Shown here: positions 1-55,180 of the stretch, one piece after another
Position numbering within the stretch: position 1 is the stretch's first letter
Layout: every line of letters starts with the position of its first letter
Source of the DNA: an uncultured Veillonellaceae bacterium
GTDB taxonomy: Bacteria > Bacillota > Negativicutes > Selenomonadales > Selenomonadaceae
Reading direction: 5' to 3'
Length of the DNA stretch: 55,180 bases
Assembly: GCA_900316275.1 (NCBI GenBank)
Contig: ONCF01000100.1
Span: forward strand, 1-55,180
Translations under genes and position numbers: made by a program
The notes under the pieces: model-generated
Database searches by the model: none
Told to the model about the DNA's origin: nothing
The model's input: the letters and a program-made list of their open reading frames with translations, nothing else

Positions 1-188
1 TAGCAGAGCTCGCGGTACTCCGCGGAGTTCTGGAACCACGCGACGGCCATCGTGAGCTCCGCGTTGAGGTCCTTCTGCGTGTAGGCCTCAGCAGCGTAGG
101 TCGTCTGGACCGGCGCCGCCAGCAGCGAAAAGCTCAACGCGGCAGCCGCCACGAGTGCCTTGCGCTTGCTCAGGAAATTCAGTTGCAT
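1..188 (-). CDS. 5'-nucleotidase/acid phosphatase, lipoprotein e(P4) family (N-terminal part)
   Basis: Only the first 62 codons lie in the window; the gene runs off the left edge. The product begins with a basic stretch (FLSKRK) and a hydrophobic Ala/Leu segment ending near TTYAAE, a typical signal peptide. The following segment (LNAELTMAVAWFQNSAEYR) matches the start of the e(P4)/class C acid phosphatase family, HAD-type enzymes that dephosphorylate nucleotides outside the cytoplasm. No lipobox cysteine is visible, so it may be a soluble periplasmic form. I chose the ATG at 188 because GGAAGGGG lies 7 bases upstream; another ATG at 194 is too close to that site. The catalytic Asp motifs lie outside the window, so the family call rests on the short N-terminus. 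Confidence 0.7.
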   Translation of the reverse strand, partial: MQLNFLSKRKALVAAAALSFSLLAAPVQTTYAAEAYTQKDLNAELTMAVAWFQNSAEYRELC

Positions 189-414
189 GTTCATTCCCCT
201 TCCCATAAAACAAATCTCCGAAACAATCTGCCTGTCTGACATAAATAAGCATTCATGGGTTCAGATGAACAGCCGTGCGTCCGACGCAGTTTCCTTGTTC
301 CCTGCCATCCGTAGCACTTTAGGCCACCTTCATCTTTGCCCTAGCGATTTCTCATCAACCGCCAGCCCCCGGCGGCCGCTCTTCATCTGTGACCACCGAA
401 CCTTTATTGTTTCT
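189..414 (-). ncRNA. structured 5' leader of the e(P4)-family gene, class unknown
   Basis: The 225 bases upstream of the phosphatase gene can fold as one nested RNA on the minus strand. A closing helix pairs 382-389 with 262-269 (8 bp, CAGATGAA/TTCATCTG), continues inward with AGC/GCT, and outward with GGTT/AACC (399-402 with 258-261). Inside are hairpins at 276-288 (TGCGT/ACGCA), 359-375 (CCGCC/GGCGG) and a competing 344-362 stem (GCGGTT/AATCGC). A possible promoter is TATACT (421-426) with a poor -35 (444-449) 17 bp away. I could not match it to a riboswitch family I know. The nesting and position suggest a cis-regulatory leader; that is inference. Confidence 0.45.
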
Positions 415-540
415 ACGGATAGTATAACAAAACACGGCATAGCGATAAAAGGACGCGTGACCATTTTTCGTTCACGTTTATTTACTATTTTCCATATTTT
501 TTCCATTTTTTAACTACGAGTTTACCGAGAAACACGAAAA

Positions 541-674
541 GGCCCCGCCAAACGGCGAGGCCGAAAAAGCCAAAAAGAAAACCGCCGGCAGTCCCCACTT
601 CGGCGGTCTTCTTTAACCAATGAACTCGGGAACCGCACTGTGTTGATGCAGCCCCTCTCTTTGCCTTTATTATA
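541..674 (-). ncRNA. putative small RNA with own promoter and tandem terminators
   Basis: On the minus strand a near-consensus sigma-A promoter is present: TTGCCC (692-697), 17-bp spacer, TATAAT (669-674). Transcription would start near 662. A hairpin ACCGCC/GGCGGT (602-607 with 581-586) followed by TTTTCTTTTT gives a first terminator. A second stem (541-562, 8 of 9 pairs, loop AAAC on the plus strand) followed by TTTTCG gives another. The result would be an RNA of about 90 nt with no convincing start codon and ribosome site in its first part. The reading frame that runs on through the hairpins to 485 is strongly hydrophobic with a Lys-rich end, so a type I toxin-antitoxin relationship is possible but unproven. 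Confidence 0.5.
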
Positions 675-776
675 CCACTCCCCCACGGCGCGGGCAATAG
701 TGCCGCAGCGGAATAAATTCCGCGCGATGTACTTCGTGCCCGGCGTGTGTACGGGGTGAAAACGCTCTCAAAACGC

Positions 777-957
777 TTGCCGCCAGCGCGGCGAGGCCTT
801 ATAATAAAAACTGTCAGAGGGATGATATCCCCGTACCAGCCCCCTGACAGGCGAAAAAGCCTATTTGTTCCTATTTTTCTTTCTATGGAAAACCCTATTT
901 ATTCCCCAAGATTTTCCCAAAATCCCAGCCTGTCTCCCCGGACAGGCCTCTTTTTTT
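777..957 (+). ncRNA. putative intergenic small RNA with promoter and terminator
   Basis: The promoter is TTGCCG (777-782), 17-bp spacer, TATAAT (800-805), giving a start near 812. The transcript begins with a stem CTGTCAG/CTGACAG (811-817 with about 842-848), then a short GGC/GCC hairpin, then a pyrimidine-rich stretch with repeated TTCCC/CCCTA words, and ends at a strong terminator: GCCTGTC (928-934), loop TCCCCG, GACAGGC (941-947), then CTC and seven T. Length is about 145 nt. No reading frame in it has a usable ribosome site. The single-stranded CCC-rich middle could pair with G-rich ribosome-binding sites, as in trans-acting sRNAs; that function is inference. Confidence 0.5.
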
Positions 958-960
958 GCG

Positions 961-1000
961 CAAAAGACCCCGCGACGCTCACCGCGCCGCGGGGTCTTTC
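961..1000 (-). terminator. terminator after the Rpn remnant
   Basis: The stem GACCCCGCG (966-974) pairs perfectly with CGCGGGGTC (988-996). It is flanked by A and T runs on both sides, so it could act in both directions. It lies 10 bases past the stop codon of the Rpn remnant. Confidence 0.8.
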
Positions 1001-1006
1001 TTTGCC

Positions 1007-1552
1007 TCAAAGCATAGTCAGTATTTTTTCGCGTGCCCCCAAAGGAATACGCAGAGCATCCATAGCCTGCTTTGCCGTAAATCCCATAGTCTCCATCAAG
1101 CTACGTATATTCTCCAACCTATTTTTTTCTTCGCCTTCTGCCTTACCTTCTGCGCGAATATCTGCTAATGCATTATGCATCTCTTTTTGGGCTTTTTCTC
1201 TACCGATTTGCTCGCTTTCAGCACGCATATCTTCTATCGCTTTGCACATATCGACCGTCTCCTCTCCTTCTTCAAATTCTAGCTGCGCGCCACTGGTCAG
1301 GTTGATGATTTCTGCCGTTTCACGATCAACTGACCGGAAACGCTCATTACCATTAACCGCGGCCTGCAGCTGCTCCTTATCGTTAGCATATTTCAGATAT
1401 TGCATAATCTCACGCATACCAGTCTTATAGCCTGTGATATCACCGTCACTCATGGACGCAGGGTCAAGCAAGTTGAGGTGATAATCCGGCGCAAGGCGCG
1501 GGATTGCCGTGTCGTCACAATCGTACAGTTCACTTATGCAGACCCTGGAAAC
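1007..1552 (-). pseudogene. Rpn-family nuclease/transposase (PD-(D/E)XK), C-terminal remnant
   Basis: An open frame runs from an in-frame stop at 1553-1555 to 1007 without a plausible start. It reads like the C-terminal half of Rpn (PDDEXK_2) recombination-promoting nucleases: GYKTGMREIMQYLKYAND, then a charged helix-rich tail with repeated Glu/Lys/Ala and the end FTAKQAMDALRIPLGAREKI. Full-length members are about 280-330 residues and carry the catalytic PD-(D/E)XK core in the N-terminal half, which is missing here. Upstream DNA has no matching frame, so the gene is truncated rather than only frameshifted. Rpn proteins are often degraded or repeated in Firmicute genomes. It sits next to another broken gene, marking a decaying accessory patch. 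Confidence 0.7.
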
Positions 1553-1620
1553 CTATCTGCAGACGTTTGATCCGCGCGGCAAATACCGCGAGCGGCTGGA
1601 GCGGGAAATTTTTTGACAAC

Positions 1621-1666
1621 CAAAAAGGTGCTGTTGCACTTAACTCGTGCAACAGCACCCTTTTGG
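1621..1666 (-). terminator. terminator of the deleted ATPase gene
   Basis: A 13-bp perfect stem pairs 1627-1639 with 1647-1659 (GGTGCTGTTGCAC / GTGCAACAGCACC, 7-base loop). On the minus strand it is followed by a T run (A run at 1622-1626). It lies just past the stop of the ATPase pseudogene. Confidence 0.9.
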
Positions 1667-1691
1667 CGCAGATTTCTCTTGCAAAAACGTT

Positions 1692-2661
1692 TCATGCGTA
1701 CATATCGGCCAGGGAAATCAAGCTATATCTCTGGCGGTCTATGTCCGGGGCAAAGCCGTTGCGGGCAAAGAACCCCAACCGATAAAAATTTATGCCCAAC
1801 TGCTTATGCTGCCATTCCTCCTCACGCACATATTTGAGTCCTACGGGCGCCTGACGATATTTACATTCATAAGCGATGAGGCCACGACTGTCCTCCGTGA
1901 CCACATCGAACTCACCGTTTTGGTGTCTTGCTTTGTCGTTGTAAATATACCTGCCGATACGCATAAACGGTGGCTGGATTTTGCCTGCGCGATTTTGGCG
2001 CAACAGATACTCCTTGGCCACCTGCTCGAATTTACGCGGTAAGTAGTCAGTAGCGATAGCTGAACGCAGCTGCTGCGCGTAGAATGTCTCTGGTGAGACA
2101 GCAGTCCGCCCAGTAACATCCCGGAAAAGGTAGGCATAGTAGAAATCCAACAAATTATCGCATATCACATAGCGATGCTTGCGACGATTGGCCGGGGCAT
2201 TGATGGGCGAATCCTTGATAATCAGATCCATATCCTCCAATCTGCCCAGTGTATGGCTGATTTTGCCGCTGCTGCCAGGTATCGATGGCAATCTGGAACT
2301 CAGAGTCTATGGCCTCAGCATCACCCCGCAGGAAGGGGTATTCATCAATAAACAGCACCACCTTCTGCTGGCTGGCCTTATGGCACACATATTCGAGCAG
2401 ATCTGCCAGCTGAGTGAAATTGACAAACTTGTCCGCAAAGGCCTGTGATACCGCCTTGGACAAGCCAGCCAAGTTCTGGGCAAAGGGAGCTTTACGGCAG
2501 ACATACCTGATAACCGTCGCCTCCAGGCCTTTCAATGCTTCCTTAACGAGTTCGCTTTTACCTACACGCCGTCGTCCATATATCAACATACACTCGGTGC
2601 GGTCATTGCACAGCTTCTCCTGTATGCGTGCCAGTTCATATTCGCGACCTATAAACTGCAT
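1692..2661 (-). pseudogene. ATP-binding protein (AAA, DUF234 type) with internal deletion
   Basis: The N-terminal frame (start 2661, MQFIGREYELARIQ) has a Walker A (GRRRVGKSEL) and a Walker B (KVVLFIDEYPFL). It reads coherently to about EFQIAIDTW, near 2290. A different frame then carries the C-terminal half down to 1692: a winged-helix end (SGKISHTLGRLEDMDLI) and the PD-(D/E)XK-like DUF234 domain (GEFDVV...YECKYR). Intact members are about 450 residues. Here roughly 150 residues between Walker B and the winged helix are missing and the frames no longer join, so the gene is broken by deletion. The DNA is more AT-rich than the housekeeping genes, consistent with acquisition. The family is often described as stand-alone mobile ATPases of unclear role. 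Confidence 0.8.
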
Positions 2662-2706
2662 ACCACGACCTCCTTACCTGAGTAAGCACTGAGCAAATTG
2701 CCCATG

Positions 2707-2745
2707 TTTACTTAAATCGATTTAACTTAATTCGTTTTAAGTAAA
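2707..2745. promoter_or_regulatory. 10-bp inverted repeat upstream of the ATPase pseudogene
   Basis: TTTACTTAAA (2707-2716) and TTTAAGTAAA (2736-2745) form a perfect dyad with a 19-base AT-rich centre. It lies 46 bases upstream of the ATPase start and looks like an operator for that gene. The rest of the 2662-2973 gap holds the promoter listed next and nothing else that I can support. Confidence 0.5.
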
Positions 2746-2814
2746 TAATAGCACAGAACCGCTGCTGCGTAAACGATTATTCGCGGTTACCCTGTCCGCC
2801 TGGCGGTGGGTATA

Positions 2815-2843
2815 TTGAGCACAGATTGTGGTTATGTTATACT
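2815..2843 (+). promoter_or_regulatory. promoter of the secreted membrane-protein gene
   Basis: TTGAGC (2815-2820), 17-bp spacer, TATACT (2838-2843), on the plus strand about 130 bases before the gene starting at 2974. Confidence 0.55.
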
Positions 2844-2973
2844 GGGTGGCAGCAGAGGTTTTCAGCTGTTTTCCACGTATATCCTCTATGCTATAAACAT
2901 CAAAAAGTCAATGTTGAAGGCAGTGCTTACACGTTGTTTGGTACCTGCCCATTTATTTAAGGAGAGAAACGCT

Positions 2974-3648
2974 ATGCAGATGAAGAAGATGCTCGCCGCG
3001 GCCCTCTCGGGGGCCCTGCTGCTCACGGCCGCACCGGTGGTGCCTGCCGCTGTGGGCACGGCTATCAGCGCTACGGTGGAGGCGAAAGGCGGCGGTGTGA
3101 AGATGGCCGCGCCCAAGGCGCCGGCCGCCGCGCCGAAGACACCGGCCAAGACGACACCGGATGCCAGGAGCAATGCGAACGCGGGCACGAACAATGCCAG
3201 CAGCAAGACCACGGAACAGGCGAACGGCATCAATAGCAAGCAGAGCGCCACGAACCAGCCGAGCGCGGCACAGGCGCAGAGCGGCAGCCGCCTCGGCTCC
3301 ATCATGCGCGGCATCGGCATTTTTGCCGGCGGCATGTTCCTCGGCTCGCTGCTCAGCAGCCTGTTCGGCATGGGCTCCGGTTTCCTCGCTGATCTGCTCG
3401 GCGTGCTCATGAATGTCGTGCTGCTCGCCCTCGCCATCGGCGTCATCCGCTGGCTCTGGAACAAATTCCGCGGTAATGGCCGCGGTGGCAACGGTGGCAG
3501 CCGCAGCGATGCCTACCGCGAGGGCTACGAGGCCGCCATGCGTGCCCAGCGCGAGCAGCAGCAGCCGGACATCATCGACATCACGCCGCGTGATACCCGC
3601 CCGCACGTGCAGGATATCCAGCCGCCCCAGGACGGCAAGCGCTGGTAA
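2974..3648 (+). CDS. secreted/inner-membrane protein with Ala/Lys linker and Gly-rich hydrophobic segment
   Basis: The product has 224 residues. It starts with a signal peptide (MQMKKMLAAALSGALLLTA, cut near the AVG or VEA region), then a low-complexity Ala/Pro/Lys/Asn/Ser linker (about 35-105). A Gly/Leu-rich region follows (GMFLGSLLSSLFGMGSG) and a transmembrane helix (VLMNVVLLALAIGVIRWLW), then a Gly/Arg-rich stretch and a charged C-terminus ending RPHVQDIQPPQDGKRW. This resembles the N-terminal half of bacterial Tim44-like membrane proteins, but the Tim44 domain itself is not visible. Start chosen at 2974 because AAGGAGAG lies 8-9 bases upstream; a longer frame from 2806 has no ribosome site. 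Function unknown. Confidence 0.75.
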   Translation: MQMKKMLAAALSGALLLTAAPVVPAAVGTAISATVEAKGGGVKMAAPKAPAAAPKTPAKTTPDARSNANAGTNNASSKTTEQANGINSKQSATNQPSAAQAQSGSRLGSIMRGIGIFAGGMFLGSLLSSLFGMGSGFLADLLGVLMNVVLLALAIGVIRWLWNKFRGNGRGGNGGSRSDAYREGYEAAMRAQREQQQPDIIDITPRDTRPHVQDIQPPQDGKRW

Positions 3649-3748
3649 TTGCTCTGAAAACTGCCTGCGTCAACTGTTATAGCCAAATAATCACACAGGC
3701 AGCGGTCGCGTCGTCTGCCTGTGGCTTTATGTAAAAGGAGTCATCAAC

Positions 3749-4417
3749 ATGCCAGATACCCAATGCAAAGCCTCCACGCTCGCCAAAGTGCAGGAGCTCA
3801 TTGCCCGCTATCCGCAGCTCGCCGTTTGTGAGGCCGAGCTCACGGCAGCCGTCGAGGCCATCTGCGCCAGCTACCACGCGGGGCACAAGCTCATCGCCTG
3901 CGGCAACGGCGGCAGTGCCTCCGATGCCGAGCACATTGTCGGCGAGCTCATGAAGGGCTTTCTCCTGCCGCGCAAGCTCGGCGCGGATATGGCGGCGAAA
4001 ATGGAAGCTATTTGCCCCGACAGCAAGGACTATTTCCTCGCGAATTTGCAGGGCACGCTGCCCGCGCTCTCGCTCGTGAACCAGGTCGCGCTGAACACGG
4101 CGTTCGCCAACGATCAGGCGCCGGACCTCTCGTTCGCCCAGCAGATTCTCGGCATGGGGCAGGCAGGCGATGTGCTGCTCGCCATCTCGACGTCCGGCAA
4201 CAGCACGAACGTCATCTACGCGCTGCAGATGGCCCGCGTCAAGGGCGTGAAGACCATCGCGCTCACGGGCAAAAGCGGTGGCAAAATCGCCAGCCGTGAG
4301 CTCGCCGACATCACCATCCGCGTGCCGGAGGACGAGACGTTCAAAATCCAGGAACTGCACCTCCCCGTCTACCACATGCTCTGCATCGCGGCGGAAAACG
4401 AATTTTTCGGCGACTAA
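3749..4417 (+). CDS. gmhA: SIS-domain phosphoheptose isomerase
   Basis: The product has 222 residues. It is a GmhA-like SIS-domain enzyme converting sedoheptulose 7-phosphate to D-glycero-D-manno-heptose 7-phosphate, the first step to ADP- or GDP-heptose. Family signatures are clear: CGNGGSASDAEHIVGELMKGF near residue 50, the phosphate-binding LLAISTSGNSTNVIYAL near 150, TGKSGGKIA, and a C-terminal ENEFFGD. AAAAGGAG lies 9 bases before the ATG. The phosphohexomutase gene follows about 170 bases downstream on the same strand, consistent with sugar-phosphate supply for lipopolysaccharide or S-layer glycan. A 9-bp hairpin (3694-3702 with 3715-3723) sits just upstream without a T run. Close paralogues (DiaA, other SIS isomerases) are less likely because the length and C-terminus fit GmhA. 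Confidence 0.85.
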   Translation: MPDTQCKASTLAKVQELIARYPQLAVCEAELTAAVEAICASYHAGHKLIACGNGGSASDAEHIVGELMKGFLLPRKLGADMAAKMEAICPDSKDYFLANLQGTLPALSLVNQVALNTAFANDQAPDLSFAQQILGMGQAGDVLLAISTSGNSTNVIYALQMARVKGVKTIALTGKSGGKIASRELADITIRVPEDETFKIQELHLPVYHMLCIAAENEFFGD

Positions 4418-4583
4418 AGCTGACTAACGACCCTTAGCAGCGGCGTATGGCCGACCCGTGCCGCTGTGTACACGCAACAAAATTCAATACAGGCAGGAAA
4501 TCCCCCGTCGGGCATGGAATATTAATACAGTACGAGGAAAACGAAAGCTGTGTTATTTTCCATCAACCGAGGGGGATTTTTAC

Positions 4584-6089
4584 ATGATTGCCGAAAAAGA
4601 CCTGATGAAACTCGCTAACGGCAGCGACGTGCGCGGTGTTGCCATCGCCAGCGTGGCCGACGAGCCCGTGACGCTGACCACGGAGGCCGCGAACCGCATC
4701 ACGAGCGGCTTTGTGGACTTTTTGCAGACGCGCACGGGGCGCAAGGGGCACGAGCTGCGCATCGCCGTGGGCCATGACTCGCGCATCTCCAGCCCGCAGC
4801 TGCGTCTGGCCGTGCTGGAGGCGCTGACGGCAGCCGGCGTCGTGACCGTGGACTGCGGCCTCGCCTCCACGCCCGCCATGTTCATGACGACCGTGTTCTC
4901 CGAGACGGCAATGGACGGCGCGATTATGATAACGGCCAGCCACCTGCCCGCGAACCGCAATGGCCTGAAATTCTTTACCGAGGAAGGCGGCGTCGAGCAC
5001 GCGGATGTGCTGGCAATCCTCAAGGCGGCCTGCCGCATCCCCGAGCTCACGGGCGACCTGCACAAGGTGCAGAACTACAACCTCATGGAGCGCTACGGCC
5101 ACCATCTGCGCAAAAAAATCCGCCAGGCGCTCGGCGTCGAGAACGACCCGCTGAAGGGCCTGCACATCGTCGTCGACGCGGGCAACGGTTGCGGCGGCTT
5201 CTTCGTCACGCAGGTGCTCGGCCGTCTCGGCGCGAACACGACGGGCAGCGTCTACCTCGAGCCTGACGGACATTTCCCGAACCACATCCCGAACCCGGAG
5301 AACAAACAGGCCATGGCCTCCATCCGCCAGGCTGTGCTCGACAGTCACGCCGACCTCGGCCTCATTTTCGATACGGATGTGGACCGCATGGGTGCCGTGC
5401 TCGCGAACGGGCAGGACATCAACCGCAACGAGCTCATCGCCATGCTGGCGGCCATCCTCGCGCCGCAGTATCCGGGCAGCACGATTGTCACGGACTCCGT
5501 CACCTCCGACGAGCTCACGACGTTCCTCGAGAAAGAACTGGGGCTGAAACATCACCGCTACATGCGCGGCTACCGCAACGTCATCGACGAGTGCATCCGC
5601 CTGAACAAAGCGGGTACGGTCTCGCCGCTGGCCATTGAGACGTCGGGCCACGGCGCGCTCTCCGAGAACTACTACCTCGACGACGGTGCCTATCTCGCGG
5701 TCAAACTCATCATCGCGCTCGCACAGATGCACCAGAAGGGCCGCAAGCTCTCCCGCCTCATCAAGGACCTCGGCGAGCCGCAGGAGACGGCCGAAATCCG
5801 CATGAGCATCCAGGGCGAGGACAACCCGCAGGCCTACGGGCAAACCATCCTCACGGCACTCAGCGAGCGGGCCAAAGAGAAAGGCATCAAGCTGGCCGAG
5901 CCGAACTACGAGGGCGTGCGCCTCGTGTTCCCGCAGGGCTGGGCACTGCTGCGCATGTCGCTGCACGACGCCGAGATGCCGCTGAACATCGAGAGCCGCG
6001 AGGCTGGTGGTGTCAAGGTCATCAAGCAGCAGATGAAAACACTGCTCACCGGCTTCCCCGCCCTCGGCACCACGGCACTCGACAAATAA
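4584..6089 (+). CDS. phosphomannomutase/phosphoglucomutase (phosphohexomutase superfamily)
   Basis: The product has 501 residues and all four domains of the alpha-D-phosphohexomutase fold. Visible motifs are the N-terminal substrate loop (GSDVRGVA), the phosphoserine loop ITASHLPANRNG (Ser about 119; usual form TASHNP), the metal-binding DTDVDRMG, the sugar-binding ETSGHGAL and the C-terminal phosphate-binding region. It interconverts hexose 1- and 6-phosphates; whether glucose, mannose or glucosamine is preferred cannot be read from sequence. The start at 4584 follows GAGGGGG by 8 bases; an earlier in-frame ATG at 4458 has no ribosome site. The upstream neighbour gmhA suggests joint use in nucleotide-sugar synthesis. 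A terminator follows. Confidence 0.87.
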   Translation: MIAEKDLMKLANGSDVRGVAIASVADEPVTLTTEAANRITSGFVDFLQTRTGRKGHELRIAVGHDSRISSPQLRLAVLEALTAAGVVTVDCGLASTPAMFMTTVFSETAMDGAIMITASHLPANRNGLKFFTEEGGVEHADVLAILKAACRIPELTGDLHKVQNYNLMERYGHHLRKKIRQALGVENDPLKGLHIVVDAGNGCGGFFVTQVLGRLGANTTGSVYLEPDGHFPNHIPNPENKQAMASIRQAVLDSHADLGLIFDTDVDRMGAVLANGQDINRNELIAMLAAILAPQYPGSTIVTDSVTSDELTTFLEKELGLKHHRYMRGYRNVIDECIRLNKAGTVSPLAIETSGHGALSENYYLDDGAYLAVKLIIALAQMHQKGRKLSRLIKDLGEPQETAEIRMSIQGEDNPQAYGQTILTALSERAKEKGIKLAEPNYEGVRLVFPQGWALLRMSLHDAEMPLNIESREAGGVKVIKQQMKTLLTGFPALGTTALDK

Positions 6090-6109
6090 AAAAACGAACA
6101 TTCACCCAC

Positions 6110-6144
6110 AAAACGGCTGCCTCCTCGCTGGGGGCAGCCGTTTT
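6110..6144 (+). terminator. terminator after the phosphohexomutase gene
   Basis: AAAACGGCTGCC (6110-6121) pairs with GGCAGCCGTTTT (6133-6144), 12 bp, ending in four T. Confidence 0.85.
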
Positions 6145-6185
6145 GGCATCTTATAGGCATATTATACTGAAAACAGCAAACGCAA

Positions 6186-6213
6186 AGCGGCTCCCTCAAG
6201 GGAGGGAGCCGCT
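6186..6213 (-). terminator. hairpin/terminator after the chemoreceptor gene
   Basis: A perfect 12-bp stem, AGCGGCTCCCTC (6186-6197) with GAGGGAGCCGCT (6202-6213), tetraloop AAGG. On the minus strand it is followed by TTTGCGTTTGCTGTTTT. It lies 24 bases past the stop of the chemoreceptor. Confidence 0.8.
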
Positions 6214-6236
6214 CTGTATGCTGTTTTAAAGCACCA

Positions 6237-8321
6237 TCAGTGTTTCAGACGGAAGTGGCTGACCACCTCGTGCAGCTCCTTGGCCGCCTCAGACTGCTGC
6301 TGACTCATCGCGTTGACTTCCTCGACGGAGCCGGACACCTGGTCCACATCGCCCGTGACCTGCGAGGAGAGCTCGGCCGTATCCTGAGCGGAGTTGGCAA
6401 TCTGCTCCATGGCCGCGCTGACCTGCTCCATGGTCTCATTGACCTGATGGCTGGTCGCCGCGATATGCTGCGCCACCTGGCGGAACGACTCCGCATCCTG
6501 GCCGTACTGCTCGGCAACCTTGACGAAGGTATCATACTGCGGCGACACCGTATCGTTCAGGAAACCGAGGATGGCCTGCGCGTTGCCCGAGAGCCCCGCG
6601 AACGCATCCTGCACGGCCTTGATGGTCTTCTGGATTTCCTCGACCGTGTCGGCCGTCTCCTTGGCGAGCTTGCCAATCTCCGTGGCGACGACGGCGAAGC
6701 CGCGGCCCGACTCACCGGCGCGCGCCGCCTCGATGGAGGCATTGAGCGACAGCAGGTCAATCTGCTCGGCGATACCCGAAATGGACGTGGCCATCGTGCC
6801 AATCTGCTCCACGGTCTTGGCCTGCTCAATAGAGGCGGCGAGCTTCGTGCTGAACTCACCCGCGAGTTTCTCCGCCGAGCGGCTGGCCTCTGTGGATTCT
6901 GTCTGTACGGTCTTGGCCCGGTGCTGGATGTCGTCGGCCTGATGCAGGCTCGCGTTCGCCTCATCCGAGAGCGAGCGGATGGCATGGCTGACATCGTCCA
7001 CCGAGGCATTGACCTCCTCGGTCGCCGAGCTGGCGTTCATCATGGCTTCGCTGATGGAGCGCATCTTTTGCTCGATAGAGGTGAAGCCCTGCTGCAGCTG
7101 GTCGGCAGACGTGCCGAGCGTCTGGCTGGACGTCGCCATGTTGTCGGCCTGGCCGGAGATATTGTGCAGGACGTCTTTCGTCGTGCGGAACATCTGGTTC
7201 ATCGCCGTGCCGAGCAGGCCAATCTCATCGTTGCTCTTGACGACGTTCTCCTCGCGCGCGTAGTTGCCCTCGGCGAGATCCTCGGCGAATTTCTGATCGA
7301 TAGCGATGCGCTTCACATAGCTGTCAACCGTCCAGTACGTGATGAACATCATGAGTGCCATCACGATAATGGCGATGACGGCGAGCTGCCAGACGAGCGA
7401 GCGCGCATTGGCGTATAGCTCCGACTCCGGCAGCACGAGGCCGAGGCTCCAGCGCGTATCCTTCATCGTGGCGTAGGTCAGGACCTGCTTGACGCCGTTG
7501 TCGTCCGTATAGGTCACGACACCCTCGTCATTGGCAACGACTTCCTTCATGGCCGCCGCCAGTGAGGGATTGCTCTCCTCCGTGGCGTTGAAACCCTTTT
7601 CCAGCTTCTCCTGGTCGGCACCGGCGATATAGACGCCGTTATGCGTCAGCAGGAACGCCCGGCCCGACTCGCCGACCTTGATGTTGTCGATGATATCGGC
7701 AATCTGTTTCAGCGAAATATCAACCGTCGCCACGCCGATGTTCTTTTCCTCTTCGTTATAAATCGGGGCTGCGTAGGTCACCATAAGCACCTTGGCGGCC
7801 GGGTCGAAATACGGCGCCGTGAGGAAGAACTGGCCCTTGCCGGCCTTTTTGCCGCCGGTGTACCACTCCTCGTTCAGGTACGGGCCGCTCTCCTGCACAT
7901 AGTTAAGGTCGATTTTCAGCTTGCCGTTCTCGCGGAACGTGAACGGGCAGACGAACTCCTTGTCCGCGCTGTAGGCAAACGGCTCGAACCAAAGGCCGCC
8001 GCCATTGGCGAGGCTCTGGCTGTCAAGCTCATCCACGATGTCCTTGCCCAGGTCCTCTTCGCTCTCTTCCTTGTAGTCGAAGCCGGCGTTGTAGGCCATG
8101 TGGCCGCAGGCAATCTCCATCTGGTTCAGCATCTCGTAAATCTCAGCGCTGCTCGTTTTCAGCGTCTGCTGCATGCTGCGCGTCGAGAGCTCGGAGATGT
8201 TGCCATAGCTGCTGTAGGCCGCCACCGCCGTGATGACCGCGAGGCCGAGCAGGATAGCCGGCAGCAGGATCAGGCACATCTTGAGCTTCATACTGCGGAA
8301 CCCCTGAGGTACAGATGACAT
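6237..8321 (-). CDS. methyl-accepting chemotaxis protein, dCache type
   Basis: The product has 694 residues. Order: a short basic N-terminus, TM helix about 14-37, a large extracytoplasmic double-Cache sensor (about 40-300, with the repeated [14 protein letters not shown] and [13 protein letters not shown] patterns of the family), TM helix about 308-330, HAMP (about 331-385) and a cytoplasmic signalling domain. The kinase-control tip is [21 protein letters not shown] followed by [16 protein letters not shown]. It passes ligand binding to CheA/CheW. No che or flagellar genes are in this window. Start at 8321 follows GGGAAGGGAAG; an upstream in-frame ATG at 8411 would add a Phe-rich tail with a poor ribosome site. 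Ligand unknown. Confidence 0.9.
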
Positions 8322-8348
8322 AAAAACACTTCCCTTCCCGAATATCCC

Positions 8349-8406
8349 TGAAAAAAACGAAAAAAAATAGCGAAAGAAATACTCCGTTGAACTAATGGAG
8401 TATTTC
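8349..8406 (-). terminator. attenuator-like hairpin in the chemoreceptor leader
   Basis: On the minus strand a 10-bp perfect stem (8397-8406 with 8376-8385, GAAATACTCC/GGAGTATTTC) is followed by TTTCGCTATTTTTTTTCG and another T run. It sits 28-85 bases upstream of the chemoreceptor start. A smaller CGGCA/TGCCG stem-loop lies just upstream, so this may be a leader attenuator. Confidence 0.5.
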
Positions 8407-8515
8407 GGCATGCCCCTGCCGCAATCCTGCCCACGGCGACGAAAAAATATATTTTGTCTCGCAGAAATGGGCCATGATTTTTTTATTTTTGTCGTTAATA
8501 TCTTTATTTATTATT

Positions 8516-8529
8516 TGTAAGCGCTTTAC
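8516..8529. promoter_or_regulatory. cre-like palindrome (CcpA/LacI-type operator)
   Basis: TGTAAGCGCTTTAC fits the catabolite-responsive element consensus TGTAANCGNTNNCA except at the last positions. It lies between the divergent chemoreceptor and HIT genes and next to a possible TACAAT -10 (8548-8553) of the HIT gene, so catabolite control of one or both is plausible. Confidence 0.45.
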
Positions 8530-8595
8530 TTTAAGCAAAAGCGGCGTTACAATAAGAGCGAATCAAGGCAAGACAGTTTTCTCGGAGGTGTTTTC

Positions 8596-9015
8596 ATGAA
8601 AGACGAACATTGTGCTTATTGCATGCGCAACGAGCTGCTGGACCAGTTCGGCATTTTTGTCTGCGAGCTGCCAGCTAGTATCCTTGTCCTTTTTAAGGAA
8701 CAGAGCCACCCAGGGCGCTGCATCGTCGCGGCCAAGGAGCACGTGAGCGAAATCACCGATATGACCGAGGACGAGATGGATGCTTTCTACCGCGACGTCC
8801 GCCATGTTGCCGCGGCAGTACACAAGGCGTTCAATCCCGACAAGGTAAACTATGGCGCGTATGGCGATACGGGGAAGCATTGCCACGTGCACATAGTACC
8901 GAAGTACAAAGATGGCTTTGAGTGGGGCGGCACGTTCGCGATGAACCCCCAGAAGGTATTCCTCTCCCCAGCGGAATACGACGCGATGATTGCCAAACTC
9001 AAGGCAGCCCTTTGA
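8596..9015 (+). CDS. HIT family nucleotide hydrolase
   Basis: The product has 139 residues with the histidine-triad motif HCHVHIVPKY near residue 95-104, in which the middle histidine is the nucleophile. Upstream are the family's CRIVAAKEHVSEITDM strand-helix region and an N-terminal Cys pair (CAYCMRN) that may bind zinc, as in several HIT proteins. HIT enzymes hydrolyse nucleotide phosphoramidates or dinucleoside polyphosphates; the exact substrate cannot be assigned. TCGGAGGTG lies 7 bases before the ATG. It is a single gene, divergent from the chemoreceptor, and ends at a strong terminator. Confidence 0.85.
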   Translation: MKDEHCAYCMRNELLDQFGIFVCELPASILVLFKEQSHPGRCIVAAKEHVSEITDMTEDEMDAFYRDVRHVAAAVHKAFNPDKVNYGAYGDTGKHCHVHIVPKYKDGFEWGGTFAMNPQKVFLSPAEYDAMIAKLKAAL

Positions 9016-9074
9016 TTCACCCCTTCCTTTTCTTCCCTTTTTCATCCCCTAAACCCATAAACCCATGATACAGC

Positions 9075-9107
9075 AGAAAAGCCGCACGTTCGTTGTGCGG
9101 CTTTTCT
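9075..9107 (+). terminator. terminator after the HIT gene
   Basis: AGAAAAGCCGCAC (9075-9087) pairs perfectly with GTGCGGCTTTTCT (9095-9107), 13 bp, loop of 7; flanked by A and T runs so it may act in both directions. Confidence 0.85.
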
Positions 9108-9274
9108 GTTGGCGGCGATGTGGATTTTCACCGGACAATCCACCAGTCATGTACAAAGAAGACACCTGGCCTTGTAAACACGATGAAATCTTGTTATAAT
9201 AGCCTATTATTGAAGACGATTTACTATTGTCTTGAGTACTGATGGATATTTATCAAGGAAACGAGGTTTTTCTC

Positions 9275-10933
9275 ATGCAGATGAAAAAGACGTTGCGCAC
9301 GTTTGCCCTGGCGGCCCTGACGGCTGCCATCACGACGGGGACGGCCTTTGCCGGTGATCTCACGGTCTATTCGACCTCTGACGTGCACGGCAGCGTGATT
9401 GGCTGGAACTACTTCACGGCGAAACCGGCCGATGTCGGTCTCGCGAAAGTCAGCACGGTCATCAAGACGGACCGTGCCAAGCTGACGCAAGACGACGACT
9501 CGCTCATCATCGATGCCGGTGATATCGTGCAGGGAACGCCGCTCGACACCTACATGGTGCAGCATCCGGATGAGTGGCAGACGCACCCGATGTTCGACGC
9601 GTTCCGGACCATCGGCTACGATGCCATCATCACGGGCAACCACGAGTACAATTTTGGCCTGGACTATTTGAAAAAAGTAATCAACGGCAGCACGGTGCTC
9701 GCAGCCAACGTCATCGATGACCAAACGCACAAGACGTGGGCGCCGCTGAAGCCGTACACCATCAAGACGGTGAAAATCGACGGCGAGCAGGTGCGCGTGG
9801 GCATCATCGGCGAAGTGACGCCGGCCATCCCGAATTTCGAGGCGAAGTCGCACTATGCGGGCGTGCATTTCGTCGACCAGATTCCGGTCATGCAACAGTG
9901 CATCAAAGAGCTGCAGGCGCAGGGCGTGGACCTCATCATCGGCGTCACGCACTCCGGTGTCGAGCGCCCGGGCCGCGACTCGGCCGAAAACCAGGTCGTG
10001 AACCTCGCGCGTACCTGCCCGGAGCTCAGCCTGCTCATCTGCGCGCATAACCACGTCGTCATCGACAACACGAAGCCCATCAAGGCCCCGGACGGCACGG
10101 TCTACCCGGATGCTGTCATCAACGGCGTGCCGGTCGTCGAGAGCGGCAAGGACGGCAAATTCGTCGGCAAGAGCGTGCTCACGCTGAAGAAAGTCGACGG
10201 CAAGTGGCAGGTGCAGAAGGCTACGACGCAGGCCATCTCTGTCAAGGGCGTAGCGGACGACCCCGCCATCGTCAAGGGCGTGGAGAAATGGCATGCGAAG
10301 ACGCTCGCCTACCTGCAGGGTGTCATCGGTCAGTCCACGGGTGAGTTCTCCGGCTACGAGTCGAACCATCAGGATTCGGCAATCGTGGACTTCGTGAGCA
10401 ACGTGCAGCGCGAAGTCGCCGGCACACAGCTCTCGGCCTGCGCTTCTTTCAACCCGAGCCAGGACATCGCCCAGGGCCCGGTCACGCGCCAGGAAATCGC
10501 CGGCCTCTACATCTATGAAAACTACCTCTACGGCATCCGCATCACGGGCGCCGAGCTGCGCAAGTACATGGAGTTCGCCGCTGACCACTATGGCGTGCAG
10601 CCGGACTACAACTACGACATGATTCAGGGCGTGGACTACACGATTGACACGCGGAAGCCGTCCGGCCACAAAATCACGAAGCTGCAGTATCAGGGTAGGG
10701 ACGTCAAAGATACGGACAGCTTTACCATGGCCATCAACGACTACCGCATGAACGGTGGCGGCGGCTACATGGCTGCCATGGGCTACACGGGTGATGACCG
10801 CCCCGAGGTCGTGTTCAACTCCCTCAAGGAAATGGGCGACGACGGCCAGGTGCGCAACATCCTCATGAAATATATTCAGGATAAAGGCACGATTACACCG
10901 CATTGCGACCATAACTGGAACGTCATCAAATAA
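9275..10933 (+). CDS. periplasmic 5'-nucleotidase / 2',3'-cyclic phosphodiesterase (UshA-like)
   Basis: The product has 552 residues. Signal peptide 1-26 (cut AFA|GDL). The metallophosphatase domain follows with STSDVHG (Asp36, His38), DAGDIVQGTPLDTY, TGNHEYNFGLDYL, GVTHSGVE and the CAHNHV metal ligands. The C-terminal 5'-nucleotidase domain carries the substrate region YENYLYGIRITGAELRKYME. It removes phosphate from extracytoplasmic nucleotides so nucleosides can be taken up. Whether it prefers cyclic nucleotides, UDP-sugars or AMP is open. Start at 9275 because ACGAGG lies 8-9 bases before it; the earlier ATG at 9242 would precede the signal peptide. With the e(P4) enzyme at the left edge this gives two secreted nucleotidases close together. 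Confidence 0.88.
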   Translation: MQMKKTLRTFALAALTAAITTGTAFAGDLTVYSTSDVHGSVIGWNYFTAKPADVGLAKVSTVIKTDRAKLTQDDDSLIIDAGDIVQGTPLDTYMVQHPDEWQTHPMFDAFRTIGYDAIITGNHEYNFGLDYLKKVINGSTVLAANVIDDQTHKTWAPLKPYTIKTVKIDGEQVRVGIIGEVTPAIPNFEAKSHYAGVHFVDQIPVMQQCIKELQAQGVDLIIGVTHSGVERPGRDSAENQVVNLARTCPELSLLICAHNHVVIDNTKPIKAPDGTVYPDAVINGVPVVESGKDGKFVGKSVLTLKKVDGKWQVQKATTQAISVKGVADDPAIVKGVEKWHAKTLAYLQGVIGQSTGEFSGYESNHQDSAIVDFVSNVQREVAGTQLSACASFNPSQDIAQGPVTRQEIAGLYIYENYLYGIRITGAELRKYMEFAADHYGVQPDYNYDMIQGVDYTIDTRKPSGHKITKLQYQGRDVKDTDSFTMAINDYRMNGGGGYMAAMGYTGDDRPEVVFNSLKEMGDDGQVRNILMKYIQDKGTITPHCDHNWNVIK

Positions 10934-10955
10934 ATCAGACCATATGGCATAACGC

Positions 10956-11002
10956 AAACAGGACCTCTCTCCCGCAACCTGGGGAGAAAGGTCCTGTTTT
11001 TT
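10956..11002 (+). terminator. terminator after the 5'-nucleotidase gene
   Basis: AAACAGGACC and TCTCCC pair with GGGGAGA and GGTCCTGTTT (10956-11000), followed by TTTT. It lies between convergent genes and is symmetrical enough to serve the metY-type gene too. Confidence 0.8.
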
Positions 11003-11057
11003 CTGTGTGATAAGTCAAGTTTGGGAAGAGGAAAGAAAACTGTGGGGCAAGCCAGAC

Positions 11058-12353
11058 TCAGTCCAGCGCCTGGAAAGCCTGGTCGAGGTCGGCGATGATA
11101 TCGTCGATGTGCTCCGTGCCGATGGAGAGGCGGATGGTAGCCGACGTGATGCCCGAGGCCAGCAGCTCCTCCTCGCTCATCTGCGAGTGCGTCGTGGAGG
11201 CCGGATGGATGACCAGCGACTTCACATCGGCGACGTTGGCGAGCAGGCTGAAAATCTTCAGGTGGTCAATGAACTTCACCGCCGCGTCAGCGCCGCCCTT
11301 GATTTCAAACGTGAAGATGGAAAGGCCGCCATGCGGGAAGTACTTTTTATAGAGCTCGTGGTCCGGATGGTTCGGCAGGCTCGGATGGTTGACCTTCGCG
11401 ACATGCGGGTTCTTCGCCAGATAGTCGACGACCTTCAGCGCGTTCTCGCTGTGGCGCTCCACGCGCAGGGAGAGCGTCTCGAGGCCCTGCAGCAGCAGGA
11501 ACGCGCTGAACGGCGCCAGCGTCGCGCCCGTGTCGCGCAGCAACAGTGCGCGCAGGTAGGTGATGTAGCCGGCCGCGCCGATATCCTTGGCGAAGCTCAC
11601 GCCGTGGTAGCTCGCATTCGGCTCGACGAGCCAGGGGAACTTACCGCTCGCGACCCAGTCAAATTTACCGCTGTCGACGACCACGCCGCCGAGCGTCGTG
11701 CCGTGGCCGCCGATGAACTTCGTCGCGGAGTGCACGACGATGTCGGCACCGTGCTCGAACGGGCGCAGCAGGTACGGCGTCGCAAACGTGTTATCGACGA
11801 CGAGGGGGATTTTATGCTTGTGCGCGATGGCCGCCACGGCGTCGATATCGATGAGGTTCGCGTTCGGGTTGCCAACGGACTCGATGTAGAGAATCTGCGT
11901 ATTGTCCTGAATGGCGTCCTCAAAGGCCTGCGGACCTTTTGCGGGGTCGACGAACGTCGTGCTGATCCCCCAGTCCGGCGCCGTATGCTCAAACAAATTG
12001 TACGTGCCGCCGTAAATCGTCGTGGCCGCGACGATATGCTGGTCCTTGTGCACGAGGCCCTGAATAGCCGTCGTGATGGCCGCCGCGCCGGAGGCAAAGG
12101 CCAGTGCGCCGACGCCGCCCTCCAGCGCGGCCACGCGCTGCTCGAACACATCCTCCGTCGGGTTCGTCAGACGGCCGTAGATGTTGCCGGCATCGCGCAG
12201 GCCGAAGCGATCCGCCGCGTGCTTGCTGTTGTGGAACACGTAGGACGTCGTCTGATAGATAGGTACAGCGCGCGCGTCCGTCGCGGGGTCGGCCTGCTCC
12301 TGGCCTACATGCAGCTGCAGCGTTTCAAAATGGTATTTCTGGTTCTCACTCAT
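11058..12353 (-). CDS. metY: O-acetylhomoserine sulfhydrylase (Cys/Met metabolism PLP enzyme)
   Basis: The product has 431 residues. It is a fold-type I PLP enzyme making homocysteine from O-acetylhomoserine and sulfide (or methionine with methanethiol). Motifs: the N-terminal [15 protein letters not shown] typical of the MetY branch, [54 protein letters not shown] and the PLP-lysine [11 protein letters not shown]. Length (about 430) fits MetY rather than the shorter MetB/MetC. Start at 12353 because GGAAAGAGG lies 9 bases upstream; an ATG at 12386 has no ribosome site. It is transcribed alone from the consensus promoter upstream. I see no SAM riboswitch or T-box in the leader. Confidence 0.92.
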
Positions 12354-12437
12354 AACAATTAACCTCTTTCCTCGTACATAAAGCAATAAATCCGTGGCTC
12401 ATGCTGTAATAAAACATACATGATTTATATGCTTAAT

Positions 12438-12466
12438 ATTATAGGTGTAACACTGTAACCTGTCAA
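12438..12466 (-). promoter_or_regulatory. consensus promoter of metY with direct repeats in the spacer
   Basis: On the minus strand TTGACA (12461-12466), exactly 17 bp, TATAAT (12438-12443): a full match to the sigma-A consensus. The spacer holds a repeated GTTACA word (plus strand TGTAAC-AC-TGTAAC, 12446-12459), a candidate repressor site. Confidence 0.8.
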
Positions 12467-12537
12467 GCTATTTTTGCAGTTTTTTTGTAAAAAACAGCGT
12501 GGCCGTACCACGCTGTAAATTCTCTAGTGTCAACTGT

Positions 12538-13149
12538 CTATTTATTTTTCGTGCCTGCCATAAGCCGCGTATGCAAACCGGCCTCCTGCAGGGCCTGGTC
12601 CATGGCCTCCTGCACGAGCGTCGCCACCTCGCCCCAGGCCGCATACTCATCGTCGAACATGCGCGAGCCCGTCTTGCTGAACGCCTCGTCCGTGCGGCAG
12701 TCATAAATGCCGAGCGTCACGGCCGCATAGCTGTGCAGATAGGGGCCGCGCTCCCAGTGCCAGCCAAAATGCGTGTACTGCTCGTAGCCTGTGAGCACGG
12801 GCACGACCACGAGGTCCGCGTCCAGCTGCGTGCCCATGTGCCGCACCACGTCGCGCAACCGCGCGCGCCGCCCGAGCGCCGCATAGGCATCATCGAGCGC
12901 CTGCTCGCAGTCCTTTTCCGGCAGGAATGTCACGGCCTGCAGCACGCCGTTCAGCGGCACATGCAGCGCGCGGTCAATTTTCCGCTCCAGCGTATCCTGC
13001 ACCGCCTGCGACGGCACCTGCCAGCAACTGTCCGTCACCACCAGCGGCACCTGCGCCACCCGCAGCGGCGCGTGCTCGGCCGCCTCCCCCCATGCTGGCA
13101 ACAACCATAAGCTAAAAGTCACCAGCACAGTACATAACAACCTATACAT
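12538..13149 (-). CDS. secreted protein of unknown function
   Basis: The product has about 203 residues with a clear signal peptide (MYRLLCTVLVTFSLWLLPAWGEAAE). The mature part contains VAQVPLVVTDSCWQVPS, a helix-rich middle and LDADLVVVPVLTGYEQYTHFG, then a conserved-looking YAAVTLGIYDCRTDEAFSKTG segment. The alternation resembles periplasmic beta-alpha proteins that bacteria use in envelope maintenance, but I do not recognise a named family. Start at 13149 is favoured because AAAGGTGG is 7 bases before it; an ATG at 13155 is nearly on top of that site. No partner gene is linked. Confidence 0.65.
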   Translation of the reverse strand: MYRLLCTVLVTFSLWLLPAWGEAAEHAPLRVAQVPLVVTDSCWQVPSQAVQDTLERKIDRALHVPLNGVLQAVTFLPEKDCEQALDDAYAALGRRARLRDVVRHMGTQLDADLVVVPVLTGYEQYTHFGWHWERGPYLHSYAAVTLGIYDCRTDEAFSKTGSRMFDDEYAAWGEVATLVQEAMDQALQEAGLHTRLMAGTKNK

Positions 13150-13214
13150 ATTCATCCCACCTTTGCCAAGAAAAATTTTACTCTGCTTCTGTTATAGCAT
13201 AAGTTCATTAAAGC

Positions 13215-13253
13215 ACAAGCCCCACCATGGTTTTATCACCATGCTGGGGCTTG
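13215..13253 (-). terminator. terminator of the fru operon
   Basis: CAAGCCCC-A-CCATGG pairs with CCATG-C-TGGGGCTTG across 13215-13253 (one internal mismatch). It lies 24 bases past the fruA stop on the minus strand. Confidence 0.7.
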
Positions 13254-13276
13254 AAGTAATGTCACATTAGCAATGC

Positions 13277-15175
13277 TTATTTCTGCAACGGCTTTTTCAG
13301 CACGCTGAGGATGGCGCAGCCGACGATGGCGCCGATGAGGATGGCCACGAGGTACATGAGCGGGTTGCCGATGGTCGGCACCACGAAGATGCCGCCGTGC
13401 GGGGCGCGCAGCGTGCAGTCGAAGGCCATGGAGAGCGCACCGGCCGTCGCGGAGCCCGCGATGCAGGCCGGGATGACGCGGATGGGGTCACCAGCGGCGA
13501 ACGGGATGGCGCCCTCGGTGATGAAGGCGAGGCCCATGACGTAGTTCGTGATACCGGCTTTCTGCTCGCTCTCGGTGAAGCGGTTCTTGAAGAAGGTCGT
13601 GCAGAGCGCGATGGCGATGGGCGGTACCATACCACCGGCCATGACGGCCGCCATGACGTGGAACTCGCCCGAGGCGAGCAGGCCCGTGCCCGTGACGTAC
13701 GCGGCCTTGTTGACCGGGCCGCCCATGTCGACGGCCATCATGCCGCCGACGATGATACCCATGAAGATACGTGCCGAGGGGTCCATATTTTTCAGCGTGT
13801 CAATCATCCAGCTGTTAATCGCCGAGACCGGTGGCGCGATGATGAACAGCATGATGAGACCCATGGCGAGGATGCCGAAGAACGGATAGATGAGCATCGG
13901 CTTGACACCCTCGAGCGTCTTGGGCATGCCCTTCGTGAGTTTCTTGAGGTAGTTGACGACGTAGCCGCCGACGAAGCCCGCGAGCAGGGCGCCGAGGAAG
14001 CCGGAGCCCGTCGTGCCCGCCAGCGCACCACCGACGAAGCCGACCGCGAGGCCCGGACGGTCCGCGATGGACATGGAGATAAAGCCCGCCAGCACCGGCA
14101 GCATGAAGCCGAACGCCGCGCCGCCGATGTCCTTGAAGAACTTCGCGACCGGCGTATTCGAGCCGAAGTTTTTCGGGTCGATGCTGTAGTCATCGAGCAG
14201 GAACGCGATGGCGATGAGGATGCCGCCGCCCACGACGAACGGCAGCATGTGGCTGACGCCGTTCATGAGATGCTTGTAAATCTGTCGGCCGAGGCTCTCG
14301 CCCTGCACGTCCGCCGCGCCCTCGCTCTCGGCACTGCCGCCCGCTGCGTGGTACACGGGCGCCTGGCCCGCCAGTGCGCAGTCGATGAGCTCGTCAGGCT
14401 TGTTGATGCCGTCCGTGACCTTCGCGATGACGACGCGCTTGCCGTCAAAACGGTTCATGGGCACGTTGCGGTCCGCGGCCACGATGATGCCGTCCGCCGC
14501 CGCGATTTCCTCGGCCGTGAGCACATCCTCGGCCCCCGAGGAACCGTCCTTCTCCACCTTGACCGTGAGGCCGAGTTTCTTCGCCGTGCGCTCGATACTC
14601 TCGGCTGCCATGTAGGTATGCGCGATGCCGTTCGGGCAGGACGTCACACCGAGAATCTGGATGTGGTCGGCCGTGGGCGCAGGCGCAGCCTCCTCGGCCG
14701 CCGCGTGCGAGACGAACTCGCCGGCTTCTTTTTTGTTAATAAGCTTGAGGAAATCTTCCTTCGTCGGCGCGGCAATCAGGGCCTCTTTGAACTCGGGGTC
14801 CATAATCATCGTCGCGAGCTTCGAGAGGATGGCCAGGTGCTCGTCATTGGCCGAATCCGGTGCGGCAATCTCAAAGAACAGCCGCGACGGCTTGCCGTCC
14901 ATCGACTCGAAATCCATGCCCGCGGGCACCGTCATGGCCGCGAGACCGGCCGCCGTGACGCCCGCACTCTTGGCGTGCGGCGTCGCGATGCCGTCGCCGA
15001 GGCCCGTCGTACCCTGCACTTCACGCGCGAGCACGTCCTTTTTGTACTGCTCTTTGTCGCTGAGGTTGCCCGCGGCGGCCATGAGCTCCGTCAGCTGGTC
15101 GATAGCGGCCTGCTTGTTCGCCGGCTGCGCGCCCAGCACGATGCTCTCTGGTTTGAGCAAATCGGTAATGCGCAT
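13277..15175 (-). CDS. fruA: fructose PTS transporter, fused EIIABC
   Basis: The product has 632 residues in the order EIIA-EIIB-EIIC. EIIA (1-150) has the phosphorylation site GIATPHAKSAG (His67). EIIB (about 170-270) has the cysteine site VTSCPNGIAHTYMAAE. EIIC (about 295-630) has many TM helices and the family pattern GGPVNKAAYVTG plus the ITEGAIPFAAGDP loop. It imports fructose as fructose 1-phosphate, using HPr phosphate. AAAGGAG is placed 9 bases before the ATG. It is the last gene of fruR-fruK-fruA; 106 bases separate it from fruK. The HPr/EI genes are not in this window. Confidence 0.95.
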   Translation of the reverse strand: MRITDLLKPESIVLGAQPANKQAAIDQLTELMAAAGNLSDKEQYKKDVLAREVQGTTGLGDGIATPHAKSAGVTAAGLAAMTVPAGMDFESMDGKPSRLFFEIAAPDSANDEHLAILSKLATMIMDPEFKEALIAAPTKEDFLKLINKKEAGEFVSHAAAEEAAPAPTADHIQILGVTSCPNGIAHTYMAAESIERTAKKLGLTVKVEKDGSSGAEDVLTAEEIAAADGIIVAADRNVPMNRFDGKRVVIAKVTDGINKPDELIDCALAGQAPVYHAAGGSAESEGAADVQGESLGRQIYKHLMNGVSHMLPFVVGGGILIAIAFLLDDYSIDPKNFGSNTPVAKFFKDIGGAAFGFMLPVLAGFISMSIADRPGLAVGFVGGALAGTTGSGFLGALLAGFVGGYVVNYLKKLTKGMPKTLEGVKPMLIYPFFGILAMGLIMLFIIAPPVSAINSWMIDTLKNMDPSARIFMGIIVGGMMAVDMGGPVNKAAYVTGTGLLASGEFHVMAAVMAGGMVPPIAIALCTTFFKNRFTESEQKAGITNYVMGLAFITEGAIPFAAGDPIRVIPACIAGSATAGALSMAFDCTLRAPHGGIFVVPTIGNPLMYLVAILIGAIVGCAILSVLKKPLQK

Positions 15176-15281
15176 ATGTTTCGCTCCTTTTTATAGCTAG
15201 AATAAATGCGGCTGAAAAGTAAAATGGGCAGTTTTATCAGAGAAACGGCACACCTCAGGGGCGGGAGGCCATTTTATCTGC

Positions 15282-16190
15282 TTATTGGATGGTCTTGAGC
15301 AAAGCCTCGACCTCGGGACGCGTGGCCAGCTCGCTGCTGAACGCGGAGGCCGAGCCCGTGGCGACGCCCATGTGGAACGCCTGCGCGAAGTCACCCCCGC
15401 TCTCCATATAGCCCGTGAGGAAACCGGCGACCATGGAGTCACCCGCGCCCACGGAGTTCACGAGCTCGCCTTGGGGTGCCGGACAGCGGAACGTCTGGCC
15501 GTCCGCCGTCAAGAGCATGGCGCCGTCACCCGCCATGGAGATGAGCACGTTCGTCGCGCCCATCTCCTGCAGCTTGCGCGCGTAGGTGAGGATTTCCTCG
15601 TCCGTCGTGAGTTTCACGCCGAACATATCGCCTAGCTCATGATTGTTCGGCTTGATGAGGAACGGATGGTATTTCAGCACGTTGAGCAGGAGCCGTTTCT
15701 CCGCGTCGACGACGATGCGGATGTCGCGGCCCGCGAGGCGCGCCATAATCTGCTCGTAGATATCGTCGGGCAGGGTCTTCGGGATAGAGCCTGCAAGCAC
15801 GAGCGTGTCGCCCGCCTGCAGCTTGTCGAGCTGGGCAAAGAGCTCCGCGCGCTGGCTGTCGCTGATGTCCGGGCCCTGACCGTTGATTTCCGTCTCGCTA
15901 TGCGCCTTGGCCTTGACGTTGATGCGCGAAAAGCCGTCCGCGAGCTGCACAAAGTTGCTCGTCACACCGCGCTCCCGCAGCTGGCGCTTGATTTCCTCGC
16001 CCGTGAAACCGGCGACGAAGCCCAGCGCCGTGCTCGCATGACCGAGGTTGCCGAGCACGATGGACACGTTGATGCCCTTGCCGCCCGCCAGCACCTGCTC
16101 GTAGTTCACGCGGTTGATTTCGCCCGCCGTGAAGTGGTCCAGCCGCACGATGTAGTCCAGCGATGGATTGAACGTAACCGTATAAATCAT
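15282..16190 (-). CDS. fruK: 1-phosphofructokinase
   Basis: The product has 302 residues of the PfkB/ribokinase family. It converts fructose 1-phosphate from FruA to fructose 1,6-bisphosphate. Motifs: N-terminal TVTFNPSLDYIVRLD, the substrate loop AGGKGINVSIVLGNLG, and the C-terminal anion-hole/catalytic motif NSVGAGDSMVAGFLTGY with the base Asp. Its start is 5 bases past the fruR stop, inside GAGGGGGAG, so the two are translationally close. Length and neighbours exclude tagatose-6-phosphate kinase as the likelier reading. Confidence 0.95.
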   Translation of the reverse strand: MIYTVTFNPSLDYIVRLDHFTAGEINRVNYEQVLAGGKGINVSIVLGNLGHASTALGFVAGFTGEEIKRQLRERGVTSNFVQLADGFSRINVKAKAHSETEINGQGPDISDSQRAELFAQLDKLQAGDTLVLAGSIPKTLPDDIYEQIMARLAGRDIRIVVDAEKRLLLNVLKYHPFLIKPNNHELGDMFGVKLTTDEEILTYARKLQEMGATNVLISMAGDGAMLLTADGQTFRCPAPQGELVNSVGAGDSMVAGFLTGYMESGGDFAQAFHMGVATGSASAFSSELATRPEVEALLKTIQ

Positions 16191-16195
16191 CTGTC

Positions 16196-16948
16196 TTACT
16201 CCCCCTCGATAATCGTCGTGTAATCGCGGTATTTGCGGTCTTTCTCCAGCAGCCGCCCCGTGATGAGCGTTGCCGCCGAGAGCCGCGCAAAGGAAATCGG
16301 TGTGATACAGTCAAATTTGGAATGGTCGGCCAGCACATAGGCGTGCTTGCAGCGCGCGAGCGCCGCGCCCTTGATGCTGCCCTCGGCCGCGTCCGGCGTG
16401 GAGTAGCCCGACTTTGTGCTGATGCCGTTCGCGCCGAAAAAGCCTTTCGTGAAGTTATACGCCGCGAGGTTCGCGAGCGCCTCGCTGCCCGTGATGGCCT
16501 CGGTCACCGCCTTGAGCTCGCCGCCAAGGATAAAGACCTTGCAGCCTTTAGCCGCGAGCCGTGCCGCATGCGAGATGCCGTTCGTAACGAAAACAGCAGC
16601 CGGTTCCGTGATAAAATCCACCATACGCAACGTCGTCGAGCCCGCGTCGATGTAGACGAAGTCGCGCGCCTTGATGAGGCCGGCCGCCGCGCGCGCGATG
16701 GCCGTCTTTTCGTTGGCAAAGAGCTCACGCTTCGTGCTCATGTCGTCCTCGGCCGCCGTGTAGCTGTTGTCGATGGCCGTGGCGCCGCCGTAGACCTTGT
16801 AGAGGCGGCCGCTGCGGTGCAGTACCGTGAGGTCGCGGCGCACCGTCGACTCCGAGGCGCCGAGCGCCTGCGTCAGCTCGAGGACCGTGACCGCTTTTTT
16901 CTCCTCCAGCATCCTGAGGATTGTTGCATAGCGTTCCTCTGTCAACAT
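16196..16948 (-). CDS. fruR: DeoR-family transcriptional regulator of the fructose operon
   Basis: The product has 250 residues. The N-terminal DeoR helix-turn-helix (MLTEERYATILRMLEE, then LGASESTVRRDLTVL) is followed by a phosphosugar-sensing DeoR C-terminal domain (YIDAGSTTLRMVDFI, FVTNGISHAARLAAKG, FILGGELKAVTEAITG, KGFFGANGIS). It probably represses its own operon and is relieved by fructose 1-phosphate. Start at 16948 has AAAGAAG upstream; an earlier in-frame start at 17005 would overlap the promoter. It heads the fru operon. Confidence 0.92.
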   Translation of the reverse strand: MLTEERYATILRMLEEKKAVTVLELTQALGASESTVRRDLTVLHRSGRLYKVYGGATAIDNSYTAAEDDMSTKRELFANEKTAIARAAAGLIKARDFVYIDAGSTTLRMVDFITEPAAVFVTNGISHAARLAAKGCKVFILGGELKAVTEAITGSEALANLAAYNFTKGFFGANGISTKSGYSTPDAAEGSIKGAALARCKHAYVLADHSKFDCITPISFARLSAATLITGRLLEKDRKYRDYTTIIEGE

Positions 16949-16976
16949 GCTTATCACTTCTTTCTGATTTAGCTCT

Positions 16977-17005
16977 ATCATACCGCGAAAGACCGTCAAA
17001 GTCAA
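16977..17005 (-). promoter_or_regulatory. promoter/operator of the fru operon
   Basis: TTGACT (17000-17005), 17 bp, TATGAT (16977-16982) on the minus strand. Overlapping it are repeats of the word TTTGA/TTGAC (16993-17011), which could be the FruR sites. Confidence 0.65.
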
Positions 17006-17218
17006 TCAAAATCCGTAGAATATCCGCAGAAATTTCTGTAAAACGGCAAAGGCGTGCAAATTCCGCCACGCCTTCACCCGCCACCAATGCCCCAAGGCTG
17101 CCGGTGAAATTTAGCATTTTCATGCAAAGCATTTTGTTCTATAATAAAGACAAGTATTGACAGACCGCCAGATTATTCCGTCCGCACCGGGCGTTTACAG
17201 GTAAAGGAGAGCGACCCT

Positions 17219-18100
17219 ATGAGTGATACCAAACCAGCCATTAAGCAGCACCGTCCCCTGTCGTTTTATGTCAAAAAATATGCCATGATTTTCGTCGGTG
17301 CCATCATCGCCTCTATCGGCCTCGAGCTGTTCCTCATCCCGAACAACGTCATCGACGGCGGCGTCGTCGGCGTCTCCATCATGATGAGCTCCATTACAGG
17401 GCTGTCTTTCGGCCTGTTCCTCGTGCTGCTGAACCTGCCGTTCCTCTACTGGGGCGGCTACCGGCAGATTGGCAAGAACTTCGCCATCGCGACGCTCGTC
17501 GCCATCTGCTTTCTCTCGCTCTGGTCGGCCGTGTTCGCGCCCGTGGGCCGCGTGACGGAGGACCCGTTCCTCGCGGCCATTTTCGGCGGCATCATCGACG
17601 GCCTCGGCATCGGCCTCATCATCCGCGCCGGCGGCTCGCTCGACGGCACGGAGATTGTGGCCATCATCATGGACAAGCGCTCCGTGTTCTCCGTGGGCGA
17701 GGTCGTGATGTTCATCAACCTGTTCATCCTCTCGAGCGCCGGCCTGCTCTATGGCTGGGACAAGGCCATGTACTCGCTCGTCGCCTACTTCGTCATCGCG
17801 AAAATGATTGACGTCGTGATCAAGGGCCTCGACGAGTCCTACGCCGTCATGATTGTCACGGACGCGCACGAGGCCGTGACCTCGGCGCTCAATGACCGCC
17901 TGGGCCGCGGCGTAACGCTGCTGCATGGTGCCGGCGGCTACACGGGCGACAGCAAAGAGGTACTCTACTGCGTCGTCACCCGCCTCGAAGTCGACAAGCT
18001 GAAGGAAATCGTGCTGGAGAAGGACTCGAACGCCTTCGTCACCATCAACGCCGTGCACGACATCGTGGGCGGCCGCTTCAAGAAAAAAGCCATCCACTAA
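17219..18100 (+). CDS. YitT family membrane protein (DUF161/DUF2179)
   Basis: The product has 293 residues. About six TM helices fill residues 20-205 (for example MIFVGAIIASIGLELFLIP, FGLFLVLLNLPFLYWGGY), with the family signatures NNVIDGGVVGVSIMM and GGSLDGTEIVA. The soluble C-terminal DUF2179 domain follows (VMIVTDAHEAVTSALNDRLGRGVTLLHGAGGYTG...VVTRLEVDKLKEIVLEKDSNAFVTINAVHDIVGG). YitT proteins are conserved membrane proteins of uncertain function, possibly transporters. GTAAAGGAGAG lies 7 bases before the ATG. A TATAAT (17142-17147) upstream may be its -10. A terminator follows. Confidence 0.9.
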   Translation: MSDTKPAIKQHRPLSFYVKKYAMIFVGAIIASIGLELFLIPNNVIDGGVVGVSIMMSSITGLSFGLFLVLLNLPFLYWGGYRQIGKNFAIATLVAICFLSLWSAVFAPVGRVTEDPFLAAIFGGIIDGLGIGLIIRAGGSLDGTEIVAIIMDKRSVFSVGEVVMFINLFILSSAGLLYGWDKAMYSLVAYFVIAKMIDVVIKGLDESYAVMIVTDAHEAVTSALNDRLGRGVTLLHGAGGYTGDSKEVLYCVVTRLEVDKLKEIVLEKDSNAFVTINAVHDIVGGRFKKKAIH

Positions 18101-18133
18101 AAATGCCTGCCAGCAGCTGCTGACAGACATGCA

Positions 18134-18169
18134 AAAAGCCCGCTGCCAGACACCCGGCAGCGGGCTTTT
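18134..18169 (+). terminator. terminator between YitT and the second chemoreceptor
   Basis: AAAAGCCCGCTGCC (18134-18147) pairs perfectly with GGCAGCGGGCTTTT (18156-18169). It lies between convergent genes and is symmetrical, so it probably serves both. Confidence 0.9.
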
Positions 18170-18199
18170 CGTGTACTTATTGACAGATTCCGACAACGG

Positions 18200-20230
18200 T
18201 CAGAACTTGAAATGGTCGGCTTCTTTTTGCAGTTTTTCGGCCATGTCCGCCAGCGTGTGGCTGGAGGCAGAGATTTCCTCCATGGAGGCCGACTGCTCCT
18301 CGGTCGCCGCCGAGATATTGCTGATGTTGCCGGTGATTTTCTTCGTCGACTCCTCGACATCCTCGGCACTCTTGAGCATGGTCATGCTGCCGTCCGCCGT
18401 CTGCGACGCCGTCTCGGCCGCTTCTTTGACCAGCTGGTCCACGGCCTCGATATGCTCGGCGATTTCCTTGAACTTCGCACCGGCACCGTTCACGACCTCG
18501 CTGCCGCGCTTGACCTCCTCGGTCCCCGCCTGCATGGAGGTCACGGCCTGCTGCGTGACCTGCTGGATATTGCTCAGCGTACCCGCAATCTCCTCGGCCG
18601 CAGAGGCCGACTGCTCGGCCAGCTTGCGCACCTCGTCCGCGACCACGGCAAAACCGCGGCCGTGCTCACCGGCGCGCGCCGCCTCGATAGCCGCGTTGAG
18701 CGCCAGCAAATTCGTCTGCTCGGCGATGCCCTGGATGACGCCGATGGCCTCGCCGATGTGCTCGGAGCTCTTGCTGAGCTCGGCCACGGCCTGTGCCGAC
18801 TCGTCGACCGTGCGGCGAATCTGCTCCATGGCCGCCACGGCGCCGTTCACGCCGTCCACACCGGCCTTGGCCGCTGCACCCGCCCGCGAGGAGCGCTCGC
18901 TGATAGTTGCCGAGGTCTCGGCAATGCCCGCAACGTTGTCCGTCATGGCGCGGATATGGTCGACGGCCGAGACCATCGTCTCACTCTGCTGGCTGGCCGA
19001 CTCCGAGATGTCACCGACCTGCTCGGCCACGTGCGTGATGGTCTGCGCCACCTGCTCGACACCCTCGCTCATCTGACCCGAGGAGTTCGAGAGCTCGTCC
19101 GCGCTGTCCTTGATTTCGTGCAGCAGCTTTTTCAGGTCATCGACCATCGTCTGGAACGAGTTCGCGAGACGCCCCAGTTCATCCTGGCTGTCCAGCGTCA
19201 CCTGAATGCCGCGCAGATTGCCCTGGGCGACCTGCCCGGCGGCCTGCTCGATGCGGCGAAGCGGTGTCACGATGAGGTCCGCGATGCGCCACGTGGCAAG
19301 GAACATGAGCACGAGTGCCACGAGGATGGCGATGCCCAGCGCGATGCGCATATGCCGCACGCTGGCCATGACCTGGCTGCGGTCGACAATCGTCACATAC
19401 TGGTAGCCCGTCTTCTCCGAGGTGTAGCTCTGCACCATTTTCGTCGTGCCGTCCAGCGTGAGCTCCTGCAGCTCGCCCGTCTTGAGCGTAGCCGTGGAGA
19501 GCTCGTCTAGCCCGGCCTCGCTGAGTTTCTGGAAATTCTGCTCCGGATGCTTCGGGTCGGCGATGATAACGCCATCGCTGTCCAGCATCATGATGTAGCC
19601 CGTCTCACCAATTTTGATGTTGGCAATCATATCCGTCACGACGGGCAGGTCGATATTGAGCCCCAGCACGCCGCGCGGCTCGCCGCTGTCACTCTTGACC
19701 ACGGCGAAAATACCCACGGTCGGCGTACCCTTTGAGGTCTTGAACGGCTTCGTGATGCGGACTTTGCCCGTATCTTTCATGCTGTCCGTAAACCAGTCAC
19801 GTTTGCGCGAGTCATAGCCCGCCTTGCGCTTGACGGCCGGATACTGCAGATAGCCGCCATCGACCGTGCCGTAGCTGATGACGGAAACGGCAGACTTGTT
19901 CGCCTCGCCGTAGCGCTGGAACAGCTGATAGGCCTGTGCCTCAAAGCCGCCCTTCGCCGCCGGCTCCATGGCAATCATGCCGTCGCCGCCCGGCGTCTGC
20001 TCGAAGTAGCGGGTGAGCTCACCGCCCTGTTTGAGCAGCGGGTCGTTCGCCATATTGACGAGGCCGTCACGCAGCCCGTTCAGGAAGATATCCATCGCGT
20101 TATCGACCTGCACGACCTGCCGCTCCGTATCGGCACGGAACGTCTCCATGGCGTTATTGGTGATGAGATTATTCAGGACAAAGCCAAACACCAGGAACAC
20201 CACGAGTACCAATCCGGCCAGCGGCGCCAT
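18200..20230 (-). CDS. methyl-accepting chemotaxis protein, dCache type
   Basis: The product has 676 residues: TM helix 2-24, extracytoplasmic double-Cache sensor (about 30-290; contains DVSIG-like [13 protein letters not shown] and [19 protein letters not shown]), TM helix 295-314, HAMP (315-367) and signalling domain. The tip reads [21 protein letters not shown] then [19 protein letters not shown], the classical form. It has almost no cytoplasmic residues before the first helix: AAGGAG sits 6 bases before the ATG at 20230 and the upstream frame closes at a TAG, so this short start is real. It is unlike the receptor at 6.2 kb outside the tip, so this is not a recent duplication. Confidence 0.9.
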
Positions 20231-20342
20231 GATTTTCTCCTTGACACTCAGACGCTACATCCATTCGTACAAATGACTCGCTTCCTTTCTGTTATGTAAG
20301 CCCATACATAGAACAACCGTTCCATTTTAACGCAAAGCAGCC

Positions 20343-20765
20343 TTACTGTCCAGACCCCAGTGCCGTGTTGGCATTGATGCGAATGCCGTGCGGCAACAGC
20401 TCCTTGAGCTCGACGTGCTGCACATTGCCGCTCATGTCCGCCATGACGACCTCCGGCACATCGAACTCCGCCAGCAGCTGGCAGACGGCGCCGTTGGGGA
20501 TAAAGGGATGCTTGACATCGGCGATGACCACCAGGCCATCAAACTCCCGCTTGCCGTCGGCGATGGCCTTGTACATGGCCACCTCCTCCGCCGAGACCGA
20601 GAGCCGCGGGATGGAGTTCTCCACATTGCAGCCCGTGTAGAACGTGCCGTCGCTCGCGAGTGCGCAGGCACCCACGCCGATGCCGCCATAGGGGATGTAG
20701 GCATTTTTGATGGCGTCCATGGCCTGGCGCACCATCGTGTCGATTACAGCTTCCGTCAGATTCAT
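20343..20765 (-). CDS. cytidine deaminase homologue lacking zinc ligands
   Basis: The product has 140 residues and aligns end to end with short (CDD-type) cytidine deaminases: NAYIPYGGIGVGAC, the substrate motif TGCNVENS, then SVSAEEVAMYKAI and FIPNGAVCQLLAEF. In active enzymes the last two motifs are CAE and PCGACRQ, where three cysteines bind zinc. Here they are SAE (Ser58) and PNGAVCQ (Asn91, Val94), so all three ligands are gone; the proton-shuttling Glu60 stays. The DNA is clean with AGGAGGAAAG before the ATG, so it is an intact gene, not a pseudogene. It may be a nucleoside-binding or regulatory derivative, or use another metal site. The gene stands alone downstream of a DnaA-box cluster. 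Confidence 0.8.
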   Translation of the reverse strand: MNLTEAVIDTMVRQAMDAIKNAYIPYGGIGVGACALASDGTFYTGCNVENSIPRLSVSAEEVAMYKAIADGKREFDGLVVIADVKHPFIPNGAVCQLLAEFDVPEVVMADMSGNVQHVELKELLPHGIRINANTALGSGQ

Positions 20766-20906
20766 GTTCTTTCCTCCTGTTCTATTTGTCCCTGCTATTT
20801 GCGCTGAAGCGCGCCATATTTTCCCATATTGGTAATATTAGCTTTTTACAGGAAAAATCCTTTTAGTTAGCTAAAAAAATCCTGCATGCGCTCACCGTCG
20901 GGGAAT

Positions 20907-21152
20907 TTATCCACATAGTCATCCACAGTTGTGGATAAATCTCAGTCAGCTTACCGCTACATTCCAGTTTCCTACTATATATTAGGTCAAGGTTCAAGCG
21001 CCTGTGTGTAAATTGTGCGTTAAAAAACACCGGCAGGCAGTGGATAATGTGGATAAAACAGTTGATAACTCAAGATATGCCCGATTATCATCTGTCAAGT
21101 ACTACATCTTGTGGATAAGCGCGTTACTTTCTACCCTGTATCTTGTGGATAA
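20907..21152. promoter_or_regulatory. DnaA-box cluster remote from dnaA
   Basis: The 412-base gap between the deaminase and CYTH genes holds five exact TTATCCACA boxes: 20907-20915 (+), 20930-20938 (-), 21048-21056 (-), 21110-21118 (-) and 21144-21152 (-). Near matches lie at 20919-20927 (TCATCCACA) and 21039-21047. The first three have the same order and orientation (+,+,-) as the triplet beside dnaA at 54693-54724. An AT-rich stretch (about 20980-20996) lies within. No gene is visible here. It may titrate DnaA, regulate the neighbours, or be a second part of the origin. Confidence 0.75.
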
Positions 21153-21177
21153 AACCTGTGCGAAAACTCACAGCTGC

Positions 21178-21636
21178 TCACCACACACTGAAGGGGTGCT
21201 GCTGCAGGCTGGAGTTGTAGTAGCGCGGGTCGTCTGAGACCTCCGCGCCCAGCCAGTCCGGCCGCGCAAACGGCGTATCGGGCGTCGGCAGCTCTATTTC
21301 GGCGACGACGAGGCCCGCATTAGCGCCCGCGAAGACGTCGATTTCCCAGCAGAGCTCACCTGCGGGCACGCGATAGCGCGTCTTTTCGATGAGCGGCTGC
21401 TCACAGAGCGCGAGCATAGCCTCAGCGTCTGCGAGTGGCACCTCATACTCGAACTCCGCGCGGCTGATGCCGTTATTTTTGCCCTTGACCGTGAGATAGC
21501 CCCGCTCCCCGCGCACGCGCACGCGCACGGTGCGCTCCGGCACAGCCGAGAGATAGCCCTGCGCAATGCGGCTGCCAGTCCCCTCCGGCTGCCAGCCCGC
21601 CCGCACGAGGAATTTACGCTCGATTTCCTGACTCAT
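21178..21636 (-). CDS. CYTH domain protein (triphosphate tunnel enzyme)
   Basis: The product has 152 residues. It begins with the CYTH signature EIERKFLV (ExExK) and continues with the alternating charged strands of the triphosphate tunnel: RTVRVRVRGERGYLTVKGK, RAEFEYEVPLADAEAML, IEKTRYRVP, WEIDVFAGANAGLVVAEIELP. Family members hydrolyse tripolyphosphate, thiamine triphosphate or nucleotides, or act as adenylate cyclases; bacterial stand-alone forms of this size are mostly inorganic triphosphatases. ATGGAGG is 9 bases before the start at 21636. A longer in-frame opening on this strand over the LCP gene is antisense shadow. It is divergent from the LCP gene. Confidence 0.88.
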   Translation of the reverse strand: MSQEIERKFLVRAGWQPEGTGSRIAQGYLSAVPERTVRVRVRGERGYLTVKGKNNGISRAEFEYEVPLADAEAMLALCEQPLIEKTRYRVPAGELCWEIDVFAGANAGLVVAEIELPTPDTPFARPDWLGAEVSDDPRYYNSSLQQHPFSVW

Positions 21637-21687
21637 AACCTGCTGCCTCCATATCTTTATCATATGCTGCCACCATGCAAGAAGTAA

Positions 21688-21716
21688 TTGCACATCGGCC
21701 CGCTTAACCTTATAAT
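21688..21716 (+). promoter_or_regulatory. promoter of the LCP gene
   Basis: TTGCAC (21688-21693), 17 bp, TATAAT (21711-21716) on the plus strand, 86 bases before the LCP start. Confidence 0.65.
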
Positions 21717-21801
21717 AGTAAATATGCGCGGCTTTGCCAAGGCTAAGCCGCTGCCTGAACATAAAGACAATATCGCCTGTAGAGAAAAGAAGGTATAGAT
21801 T

Positions 21802-23064
21802 TTGGCCACTTCCAATCTGCCCCCGCGCCACCAGCGCAAAAAACGCCGCATCTGGCCCTGGGTACTGCTCGTGCTCTGCTTCGTCGCCGCCGCGGCCGCC
21901 GGTGCACTCTTCGCCTCGACGAGCCTGCTCGACAAGCCGGTAGAAAAGGCCGTTGACGACGGGCTGCTGCGCGCGCACGACAAGTCCACGATTATGATTA
22001 TGGGCGTTGACGAGCGCGAGGACGACGTCGGCCGCTCCGACACGCTCATGATTGCCACGCTCGACCCGAAAAAGGACCAGGCCGCCCTGCTCTCCATACC
22101 GCGCGACACGCGCGTGAAAATCAAGGGCCACGGCTTCGACAAAATCAACGCGGCCTACGCCTATGGCGGCGAACGCCTCACGCAGGACACCGTCGAGGGC
22201 TTCCTCGGCGTCGATATGGACCACTACATCATCATCAACACACATGCGTTCACGAAAATCATCGACGCCCTCGGCGGCATCGACATCGACGTGGAAAAGC
22301 GCATGTACTACACCGACCCCTGGGACGACGACGGCGGCCTCGTCATCGACCTGCGCCCCGGCATGCAGCACATGGACGGCAAGACGGCCGTCACCTACGT
22401 GCGTTTCCGCGACGAGGAGGGCGACATCGGCCGCATCAAACGCCAGCAGAAATTCGTCAAGGCCTGCATGGACAAAATCACGAGCCCGGCCGTCATCCCG
22501 AACCTGCCCGGTGTCATCCGCGCCGTGCTCGACTCGGTGAAGACTGACCTCTCGTTCCGCCAGCTGCTCGAGTTCGCGGGCACGCTGAAAGAAGCGCAGA
22601 AAAACGGCCTCAAGGCCGACATGGTGCCCGGCAAGCCGCTCTACATCGACGGCGTCAGCTACTGGATACCTGATGTCAAAGACCTGCGCACGACGCTCGC
22701 CAACACGCTCGGCATCTCGCTGAACGCCACGGCCCGCCGCAACCTCGAGGAGGCCGTACAGGAGTACGAAAAATCCATCCCCTCCACAGCGCGTGAGGTA
22801 CCAGCCAGCGACACCTCCATTGGCCGCAGCGAGCATCACTCACAGTCCGGCCTGAAAGACAAGGAACAGCGCAAACAGCGCGACGAGGGCCGCAGCAGTA
22901 AGGACAGCAGCACGAGCAATGGCCGTAGCTCGGAAGGCCGCTACTCCGAGAGCCGCGACGACAGCTCGCGCCGCGAACAGCCGGCCGAGCCCACGCCGGC
23001 CACGCCAAGCGAAACACCAGCCGCCCCCACGCCTGGCGTCGGCACGAGCAAAACCAGCAACTAA
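21802..23064 (+). CDS. LytR-CpsA-Psr (LCP) family wall polymer ligase
   Basis: The product has 420 residues. A basic N-terminus (PPRHQRKKRR) and one TM helix (about 19-40) anchor it; the LCP domain follows outside the membrane (about 65-230) with GRSDTLMIATLDP, ALLSIPRDTRV, DKINAAYAYGG, and VRFRDEEGDIGRIKRQQ. These hold the arginines and aspartates that bind a polyprenyl pyrophosphate. LCP enzymes transfer glycopolymers to peptidoglycan. The C-terminal 85 residues are a Ser/Arg/Glu- then Pro/Thr-rich disordered tail. The start is TTG, with AGAAGG 8 bases before it; no ATG fits. A terminator follows. Confidence 0.9.
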   Translation: MATSNLPPRHQRKKRRIWPWVLLVLCFVAAAAAGALFASTSLLDKPVEKAVDDGLLRAHDKSTIMIMGVDEREDDVGRSDTLMIATLDPKKDQAALLSIPRDTRVKIKGHGFDKINAAYAYGGERLTQDTVEGFLGVDMDHYIIINTHAFTKIIDALGGIDIDVEKRMYYTDPWDDDGGLVIDLRPGMQHMDGKTAVTYVRFRDEEGDIGRIKRQQKFVKACMDKITSPAVIPNLPGVIRAVLDSVKTDLSFRQLLEFAGTLKEAQKNGLKADMVPGKPLYIDGVSYWIPDVKDLRTTLANTLGISLNATARRNLEEAVQEYEKSIPSTAREVPASDTSIGRSEHHSQSGLKDKEQRKQRDEGRSSKDSSTSNGRSSEGRYSESRDDSSRREQPAEPTPATPSETPAAPTPGVGTSKTSN

Positions 23065-23075
23065 GACCTGTTTAC

Positions 23076-23108
23076 AGCAGCCTCCCACTTTACGGGAGGC
23101 TGCTTTTT
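23076..23108 (+). terminator. terminator after the LCP gene
   Basis: AGCAGCCTCCC (23076-23086) pairs with GGGAGGCTGCT (23094-23104), followed by six T. Confidence 0.9.
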
Positions 23109-23196
23109 TATACCCGAAGTCATCGCCACTGCGGCAACTGCAGCCCCGTGCAAAATTGTCAGAAATTGTGTTTATGACAAGATGAATTTTTTGTAT

Positions 23197-23224
23197 TTGT
23201 CAAATCAGCCTGAGGGTCTATAAT
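23197..23224 (+). promoter_or_regulatory. promoter of the malic enzyme gene
   Basis: TTGTCA (23197-23202), 16 bp, TATAAT (23219-23224). Upstream, TTGTCA (23157-23162) and TGACAA (23175-23180) form an inverted pair of the same word, a possible operator. The remainder of the 23065-23384 gap shows only the LCP terminator. Confidence 0.65.
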
Positions 23225-23384
23225 GAAACATGAACCACCTTCATAATGATACAAGTCAACCGGTTTCCTAAAGTAATTTTCCCCGCATAGTGTAACCAGC
23301 TCACGGAACTGTCCGCCCGGGCGCGCTATGCTGAAGGCGCAAACAGAACCGATCACGTACACCATACTGAAAGGAGCGTTCACC

Positions 23385-24626
23385 ATGAGTGACGTCAAAC
23401 AAGCAGCCCTCGCGCTGCATAAAGAGCATCAGGGAAAAATCGAGGTCGTGAGCAAGGTCCCGCTCGCACACGCGGAGGACCTCACGCTCGCCTACTCGCC
23501 CGGCGTCGCCGAGCCCTGCCTCGCCATCAAGGACGAGCCCGATGCTATCTACGACTACACGGCCAAAGGCAACATGGTCGCCGTCGTCACGAACGGCACG
23601 GCCGTGCTCGGCCTCGGCAACATCGGCGCGGCCGCCGGCCTGCCCGTCATGGAGGGTAAAGCCATCCTCTTCAAAGGCTTCGCCGGTGTCGATGCCTTCC
23701 CCATCTGCCTCAACACCGAGGACCCGGCAGAGGTCGTGCGCGCCGTCGAGCTCCTGGCTCCCGGTTTCGGCGGCATCAACCTCGAGGACATCAAGGCCCC
23801 GCAGTGCTTTGACATCGAGCGCGAGCTGAAAAAAAAGCTCGACATCCCCGTGTTCCACGACGACCAGCACGGCACAGCCATCGTCGTCGTCTCCGCGCTC
23901 ATCAACGCCTTCAAGCTCACGGGCAAAACCTTCAACGACGCAAAATTCGTCGTCAACGGCGCCGGTGCCGCCGGGCAGGCCATCACGCGCCTCATAGCGA
24001 GCATGGGCGCCACGAACATCATCCTCTGCGACACCCACGGCGCTATCTACAGCGGCCGCCCTGACGGCATGAACCCCTATAAAGACGACATCGCCACCAT
24101 CACCAACCCCCAGCACGAGGCGGGCAGCCTCGCCGACGTCATGCGCGGTGCCGACGTCTTCATCGGCGTCTCCAAGGCTGGCTGCGTGACACAGGACATG
24201 GTGCGCAGCATGGCCGCTGACCCCGTCCTCATGGCCATGGCCAACCCCACGCCCGAGATCATGCCCGACCTCGCCAAGGCCGCGGGCGCGAAAGTCGTCG
24301 GCACTGGCCGCTCCGACTACCCGAACCAGGTCAACAACCTGCTCGCCTTCCCGGGCCTGTTCCGCGGCGCCCTCGACGTACGCGCCCGTGACATCAACGA
24401 CGCCATGTGCATCGCCGCCGCCCACGCCCTCGCCGACCTCGTGCCAGAGAGCGAGCTCGACGCCGACCACGTCATCACGAGCCCCTTCAACCCCGACGTC
24501 GCCCCGACCGTCGCCGCCGCCGTAGCGCAGGCTGCCCTCGACACCGGTGTAGCCCGTCTGACGAACGTCACCCCCGAGCAGGTAGCTCAGCACACCAGAG
24601 ATTTGGTAGCAAAGCAGAAAAGATAA
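23385..24626 (+). CDS. malic enzyme (malate dehydrogenase, oxaloacetate-decarboxylating)
   Basis: The product has 413 residues, the short single-domain bacterial form. It converts malate to pyruvate and CO2 with NAD(P). Visible: LTLAYSPGVAEPCLAI with the catalytic Tyr, KGNMVAVVTNGTAVLGLGNIGA, the metal/substrate region HDDQHGTAIVV, the Rossmann motif VVNGAGAAGQAI, and VFIGVSKAG...MANPTPEI. There is no fused phosphotransacetylase-like domain, unlike MaeB. Cofactor preference is not clear; an acidic CDTHG after the Rossmann motif would suit NAD. AAAGGAG lies 9 bases before the ATG at 23385. Codon use is strongly GC-biased in the last third. Confidence 0.93.
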   Translation: MSDVKQAALALHKEHQGKIEVVSKVPLAHAEDLTLAYSPGVAEPCLAIKDEPDAIYDYTAKGNMVAVVTNGTAVLGLGNIGAAAGLPVMEGKAILFKGFAGVDAFPICLNTEDPAEVVRAVELLAPGFGGINLEDIKAPQCFDIERELKKKLDIPVFHDDQHGTAIVVVSALINAFKLTGKTFNDAKFVVNGAGAAGQAITRLIASMGATNIILCDTHGAIYSGRPDGMNPYKDDIATITNPQHEAGSLADVMRGADVFIGVSKAGCVTQDMVRSMAADPVLMAMANPTPEIMPDLAKAAGAKVVGTGRSDYPNQVNNLLAFPGLFRGALDVRARDINDAMCIAAAHALADLVPESELDADHVITSPFNPDVAPTVAAAVAQAALDTGVARLTNVTPEQVAQHTRDLVAKQKR

Positions 24627-24678
24627 AGTAGGATAGCGAAGAGTAAGAGAACAAGTAAAGATATCGCCACAAACGTAA

Positions 24679-24872
24679 GGCCCCGGCGGGCATGACCATA
24701 AGCGAAGCGTTGATAATTCGCGTTAAGAAAGATTTTTTTGCCAACCAGCTTCCTGTAAAAGTTTCAACCGTTCAAGCGCAGCGCGTTTTGGAACTTTTAC
24801 AGGTTTATTTTTTGGCAAAAAAATCTTTTAGCGAATTATCTCAGCGTAGCGTTGGTCATGCCCGCCGGGGCC
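24679..24872. repeat. 194-bp imperfect palindrome (MITE-like element)
   Basis: The left arm (from 24679) and the reverse complement of the right arm (to 24872) agree over almost their whole length: the outer 20 bases GGCCCCGGCGGGCATGACCA are identical, then GATAATTCGC, a GATTTTTTTGCCAA block and CCTGTAAAAGTT repeat with small indels, leaving a centre near 24775. It lies in the 309-base gap between the convergent malic enzyme and gyrA genes. It carries no gene. Terminal inverted repeats and size suit a miniature inverted-repeat element; no clear target duplication is visible. No second copy was noticed in this window. Confidence 0.75.
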
Positions 24873-24889
24873 GAGTTTTGCCTCGCACC

Positions 24890-24921
24890 AAAAAAGGAAC
24901 CCCTCGCAGGGCTCCCCTTTT
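24890..24921 (-). terminator. terminator of gyrA
   Basis: On the minus strand AGGGGAGCCCT pairs with AGGGGTTCCT (one mismatch each side) around GCG and is followed by TTTTTT. It lies 14 bases after the gyrA stop. Confidence 0.7.
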
Positions 24922-24935
24922 AGCTTTATGCCGAT

Positions 24936-27365
24936 TTATTCGTTTTTCTGGTCCATGGTAGCCATCGACGCGACCTGATCGTTCTCCGCGATATCCATGA
25001 GCTTTACGCCCTGCGTATTGCGGCTGATGGTCGAGATATCATCCACGTTCGTGCGGATGACAATGCCCTCCGAGGTGATGAGCATGAGCTCCTGCCCCGG
25101 ATGTACGACCTTGAAGCCGATGACGGCGCCCGTCTTCTCCGTGACCTTGAGGTTGATGAGACCCTTGCCGCCACGCGACTGGATGCGGTACTCGCTCGTC
25201 GCCGTGCGCTTGCCGTAGCCGCCCGCCGTGACCGTCAGCACCTCGGCGTTGCGGCGCATGATATCCATACCGACCACCGCATCGCCCTCCTTGAGGCTGA
25301 TGCCCTTCACGCCGCGCGCCACACGGCCCATCGCGCGTACATCCTGCTCCGAGAACGCAATCGCGAGACCGTTTTTCGTGCCCAGCATGACGTAGCTGTC
25401 GCCATCCGTGAACTTCACGCCGATGAGATCATCATCGTCGTCCAGGTTAATGGCGTTCAGGCCGCCTTTATGCAGGTTGCGGAACTCCGTGATATTCGTC
25501 TTCTTCACGATGCCCTTGCGCGTCGCCATGAACAGGCAATGGTCGGGCTGGAACTCCTTGACCTGGATAATGGCCGTGATTTTTTCATCCGGCTGCAGCT
25601 GCAGCAGATTGATAATCGCCGTGCCCTTCGCCGTGCGGCTCGCCTCGTTGATTTCGTACGCCTTGAGATGGTACACGCGGCCGCGGCTCGTAAAGAACAA
25701 GATGGTGTGGTGCGTCGTCGTGATGAGCATGTTGGCGACGAAATCCGCCGCCTTCGTGCCCATGCCCTTGACGCCCTTGCCACCGCGGTTCTGGCGACGA
25801 TACGTATCCAGCGGCATGCGCTTGATGTAGTTGTTATGCGTGAGCGTAATCACGACATCTTCCTCGGCGATGAGATCCTCCACTGCCAGCTCCGACGTGT
25901 CAATCGTGATGCGCGTGCGGCGCTCATCGCCGTACTTCGCCTTGACCTCGCTCAGCTCATCCTTGATGATGCCGAGGATGCGCGTCTCGTCGGCCAGAAT
26001 AGCCTTGTACTCCTCGATGGCCTTTAAGACCTCCTGGTACTCCTCCTCGATTTTCTCGCGCTCGAGGCCGGTCAGGCGTTGCAGACGCAAATCGAGGATA
26101 GCCTGGGCCTGTTTCTCGGACAGGCCAAAGCCCTCCATGAGGGCCGTGCGTGCGATATCGGCCGTGCGGCTCTGGCGGATGGTCGTGATGACCGCGTCCA
26201 GATGGTCCAGCGCGATATTCAAGCCCTCCAAGATATGGGCGCGCGCCTCGGCCTTCGCCAGCTCGTACTTCGTGCGGCGGGTGATGACATCTTCCTGATG
26301 TTTGATATAGTAATGCAGGATTTCCTTGAGGTTCAGCACCTGCGGCTTGCCGTCGACGAGCGCCAGCATAATCGTGCCAAAGCTCTCCTGCAGCTGCGTG
26401 TGCTTGTACAGCTGGTTCAGGATGACGTTCGCATTCGCATCGCGGCGCAGCTCGATGACCACGCGCATACCGTTGCGGTCAGATTCATCGCGCAGATCCG
26501 TGATGCCCTCGATTTCCTTGTTGCGCACGAGCTCGGCGATTTTCTCGATGAGGCGCGCCTTGTTGACCTGATACGGCAGCTCCGTCACAATGATGCGCGG
26601 CTTGCCGTTCGACATGGTCTCGATATGCGCGTTCGCGCGCATCTTGATGACGCCGCGGCCCGTCGTGTAGGCCTGGCGGATGCCCTCGCGGCCCAGGATA
26701 AGACCGGCCGTCGGGAAATCCGGACCTTTGATGACCTGCATGAGCTCATCAATCGTCGTGTCCGGATTGTCGATGAGCATGAGCGTGCCGTCTATGACCT
26801 CCGTCATGTTGTGCGGCGGGATATTCGTCGCCATGCCGACGGCGATACCGCTCGTGCCGTTGACGAGCAGCTGCGGGAACTTCGCCGGCAGCACCGACGG
26901 TTCCTTCAGTGACTCATCGTAGTTCGGGACAAAATCCACCGTTTCCTTGTCGATATCCTGCAGCATGAGCTCCGAGATTTTCGACATACGAACCTCGGTA
27001 TAACGCATAGCGGCTGCGGGGTCGCCATCGACGGAGCCGAAGTTACCGTGGCCATCCGCGAGCAGGTAGCGCATGGAGAAATCCTGCGCCATACGCACGA
27101 TGGCGTCATACACGGAGCTATCACCATGCGGATGATATTTACCGAGCACTTCACCGACGATACGCGCCGATTTTTTGTAGGGCTTGTTCGAGCCCATGCC
27201 CGCTTCCTGCATGGCATAAAGGATACGGCGATGTACTGGCTTCAGGCCATCGCGGACATCCGGCAGCGCACGCGACACGATAACGCTCATCGCATAGTCG
27301 ATGTAGGAGTTGCGCATCTCATGCTCCAGGTTGACCGGTATTACCTTACCCTGACCAAAATCCAC
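24936..27365 (-). CDS. gyrA: DNA gyrase subunit A
   Basis: The product has 809 residues, usual for GyrA. The breakage-reunion domain begins [27 protein letters not shown] and contains the active Tyr122 ([10 protein letters not shown]). The quinolone region [19 protein letters not shown] has Ser83 and Asp87, the susceptible forms. The C-terminal beta-pinwheel has the GyrA box [11 protein letters not shown] and the related [11 protein letters not shown]. The start is GTG (27365) with GAGGTG 5 bases before it. With GyrB (50 kb) it introduces negative supercoils. In many Firmicutes gyrA follows gyrB directly; here they are about 21 kb apart with the Tad locus and accessory genes between them. Confidence 0.97.
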
Positions 27366-27412
27366 ATTCTCACCTCAAAATTTCACAATTTATTATCATT
27401 CACAAACAATTA

Positions 27413-27418
27413 ATTATA
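27413..27418 (-). promoter_or_regulatory. extended -10 of the gyrA promoter
   Basis: TGGTATAAT on the minus strand (TATAAT at 27413-27418) is an extended -10 with a poor -35. It directly overlaps the downstream side of the ppx terminator, 48 bases before the gyrA start. Confidence 0.5.
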
Positions 27419-27420
27419 CC

Positions 27421-27456
27421 ACAAAAGCACCGCTAAAGCCAGGGTTCAGCGGTGCT
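27421..27456 (-). terminator. terminator of the Ppx/GppA gene
   Basis: AGCACCGCT (27426-27434) pairs with AGCGGTGCT (27448-27456); on the minus strand it is followed by TTTTGTGG, which leads into the gyrA -10. Confidence 0.75.
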
Positions 27457-27472
27457 CCGAGACGATTTTCCG

Positions 27473-28384
27473 TCATTTTTTCTGCATAATCTCCGCGTAG
27501 ATAAAGCCCTCGCGCACGCCCGAGTCGCTGTAGATAATTTGCTTCGCATGGAAACGGCGCGCGAGCGTGTCCGCGATGATGAGCCCGGGGATAATCGTGT
27601 GCATGCGGTCGGGCACGGACGTCATGAGCTGGATGGTCATGCGCTCCGTGATACCATCGTCGCAGAGGAAATCCGTAATCAGCGAGCGCAGCCGCCGCAC
27701 GTCCATGCGGTGGTTCGTCGCCGGTTGCTTGTAGACCGTATTGTAGAGCGCCTGCGCGCCCTTGAACGTGCCGCCGATGCCCACGACCTCCGGCGCCTCC
27801 ACACCTGCAAAGCCCGTGAGTACAGCCACGGCCGCCTCCGCCTGCTCCGTCATGCGCACACTCTCCAGCCGCGTGGGCAGAATTCCCGCCACACAGCCCG
27901 TGCGCAGGCCCAGCGAGCCGAGCGGCAGGCTGACCTTCTCCGCAATCTGGCGCGCACTGTAGGCCACGATCTCCGTGCTGCCACCGCCCACGTCGAGGAT
28001 GAGCCCGTCGTCCTCCACAAGGTCGTGCGTCGCGCCGATAAAGTCATACGTAGCCTCCTCCTCGCCCGAGATAACGCGGATGGTGAGCCCCGTCTGCTGC
28101 TCGAGCGCCGCCACGGCCTCACGGCTGTTCGTGGCGTTGCGCAGCGCCGCCGTGGTGAAGGCCACGACGTTGGTGATGTTAAACGTCGCGAGAAAAGCCT
28201 GGAACTCCTTGAGCACACCGGCCGCCCGCGCGATACCCGCCTTGGTCATCACGCCGTCCTGCACGTAGCCTGCGAGCCCCACGAGCTCCTTTTTCTTCAT
28301 GAGCATCTCCATGCGCTGGCCGTTGATGATATAGATGGCCAGGCGCATCGTGTTCGAGCCGATATCGATAATCCCGTAGAGCAT
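27473..28384 (-). CDS. ppx: exopolyphosphatase / pppGpp phosphohydrolase (Ppx/GppA)
   Basis: The product has 303 residues of the ASKHA fold without the C-terminal HD domain, i.e. the short Ppx/GppA form. Motifs: phosphate-1 loop GIIDIGSNTMRLAIY, ATAALRNATN, the catalytic-Glu region ISGEEEATYDFIGA, and phosphate-2 loop LILDVGGGSTEIV, then LGSLGLR. It removes terminal phosphates from polyphosphate or converts pppGpp to ppGpp; the two roles cannot be separated from sequence. It is a single gene, upstream of gyrA, and divergent from the guanylate-kinase-like gene with about 170 bases between. Confidence 0.9.
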   Translation of the reverse strand: MLYGIIDIGSNTMRLAIYIINGQRMEMLMKKKELVGLAGYVQDGVMTKAGIARAAGVLKEFQAFLATFNITNVVAFTTAALRNATNSREAVAALEQQTGLTIRVISGEEEATYDFIGATHDLVEDDGLILDVGGGSTEIVAYSARQIAEKVSLPLGSLGLRTGCVAGILPTRLESVRMTEQAEAAVAVLTGFAGVEAPEVVGIGGTFKGAQALYNTVYKQPATNHRMDVRRLRSLITDFLCDDGITERMTIQLMTSVPDRMHTIIPGLIIADTLARRFHAKQIIYSDSGVREGFIYAEIMQKK

Positions 28385-28556
28385 GGGCGTCCCTCCCGAG
28401 CAGCATACACATCTTTTCTGCTATCTATTCGCCGCTCAGGCAGGATTTCCCTTTAGCGATGGCGAAAATCACCTTAAGAGAAATATGAGAGTTTTCTGAC
28501 CGCCCTATCCAGCAGCCTAGATAGCCCAGTCAGCAGCAAGGAAGAGGTGTGACAGT

Positions 28557-29138
28557 ATGGCCAATAAACTATTCGCCCTGCTCGGCCCGCACGGCGCCGG
28601 CAAGGCCTCACTGATCAAGGAACTCATGCAGATGGGCGTCCACTACGTGCCGCTCTACACGACGCGCGACGAGTGGAAAGACGCGGATCCCGACCACGAG
28701 CTCATGCAGGTCGTAAGCAAGGACGACTATATGCAACGCGCCTTTATGGCGAAATTCACCTACAACGGTGACTACTACGGCATCGATAAAAATGACCTGC
28801 TCACGGCCATGCGCGACCACAGCATCAGCGTCACGATGCTCGACGAAAACGGCACGAAGCAGCTGCGACGCTTCCTGCGCGTCAACCTCGTGACCGTATT
28901 CCTCATGACCGAGTACGTCAACCTCATCGAGCACCTGCTCACGCGCCACTACAACAACGCGGAAATCAAAGACATCCTGCAATACGACGAGACGAACCAC
29001 AGCTTCAGCGGCTGGAAGGGCGCCGACTTCGTCATCAAGCATACACACGAACTCCCCGTCGCCCTCATCCAGCTTCTGAGCATCATGGGCCTCACCCAGC
29101 CCGTCGACGCCGCAACGCTGAAAAAACTCGTCGGCTAA
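28557..29138 (+). CDS. guanylate kinase-like P-loop protein
   Basis: The product has 193 residues. It has the P-loop GPHGAGKASLIKEL and, like guanylate kinases, a following YVPLYTTRDEWKDADPDHELMQVVSKDDYMQ (compare the TTR.PR..E.dG..Y.fv motif), then FTYNGDYYGIDKNDL. The Arg/Glu contacts of true Gmk are only partly kept (TTRDEW rather than TTRKPR), and the lid region is short, so catalytic activity is doubtful. Many Negativicutes and Clostridia carry such a degenerate paralogue besides Gmk. GAAGAGGTG lies before the ATG. Terminator follows directly. Cytosolic; role unknown. Confidence 0.75.
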   Translation: MANKLFALLGPHGAGKASLIKELMQMGVHYVPLYTTRDEWKDADPDHELMQVVSKDDYMQRAFMAKFTYNGDYYGIDKNDLLTAMRDHSISVTMLDENGTKQLRRFLRVNLVTVFLMTEYVNLIEHLLTRHYNNAEIKDILQYDETNHSFSGWKGADFVIKHTHELPVALIQLLSIMGLTQPVDAATLKKLVG

Positions 29139-29156
29139 ATTTAGCCAGAAAACCTG

Positions 29157-29182
29157 CCCGCAAACGCTTGCGGGTATTTTTT
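29157..29182 (+). terminator. terminator after the guanylate kinase-like gene
   Basis: CCCGCAA (29157-29163) pairs with TTGCGGG (29168-29174), followed by TATTTTTT. Confidence 0.8.
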
Positions 29183-29187
29183 ATGAA

Positions 29188-29289
29188 AATATAGGTGGCT
29201 TTAGCCATCTTAATTTTTATACTAACTTACCAACAGTCGTCTTTTAGGTGTATAATATGATAATAAATGTGGATAAAGCCACCTATATT
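29188..29289. promoter_or_regulatory. promoter of the DUF4143 ATPase gene flanked by 16-bp inverted repeats
   Basis: AATATAGGTGGCTTTA (29188-29203) and its exact reverse complement TAAAGCCACCTATATT (29274-29289) enclose TTACCA (29227-29232), an 18-bp spacer and TATAAT (29251-29256). The right copy lies in the untranslated leader, ending 19 bases before the start codon. This looks like a paired operator that could loop over the promoter. Confidence 0.65.
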
Positions 29290-29308
29290 CTCATAGGAGT
29301 GTGACAGC

Positions 29309-30562
29309 ATGGAAATCAAGCGCGATATATATGTTCAGAAACTCATCAACCGCATGCATAACGGCATGGTGAAAATTATCACCGGCATACGGCGTTGTGG
29401 CAAATCTTATCTTTTACTGAAATTATTCCGTAAGCACCTGCTCAATTCCGGTGTGCCGGATGACCATATCATCGTGATGGAATTCGACCGTATCGACAAC
29501 GAGCAGTATCTGGAACCACACACTTTTATGGCCTACCTGCGCAAGCATATGACCGATAGCGGCAACTATTATATTCTGCTGGATGAGGTGCAGCTTCTAC
29601 CAAAATTTGAAGCTGTCCTCAACTCCCTGCTTTACGAAGAAAATGTCGACATCTACGTCACTGGCAGTAATTCGCGTTTTCTCTCCACTGATGTTGTCAC
29701 AGAGTTCCGCGGCCGCGGGGATGAAGTACATATCTATCCGTTATCCTTTGCCGAATTTATGCAGGCATATGATGGTGACATCTACCATGGCTGGTCGCAA
29801 TATATCCTTTATGGCGGTCTGCCCCTGACCCTTACCATGAACACCAACGAGCAACGCTCGGCATATCTGCTGCAACTTTTTCAAACGACCTATCTAAAAG
29901 ACATTATTGAGCGCAATCGTTTGGAAAAATCCCAGGAGCTGGAGGACCTATTAAATGTATTGGCTTCATCTATCGGCTCATTGACCAACCCAGCCAAAAT
30001 TCTGGCTACCTTCAAAAGCCGCCTGCATTCCTCTATCAGCCTGAGCACCATTATCCGTTATCTGGGCTATTTGCAGGAGGCCTTCATCGTTCAAGAGGCG
30101 CGTCGCTACGATATAAAAGGCCGTAAATATATCGGCTCGCCTCTCAAATATTACTTTGAGGATATAGGTCTGCGCAACGCCCGCCTGAACTTCCGCCAGC
30201 CGGATGAACCGCATCTCATGGAAAATGTGCTGTTTAACGAGTTACGCCTGCGCGGCTACAATGTAGATGTCGGCAGCGTTACCAAACGAGCCTATAATGC
30301 CCAGGGTATCCGCCAATCCCAGCAACTCGAAGTCGATTTCGTCGCCAACCTGGGCAGTAAACGCTACTACATCCAATCCGCCTATGCTTTGCCGGATGAA
30401 GAAAAACGCCAACAGGAAAAAGCCTCCCTGCTGGCGCTAAAAGATTCTTTCAAAAAAATTATCATCGTCGGCAACGTCGTCACCCCCACACAGGATGATG
30501 ATGGCATTCTCACCGCCGGGCTACTCGACTTCCTGCTTGACCCAAATAGCTTGGAATGGTGA
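29309..30562 (+). CDS. AAA ATP-binding protein with DUF4143 C-terminal domain
   Basis: The product has 417 residues and appears intact. N-terminal AAA domain: Walker A TGIRRCGKSYLLLKL, Walker B YYILLDEVQLLPKF, sensor TGSNSRFLS, and the family's PLSFAEF segment. A winged-helix middle (SLSTIIRYLGYLQEAFIV) leads to the DUF4143 domain, a PD-(D/E)XK-like fold (ENVLFNELRLRGYNVDVG...EVDFVANLGSKRYYIQSAY). These stand-alone ATPases are very common and often multiplied in Bacteroidetes and Negativicutes; their role is unknown. The gene is more AT-rich than its neighbours and has its own dyad-flanked promoter, as would fit acquired DNA. It is convergent with the Tad operon; no strong terminator lies between them. 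Confidence 0.9.
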   Translation: MEIKRDIYVQKLINRMHNGMVKIITGIRRCGKSYLLLKLFRKHLLNSGVPDDHIIVMEFDRIDNEQYLEPHTFMAYLRKHMTDSGNYYILLDEVQLLPKFEAVLNSLLYEENVDIYVTGSNSRFLSTDVVTEFRGRGDEVHIYPLSFAEFMQAYDGDIYHGWSQYILYGGLPLTLTMNTNEQRSAYLLQLFQTTYLKDIIERNRLEKSQELEDLLNVLASSIGSLTNPAKILATFKSRLHSSISLSTIIRYLGYLQEAFIVQEARRYDIKGRKYIGSPLKYYFEDIGLRNARLNFRQPDEPHLMENVLFNELRLRGYNVDVGSVTKRAYNAQGIRQSQQLEVDFVANLGSKRYYIQSAYALPDEEKRQQEKASLLALKDSFKKIIIVGNVVTPTQDDDGILTAGLLDFLLDPNSLEW

Positions 30563-30695
30563 CCACACATACAGTTGTCCCATATACAAAAATTACAAAA
30601 TATGCTGTCAAACTGGCTCGGGTGTCAAGCCACTCAAGTTTCTATGCGAGACCTTGATGTGTTGCTGGTAGCAACTGTTTTCAGAAATTGTTTCC

Positions 30696-32114
30696 CTAGC
30701 TTACTAAACGCACCTTTATACGCCCCTTGGCCGGCATCGTCGCGTGATGCACATAGTTTTTGCCCTTTACGTTCTGTCCCGGCGTCGACATGAGGATTTG
30801 CTGTGCTATTACGTTGCCATCCACTTTAGCCGTACCGTCAATGCGCACCGTACCCTCGGGTGCATAGAGCAGCCCACGGAATGTCACGCCATTCGGGATA
30901 TGAATATTGCCATGCAGCGAGACGATAATGGCGAAATCATCCGCGCTGGGCTCCGGTGAATTTTCGAAACTGACCTGGATATCATTGGGTACCACAATCG
31001 TAGTATAATAGCGCTCCCATGTAGGAATATCCGTATCATTCCCCGACACCACGCGCCCCGTCTCATTACTCGTCAAGGCCGGATAGACGCGCGTATGTGA
31101 GGAGCTAAAATTGTAGTAGCCATTACTCTTGTTATCATCGTAATAAATATGCTGCTTCTCCCGTTCCGACACGCTCATCGCTTTATAGCCATCCAGCAAA
31201 GCCTTGATGGATGCGTTATTCTTTATCGAGATATCAATATCTTTATCCTGCTCGACTACCTGCTCGGTGTTGACATCCTCGAGGTGACCATTGGCAGCGG
31301 TGGTTTCTCTGGTCAGCGGCTGACCGTTATCGTCCAGCAGAGTATACCATTCCATCTGTCCGTTGTTCCAGCCATAAGCCCCCCATACGCTGGGCTTATA
31401 ATCTTTCGTCACGTATTGTCCATTACGCCAAAAGCCTTGTGAAAACTCCTTACCGCTATTTTCTGCGTCCTTGGAGACATTCAATTTACCTTTCAGGTAG
31501 CTCTTGCTACTCTGATTAAAAACTATTTTGCCATTGGTCATAATATCGCCCTCTATGACCATCCCCTCGGCATCGAACCAGATACCATATTCCTTTTGAC
31601 GGGACTGCCAATCATTGGGGTCATAATTGGCTGGAGACTTATGCGCCGCCACCATGCTATACTTGAACATCTCATCCGTCAAACCCTCACGGGAGACCTT
31701 AGCTTTAGAGGTAGCAGACACATCCAACGTGTAGATATCAAACCAGCGGCAAAAAGTTAGCGGCACCAGTGCATGCATGGTCACATCCAGCTCGTCCTCT
31801 TTGGATGTGTCATAGTTATAGGCGGCCACCCGCTCCTCCGTAGGCTTCGCCGTGCTGTAAACAATACTGTCATAAGCCTCCTGCGTATTTTTTTGCAGGT
31901 ATGCGTGTACCGTTTCCTTGACTTTAGCATCATCATCTAATTGGTACGCACCGGCGATAGCCGCAGCGTCCGTGGCATTTTGCAACCTACTATGCGTAGC
32001 ATACACAGCACCGGCATCTATCACAAAGCTCACTATAGCCAAGATTAAGGGGATGAGCAAAGCAAAGAAAATGATAATATCACCATGTTGCTGCCTAGCC
32101 TTCCAGCATTCCAT
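30696..32114 (-). CDS. TadG-like pilus assembly protein
   Basis: The product has 472 residues. The N-terminal TadE/G-like segment is clear: ARQQHGDIIIFFALLIPLILAIVSFVIDAGAVYATHSRLQNATDAAAIAGA, with one TM helix (the first G/I stretch) and the typical DAAALAGA-like end. The large C-terminal part (about 60-470) is extracytoplasmic and contains parallel beta-helix-like repeats near the end (NGVTFRGLLYAPEGTVRIDGTAKVDGNVIAQ). TadG anchors the machinery in the envelope. Start at 32114 chosen for GAGGTG at 9 bases. Last gene of the Tad operon, 2 bases past the DUF192 gene. The C-terminal beta-helix is not usual for TadG and may bind wall or outer-membrane partners. Confidence 0.82.
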   Translation of the reverse strand: MECWKARQQHGDIIIFFALLIPLILAIVSFVIDAGAVYATHSRLQNATDAAAIAGAYQLDDDAKVKETVHAYLQKNTQEAYDSIVYSTAKPTEERVAAYNYDTSKEDELDVTMHALVPLTFCRWFDIYTLDVSATSKAKVSREGLTDEMFKYSMVAAHKSPANYDPNDWQSRQKEYGIWFDAEGMVIEGDIMTNGKIVFNQSSKSYLKGKLNVSKDAENSGKEFSQGFWRNGQYVTKDYKPSVWGAYGWNNGQMEWYTLLDDNGQPLTRETTAANGHLEDVNTEQVVEQDKDIDISIKNNASIKALLDGYKAMSVSEREKQHIYYDDNKSNGYYNFSSSHTRVYPALTSNETGRVVSGNDTDIPTWERYYTTIVVPNDIQVSFENSPEPSADDFAIIVSLHGNIHIPNGVTFRGLLYAPEGTVRIDGTAKVDGNVIAQQILMSTPGQNVKGKNYVHHATMPAKGRIKVRLVS

Positions 32115-32116
32115 CG

Positions 32117-32470
32117 CTAACACCTCATCTTTACATACTGGCCACATTGCAACCCCAGGCGTTCTATCGTACCCGCAGCGAGCTCGATAGTGCTATGTGC
32201 CCCCCAGCATAGAGACACCCCCCACCAAGGACGTAAATGGCGCACCAGTTTAATAATTTTGCCTGTTGCATCCACATAGACGATATCCAGCGTAAAACGC
32301 ATAAAGCACATATGTACACTGTTGCATGGTCGCAGCCAAAGGCCCTCGTTCTTGCCCAGCTGGCTTTTAAACATCAGACCGTGCAGTCTGGTCCAGAAAG
32401 TATCCGCCAGCCACAGCTGCAGCACGGCACTTGCAGGCGAATTTTCAATGACGACTGTCGTTTTTTTCAT
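32117..32470 (-). CDS. DUF192 family protein
   Basis: The product has 117 residues. It shows the DUF192 pattern: LADTFWTRLHGLMFKSQLGKNEGLWLRPCNSVHMCFMRFTLDIVYVDATGKII and the later GAHSTIELAAGTIERLGL. DUF192 proteins are small beta-barrel domains of unknown role, usually with a signal peptide; here none is present, so it is cytosolic. Genes of this family are repeatedly found inside Tad loci of Firmicutes. It sits tightly between tadC (7-base gap) and tadG (2-base gap), so it is translated with them. Confidence 0.85.
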   Translation of the reverse strand: MKKTTVVIENSPASAVLQLWLADTFWTRLHGLMFKSQLGKNEGLWLRPCNSVHMCFMRFTLDIVYVDATGKIIKLVRHLRPWWGVSLCWGAHSTIELAAGTIERLGLQCGQYVKMRC

Positions 32471-32477
32471 CGCATTA

Positions 32478-33431
32478 CTACATATTTTTCATCAAGAACA
32501 ACAACGTCGGCACCAACGTTACTACGAAGATAGCGGGGAAAATGAACAAAACAAGTGGGAAGACAATCTTGACCGGGGCTTTCATAGCCTCGGCCTTGAC
32601 GTACTGGCGACGCCGCTCGCGGATGTTATCAGCCTGATTGCGCAGGGTCTTTCCCATGCTGGTACCGAGACGCTCAGCCTGTATCAGCGAGGTCATAAAG
32701 AGCGAAATGTCCTGCAGCTCGCAGCGCGCCGCCATATTTTTCATCGCTGTGCGCCGCACCATGCCCATGCGCACATCGTCCTGAAAATGGCGGAACTCAT
32801 CTATCAAAGCACCGTGCATGCGCGCGGTGATTTTCTCCAGCGAGGCATCAAACGACAAGCCAGCCTGCACGCTGACGCACAAAAGGTCCAGCACCTCCGG
32901 CAGTTCCTTCATGATTTGCTTCTGACGCTGCGCAATCATGCTCTTGATGGCCAGCAACGGCACGTACATGCCCACGAGGACGCTCACCGTCTCCAACGCT
33001 ACCATGCGGGGAAAGGCGAAGCCCTGCTTATCGGCATACAGCCAGACCAGTACAAAGCATAGCGCCCCGGAAACAAGCATCGAGCCAAATACGGCCCCTG
33101 GTGACAGCTGACGCGTCTTACCGGCCAGGACGATGCGGTGCTGCAGCCAGGCGCGCATCTCGACTGGCGTCAGCTGGTTAGCCAGCCGCTCAAAATAAGC
33201 ACTCAGGGGACGCAGGACGCGTTCCTTGAACGGGATATCTTTTTTATCCCGCGCACGCCCCGCCTGCTGCACCTGGGCCAGCTGCCCCTCACGCCTACGC
33301 AGCCGCGGCTGCTGGAGCTCCTGCAGACGCTGCTCCAGATGTTTTTGGGCGTGGTCCCGTCTATGCAGGAGTGCCCAGAGGAGCAAAAAGGCCGCGAGAC
33401 CCACGGCTACGGCACAAATGACACGCAACAT
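32478..33431 (-). CDS. tadC: Tad pilus inner-membrane platform protein TadC
   Basis: The product has 317 residues. It has a T2SSF (GspF-like) domain with TM helices at 1-22, about 115-135, 145-165 and 290-315. The cytoplasmic signature is KELPEVLDLLCVSVQAGLSFDASLEKI and LGTSMGKTLRNQADNIRERRRQYVKAEA, typical of TadC rather than TadB. With TadB it forms the platform driven by the TadA ATPase. Its ATG overlaps the tadA stop (TGATG), which indicates coupled translation. Confidence 0.9.
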   Translation of the reverse strand: MLRVICAVAVGLAAFLLLWALLHRRDHAQKHLEQRLQELQQPRLRRREGQLAQVQQAGRARDKKDIPFKERVLRPLSAYFERLANQLTPVEMRAWLQHRIVLAGKTRQLSPGAVFGSMLVSGALCFVLVWLYADKQGFAFPRMVALETVSVLVGMYVPLLAIKSMIAQRQKQIMKELPEVLDLLCVSVQAGLSFDASLEKITARMHGALIDEFRHFQDDVRMGMVRRTAMKNMAARCELQDISLFMTSLIQAERLGTSMGKTLRNQADNIRERRRQYVKAEAMKAPVKIVFPLVLFIFPAIFVVTLVPTLLFLMKNM

Positions 33432-34828
33432 CAGTACTCACTCCCTCCGTCACGGTCGATATCCGCATCCGCCTCGAAGAAGTCCTCCGGCAACTCGATA
33501 CCGCAGAGGGCGAACTTGTCGTAAAAGCTAGGTTTCAACCCGGTCGAAGCAAATTTACCGATGGATTTGCCGTTCTCATCAATGCCCGTCTGCACATAGC
33601 GGAACAAATCCTGCGTGGTAATGGTATTGCCCTCCATGCGCTGTACTTCCGTAATGTAGGTGATTTTACGGCTGCCATCACGGATACGCGACTGCTGGAT
33701 AATAAGGTCGATAGCCGAGGAAATCTGCTCGCGGATAGCCCGCACGGGCAAATCCAGGCCGCTCATGAGCACCATCGTCTCCAGGCGGGACAGGGCATCA
33801 CGCGGGCTGTTGGCATGCGCCGTCGTCAGCGAGCCATCATGACCCGTATTCATGGCCTGCAGCATGTCCAAAGCCTCGCCGCTGCGCACCTCACCGACGA
33901 TAATGCGGTCCGGACGCATACGCAGGGCGTTGCGCACGAGGTCGCGAATGGTAATCTGTCCCTTGCCCTCAATATTGGCCGGACGCGACTCCAGCGTCAC
34001 CACGTGGCGCTGCTGCAGGCGCAGCTCCGCCGCATCCTCGATGGTGACGATGCGTTCGCCCTCCGGGATAAAGGATGAAATGACGTTCAACGTCGTCGTT
34101 TTACCCGAGCCGGTGCCACCGGAGACGAGCACATTGACCCGCGCCTGTACGCAAGCACGCAGGAACTGCGCCATCTTGTGATCCATTGTGCCAAAAGAGA
34201 TAAGATTCTCGACCGTGAACGGCTTTTTCGAGAATTTACGAATCGTCAGGCACGGCCCTTTAAGTGACAACGGCGGGATGATGATGTTGACACGCGAGCC
34301 ATCCTCAAGACGTGCATCGACGAGCGGTGATGACTCGTCAATGCGCCGCCCAAGTGGAGCCAGAATGCGGTCCACGATGTGCATGAGATGATCATTATCA
34401 CGGAACTTCACCTTCGTGAGTTCCAGCTTGCCCATGCGCTCGACAAATACCTGTCCCGGTCCGTTGACCATAATCTCGGTAACGGTCTCATCCTGATGCA
34501 AGGACTCGATTGGCCCGAGGCCCAGCATGTCGTTAACGATATCATTGACCATCTGCGTGCGGTAGCCGCGCGGGATGGCAAAGGGGTCGTCATCGGCAAA
34601 CTGCTGGATATAACCGTTGATAATCTGCTCGACCTCGCGACGGTCCTGATTGCCCGCGAGCAGGATTTTCTGCTCCTCCGGAGTCATATCATCTATGATA
34701 CGCTGGTGCGCGCGCTGCTTGGCCAGCAGATAGGATTCCACTCCTGAGTCTTCTGCTGCCTGCGAAGCAAAGATACGCACCTGCTGGTTCGAGCCCTCAG
34801 GCCGCCCCAAACGCGTCAAAAGCGACAT
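33431..34828 (-). CDS. tadA: Tad pilus ATPase TadA/CpaF
   Basis: The product has 465 residues. This is the type II/IV secretion ATPase that powers pilus extension and retraction. Motifs: the CpaF N-terminal helical domain ([32 protein letters not shown]-like), [15 protein letters not shown], Walker [15 protein letters not shown], the Asp box [11 protein letters not shown], and the His box/Walker [38 protein letters not shown]. The C-terminal 60 residues include [12 protein letters not shown]. It is between tadE and tadC. Cytosolic hexamer. Confidence 0.95.
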
Positions 34829-34889
34829 AGATATTCAACTCCTCATCTTTATAGACACCGGTATAGTTTTACTTGCTGATAAAACAACA

Positions 34890-35348
34890 CTACTTGCCAG
34901 GATTGCCCTCCCAATACATACGATACGTAATGGCAAAATCCTTTTTGGCCGCCGTACCGATGAAATTTTTAAACACCTGATACAGACTGCTGCTGTTTTT
35001 ATCTGCGCTCTTGATATCCTCGTTTTCCTCGTTTATGACCACGACGACATCCTTATTAGTCTTGCTCTTGTCATTAGACTCCGCTGTAACCGTGAGCTTT
35101 TTAAGCCCGTACAGATTGGTGACCTGCTTATCCTTGATTTGCTTTTGATAAGTTGTCGCCAAATCCTTAAAAGCATCCTCACTGCTCGCCAGCGATGCCT
35201 CACGGGCACAGCTGCGTGCCGCACTATTCAGCATAAGATAATCCGAAAAAAAGAGGCCAAAGTAGACCAGGCCCCATAAAAGCAAAAAGAAAAAGGGCAG
35301 TATCAGCGCAAATTCCACTATCGACTGACCTTTTTGGAATTTACGCAT
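34890..35348 (-). CDS. TadE-like pseudopilin
   Basis: The product has 152 residues. It begins MRKFQKGQSIVEFALILPFFFLLLWGLVYFGLFF, the TadE pattern (G-Q-x-x-x-E-F before a hydrophobic helix), so it is likely processed by the prepilin peptidase after the Gly. The rest is a charged helical domain with NSAARSCAREASL. TadE-type pseudopilins initiate or cap the Flp fibre. GGGAGG stands 8 bases before the ATG at 35348; an adjacent ATG at 35351 is the alternative. Located between flp and tadA. Confidence 0.82.
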   Translation of the reverse strand: MRKFQKGQSIVEFALILPFFFLLLWGLVYFGLFFSDYLMLNSAARSCAREASLASSEDAFKDLATTYQKQIKDKQVTNLYGLKKLTVTAESNDKSKTNKDVVVVINEENEDIKSADKNSSSLYQVFKNFIGTAAKKDFAITYRMYWEGNPGK

Positions 35349-35376
35349 CATACTACCCTCCCAAGAAAAGAGCATT

Positions 35377-35553
35377 TTAGAATTGGCTGCTCAGGCTGTT
35401 GAATACATTACCAACTTTGTCGCGCAGACCGCCACCGTTAGCAATAGCAGCTGCCACTACCACTACGAAAGCCAGAATCAGTGCATACTCCACAATGCCC
35501 TGTGCTTTCTCCGACAGATAGCGTGCCTTCAGGTAATCAATGATCTCCAACAT
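35377..35553 (-). CDS. flp: Flp family type IVb pilin
   Basis: The product has 58 residues. It reads MLEIIDYLKARYLSEKAQG, then IVEYALILAFVVVVAAAIA, then a short hydrophilic tail (NGGGLRDKVGNVFNSLSSQF). The prepilin peptidase site is after Gly19, followed by the conserved Glu-Tyr of type IVb pilins, leaving a mature pilin of 39 residues with one helix. AAGGAGG lies 7 bases before the ATG. It is the only major-pilin candidate and sits between tadB and tadE, rather than at the head of the operon as is usual. Confidence 0.9.
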   Translation of the reverse strand: MLEIIDYLKARYLSEKAQGIVEYALILAFVVVVAAAIANGGGLRDKVGNVFNSLSSQF

Positions 35554-35630
35554 GATAATTCCTCCTTAATTAGTATATAATTATTTTTTATATGCACTCC
35601 TCTAAGAGGAGATACCATCTCTATTATAGC

Positions 35631-36614
35631 CTATACTTCGATATTTACAATACGGTTTATCACCCAAAAACCAATTATTTCCAAAATAATCGCGCCCACC
35701 ACGGCCATTTGTCCTAGGTCTTCAGTCATCAGCGGCTGCAGATACCCCGGATTGACGATGGAAAGTATCCCCGCCAGTCCCAAAGGTAACGCCGCCAAAA
35801 CTGCCCCAGAAGCTCGCCCCTGCGCTGTCAGGGCCTTGACCTCGCGTCGCATACGGATACGCTCGGCCACCGTCTCACTAATAGTATCAAGTATCTGCGA
35901 CAGATTGCCGCCCACCTGGCGCTGAATCAACACGGCCGTAACCACGAGGTTAAAATCGGTACTATTCACCCGCTGCGACATCTGTTCCAGCGCCTTATCC
36001 AGCGGCGTACCCAAACGGTTCGCGCGAATGATCTCGCCGAACTCACCGCCTATGGGGTCATCCATCTCCCGCGCGACCATTTCAATAGCCTGCATAAAGG
36101 AGAAGCCTGCGCGCAAAGCATTGGACACCATCGTAAGCATATCCCCCAGCTGATTAGCAAAGGCCTTCTGCCGCCGTTGGATAGCGAAATTCATGAGTAT
36201 GAGGCCGAGCAGTAAACCACCCGCCGCACCGGCTAAAGACCCCAACGGACTCCACAATATCAAACCGACCAGCAGACCGCCGAGCACAGCCAGCAGCAGC
36301 AGTCCCATCTGGAACTCTTTGCCCAGCAGGGGCCAGCCCGCCTGCTGCATCTTGAGGTCGTAATCTACCTTGAGATGCAGACCATTCCAGTTCTGAGCCA
36401 GCCGCCGTACCAGGGTAAAGGCATGCTCCTGCATGGATGCCTTTGTTGGCTGCAACGTATGCGCACTGCGCCTCCCCGCCTGCGGCCTGTCCAGGTGTGA
36501 GATGGTCTCTAAACGGGCTACGAGACGCTTTTCTTTTTGTTGACGGCCATGGATAACAGCATAACAGATAAGCAAACTGCCCAGCATGACCATCATGGCG
36601 ATGAATATTCTCAT
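35631..36614 (-). CDS. tadB: Tad pilus inner-membrane platform protein TadB
   Basis: The product has 327 residues. It has a T2SSF domain with TM helices at 1-20, about 105-140 and 270-325, and the TadB signature QLGDMLTMVSNALRAGFSFMQAIEMVAREMDDPIGGEFGEI followed by VNSTDFNLVVTAVLIQRQVGGNLSQILDTIS. It pairs with TadC as platform. Its ATG overlaps the tadZ stop (ATGA), so translation is coupled. The flp gene follows after 77 bases, room enough for an own promoter or processing site. Confidence 0.92.
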   Translation of the reverse strand: MRIFIAMMVMLGSLLICYAVIHGRQQKEKRLVARLETISHLDRPQAGRRSAHTLQPTKASMQEHAFTLVRRLAQNWNGLHLKVDYDLKMQQAGWPLLGKEFQMGLLLLAVLGGLLVGLILWSPLGSLAGAAGGLLLGLILMNFAIQRRQKAFANQLGDMLTMVSNALRAGFSFMQAIEMVAREMDDPIGGEFGEIIRANRLGTPLDKALEQMSQRVNSTDFNLVVTAVLIQRQVGGNLSQILDTISETVAERIRMRREVKALTAQGRASGAVLAALPLGLAGILSIVNPGYLQPLMTEDLGQMAVVGAIILEIIGFWVINRIVNIEV

Positions 36615-37738
36615 GGCTTATCCCACCGCAGATGATGATGTCCCATAATCTTCTCCGCCATGCGGTTGACGCTTTGCGCCAGCGCGCTGTCCGGCTCGAT
36701 ATCCACAGCCATGCTGCCGTTATTAGCCGCCTCGGAGACGACCTGATAAGCATTGGGGATGATGGCCTCGATAGGCTCGCCGAGCTGTGCCTCGAGCTGT
36801 TGCTGTTTGGCGATATCACAAGGCGTCACGCGGGTAAAGACCGGCTTGACGCGCGTGGCATAATCCGGCCAATCACGGAAAATCTCCAAAGCCCGGCGTG
36901 CATGCTGCATTTCGTAAGCATCATTGATCATCGTGACCACATAGGTTGTATCTGAGAGCTCCGCCGCCGCAATGGACGTTGGATTGAAGCCTGGCGGTAC
37001 GTCTATGAGCACGTAGTGGAACAGGTTGCGTGCCATGCGGATGACGTTCTCAAAGCCCTCGATAGACACCCGGTCGATGAGGTTCGGCGCCGTCGTGCCG
37101 CAGAGCACATGCACGTATTTATTCACCGGTGCGAAATAGTTATGCAACGTGACCGGCGACATAAAGCGTATCTCATGCACTGCCTCCACAATCGTTGCCT
37201 GCGGCTTCAGATTGAAGAATGCCATCATATCGCCGAACTGCAAATCGGCGTCGATGATGCCCACCTGCTCGTGCGTGCGTCGCCCGAGCGCCATCGCGAG
37301 GTTGGCGATGAGTGTCGTCTTGCCGCTCTTGCCCTTGGGGCTGAAGAACGTCATGACATGCGAGGATACCTCCATACCACTCTTGGCGAAGGTCTCAACA
37401 GACTCCTTGAGCTCCTCCGAGGTAAAAGGCTTGATGATAAAGCCCTTGGCGCCCGCCTGCACCATACTGCTGACACCCTCGGCCTGCGAGCGCTCGCTCA
37501 TGCAGATAATCGAGGCATCGGTAAAGACCTTGGTAAAGCGCTCCATGAGCATGGCACCGTTCTGGTTGTCGATATTGAGCAGGATAATATTCGGTTTGAA
37601 CATCATGCCCTGACCGAGGGCATCATTGGCGCTCTGATAACGGGCGACGAGTTGGAATCCCTCAGCCCCCTGTACTGCCTGCGAGAGCTGCTCCAGGAGC
37701 AGGCGGTCGTTCTCAATCAACATGACGCGATAAGCCAA
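36611..37738 (-). CDS. tadZ: TadZ/CpaE-like ATPase with degenerate receiver domain
   Basis: The product has 375 residues. Residues 1-120 form a response-regulator receiver fold (YRVMLIENDRLLLEQL, IILLNIDNQNG, GAKGFIIKPFTSEEL). The phospho-acceptor position reads LLNID instead of LLDI, so Asp is replaced by Asn; the lysine (IIKPF) stays. The MinD/ParA-type ATPase follows with the deviant Walker A SPKGKSGKTTLIANLA, IDADLQFGDMMAFFN and VLIDVPPGF. TadZ places the pilus at its cell site. The start is TTG (37738) with GGAGTGAGG before it; the alternative ATG five codons later has no such site. Forms a pair with the next ATPase gene. Confidence 0.88.
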   Translation of the reverse strand: MAYRVMLIENDRLLLEQLSQAVQGAEGFQLVARYQSANDALGQGMMFKPNIILLNIDNQNGAMLMERFTKVFTDASIICMSERSQAEGVSSMVQAGAKGFIIKPFTSEELKESVETFAKSGMEVSSHVMTFFSPKGKSGKTTLIANLAMALGRRTHEQVGIIDADLQFGDMMAFFNLKPQATIVEAVHEIRFMSPVTLHNYFAPVNKYVHVLCGTTAPNLIDRVSIEGFENVIRMARNLFHYVLIDVPPGFNPTSIAAAELSDTTYVVTMINDAYEMQHARRALEIFRDWPDYATRVKPVFTRVTPCDIAKQQQLEAQLGEPIEAIIPNAYQVVSEAANNGSMAVDIEPDSALAQSVNRMAEKIMGHHHLRWDKP

Positions 37739-37743
37739 CTACC

Positions 37744-38586
37744 TCACTCCTTCCCACCGAACAGGCGGCTGAAGAAACCGCCGTCCGCCTGTTGCTGTGG
37801 CTGCTCGTAGTCATCGACATACTCCTGGTTCGTAGAGCGATAGACGAGCTCACGCAACGCCGCCCCCAGCTCCGTACGCTCGGCATTGAGCACCAGCGGC
37901 ACGCCGCTCTTGATAGACTGGCTGGCCGCACGGAAATCATTGGGCAGAATGTGGTAAAAACGCTCCCCCAGTGTCTTTTCCACCATCTCCAGCGAAATAT
38001 CTGTCTGCGAGTCGCTGCGGTTCAGCACAATGCGCAATTTATTGCGGTCGTAGTGCAGATTTTTCAGCGTCTCATTGCCAATGCTCATATTTTTGATGGT
38101 CGGGAAGAAATCGCGGATGCCGAGGAAAATCACCACCGTACTCATATCCAGCACAGCCAGGTTCAGTTCGCTGAACATCGACGTTGTATCGACGACGATG
38201 TAGTCAAACAGGCTCTGCAAATGCTGCAGCATGATTTTCATGGGCTGCGTCCTGATATTATAGGCCTCATCCAGTTGGAGCGGAGCCGCCATCACATAGA
38301 AACCGGCCGCCTCATGCTCATAGGGCGTGAGGTAGTCCTCCACGTGGCAGTCCGCGCCCTCCGTAGCCATGCCCTGCTGGACATCTGCCACGGTATTCTC
38401 TGGCATAATCTGCAAATAGTTGCAGACATCGCCGAACTGCAAATCGAAATCCACGAGGCAGACGCGATACCCCTCCCGGGCCAGTTCCGCCGCCGTATTC
38501 GTGCCCACGAGCGTCTTGCCTACGGCCGAAGCCGTACTGAAAAACGTAATTATAGCACCATTGATGGTCTCCTGTGCCTCAGCCAC
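37744..38586 (-). CDS. second CpaE/MinD-like ATPase of the Tad locus
   Basis: The product has 280 residues, with a MinD-type ATPase and no receiver domain. The P-loop FFSTASAVGKTLVGTNTAAEL keeps GKT but lacks the first lysine of the deviant Walker A (Ser/Ala in place of KGG), which in MinD/ParA contacts the partner subunit. VCLVDFDLQFGDVCNYLQI and DYIVVDTTSMFSELNL are the A-prime and B motifs. It lies 5 bases before tadZ, so the two probably form a heteromeric pair, one intact and one altered. The C-terminus ends in a Gln-rich linker and GGFFSRLFGGKE, a possible membrane-binding amphipathic helix. Confidence 0.82.
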   Translation of the reverse strand: MAEAQETINGAIITFFSTASAVGKTLVGTNTAAELAREGYRVCLVDFDLQFGDVCNYLQIMPENTVADVQQGMATEGADCHVEDYLTPYEHEAAGFYVMAAPLQLDEAYNIRTQPMKIMLQHLQSLFDYIVVDTTSMFSELNLAVLDMSTVVIFLGIRDFFPTIKNMSIGNETLKNLHYDRNKLRIVLNRSDSQTDISLEMVEKTLGERFYHILPNDFRAASQSIKSGVPLVLNAERTELGAALRELVYRSTNQEYVDDYEQPQQQADGGFFSRLFGGKE

Positions 38587-38606
38587 GCGTCATCCCTCCT
38601 ATCAGT

Positions 38607-40232
38607 TCATTCCTGTGCCTGACTATCTGTTGCCGGCAAGACACTCTGGTTTAAATATTTGCCGAGCAGCGAACCATCCTGCTCGCTCAGCTTACTGCCA
38701 GTCTTCTTGGCAGATGCCTGCTTATTTTTTTCCTGTTGCTCCGCCGTTTTTTCCACCTGCTCTGGATGGTTTAAATCCACCTGGTACAGCGCCTGGTCCT
38801 CATGACGCTTATCCTGGTAAGCCTCATACATATCCTTACGCATCTTCGTCGGTGTCGTCTCATTGACCACGCGCGGCGTGATAAGAATCAACAATTCAGT
38901 CTTTTGTCTTGTCTTTTCGTGATATTTAAACAAACTTCCCAAAACCGGTATCTTGCTTAGTAATGGAACACCGTTGACGCTATCAGCATCATCTGAGTTC
39001 ATGAGTCCAGCAATAGCCATCGTCATACCCGAAGGAATATTAACCATTGTCACCGCAGAGCGTGTAGCTATTCCTGGCATATTATATCCACTGGAGGTAA
39101 CGGAATTTTGCCAATCTATTCGGCTAACGCCAGCGAAAAGCTTAGCTGTGACATTGCCATCACGGTCTACTTCAGGGCGCAGTAATTTAAGCTGCACACC
39201 GAAAGGTTTGAACTCTACTGACACACCACCATTACCATCTGAGACAGGATATGGAATTTCACCACCAATCAGAATTCCCGCATTTTTACCACTCATAGTT
39301 GTAATATTTGGCTGAGAAATAATACGCGCCTTTCCATTTTCCACCAATGCATGAACACGCATATTTAAGTCTGAAAAATGCGTATAGAGCCAATTACGTG
39401 AATACCAATGAGATCCCTTAGATCGCGTATTATAGTTATCATGTCCTGAACCATTTGTAGAGCTTTGACTGCCGCTAGATGTCCCTGATGTAGTAGTATC
39501 GCTTGAACCATATTTAGTACCATCACCTATGGTATAGATGCCCGGGCTATTAACGCTAGCACCATACTCTATACCAATATTTTTTACATCAGAGCTATTG
39601 ATTTCAATAATCTCTGCTTCTACATTGATCTGGTCAGGATTCTCTAATTCAAGTAAATTAATAACATTAGGATCTGACCATTCCCCATCGTCATTGGGTA
39701 ATTCCAATTCATTTTTTTCTTCACCGCTAGTTTTTGTATTACCTATACTGGATGTCTGTTCTCTTTTATTATCACCGTTAGATTTTGCAACATACATAGC
39801 AGCAATTTTAGCTGCCATTTCTTTCTCGCGCTGGTTCATCACCGTACCACGCAGGAGAATTTTATCGCCAACCTTTTCCACCTTGACATTCGGCAAGCCA
39901 ATTGCCTTTTGGATAACAGCTGCTAAATTTGAATCGACCGGTGATACACTTACCGTGAATTCTTGGCGCATGCCGTTGACCGTCCATACGGTAAGGCTCG
40001 TAGATCCACTCGCGAGAGCAACAATATTGATGGCATGCTTGTTGATAACCTTTACATCCGCAATTTTCGGATTGGTAACAGCCACGCGTTTGATGGCACT
40101 CTGTTGCGGCATATAATAAGATTGATTGACCTCTAGCCAGATTGGCTGCACATAGGCATAGGCGGGCAGCGTTGAAACAGCTACTACCGCAGCTGTGGTA
40201 AGGGCAGAGGCCAAATATTTCTTGTTAAACAT
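38607..40232 (-). CDS. Tad pilus outer-membrane secretin (RcpA/CpaC)
   Basis: The product has 541 residues. Signal peptide 1-26 (cut AYA|YVQ). An N0-like/pilus-retraction domain (about 30-110: LEVNQSYYMPQQSAIKRVAVTNPKIADVKVINKHAINIVALASGSTSLTVW), a BON-type segment (VEKVGDKILLRGTVMNQ), then a Ser/Gly/Asn-rich insertion, and the secretin core (MSGKNAGILIGGEIPYPVS, VQLKLLRPEV, TRSAVTMVNIPSGMTMAIAGLM, KIPVLGSLFKY, ELLILITPRVV). It shows that the cell has an outer membrane. Start at 40232; the region upstream (GGAGGGCGG) is slightly distant at 11 bases. Two bases after cpaB. Confidence 0.92.
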   Translation of the reverse strand: MFNKKYLASALTTAAVVAVSTLPAYAYVQPIWLEVNQSYYMPQQSAIKRVAVTNPKIADVKVINKHAINIVALASGSTSLTVWTVNGMRQEFTVSVSPVDSNLAAVIQKAIGLPNVKVEKVGDKILLRGTVMNQREKEMAAKIAAMYVAKSNGDNKREQTSSIGNTKTSGEEKNELELPNDDGEWSDPNVINLLELENPDQINVEAEIIEINSSDVKNIGIEYGASVNSPGIYTIGDGTKYGSSDTTTSGTSSGSQSSTNGSGHDNYNTRSKGSHWYSRNWLYTHFSDLNMRVHALVENGKARIISQPNITTMSGKNAGILIGGEIPYPVSDGNGGVSVEFKPFGVQLKLLRPEVDRDGNVTAKLFAGVSRIDWQNSVTSSGYNMPGIATRSAVTMVNIPSGMTMAIAGLMNSDDADSVNGVPLLSKIPVLGSLFKYHEKTRQKTELLILITPRVVNETTPTKMRKDMYEAYQDKRHEDQALYQVDLNHPEQVEKTAEQQEKNKQASAKKTGSKLSEQDGSLLGKYLNQSVLPATDSQAQE

Positions 40233-40233
40233 A

Positions 40234-41268
40234 TCAGTTACCGCCCTCCAGCTTACTTTCCGTGCCACGGATAACCTCGATACCATCATCCAACGCAGGG
40301 GTCTGAGTCACCTGACTGCTGACCGCAGCCGACTGGGCCGCAGTTGGTGGCGTATAGCTGGCTACAGGCGCAGATGCTGGCGCATTATTTGCTACCTGCT
40401 GAGCTGCTGGTTGCGGTGTCTCGCCCGTCACCGTCCGATATTCTGTGTCAATGGTAAAGACATCATCCGGCACGACCGGGCGCAGCACAAGATACACGGT
40501 GCCCGTCTGCGACTCCACGGCCAGTTTCAGCGCCTCCTCCGAGGTCAGCGCCAACGTGGCTGTAGCCATACCTTCTTTAGAGGCATTCGCACTGGCATTG
40601 CCACCGGCCTTGTCTTTATCGTCTTTTTTATCTTTGTTGTCCTTGTTATTGCCATTATTAGACTGTACCTCTGCCGTCTCGGCCGACTTGTTGATGCCTA
40701 GCAACAGGACGTTCTGCAGGAGTATCTCACCGGAGACATTATTACTCTGCTTGTTGTTGCGCACAATCATCACGTCGACATAGTCGCCCGGTTTCGCAAA
40801 GCCCGCGATGCCGGTGATATCCGAGATGCCCACCGAGATAGCGCGGCAATCAGGCGGGATTAACCCCGCAAACCCAGCCAAGCGCGGGTCCGTGACAATC
40901 TTTTTATTCGTCAGGATATCGCCCTCCTGAATGGGCACATTGGCCGGTTTATCCACGGCCTCACTGATGCTCTGCATCGCGCCACTGGGAACAGCATTCT
41001 GCGGCATATCCACAAGCTTCAGCATGCTTTCCTTAATGACCGTGCGTTGCGGGATGTCCTGCTTGGCGACAACAACCTGTACTGTGGGCATCGGCTCCAC
41101 CTTTTTTCCTTCCTCACTGTTGGGTAAAAGGAAGAATGTCAAACAAGCGATAAAAAAGCAAAAGGCACCCGCTAATACATAGAGCTGCGTCTGATTTAAT
41201 TTTCTACCGCCAGACGCATTTCTGCCAAACAATGCGCTCAACCGAGGCAGCTTTGGTTTTCTCAACAT
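40234..41268 (-). CDS. cpaB: Flp pilus assembly protein CpaB/RcpC
   Basis: The product has 344 residues. A basic N-terminus and one TM helix (about 27-48: QLYVLAGAFCFFIACLTFFLL), then an SAF/BON-like domain (VVVAKQDIPQRTVIKESMLKL, IQEGDILTNKKIV, CRAISVGISDITGIAGFAKPGDYVDVMIV), a low-complexity Asn/Lys/Asp segment (about 205-225) and an Ala/Pro/Thr-rich tail. CpaB supports the secretin in the periplasm. It is the first gene of the operon; start at 41268 because GAAGG lies before it, and the longer frame to 41394 has no ribosome site. Confidence 0.9.
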   Translation of the reverse strand: MLRKPKLPRLSALFGRNASGGRKLNQTQLYVLAGAFCFFIACLTFFLLPNSEEGKKVEPMPTVQVVVAKQDIPQRTVIKESMLKLVDMPQNAVPSGAMQSISEAVDKPANVPIQEGDILTNKKIVTDPRLAGFAGLIPPDCRAISVGISDITGIAGFAKPGDYVDVMIVRNNKQSNNVSGEILLQNVLLLGINKSAETAEVQSNNGNNKDNKDKKDDKDKAGGNASANASKEGMATATLALTSEEALKLAVESQTGTVYLVLRPVVPDDVFTIDTEYRTVTGETPQPAAQQVANNAPASAPVASYTPPTAAQSAAVSSQVTQTPALDDGIEVIRGTESKLEGGN

Positions 41269-41571
41269 CCCTGCCAGCCTTCTCTCATAGTATATGTAAA
41301 AAACATTCGCGACTGAAATAAAGAGCCTGACCGATGCAGCTATGCGCCACTTACGGCTCCCATCCCTTAATATTTTAGCCAAAATTAGGACCACTGTCCA
41401 TATAATATTGGCAAAATCACTAAAAAAATGTAAAATATAAGCAGGAATTTTGCCTTATTAGTAGCGCATTGTCAAAAAATCACACAAAAGCTACTGTGAT
41501 AAGAACATACCAATCATAAATCAACACTATCAACAATTTTTTCTCTAACGAATTTTGGGAGGTTTTCGCCG
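41269..41571. other. divergent control region of the Tad locus
   Basis: A 303-base AT-rich gap between cpaB (minus) and the prepilin peptidase (plus). Candidate AT-rich -10 elements are present on both strands (for example TATTAT near 41405 on the minus strand), but I see no -35/-10 pair that I would trust and no clear dyad. Confidence 0.4.
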
Positions 41572-42222
41572 ATGATGCTCACCATCTGCAAAGTCATACT
41601 TGCCATCGCCCTGGCCGTAGCTGGCGCGCTGGTTGGACAACGCTGGATATTGCAAAACTATCGCCGCGAGCCTGACGTGCTGAGCTATCCGAGCCAAGTC
41701 ATGGACAAGGCCGCGCGCCGTCAGCAATTTCTCACCATGTCTATGGGTTTTCTTTTTTGCTTCACGGCGTTGCAAAGCAATCTCGATACCCTCAACTGGG
41801 TCAGTGCCGTACTACTCGAGTGGTTCTGCCTGCTCTTCATCGCCACGGACTGGGAGCAGCACGTGATTTTCGACCGCATGCTGCTGCCCTGCGCTATCCT
41901 TGGCCTCGTCTTTACCTGCCTCACGGGCAGCTTCCCCGGCGACCTCATGAACCACGTGCTGGCCGGCCTCGCAGGTGGCGCAGTGTTCCTGTTGCTCGCC
42001 ATCCTGACGCGCGGCGGCATCGGCGGCGGCGACGTCAAGCTCATGGCCGTACTCGGCCTCTGGTTTGGCACGCAATCTCTGCTCACCATAGCCATGACTG
42101 GCATCATACTCGCCGGACTCGTTGCACTCGTGCTGTTACTGACCAAACAAAAAGGCCGTTTAGACTATATCGCCTACGGCCCTTATTTTGCACTGGCTGC
42201 TATTCTCACCATTATTTTTTAG
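41572..42222 (+). CDS. prepilin peptidase (A24 family, TadV/CpaA type)
   Basis: The product has 216 residues with about six TM helices. The two catalytic aspartates fit the A24 family: FIATDWEQHVIFD in the first cytoplasmic loop and GIGGGDVKLMAVLG in the second. It cleaves the leader from Flp and TadE. There is no N-terminal methylase domain with the CxxC zinc pairs, although its length exceeds minimal TadV enzymes. GGGAGG lies 9 bases before the ATG. It is divergent from cpaB and its end overlaps the next gene's end by 11 bases (convergent). Confidence 0.9.
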   Translation: MMLTICKVILAIALAVAGALVGQRWILQNYRREPDVLSYPSQVMDKAARRQQFLTMSMGFLFCFTALQSNLDTLNWVSAVLLEWFCLLFIATDWEQHVIFDRMLLPCAILGLVFTCLTGSFPGDLMNHVLAGLAGGAVFLLLAILTRGGIGGGDVKLMAVLGLWFGTQSLLTIAMTGIILAGLVALVLLLTKQKGRLDYIAYGPYFALAAILTIIF

Positions 42223-43690
42223 TCAATCTGTGATATAGACGATATTTAGTCGCCCCATTATCGGCATATTGATCTTCATAAAGCAACTCATAATTTGGAT
42301 CATGTGCTAAAAAAGTAAATAACATCTCACTCTGTTTGGTGAGAATATAATTGATATCGTATTTATCAAAAACATCCTCGTAGTACATCATACCAAATAT
42401 AGTTTTCGTGTATTCCCTAAAAACATCGTCCTGGCCATTATTTACCGCAAAAAAAACTTCAGCTCTAGGATCAAGGTAGGCTTTAATACCTCTGAACTCA
42501 ACGTAACCGCCTGAGTCGTAGCTGTTCCATAACCTGATATCTTCCGGTGCAGCCAAGGTGAGTAAATAATCTACTGCGGGATATTTAGGCTCCTGGTTTT
42601 CCTGATAATTATCGTCTGCAGTATAATGCTGGTAAATCGTGCGGCCGCCCACTAAAAGTATAGCCGACACCATAACTACACGAAAGATTTTTTGTTTTTG
42701 TGTAACCTGATTTACCGAAAAATCCAGTTTGAAAGATTGCCAGCAGGCAGCTAAAGGGAAGGTAGCCAAAATAAGGAATAAAAATAAACTGCGATTGGCG
42801 CTAAGTGCCAGATAGGTCATTCCCAGGCAGAGAAATACATGACGTAGTTTTATACCCCTCTTGAGATAAATCATCCAGGTTAGCAATATAACAGCAAAAA
42901 TAAATTTGCCAAAAGGCTCCGTGATAGCTGCGGGCATCATCTCCGCAACCATGATATTAATCAGGGAAATACCGTACGAATTCACCCCATATAGCATGGC
43001 ACCGCTCCCGTACGGATTAACAAAGCCCGCTATTACAACTGCCAACAAAGAAACTGCCAAATACAGCAGTTCTTTTTTATTGCGCTGAAAATTTTTCATC
43101 GCAGCACAGATATAAGCCAACAGTACACAAACGGACAAGCCCCACAAGGCTGCATGCATATTTACTAAGGCTACGGAAACCAATGGCAGAAATAATAAAT
43201 ATTTTATTTGCCTTTGTGCTACATATTTTTCCAGAAAGAAAACTTCCCATAGCAACAAAAGCGAGGAAAAAATTTGCGGGCGTGTTGACATAAAAAGAAA
43301 GCAGATAACTATACCCACGACCGTGGTCAGAGCAATGGATATATACCAGTTTTTATTACTCAGCATCATGCACAACCGGTAATAAACATAGATGGTAGCA
43401 GCAGCTATGACGTGAACGAAAGCCAGCAATCCTATAGCACCAAAGTTCGCATAAATTTGCCAAAAAATCACGCAGGTAAGCCATTGCTGCATCACAAATT
43501 GCCAATCCTGATGCATGGTAAATGGCTCTATATACGGTATCCCCTCCTGTATAACGTAGCGTCCACTGTTAAGTATAAAGAATATGTCGTTGTTCAGATA
43601 ATGCGGCACAAATAATAGTCCGGCGAACATAACGACAAACAGGGCAGCATGCCAAAGCTTAATTTTTTTTTGCGCAATCATCTCTTCCAT
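42212..43690 (-). CDS. GT-C-like multi-pass membrane protein
   Basis: The product has 492 residues. About ten TM helices fill residues 12-350 (FFILNSGRYVIQEGIPYIEPFTMHQDWQFVMQQW is the first outer loop, with the acidic residues typical of GT-C enzymes). The soluble C-terminus contains LWNSYDSGGYVEFRGIKAYLDPRAEVFF, which resembles the YxWGGYLxW...xFIDGRAD motif of bacterial GT-C glycosyltransferase-like proteins. It probably transfers a sugar from a lipid carrier outside the membrane. Codon use is AT-rich, unlike the flanking core genes. Start is immediately after the oxidoreductase stop, so the two form an operon. Substrate unknown. Confidence 0.75.
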   Translation of the reverse strand: MEEMIAQKKIKLWHAALFVVMFAGLLFVPHYLNNDIFFILNSGRYVIQEGIPYIEPFTMHQDWQFVMQQWLTCVIFWQIYANFGAIGLLAFVHVIAAATIYVYYRLCMMLSNKNWYISIALTTVVGIVICFLFMSTRPQIFSSLLLLWEVFFLEKYVAQRQIKYLLFLPLVSVALVNMHAALWGLSVCVLLAYICAAMKNFQRNKKELLYLAVSLLAVVIAGFVNPYGSGAMLYGVNSYGISLINIMVAEMMPAAITEPFGKFIFAVILLTWMIYLKRGIKLRHVFLCLGMTYLALSANRSLFLFLILATFPLAACWQSFKLDFSVNQVTQKQKIFRVVMVSAILLVGGRTIYQHYTADDNYQENQEPKYPAVDYLLTLAAPEDIRLWNSYDSGGYVEFRGIKAYLDPRAEVFFAVNNGQDDVFREYTKTIFGMMYYEDVFDKYDINYILTKQSEMLFTFLAHDPNYELLYEDQYADNGATKYRLYHRLTKK

Positions 43691-45250
43691 TTAGGCTTTC
43701 TCCTGATAACTCTGCTCCGTATTTACCGACCACAATACACGCTGGTCATTTTTATTTTGCTTGATGAGCTCCACGGCAGCCATGGCTGTCAGCATGGAAT
43801 GATCCATATTGTTGTAGCGGTGCTGGCCGTTGCGACCAATGCAGTAGAGATGCCTGATCTGCATCAGCCAATCCTGCACCTGAGTAAAATCACGATAGCT
43901 GTCAAAATAGGCTGGGTAAGCCTTTGGGACACGCAGGCAAACACCATCCAGCACATCCTCACGCCTGATAATGCCCATCTGCACCAGTTCAGCCGCTGCC
44001 ATGCTGATAAAATCCTGCTCTGGCATCTGCCACCAGCTGTCGCCCTTTTGACAGAAATATTCGAGACCCAGCCATACCGTCTGCTCCGGGTTACGCACGA
44101 GATAGGGCGACCAGTTATTGAATATTTGAATGCGTCCCATGTGTATCTGCGGTTCCTGCACGTAGAGCCAGCAATCCGGCACAATATTCCCTAATGTCGG
44201 ACGCGCAGTCTCGTTCTGGATAGCCAGGCGCCGTACCAGCAAACCAACCGTCATAAAGTCACGATAGGGGAGCTGTGTGGCCGCGCGTCGCACGTCATCA
44301 GGGCAGGGGAGTTGCGTCACTGCCGGTACCAACTGCGCAATAGGCATGGAGGAGAGCACAAAGTCAGCGGCAATTTCCCGCACTGTATCGCCCTGCTGTA
44401 CCCGCACACCTCGCACCTGGCGCTCAGCATCTACCAATACATTGATGACCTTAGCCTGATGCTGTACTTCGCCGCCAAGAGCCACAATGCGCTTTTCCAT
44501 GGTCTCCCACAACTGCCCAGGACCAAACTTTGGATACCAAAAATGGCGAATCAACGAGGTATCCTGCGCGACTGCACCATGATGCACCCGCCTGCGCAGG
44601 AAATCACGCACGGCTCGTCCTAACGAGAGTCCTTTGATGCGCTGTGCGCCCCAGTCCGCATCTATGTCCGCCGGCGAGCGTCCCCAAACTTTTTGCGTAT
44701 AGTCACGAAAAAACGTCTCATACAACGGCTCGCCAAAGCGGTTAATCATAAAATCTGCCAGTGTCTGCTCTGACCGCTGGTGAAATTGCGCCTGCAAGTA
44801 ACCGCCACCCATATGCAACATGCGCCGCAGGCCCAATTTATGCACCGTGTCATAGCCTAAAGAAAGAGGGTAATAAAAAAAACGTTGCCGATAGCGGATA
44901 CGCGAAATGCGCTCCCGCTGCAGCATCACGGCATCTGTATGCTCCGGGTCCGGACCATGTACCGCCAGTGGTACAGTACGGTGTAGAACGAGGTCATCAT
45001 AGGCTGGAGCCCCTTGCAAAGGCAGCAGATCCTGCCATAACTGCTTGACACGCTTATCCTTCGTAAAGAAACGGTGTCCACCGATATCCATCCGGTTGCC
45101 ATGATAGTTAAACGTCCTGGCAATGCCACCCGTAAAAGCTTCCTGTTCCAGTATCAAGGGATGTATATCCGTATCCCGCGCCAAAAGATACGCCGCCGTC
45201 AACCCAGCTGGCCCTGCACCAATAATAACTGCCGTACGAATTTTTCTCAC
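43691..45250 (-). CDS. FAD-dependent oxidoreductase (protoporphyrinogen-oxidase/amine-oxidase-like)
   Basis: The product has 519 residues. It begins with the FAD motif [19 protein letters not shown], then [39 protein letters not shown], which is typical of the family near UDP-galactopyranose mutase and HemY-like proteins. Further: [27 protein letters not shown] and a C-terminal [21 protein letters not shown]. These are usually linked to glycan or polyprenyl-linked sugar synthesis; here a membrane glycosyltransferase follows with no gap. The reaction is not known. Its codon use is intermediate. Not HemG/HemY proper: no other haem genes are present. Confidence 0.8.
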
Positions 45251-45306
45251 ACTCCGAACTTACATACTTTTTTTATTTTAATGCTTGGTACCAGTAAACG
45301 TCAAGC

Positions 45307-45335
45307 AAAAAAGCACGCCATTACAACGTGCTTTT
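45307..45335 (-). terminator. terminator after the AlbA_2 gene
   Basis: AAAAAAGCACG pairs with CGTGCTTTT (45307-45335), on the minus strand followed by TTTTTTGC. It lies 7 bases past the stop codon of the AlbA_2 gene. Confidence 0.75.
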
Positions 45336-45341
45336 GCCTTA

Positions 45342-46991
45342 TTACCCATAAAACTGATAATACGCGGCCTTGCCGCTGCCTTGCCGCTGTAAAATCTCCC
45401 GCCGACACATTTTATCCAGCAGGCGATAGGCCTGGCTGGGATTGATATGCAGCAGGGCGGCCACCTCGCGGCGTGTAATGCGTCCCTGCTGGCGCACTGC
45501 CTGACTGATTTGCCCGGCCAGCACGACGTAATCATCAGCCTGCAAGGCAGGGCTGCTTTCGTGCACCGCGTTTGTTTTGGGCTGTGCGCGCAGCGTGTAG
45601 CTGTGGTGTTTTTCCCGGCCTGATACCTGTAAAAAACCCGTGGCGACCAAATTTTCCAGCGTAGCCTGCAGCTTGGGCAGATTAAGCCGGAACCGGTCGC
45701 TAAGCGCATCGGCGCTGATTTTCTGCTCCTGCCACGCCGTATGCAAAGCGATGAGCTCATAAATGGAAAACGGCTGCACACGCTGTGCCTGCTGCGCCGC
45801 CAGCCAAGCGATAAAAGGCTCATCTGGCGGGTTGTCGGGGATAAATACCCTCACCATTTCCGTGCTGGAGGCGCTATAGTCCGGCAGCGCGCGGCCGTAG
45901 CGCAGGGATCCGCCATAGATGCTGTCGATGCCGCGTCCTGAGCGCTCAGCCAGACCGATACGCTTCAGGCAGTCTGCCAGCACAGGGTTGCGCCCGCGCG
46001 GCTCGGCCTCCAGCAGCGCATCGTAGCGCAGGCCCTGTATAAGGCCGCCCGGATTGCTGATGGTCAGACCGTTGTTTTCTATCTGCACAATCACGCGGCC
46101 CAACATAGAGTAGTCGCGGTGGCTGTAGGCATTGACCAGCGCCTCCCGAAAAGCTAACGGTTCATAATGCGGTATGTCCAGGCGGTACAGGTTGACGAAC
46201 ATCTCCGTCGAGGTATTGTAGGCCACAAAATACTGCTGAATTTTCTCAAAGGCCGCGAGCAGGGGCAGGATAAACGACTCATTCACGCGCAGCTGTGTCC
46301 CGGCAAAAATCTGTATGGCTGACTCCGCCGTGGGCACGAGCCGTTGCAGGCTATCCTGCTTACCCAGCAGGAGCAGCCCGGCTAAAGTCGGTACCGCTTT
46401 ACCGTCCTGCTGCTTCACGAGTTGCAGCGCCTTATCCAATTCCTCATCACTGAGCTCCAATAGCGTTTTCTCGCCGCGATATTGCCGTATAATGCTGCGC
46501 AGACGCTCCCGTTCGACGGGGGAAAAATCCGCCAGTGTAGCCCCTGACACAGGCTGGGCCGACAAATCCAGCAGCGACAGCGAGGAGAGGCGCGTGGCCA
46601 TCTCGTACGGATAGAGCGGCACATTTTCCGGCGTGCCATCCAGTTTGATGCGCCGCCGTAAAATCTTGCCGCTGGACGTGGCCACAATCGTATCTTTGCG
46701 CGGTACTATGAGCTGCAATATCTGCTGGTCATCAGCCTGCAACACCGATGCCTGCGTGCTGACCGGTGGCACAGTCTTGTTGGCGATAAAGGCACTCAGT
46801 CGCGTGATATCCAGATGCGACGGATGCAGCCCTGTCGGCGTGCCGTCATCCTCCACGCCCAGGTACAGCGTGCCACCCTGTGTATTGGCGAACGCCACCA
46901 CGACATCCAGCAAATCGCTATCCGACAGGCGTTTCACATCACTTTTGAACTCCACGGTCAGCGTCTCCCGACGCGGTATTTCACACATCAT
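45342..46991 (-). CDS. AlbA_2/Schlafen-type DNA-binding ATPase (RecG-like regulator)
   Basis: The product has 549 residues. N-terminal AlbA_2 domain: ETLTVEFKSDVKRLSDSDLLDVVVAFANTQGGTLYLGVEDDG. Middle HATPase_c_4 domain: FREALVNAYSHRDYSMLGRVIVQIENNGLTISNPGGL, with RGRNPVLADCLKRIGLAERSGRGIDSIY. The C-terminus has two winged helices (SDRFRLNLPKLQATLENLVATGFLQV; TRREVAALLHINPSQAYRLLDKMCRREILQRQG). Such proteins are putative transcriptional regulators that often sit on mobile or defence-like DNA. AAGGGGGTG precedes the two start ATGs (46991/46988). The promoter with two palindromes points to autoregulation. Confidence 0.88.
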   Translation of the reverse strand: MMCEIPRRETLTVEFKSDVKRLSDSDLLDVVVAFANTQGGTLYLGVEDDGTPTGLHPSHLDITRLSAFIANKTVPPVSTQASVLQADDQQILQLIVPRKDTIVATSSGKILRRRIKLDGTPENVPLYPYEMATRLSSLSLLDLSAQPVSGATLADFSPVERERLRSIIRQYRGEKTLLELSDEELDKALQLVKQQDGKAVPTLAGLLLLGKQDSLQRLVPTAESAIQIFAGTQLRVNESFILPLLAAFEKIQQYFVAYNTSTEMFVNLYRLDIPHYEPLAFREALVNAYSHRDYSMLGRVIVQIENNGLTISNPGGLIQGLRYDALLEAEPRGRNPVLADCLKRIGLAERSGRGIDSIYGGSLRYGRALPDYSASSTEMVRVFIPDNPPDEPFIAWLAAQQAQRVQPFSIYELIALHTAWQEQKISADALSDRFRLNLPKLQATLENLVATGFLQVSGREKHHSYTLRAQPKTNAVHESSPALQADDYVVLAGQISQAVRQQGRITRREVAALLHINPSQAYRLLDKMCRREILQRQGSGKAAYYQFYG

Positions 46992-47008
46992 TTCACCCCC
47001 TTACGTTT

Positions 47009-47061
47009 ATTTTATGCACGCGTGCGTAAAATGTCAATTTATAAATACGCACGCGTGCGTA
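47009..47061 (-). promoter_or_regulatory. promoter with two palindromic operators of the AlbA_2 gene
   Basis: On the minus strand TTGACA (47032-47037), 17 bp, TAAAAT (47009-47014). The spacer contains the palindrome GCACGCGTGC (47016-47025). A perfect 16-bp palindrome TACGCACGCGTGCGTA lies upstream of the -35 (47046-47061). Centres are 33 bp apart, about three helical turns, so both face the same side of the DNA. Confidence 0.85.
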
Positions 47062-47070
47062 TTTGCGTGT

Positions 47071-47109
47071 AAAAAAGGCGACTGTCACGTTTTCTGCGTG
47101 ACAGCCGCC
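47071..47109 (-). terminator. terminator of htpX
   Basis: GGCG-A-CTGTCACG pairs with CGTGACAG-C-CGCC (47077-47109), with TTTTTT on the minus strand. Confidence 0.85.
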
Positions 47110-47133
47110 TCTGGTTTAGGCAATATATAGTTT

Positions 47134-47997
47134 TTACACGCGCATCTCGCGGGCCTGTTCGCGCAGGCGGGCAATGCGGTCCTCGGTGGCCGGATGCGTG
47201 CTAAAGAGGTTCATGAGCGCCTTTTTCGAGCCCTCGAACGGGTTGATGATGAACATGTGCGCCGTGGCCGGCGTGGCCTCGGGCAGGCGGTCCATGTTGT
47301 GTGCGTAGTACTCGATTTTCTCCAGTGCATCGGCGAGGTAGTTCGGGTTGCCGCAGATTTCACCGCCGCTCTTGTCCGCGTCGTACTCGCGCGAGCGCGA
47401 GATGGCGAGCTGGATGATGGAGGCGGCGATGGGCGCGATAAGGGCCGTTGCGAGAGCACCGATAGCGCCACCGCCCTCGTCATCGTCACTGCGCCCGCCG
47501 AAGATGGCCGCCCACTGCGCCATGTTGGCAATCCAGGAGATGACCGTGGCGAACGTAGCCGCGATGGAGGAGATGAGGATATCGCGGTGCTTGACGTGCG
47601 AGAGCTCATGCGCGAGCACGCCGCTGAGTTCATTGTAGTCGAGCGCCTGCATGATGCCAGTCGTCACGACGACGGCCGCATGCGAGGGGTTGCGTCCCGT
47701 GGCGAACGCATTCGGCTCCGCGGCCTCCGTGATGCAGACCTTCGGCATGGGGATTTCCGCGTTGGCCGCGAGCTGCTCGACGAGGTTGTAGAGATTTGGT
47801 GCCTCCTCGCGCGTGACTTCGCGCGCATTGTAGGCCTTCAGCACCATGGGGGCGCTGAACCAGTAAGAAAAGAAATTCATGCCGATGGCGATGATGAACA
47901 TGATGGTCGCACCGGACGAGCCGCCAAAGGCGCCGCCCAGCGCCACCATAATGCCCATGAGCAGCGCCATGAGTACGGCAGTTTTGAACGTATTCAT
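47134..47997 (-). CDS. htpX: zinc metalloprotease HtpX
   Basis: The product has 287 residues. It is an M48 membrane protease for misfolded membrane proteins. TM helices at about 7-24 and 29-48, the active-site GVLAHELSHVKHRDIL (His130, Glu131, His134), a hydrophobic pair (146-165 and 180-198), and the third ligand region SREYDADKSGGEIC. The C-terminus HPATEDRIARLREQAREM is typical of the family. AGGAGG is 8 bases before the ATG. It is a single gene, between the AlbA_2 and gyrB genes and separated from gyrB by 73 bases in the same direction. Confidence 0.95.
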   Translation of the reverse strand: MNTFKTAVLMALLMGIMVALGGAFGGSSGATIMFIIAIGMNFFSYWFSAPMVLKAYNAREVTREEAPNLYNLVEQLAANAEIPMPKVCITEAAEPNAFATGRNPSHAAVVVTTGIMQALDYNELSGVLAHELSHVKHRDILISSIAATFATVISWIANMAQWAAIFGGRSDDDEGGGAIGALATALIAPIAASIIQLAISRSREYDADKSGGEICGNPNYLADALEKIEYYAHNMDRLPEATPATAHMFIINPFEGSKKALMNLFSTHPATEDRIARLREQAREMRV

Positions 47998-48070
47998 ATG
48001 CTTGACCTCCTAATAGCAGAAAAGTACCATTACAGACTGAAACATAGCTGAAAAACGCATAAATGGTCAA

Positions 48071-50143
<2,073 letters not shown>

Positions 50144-50157
50144 TCAATATTGCAAAA

Positions 50158-50424
50158 TCAGCCACGCCAAGGGCGCTGCATACGCCCCTGCAGGGTGGTG
50201 GCGGCAATCTCGGAGTAGTAGCACTCCGCCTCCGTCAGCACGACTGATTTGATTTTCTTCTGCTTGCCCAGCAGCGCACCTGCCTGCTGACCGGCTGGCC
50301 AGCGGCTCAGTACACGGCAGTTATGCTGGTTCGTGGCGCTGTTGCCATAGAACAGCTGCGCATCGTAAATCGCGATGATATCCTTGGCGCGCAGCATGCG
50401 GCCGTTGCCTAGATGCAAATACAT
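50158..50424 (-). CDS. remB: extracellular matrix regulator RemB (DUF370)
   Basis: The product has 88 residues. Family pattern: MYLHLGNGRMLRAKDIIAIYDAQLF near the start, then KIKSVVLTEAECYYSEIAATTLQGR. RemB is a small DNA-binding-like protein found between recF and gyrB in Firmicutes (YaaB in Bacillus), and is linked to biofilm-matrix expression there. Its position here is identical. GAAGGG is 8 bases before the ATG. Confidence 0.9.
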   Translation of the reverse strand: MYLHLGNGRMLRAKDIIAIYDAQLFYGNSATNQHNCRVLSRWPAGQQAGALLGKQKKIKSVVLTEAECYYSEIAATTLQGRMQRPWRG

Positions 50425-50471
50425 ATGCAGCCCTTCTTTGCCTCTGTTGCTTTCCTGTACCCGCCAGCCGT

Positions 50472-51584
50472 TTAGCGTGTGACCTGACCGGCCTGCACCT
50501 GATATACAACGCCCATACCGCCCTGCGGGAAATACGCCCGGTCTGTAGCCGTAATGAGCGTCTGGATATGCTCGCGCCGGATAAAGGCCAGCAGTTGCTG
50601 CCGCCGGTCGGCGTCCAGTTCACTCATGACATCATCCAAAAGCAAGACCGGATACTCGCCCGTCTCCGAGCGCAGGAACTCCAGCTCCGCCAGCTTGAGC
50701 GCGAGCACGCCCGTGCGCTGCTGTCCCTGCGAGCCATAGGCGCGCAGGTTGATGCCGTTGACCGTGAGTACGAGGTCATCGTGATGCGGTCCGCGGCTCG
50801 TCGTACCACGCAGGATATCCAGCTCGCGCTTGCGCGCTAGCTCTTTATTATACCATGAAGTCAAGTCATTTGTCGATTTTACATTTTCTGCCGCCTCGAG
50901 ACCGTGTATCGCGTAGGCAGCCTGCAAATTCTCACGGTTGCCGGAGATACGGCGCTGCATGAGGTTCGCGAGCATGTTGAGCTTCTGCACGGCCGCCCGC
51001 CGTTTCAGCATGATTTTCACGCCACTCGCCACGAGCTGCGGGTCCCAGAGATCCAGCATGCCTGGCTTGGCCGCGTGGTCGCGGATTTTCTTGAGCAGGT
51101 TGTTGCGCTGCTGCAGGATGCGGTTATACTGCATGAGCTCATGATAGTAGGCGGGACTGGCCTGGGAAATCTCCCCATCAAGAAAACGGCGCCGCTCGGC
51201 CGGCGCCCCTTTGATGAGATAGAGGTCCTCCGGCGAGAACAGCACCGTATTCAGATTGCCGATGAGCTCCTTGAGACGGATGGGGTGGCCGTTCAGCAGT
51301 ATGCGCCGCCTTTTGCCGCGCACGAACTGGAACTCCAGCACCTGCTGTACGCCAAGGCGCGCGAACTGCAGCTGCACCGAGGCCGCCGGCTCCTCCCAGC
51401 GGATGAGCTCCTGGTCCGCGTTCGTGCGGTGTGAGCGGCCGAGCGAGGCATAGTAGAGCGCCTCGATGATATTCGTCTTGCCCTGCGCATTCGCGCCGAG
51501 GAAAATATTGATGCCCGGGTCCAGCGAGAGCTCTAGTAAGGAATAGTTCCGATAATTTCTAAAAACAAGGGATTGAACCAACAT
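50472..51584 (-). CDS. recF: DNA replication and repair protein RecF
   Basis: The product has 370 residues. An SMC-like ATPase that loads RecA at gaps. Walker A IFLGANAQGKTNIIEALYYASL (residues about 26-47), the family pattern FSPEDLYLIKGAPAERRRFLD, the signature YGSQGQQRTGVLALKLAE and Walker B PVLLLDDVMSELDADRR. Start at 51584: it overlaps the end of the S4 gene by the 2-base region TGAAATG, and AGGAAAG is before it. Part of dnaA-dnaN-yaaA-recF-remB-gyrB. Confidence 0.95.
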   Translation of the reverse strand: MLVQSLVFRNYRNYSLLELSLDPGINIFLGANAQGKTNIIEALYYASLGRSHRTNADQELIRWEEPAASVQLQFARLGVQQVLEFQFVRGKRRRILLNGHPIRLKELIGNLNTVLFSPEDLYLIKGAPAERRRFLDGEISQASPAYYHELMQYNRILQQRNNLLKKIRDHAAKPGMLDLWDPQLVASGVKIMLKRRAAVQKLNMLANLMQRRISGNRENLQAAYAIHGLEAAENVKSTNDLTSWYNKELARKRELDILRGTTSRGPHHDDLVLTVNGINLRAYGSQGQQRTGVLALKLAELEFLRSETGEYPVLLLDDVMSELDADRRQQLLAFIRREHIQTLITATDRAYFPQGGMGVVYQVQAGQVTR

Positions 51585-51585
51585 T

Positions 51586-51807
51586 TCAATCTGCTTTCCT
51601 GACGACTTGCCACTCACCGAGCCCCTCGATGCTGATAATGTCACCCGGCTGCAAACGCCGACGGCGGGCAGTTTCCACCGCGCCGTTGCGCTGGATACGT
51701 CCCTCGGCCAGCAGTTGTTTGACTTCGCCGCCCGAGGCAAGCACACCGGCCCATTTGAGGAACTGGTCGAGCTGGATTGTTTCCGTGTCGATATTTACCT
51801 GTTCCAT
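51586..51807 (-). CDS. yaaA: S4 domain protein YaaA
   Basis: The product has 73 residues consisting of one S4 RNA-binding domain: IQLDQFLKWAGVLASGGEVKQLLAEGRIQRNGAVETARRRRLQPGDII. It is always found between dnaN and recF in Firmicutes, with a suggested link to ribosome assembly. The stop is one base before the recF start, and its ATG is 13 bases after the dnaN stop. Confidence 0.93.
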   Translation of the reverse strand: MEQVNIDTETIQLDQFLKWAGVLASGGEVKQLLAEGRIQRNGAVETARRRRLQPGDIISIEGLGEWQVVRKAD

Positions 51808-51820
51808 GTCTACAGCCTCC

Positions 51821-52933
51821 TCAGAACGTCGTGCGCACCGGCGTCACGATATAGAGGAACTCGTCAGTATCTTCCTCCTGCAGCACGGCCGGGCTGATTT
51901 CCCGGTTGAAACCGATGCGGATGACCTCACTGTCCATAGAACGCAGCACATCCTTGAGATAGTCCACGTTAAAGGCAATGTGCAGGTCCGGACCGTTCAG
52001 CTCAGCCGGGATATCGTCATCGGCATTGCCGACCTCAGGGTCGTGCGCCGACAGATGGATATTACCGTCCGTAAAATACAATTTGACGACATTGTAATTA
52101 CTGACCCGCGAGATAAGCGAGACGCGCTCCAGCGACTGCGCCAGCAGCTCGCGCTTGACCTTGACATGCGTAGCGAAAGAGGCGGGGATAATGTTGTCAA
52201 AAGAAGGGAACTGGCCCTCAATCAGACGCGAGGACATATAGGTATCAGGCGTTTGGAAGCTGATTTGATTGGGCGAGCAGGTCACGGTTATCGGCTGCGG
52301 TACGTCGCTGTTCAACGTATGGGCCAGTTCAGAAAGAATTTTGGCCGGAATGATGATATTAATATTCCCCTGGCTCTCGTCAATCTGGGTCTGCATCACG
52401 GACAGACGATGGGTATTCGTAGCGACCATCATCACCTGATGCTCTTTAATACTGAGCGAACAACCGGTGAAAACCGGACGACTGTCTTCATTCGAGCAGG
52501 CAAAAACCGTTTTTTGGATCAGCTTACGCAGCAGTGCATCTTTCAACTGGAAATGAATATTGCCGGAGATGGGCTGAATCTGCGGGAATTCTGCTGCCTC
52601 CATGCTCAGGAGTTTGAAGGTGGCCTTGTCGGATTGAATCGTCACCATTTTTTCGCCGACGGGCAGGGACAGCGAGACCTGTTCACCAGGCATCTTGCTG
52701 ATAACTTCGAGGATGTAATGACCTGCCAGCGTCATCTGGCCTGGTTCCTCGATGGTGGCGGGCAGACGGCTGATGAAGGAGAGCTCATAGTTTGTAGCCT
52801 GCAGTTCCAGCTGGTTCTCAGTGGTTTTCATGAAGATACCAGAGAGAATGGGGGATTGAGGTTTACTGGCGATAGCTTTGCTGACAATACGGAGCGCATT
52901 GCAGAGCTCAGTTTTGCTGCAAGTAATTTTCAC
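51821..52933 (-). CDS. dnaN: DNA polymerase III sliding clamp (beta subunit)
   Basis: The product has 370 residues of three clamp domains: MKITCSKTELCNALRIVSKAIASKPQSPILSGIFM at the start, LPVGEKMVTIQSDKATFKLL, EFPQIQPI, VFACSNEDSRPVFTGCSL, and the C-terminal EVIRIGFNREISPAVLQEEDTDEFLYIVTPVRT, which includes the peptide-binding end. GAAAGAAGGA is before the ATG. The DnaA-box gap (52934-53209) separates it from dnaA in the same direction, so it may have its own promoter. Confidence 0.97.
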   Translation of the reverse strand: MKITCSKTELCNALRIVSKAIASKPQSPILSGIFMKTTENQLELQATNYELSFISRLPATIEEPGQMTLAGHYILEVISKMPGEQVSLSLPVGEKMVTIQSDKATFKLLSMEAAEFPQIQPISGNIHFQLKDALLRKLIQKTVFACSNEDSRPVFTGCSLSIKEHQVMMVATNTHRLSVMQTQIDESQGNINIIIPAKILSELAHTLNSDVPQPITVTCSPNQISFQTPDTYMSSRLIEGQFPSFDNIIPASFATHVKVKRELLAQSLERVSLISRVSNYNVVKLYFTDGNIHLSAHDPEVGNADDDIPAELNGPDLHIAFNVDYLKDVLRSMDSEVIRIGFNREISPAVLQEEDTDEFLYIVTPVRTTF

Positions 52934-53020
52934 GCGGAATCCTTCTTTCTGGAGCGTTGAATAGATTACTGATAAAGATTTTTATAAAAATAGTAGCCGT
53001 AGTAGTAGGGCCTGTGAATT

Positions 53021-53187
53021 TGTGGATAAATGTGGGCAGGCCCAAATTATCCACGGTTTGCCGTGTGCATAACGTGTGTGTAAATAGCTGCCCACTTATC
53101 CACAGTATCCACGGGAAAAAGCGGCCATGAGTTTATCCACAATCTATCTACAGAGTTTACGGCGGGTTCTCGACAGAGTTATCCACG
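53021..53187. promoter_or_regulatory. DnaA-box cluster between dnaN and dnaA (oriC part)
   Basis: The 276-base gap holds exact boxes (TTATNCACA) at 53021-53029 (-), 53064-53072 (-, TTATGCACA), 53096-53104 (+) and 53133-53141 (+). One-mismatch boxes TTATCCACG are at 53047-53055 and 53179-53187 (+). GTATCCACG at 53105-53113 is weaker. No gene is seen. Confidence 0.85.
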
Positions 53188-53209
53188 CCGCAGTGTGGGC
53201 GCACAAGGC

Positions 53210-54646
53210 TTATATTTTCTGTATCTGCTCCGACAGCTTCTTTAACGTATGTTCGAGCTTGGTGTCGGTCTGGCGGTCCGTACCAATCTTGTCACAGGCA
53301 TGGATGACCGTCGTGTGATCACGGCCGCCGAAGAAGTTGCCAATCTGCGGCAGCGAGGTATCGGTGAGCTCACGGCAGAGGTACATGGCAATCTGACGCG
53401 GGTAAGCGATATTGCGGTTGCGCTTCTTGGAGTGGAGGTCATCAATCTTGACTTTGAAATAATCAGCGACGACGTCCTGGATGAGTTCGATGGTGACAGC
53501 CTTTTTACGGTCCTTGGGCAGGATGTCCTTCAGCGTCTCGGCGGCAAGTTCCTGCGTGATGTCCTTGTTCATGAGCGAGGCATAGGCGACGACGCGCGTA
53601 AGCGCGCCCTCCAGCTCACGGATATTGCTGTCGATATGGTTCGCGATGTACTCGAGCACGGCGTTCGGCACGCTGTAGTGCTCCATCTGCGCCTTGTTGC
53701 GCAGGATGCCGATGCGCATTTCAAAGTCCGGCGGCTGAATATCGGCGATGAGGCCACCCGCGAAACGGGAGCGCAGACGTTCATGCAACGTCGCCAGCTC
53801 TTTCGGTGGACGATCAGAGGAAATCACGAGGGCTTTTTCTGCGTCTTTTAATTCATTGAACGTGTTAAAAAATTCCATCTGCGTACTTTCTTTGCCGGAG
53901 AGGAACTGAATATCATCGATCATCAACACGTCAATCTTGCGATATTTGGCCCGGAAACGCTCGGTATGGCCGCTGCGGATGGCGTCGATGAGCTCGTTCA
54001 TGAATTTTTCACTGGAGACGTAGAGCACGCGGCGCTCGGGATGGTTCTGCAACACGCGGTTGCCGATGGCGTGCATGAGATGGGTCTTGCCCAGGCCCAC
54101 GCCGCCGTACATGAACAGCGGGTTGTACACCTTGCCGGGGGCCTTGGCCACGGCCTGCGCCGCCGCGTGGGCGAGCTGGTTCGAGTTGCCCGTTACGAAC
54201 GTCTCAAACGTGTAGCGCGTGTTGAGTGAGGAGTTGTCGCCCGGCGCGATGACCTGCGGCCATTTCTGCTGCGTCTCCTGGGTCTCCGGCTGCGGGGCAG
54301 CCGCCTGGCTCTCGGCTACCGTCTCAGCCTGGGCCGGTGCGGCGTCCATCAGCGTGAGCTGCTCCGGCTCAGTGTCCGCAGTATCTTTGGCTTCGGGCAG
54401 CGTCTCGATATGCACCTGATGCGAGCTGCCCACAATAGCCGTCGTGGCATCGCGCAGGATGGTCAGGTAGTGGTCGTTGATCCAGTCGCGGGTAAAGTCG
54501 TTCTTTGAGCCCAGCACCAGTGTCGTATCATCCAGGGAGAGCGGCCGGAGGGGCACAATCCATTTCTCGCAGGCGGGCTTGGCCAGTGACTCCTGCGTTT
54601 TTTCCAGAATCTGTGCCCAGACGGTCTGCAGCTGCGTCTGTTCCAT
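53210..54646 (-). CDS. dnaA: chromosomal replication initiator protein DnaA
   Basis: The product has 478 residues with the four DnaA domains: domain I (1-80, VWAQILEKTQESLAKPACEKWI), a Glu/Gln/Ala-rich linker (81-135), the AAA+ domain (from NTRYTFETFVTGNSN; Walker A YGGVGLGKTHL at about 180-190, Walker B VLMIDDIQFL, sensor SSDRPPKEL) and the DNA-binding domain with signature ELTDTSLPQIGNFFGGRDHTTVIHA. It opens the origin. Start at 54646 with AGAAGGA before it; an ATG at 54712 would lie inside the DnaA boxes. First gene of the left-going replication cluster. Confidence 0.97.
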   Translation of the reverse strand: MEQTQLQTVWAQILEKTQESLAKPACEKWIVPLRPLSLDDTTLVLGSKNDFTRDWINDHYLTILRDATTAIVGSSHQVHIETLPEAKDTADTEPEQLTLMDAAPAQAETVAESQAAAPQPETQETQQKWPQVIAPGDNSSLNTRYTFETFVTGNSNQLAHAAAQAVAKAPGKVYNPLFMYGGVGLGKTHLMHAIGNRVLQNHPERRVLYVSSEKFMNELIDAIRSGHTERFRAKYRKIDVLMIDDIQFLSGKESTQMEFFNTFNELKDAEKALVISSDRPPKELATLHERLRSRFAGGLIADIQPPDFEMRIGILRNKAQMEHYSVPNAVLEYIANHIDSNIRELEGALTRVVAYASLMNKDITQELAAETLKDILPKDRKKAVTIELIQDVVADYFKVKIDDLHSKKRNRNIAYPRQIAMYLCRELTDTSLPQIGNFFGGRDHTTVIHACDKIGTDRQTDTKLEHTLKKLSEQIQKI

Positions 54647-54681
54647 AAGCGAATAAATCCTTCTTTCCCAGCGAAAAAAAC

Positions 54682-54886
54682 TGTGCATAAAATTATCCAC
54701 ATAATTATCCACAACTGTGGATAATTTTCAAAAGCGCCTCAATTGACGCTGATATTATATTAGTAGGAAGCTAACAGGCACAGTTGAGTTTTCCGCACAC
54801 TAATCACCAATATCTTAGCAGATAAGGCGTTTGTTATCAACATGAATTTCCACCAGTTATACGCAGCATGCTGCGGTTTATCCACA
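54682..54886. promoter_or_regulatory. DnaA-box cluster upstream of dnaA (oriC part)
   Basis: In the 402-base gap between dnaA and rpmH are boxes at 54682-54690 (-, TTATGCACA), 54693-54701 (+), 54705-54713 (+), 54716-54724 (-) and 54878-54886 (+), all exact. Between them are an AT-rich stretch (about 54750-54764) and a perfect 14-bp palindrome CGCAGCATGCTGCG (54862-54875). Boxes this close to the dnaA start also suggest autoregulation. Confidence 0.85.
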
Positions 54887-54926
54887 ACAGAACCGACCCT
54901 GGCGGTGGAAAAGCAAGGGATTTTCC

Positions 54927-54955
54927 TTGACACCCCTGCGGCCGTAGGCTATAAT
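54927..54955 (+). promoter_or_regulatory. promoter of rpmH
   Basis: TTGACA (54927-54932), 17 bp, TATAAT (54950-54955): a full consensus match, about 95 bases before the rpmH start. Confidence 0.85.
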
Positions 54956-55048
54956 TTGACATAGTTAAAATTCTGATACTATGCTGTTATGGGTACATGA
55001 TCAGAAATAATAAACCAATTTTGACAACTGAAGGAGGTGTTGAGCGAC

Positions 55049-55180
55049 ATGAAACAGACTTTTCAGCCGAACAATCATTGGAGAAAGCAGACGCATGGCT
55101 TCCGTGAGCGCATGAAGACGAAGGGCGGCCGTCTCGTTTTGAAGAGAAGACGCCAGCGCGGCAGAAAGAAGCTTTCGGCA
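55049..55180 (+). CDS. rpmH: 50S ribosomal protein L34 (stop codon outside window)
   Basis: The 44 codons in the window give the complete expected L34: [18 protein letters not shown], then [20 protein letters not shown] and RKKLSA. Only the stop codon lies beyond the right edge. AAGGAGGTG is 9 bases before the ATG. L34 is divergent from dnaA in most bacteria, and rnpA should follow. The residues HW in place of the common RR at 9-11 are a small deviation. Confidence 0.97.

Follow-up and report, generated by a model that had tools for sequence, protein, structure and literature searches.

The gene cdd2, which lies on the minus strand at 20343-20765 of the window (the entire 55,180-nucleotide stretch of DNA analysed here, from an uncultured Veillonellaceae bacterium), encodes a cytidine deaminase-fold protein in which all three zinc cysteines have been replaced, and is very probably a conserved, non-deaminating paralogue. 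Cdd2 is a real family, of ordinary fold and unusual fate: its zinc-less members are orthologues of zinc-bearing proteins, the ligands were lost once, the active site has drifted, purifying selection has persisted, constraint has been gained elsewhere in the molecule, and in one genus the protein occurs without canonical Cdd. Zinc-less Cdd2 probably serves as a pseudoenzyme in a binding, regulatory or scaffold role, with a partner docked through the face that carries its DGT and DGKREFD motifs; the specific docking-face mechanism is put forward more tentatively.

A deaminase-like protein without zinc ligands

The cdd2 open reading frame runs from its ATG at 20765 down to the stop at 20343 and encodes 140 aa; the plus strand over the same interval is an unrelated frame. 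The Shine-Dalgarno sequence AGGAGG stands just 5' of the ATG (20773-20778, minus strand), in agreement with the intact frame, length and ribosome site that the initial annotation had attributed to the gene. When the protein is aligned to B. subtilis Cdd, in a reference sequence that agrees with the PDB chains, Ser58, Asn91 and Val94 take the places of the ligands Cys53, Cys86 and Cys89, and Glu60 that of the catalytic Glu55. The first ligand position falls in S58-A59-E60 (20586-20594, minus strand; C53-A-E55 in B. subtilis Cdd), with Cys changed to Ser and Glu kept, and the other two in PNGAVCQ (residues 90-96; 20478-20498, minus strand), where the cysteines of PCGACRQ have become Asn and Val. 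The nucleoside-ribose motif GCNVENS (residues 45-51; 20613-20633, minus strand), which drifts across the clade, is kept in the window protein together with N47 and E49, the equivalents of the ribose contacts N42 and E44. In the pocket, F24, Y48, R56 and F125 have given way to I29, P53, E61 and I128. GCNVENS, SAE, PNGAVCQ and the three replaced cysteines are thus exactly as first described, in a description that had left out the minus strand. Cys95 of PNGAVCQ was considered as a shifted zinc ligand and rejected, because the zinc-intact orthologues read PCGACCQ and the residue therefore descends from a non-ligand neighbour.

At the family level, the protein scores 32.9 bits against Pfam PF00383, over the cut-off, and its AF2 model (pLDDT 93.1) adopts the cytidine deaminase alpha/beta fold. 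The top PDB fold matches are all cytidine deaminases, the best being E. faecium CDA (EfCDA; 8x6u, TM-score 0.82) and B. subtilis Cdd (1jtk, TM-score 0.79 by query length, rmsd 1.5), and the fold is also retained in the AF2 model of a strongly diverged member of the g11 type (pLDDT 91.3). The window protein therefore resembles the tetrameric cytidine deaminases (T-CDA; B. subtilis Cdd, E. faecium CDA; EC 3.5.4.5) in fold, length, ~37% identity, GCNVENS and the catalytic Glu, but differs from them by the lack of all three zinc cysteines, Arg56, Phe24, Tyr48 and Phe125, and by a score of 89.2 bits against the curated equivalog TIGR01354, under its cut-off of 113.65. Since the zinc ligands were tested and found absent, the protein stands outside the functional cytidine deaminase class. 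It nevertheless reaches 87.8 bits against the looser NF004064 (cut-off 74), so automatic annotation would name it cytidine deaminase. To judge from sequence, more than 100 proteins that should not deaminate carry this label. Pyrimidine salvage modelled from rumen genomes would be misjudged on such labels, above all for g11, where they may hide the loss of that step. PADLOC gave no match, and a link to defence was rejected.

The initial annotation had also proposed a search for a second, canonical Cdd in the same genome. One is present (G000:C65:971-1342, with CAER and PCGACRQ), and the window gene is therefore the second paralogue, Cdd2.

A single loss of the zinc site

The phylogeny was reconstructed with a careful tree computed without the ligand columns, and a quick tree was also run. 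Cdd2 forms one clade apart from canonical Cdd (support 100/100). Nested inside it, the zinc-less members occupy one side of a single branch (99/89), with the zinc-intact L090 as their sister (100/96), and one change accounts for their state in 100% of 200 bootstrap trees. The gene neighbourhood of CYTH, MgtC, LytR-type, malic enzyme and gyrA genes is common to zinc-intact and zinc-less members; the window locus has CYTH, LytR-type, malic enzyme and gyrA, and MgtC is absent from it. Tree and shared neighbourhood together indicate a single loss of zinc, from an orthologue that was previously a zinc protein.

Zinc-intact Cdd2 was read in Anaerovibrio (g3) and in g5, g13, g16, g18, g19, g20, g26 and g27, and zinc-less Cdd2 in g1 (the genus of the window), g2, g11, g14, g22-g24 and g28-g30, a clade that includes Selenomonas ruminantium, S. 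bovis, S. ruminis and rumen MAGs. The zinc-intact proteins of Anaerovibrio and its relatives share with the zinc-less ones the clade (100/100), the neighbourhood and a DGT plus DGKREFD-type signature, but they keep CAE, PCGxC and Cys53/86/89, which is why, on their sequence, they are probably still active or dual-role deaminases.

The expectation that the altered motifs would mark a clade was borne out for the zinc-less state as such; SAE is not clade-wide, and PNGA[VI] is confined to Selenomonas subclades. Same-clade homologues with Cys, which had been named as evidence against the original reading, do exist, but only deeper within Cdd2, in Anaerovibrio and others, whose Cys forms represent the ancestral state. 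A sequencing error, the other objection raised at the outset, or a lone mutation was rejected, given that the ligands are also missing from orthologues in many independently sequenced genomes.

MgtC lies upstream of cdd2 at many Cdd2 loci; where it adjoins the gene, it usually ends 21-118 nt before it on the same strand, which suggests that the two are co-transcribed. In L025-L027 (S. bovis-like MAGs) a shortened MgtC and Cdd2 are read as one open frame of 357 aa. This fusion was set aside as a functional clue, as cdd2 keeps its own AGGAGG and ATG there and the three genomes are near-identical; the joined frame may be accidental. In the S. ruminantium group, a gene of ~160-180 aa with no Pfam match lies directly 3' of cdd2 on the same strand (L052, 1884-2438, reverse strand of L052, plus ~27 other loci).

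Drift of the active site after zinc loss

The loss of zinc was accompanied by extensive variation in the former active site. Position 53 holds P, S, F, T, A, G, M, N, Q or C in zinc-less members, position 86 D, N, S, A or C, and position 89 S, V, T, I, A, C, L, G or N. Arg56 is lost in 110/110 zinc-less sequences, and F24, N42, Y48 and F125, nearly constant in canonical Cdd, undergo 9-20 changes each in the zinc-less tree. It has been demonstrated that each of the EfCDA mutations C55S, C88S and C91A abolishes activity (PMC11007441). From the drift of the pocket together with these mutants, it can be strongly inferred that the zinc-less proteins do not deaminate cytidine. The original suggestion of a Cdd-fold protein that is intact, under selection and free of deaminase activity is in this sense supported by sequence.

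Two functions that elaborate on other suggestions made there fare less well. In the first, Cdd2 would be a nucleoside or nucleotide sensor that binds cytidine-like ligands without turnover and signals their level. Such binding or sensing is possible for the window protein itself, with N47, E49 and E60 kept, and many members of Selenomonas subclades retain N-x-E-N. It does not hold as the function of the clade, because the N42 and E44 equivalents have become T/S/A/R and D/Q in many members and F24, Y48, R56 and F125 have drifted or been lost; moreover, Glu55 is replaced by Gly or Ala in 12/110 zinc-less sequences, including several Selenomonas lineages close to the window. A sensor role is therefore quite unlikely. 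In the second, the old zinc site would host a new metal site or chemistry, for example at the acidic E55/D86/E87 set of g11. All 53 sequences newly read from that genus keep Glu, and their second ligand position is occupied by D or N, with E or D as the usual next residue. This proposal is highly improbable and the claim of a new chemistry unsupported: the site varies by subclade (N/V, S/S, A/S, D/T etc.), so many residues occupy the ligand positions, the same 12 sequences have lost the Glu, and the window protein is devoid of the acidic cluster.

Purifying selection and newly constrained positions

Selection was gauged by dN/dS in pairs of species that carry both genes and whose synonymous sites are unsaturated. 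Zinc-less Cdd2 gave 0.03-0.12, and canonical Cdd of the same genomes 0.002-0.03. These values, together with intact frames, led to the rejection of a decaying gene. That the gene is dying, as a functionless pseudogene of recent or slow origin, would fit with its faster evolution than canonical Cdd and with its absence from some close relatives. It is hardly credible, however, for a clade that spans the family with intact frames, low dN/dS and ribosome sites (an SD-like motif lies 5' of 46/54 zinc-less members), and in which at least 12 positions stayed invariant over 15.6 substitutions per site. Among the listed open frames of closely related strains, no broken copies were seen.

The constraint on zinc-less Cdd2 has in part been gained. 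The zinc-less tree holds 15.6 substitutions per site versus 7.9 for canonical Cdd, yet among 53 sites that are variable in canonical Cdd, seven (N21, D39, T41, R73, F75, D76 and G113) changed there once or not at all. D39, G40, G71, K72, F75, D76 and G113 are invariant in 110/110 zinc-less sequences, and T41 and R73 are each found in 109/110. The window protein carries this Cdd2 signature, DGT plus DGK-R-x-F-D, in two elements. D39-G40-T41 (20643-20651, minus strand) forms the beta1-beta2 turn, invariant in Cdd2, with 0, 0 and 1 changes at its three positions versus 6, 2 and 6 in canonical Cdd. D70-G71-K72-R73-E74-F75-D76 (20538-20558, minus strand) forms the alpha2-beta3 loop, near-invariant in Cdd2 and variable in canonical Cdd. 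Zinc-intact Cdd2 already shows no change at D39, F75, D76 and G113, and the greater part of the new constraint is therefore older than the loss of zinc.

In the secondary structure, the zinc ligands lie at the N-termini of alpha2 and alpha3, and the D39-T41 turn and D70-D76 loop at the other end. From the predicted secondary structure and the fold topology we infer that DGT and DGKREFD share one exposed face opposite the zinc site. The gained constraint at DGKREFD could instead serve folding or oligomer stability.

Distribution and absence of the canonical enzyme

Cdd2 is found in about 132 of 189 Selenomonadaceae genomes, as called by family-level matches with E no higher than ~5e-34, a range that canonical copies, at 2e-28 or above, do not reach. 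By genus, ~27 genomes are zinc-intact versus ~105 zinc-less, a tally in which part of the genomes was assigned per genus and the rest read sequence by sequence. No Cdd2 was recognised outside Selenomonadaceae among 380 genomes of the class, where 20 of the best outside-family matches were read and all proved to bear the cysteines and to fall outside the Cdd2 clade. Given that it is missing from the near-complete relatives G004, G165 and G010, Cdd2 is dispensable. Additional Cdd duplications exist within the family: G015 carries two separate Cys-bearing copies over the TIGR01354 cut-off, and G182 three Cdd-type copies.

The genus g11 (G053-G118), where canonical cytidine deaminase is missing from most genomes, deserves separate consideration. 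Zinc-less Cdd2 is carried by 61 of its genomes, with canonical Cdd present in 11 and none shown in the other 50; at least 10 of these 50 are >=90% complete and <=5% contaminated (G058, G071, G078, G079, G080, G082, G091, G092, G095 and G101). The pattern suggests that cytidine salvage has been lost or rerouted in g11.

This distribution bears on the possibility that Cdd2 is the non-catalytic subunit of a mixed tetramer, comparable to ADAT3 beside ADAT2 or to the C-terminal half within the chain of E. coli CDA, and tunes the activity of canonical Cdd. Cdd2 is predicted to keep the tetramer fold, its conserved alpha2 alanines could pack at subunit contacts, canonical Cdd is also present in most carriers outside g11, and the tRNA deaminase ADAT2/3 offers a precedent (PMC7713142). 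The 50 g11 carriers that show no canonical Cdd mean, however, that the partner is not always in the same genome, and therefore that helping canonical Cdd as a subunit does not by itself account for Cdd2, at least in g11. Furthermore, the pocket of E. faecium CDA is lined by residues from loops and C-termini of the adjacent subunits (PMC11007441), and the positions that Cdd subunits contribute to the active site of the neighbour (Y21, Y48 and F125 in B. subtilis) have drifted in the zinc-less clade. A mixed tetramer is thus unlikely.

Origin of Cdd2 and relation to other deaminase-fold proteins

In the reading that we favour, a pseudoenzyme that docks a partner, a Selenomonadaceae ancestor would have come to carry tetrameric cytidine deaminase in a second copy, Cdd2. 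While that copy still bound zinc, it would have gained the constrained DGT and DGKREFD surface, placed by topology at the opposite pole from the zinc site. A single event in one of the descendant lineages then removed all three zinc cysteines; the deaminase pocket decayed freely, while strong purifying selection continued to act on the fold and on the residues of the opposite pole. Zinc-less Cdd2 would dock its putative partner through the DGT/DGKREFD face. Taken as a whole, Cdd2 may be a new free-standing family of Cdd-derived scaffold or regulatory proteins, which took on a non-catalytic function opposite the active site when it was still an enzyme, later gave up zinc and catalysis, and replaced its parent in one rumen genus, where the dead version alone is left, a proposal that we advance with some reserve.

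Retained dead enzymes are well studied among kinases and proteases, and little is known of them among bacterial cytidine deaminases. In dimeric CDA of the E. coli type, the non-catalytic C-terminal half derives from Cdd and has no working zinc site; it is a domain fused to the active one, whereas zinc-less Cdd2 is free-standing. To our knowledge no free-standing zinc-less bacterial Cdd is known, none was found described in a limited, incomplete literature search, and nothing relevant was found on bacterial pseudo-deaminases or on cytidine deaminase in Selenomonas. ADAT3 of the tRNA deaminase ADAT2/3 is a deaminase-fold protein that was retained after catalysis was lost (PMC7713142). Unlike Cdd2, ADAT3 loses Glu, keeps zinc and needs ADAT2; in zinc-less Cdd2 it is zinc that was lost first, Glu is often kept, and the protein persists without the parent enzyme. 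Zinc-bearing proteins of ancestral type and their zinc-less descendants coexist in culturable rumen bacteria, with constraint first and zinc loss later, and in one genus the zinc-less form persists alone. Together these circumstances make the transition from enzyme to non-enzyme directly testable.

DnaA boxes near cdd2 and the likely replication origin

The interval between cdd2 and the CYTH gene contains a cluster of DnaA boxes (20907-21152), with five exact copies of TTATCCACA and two with one mismatch, about 32 kb from dnaA. The cluster and its position are conserved across Selenomonadaceae, also in genomes without cdd2; the relocated g11 copies lack it. It was rejected as a clue to the control or function of cdd2: genomes without the gene have it just the same (G004, G028, G034 and G038), which makes it a feature of the chromosomal locus. 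Its appearance is that of a DnaA-titration or regulatory site outside oriC. The dnaA gene itself (53210-54712, minus strand; Pfam DnaA domains) has DnaA-box clusters on both sides (53021-54886), and dnaN, recF and gyrB adjoin its region. With these flanking clusters and a cumulative GC-skew minimum near 48-53 kb, the region at 53021-54886 is likely the replication origin.
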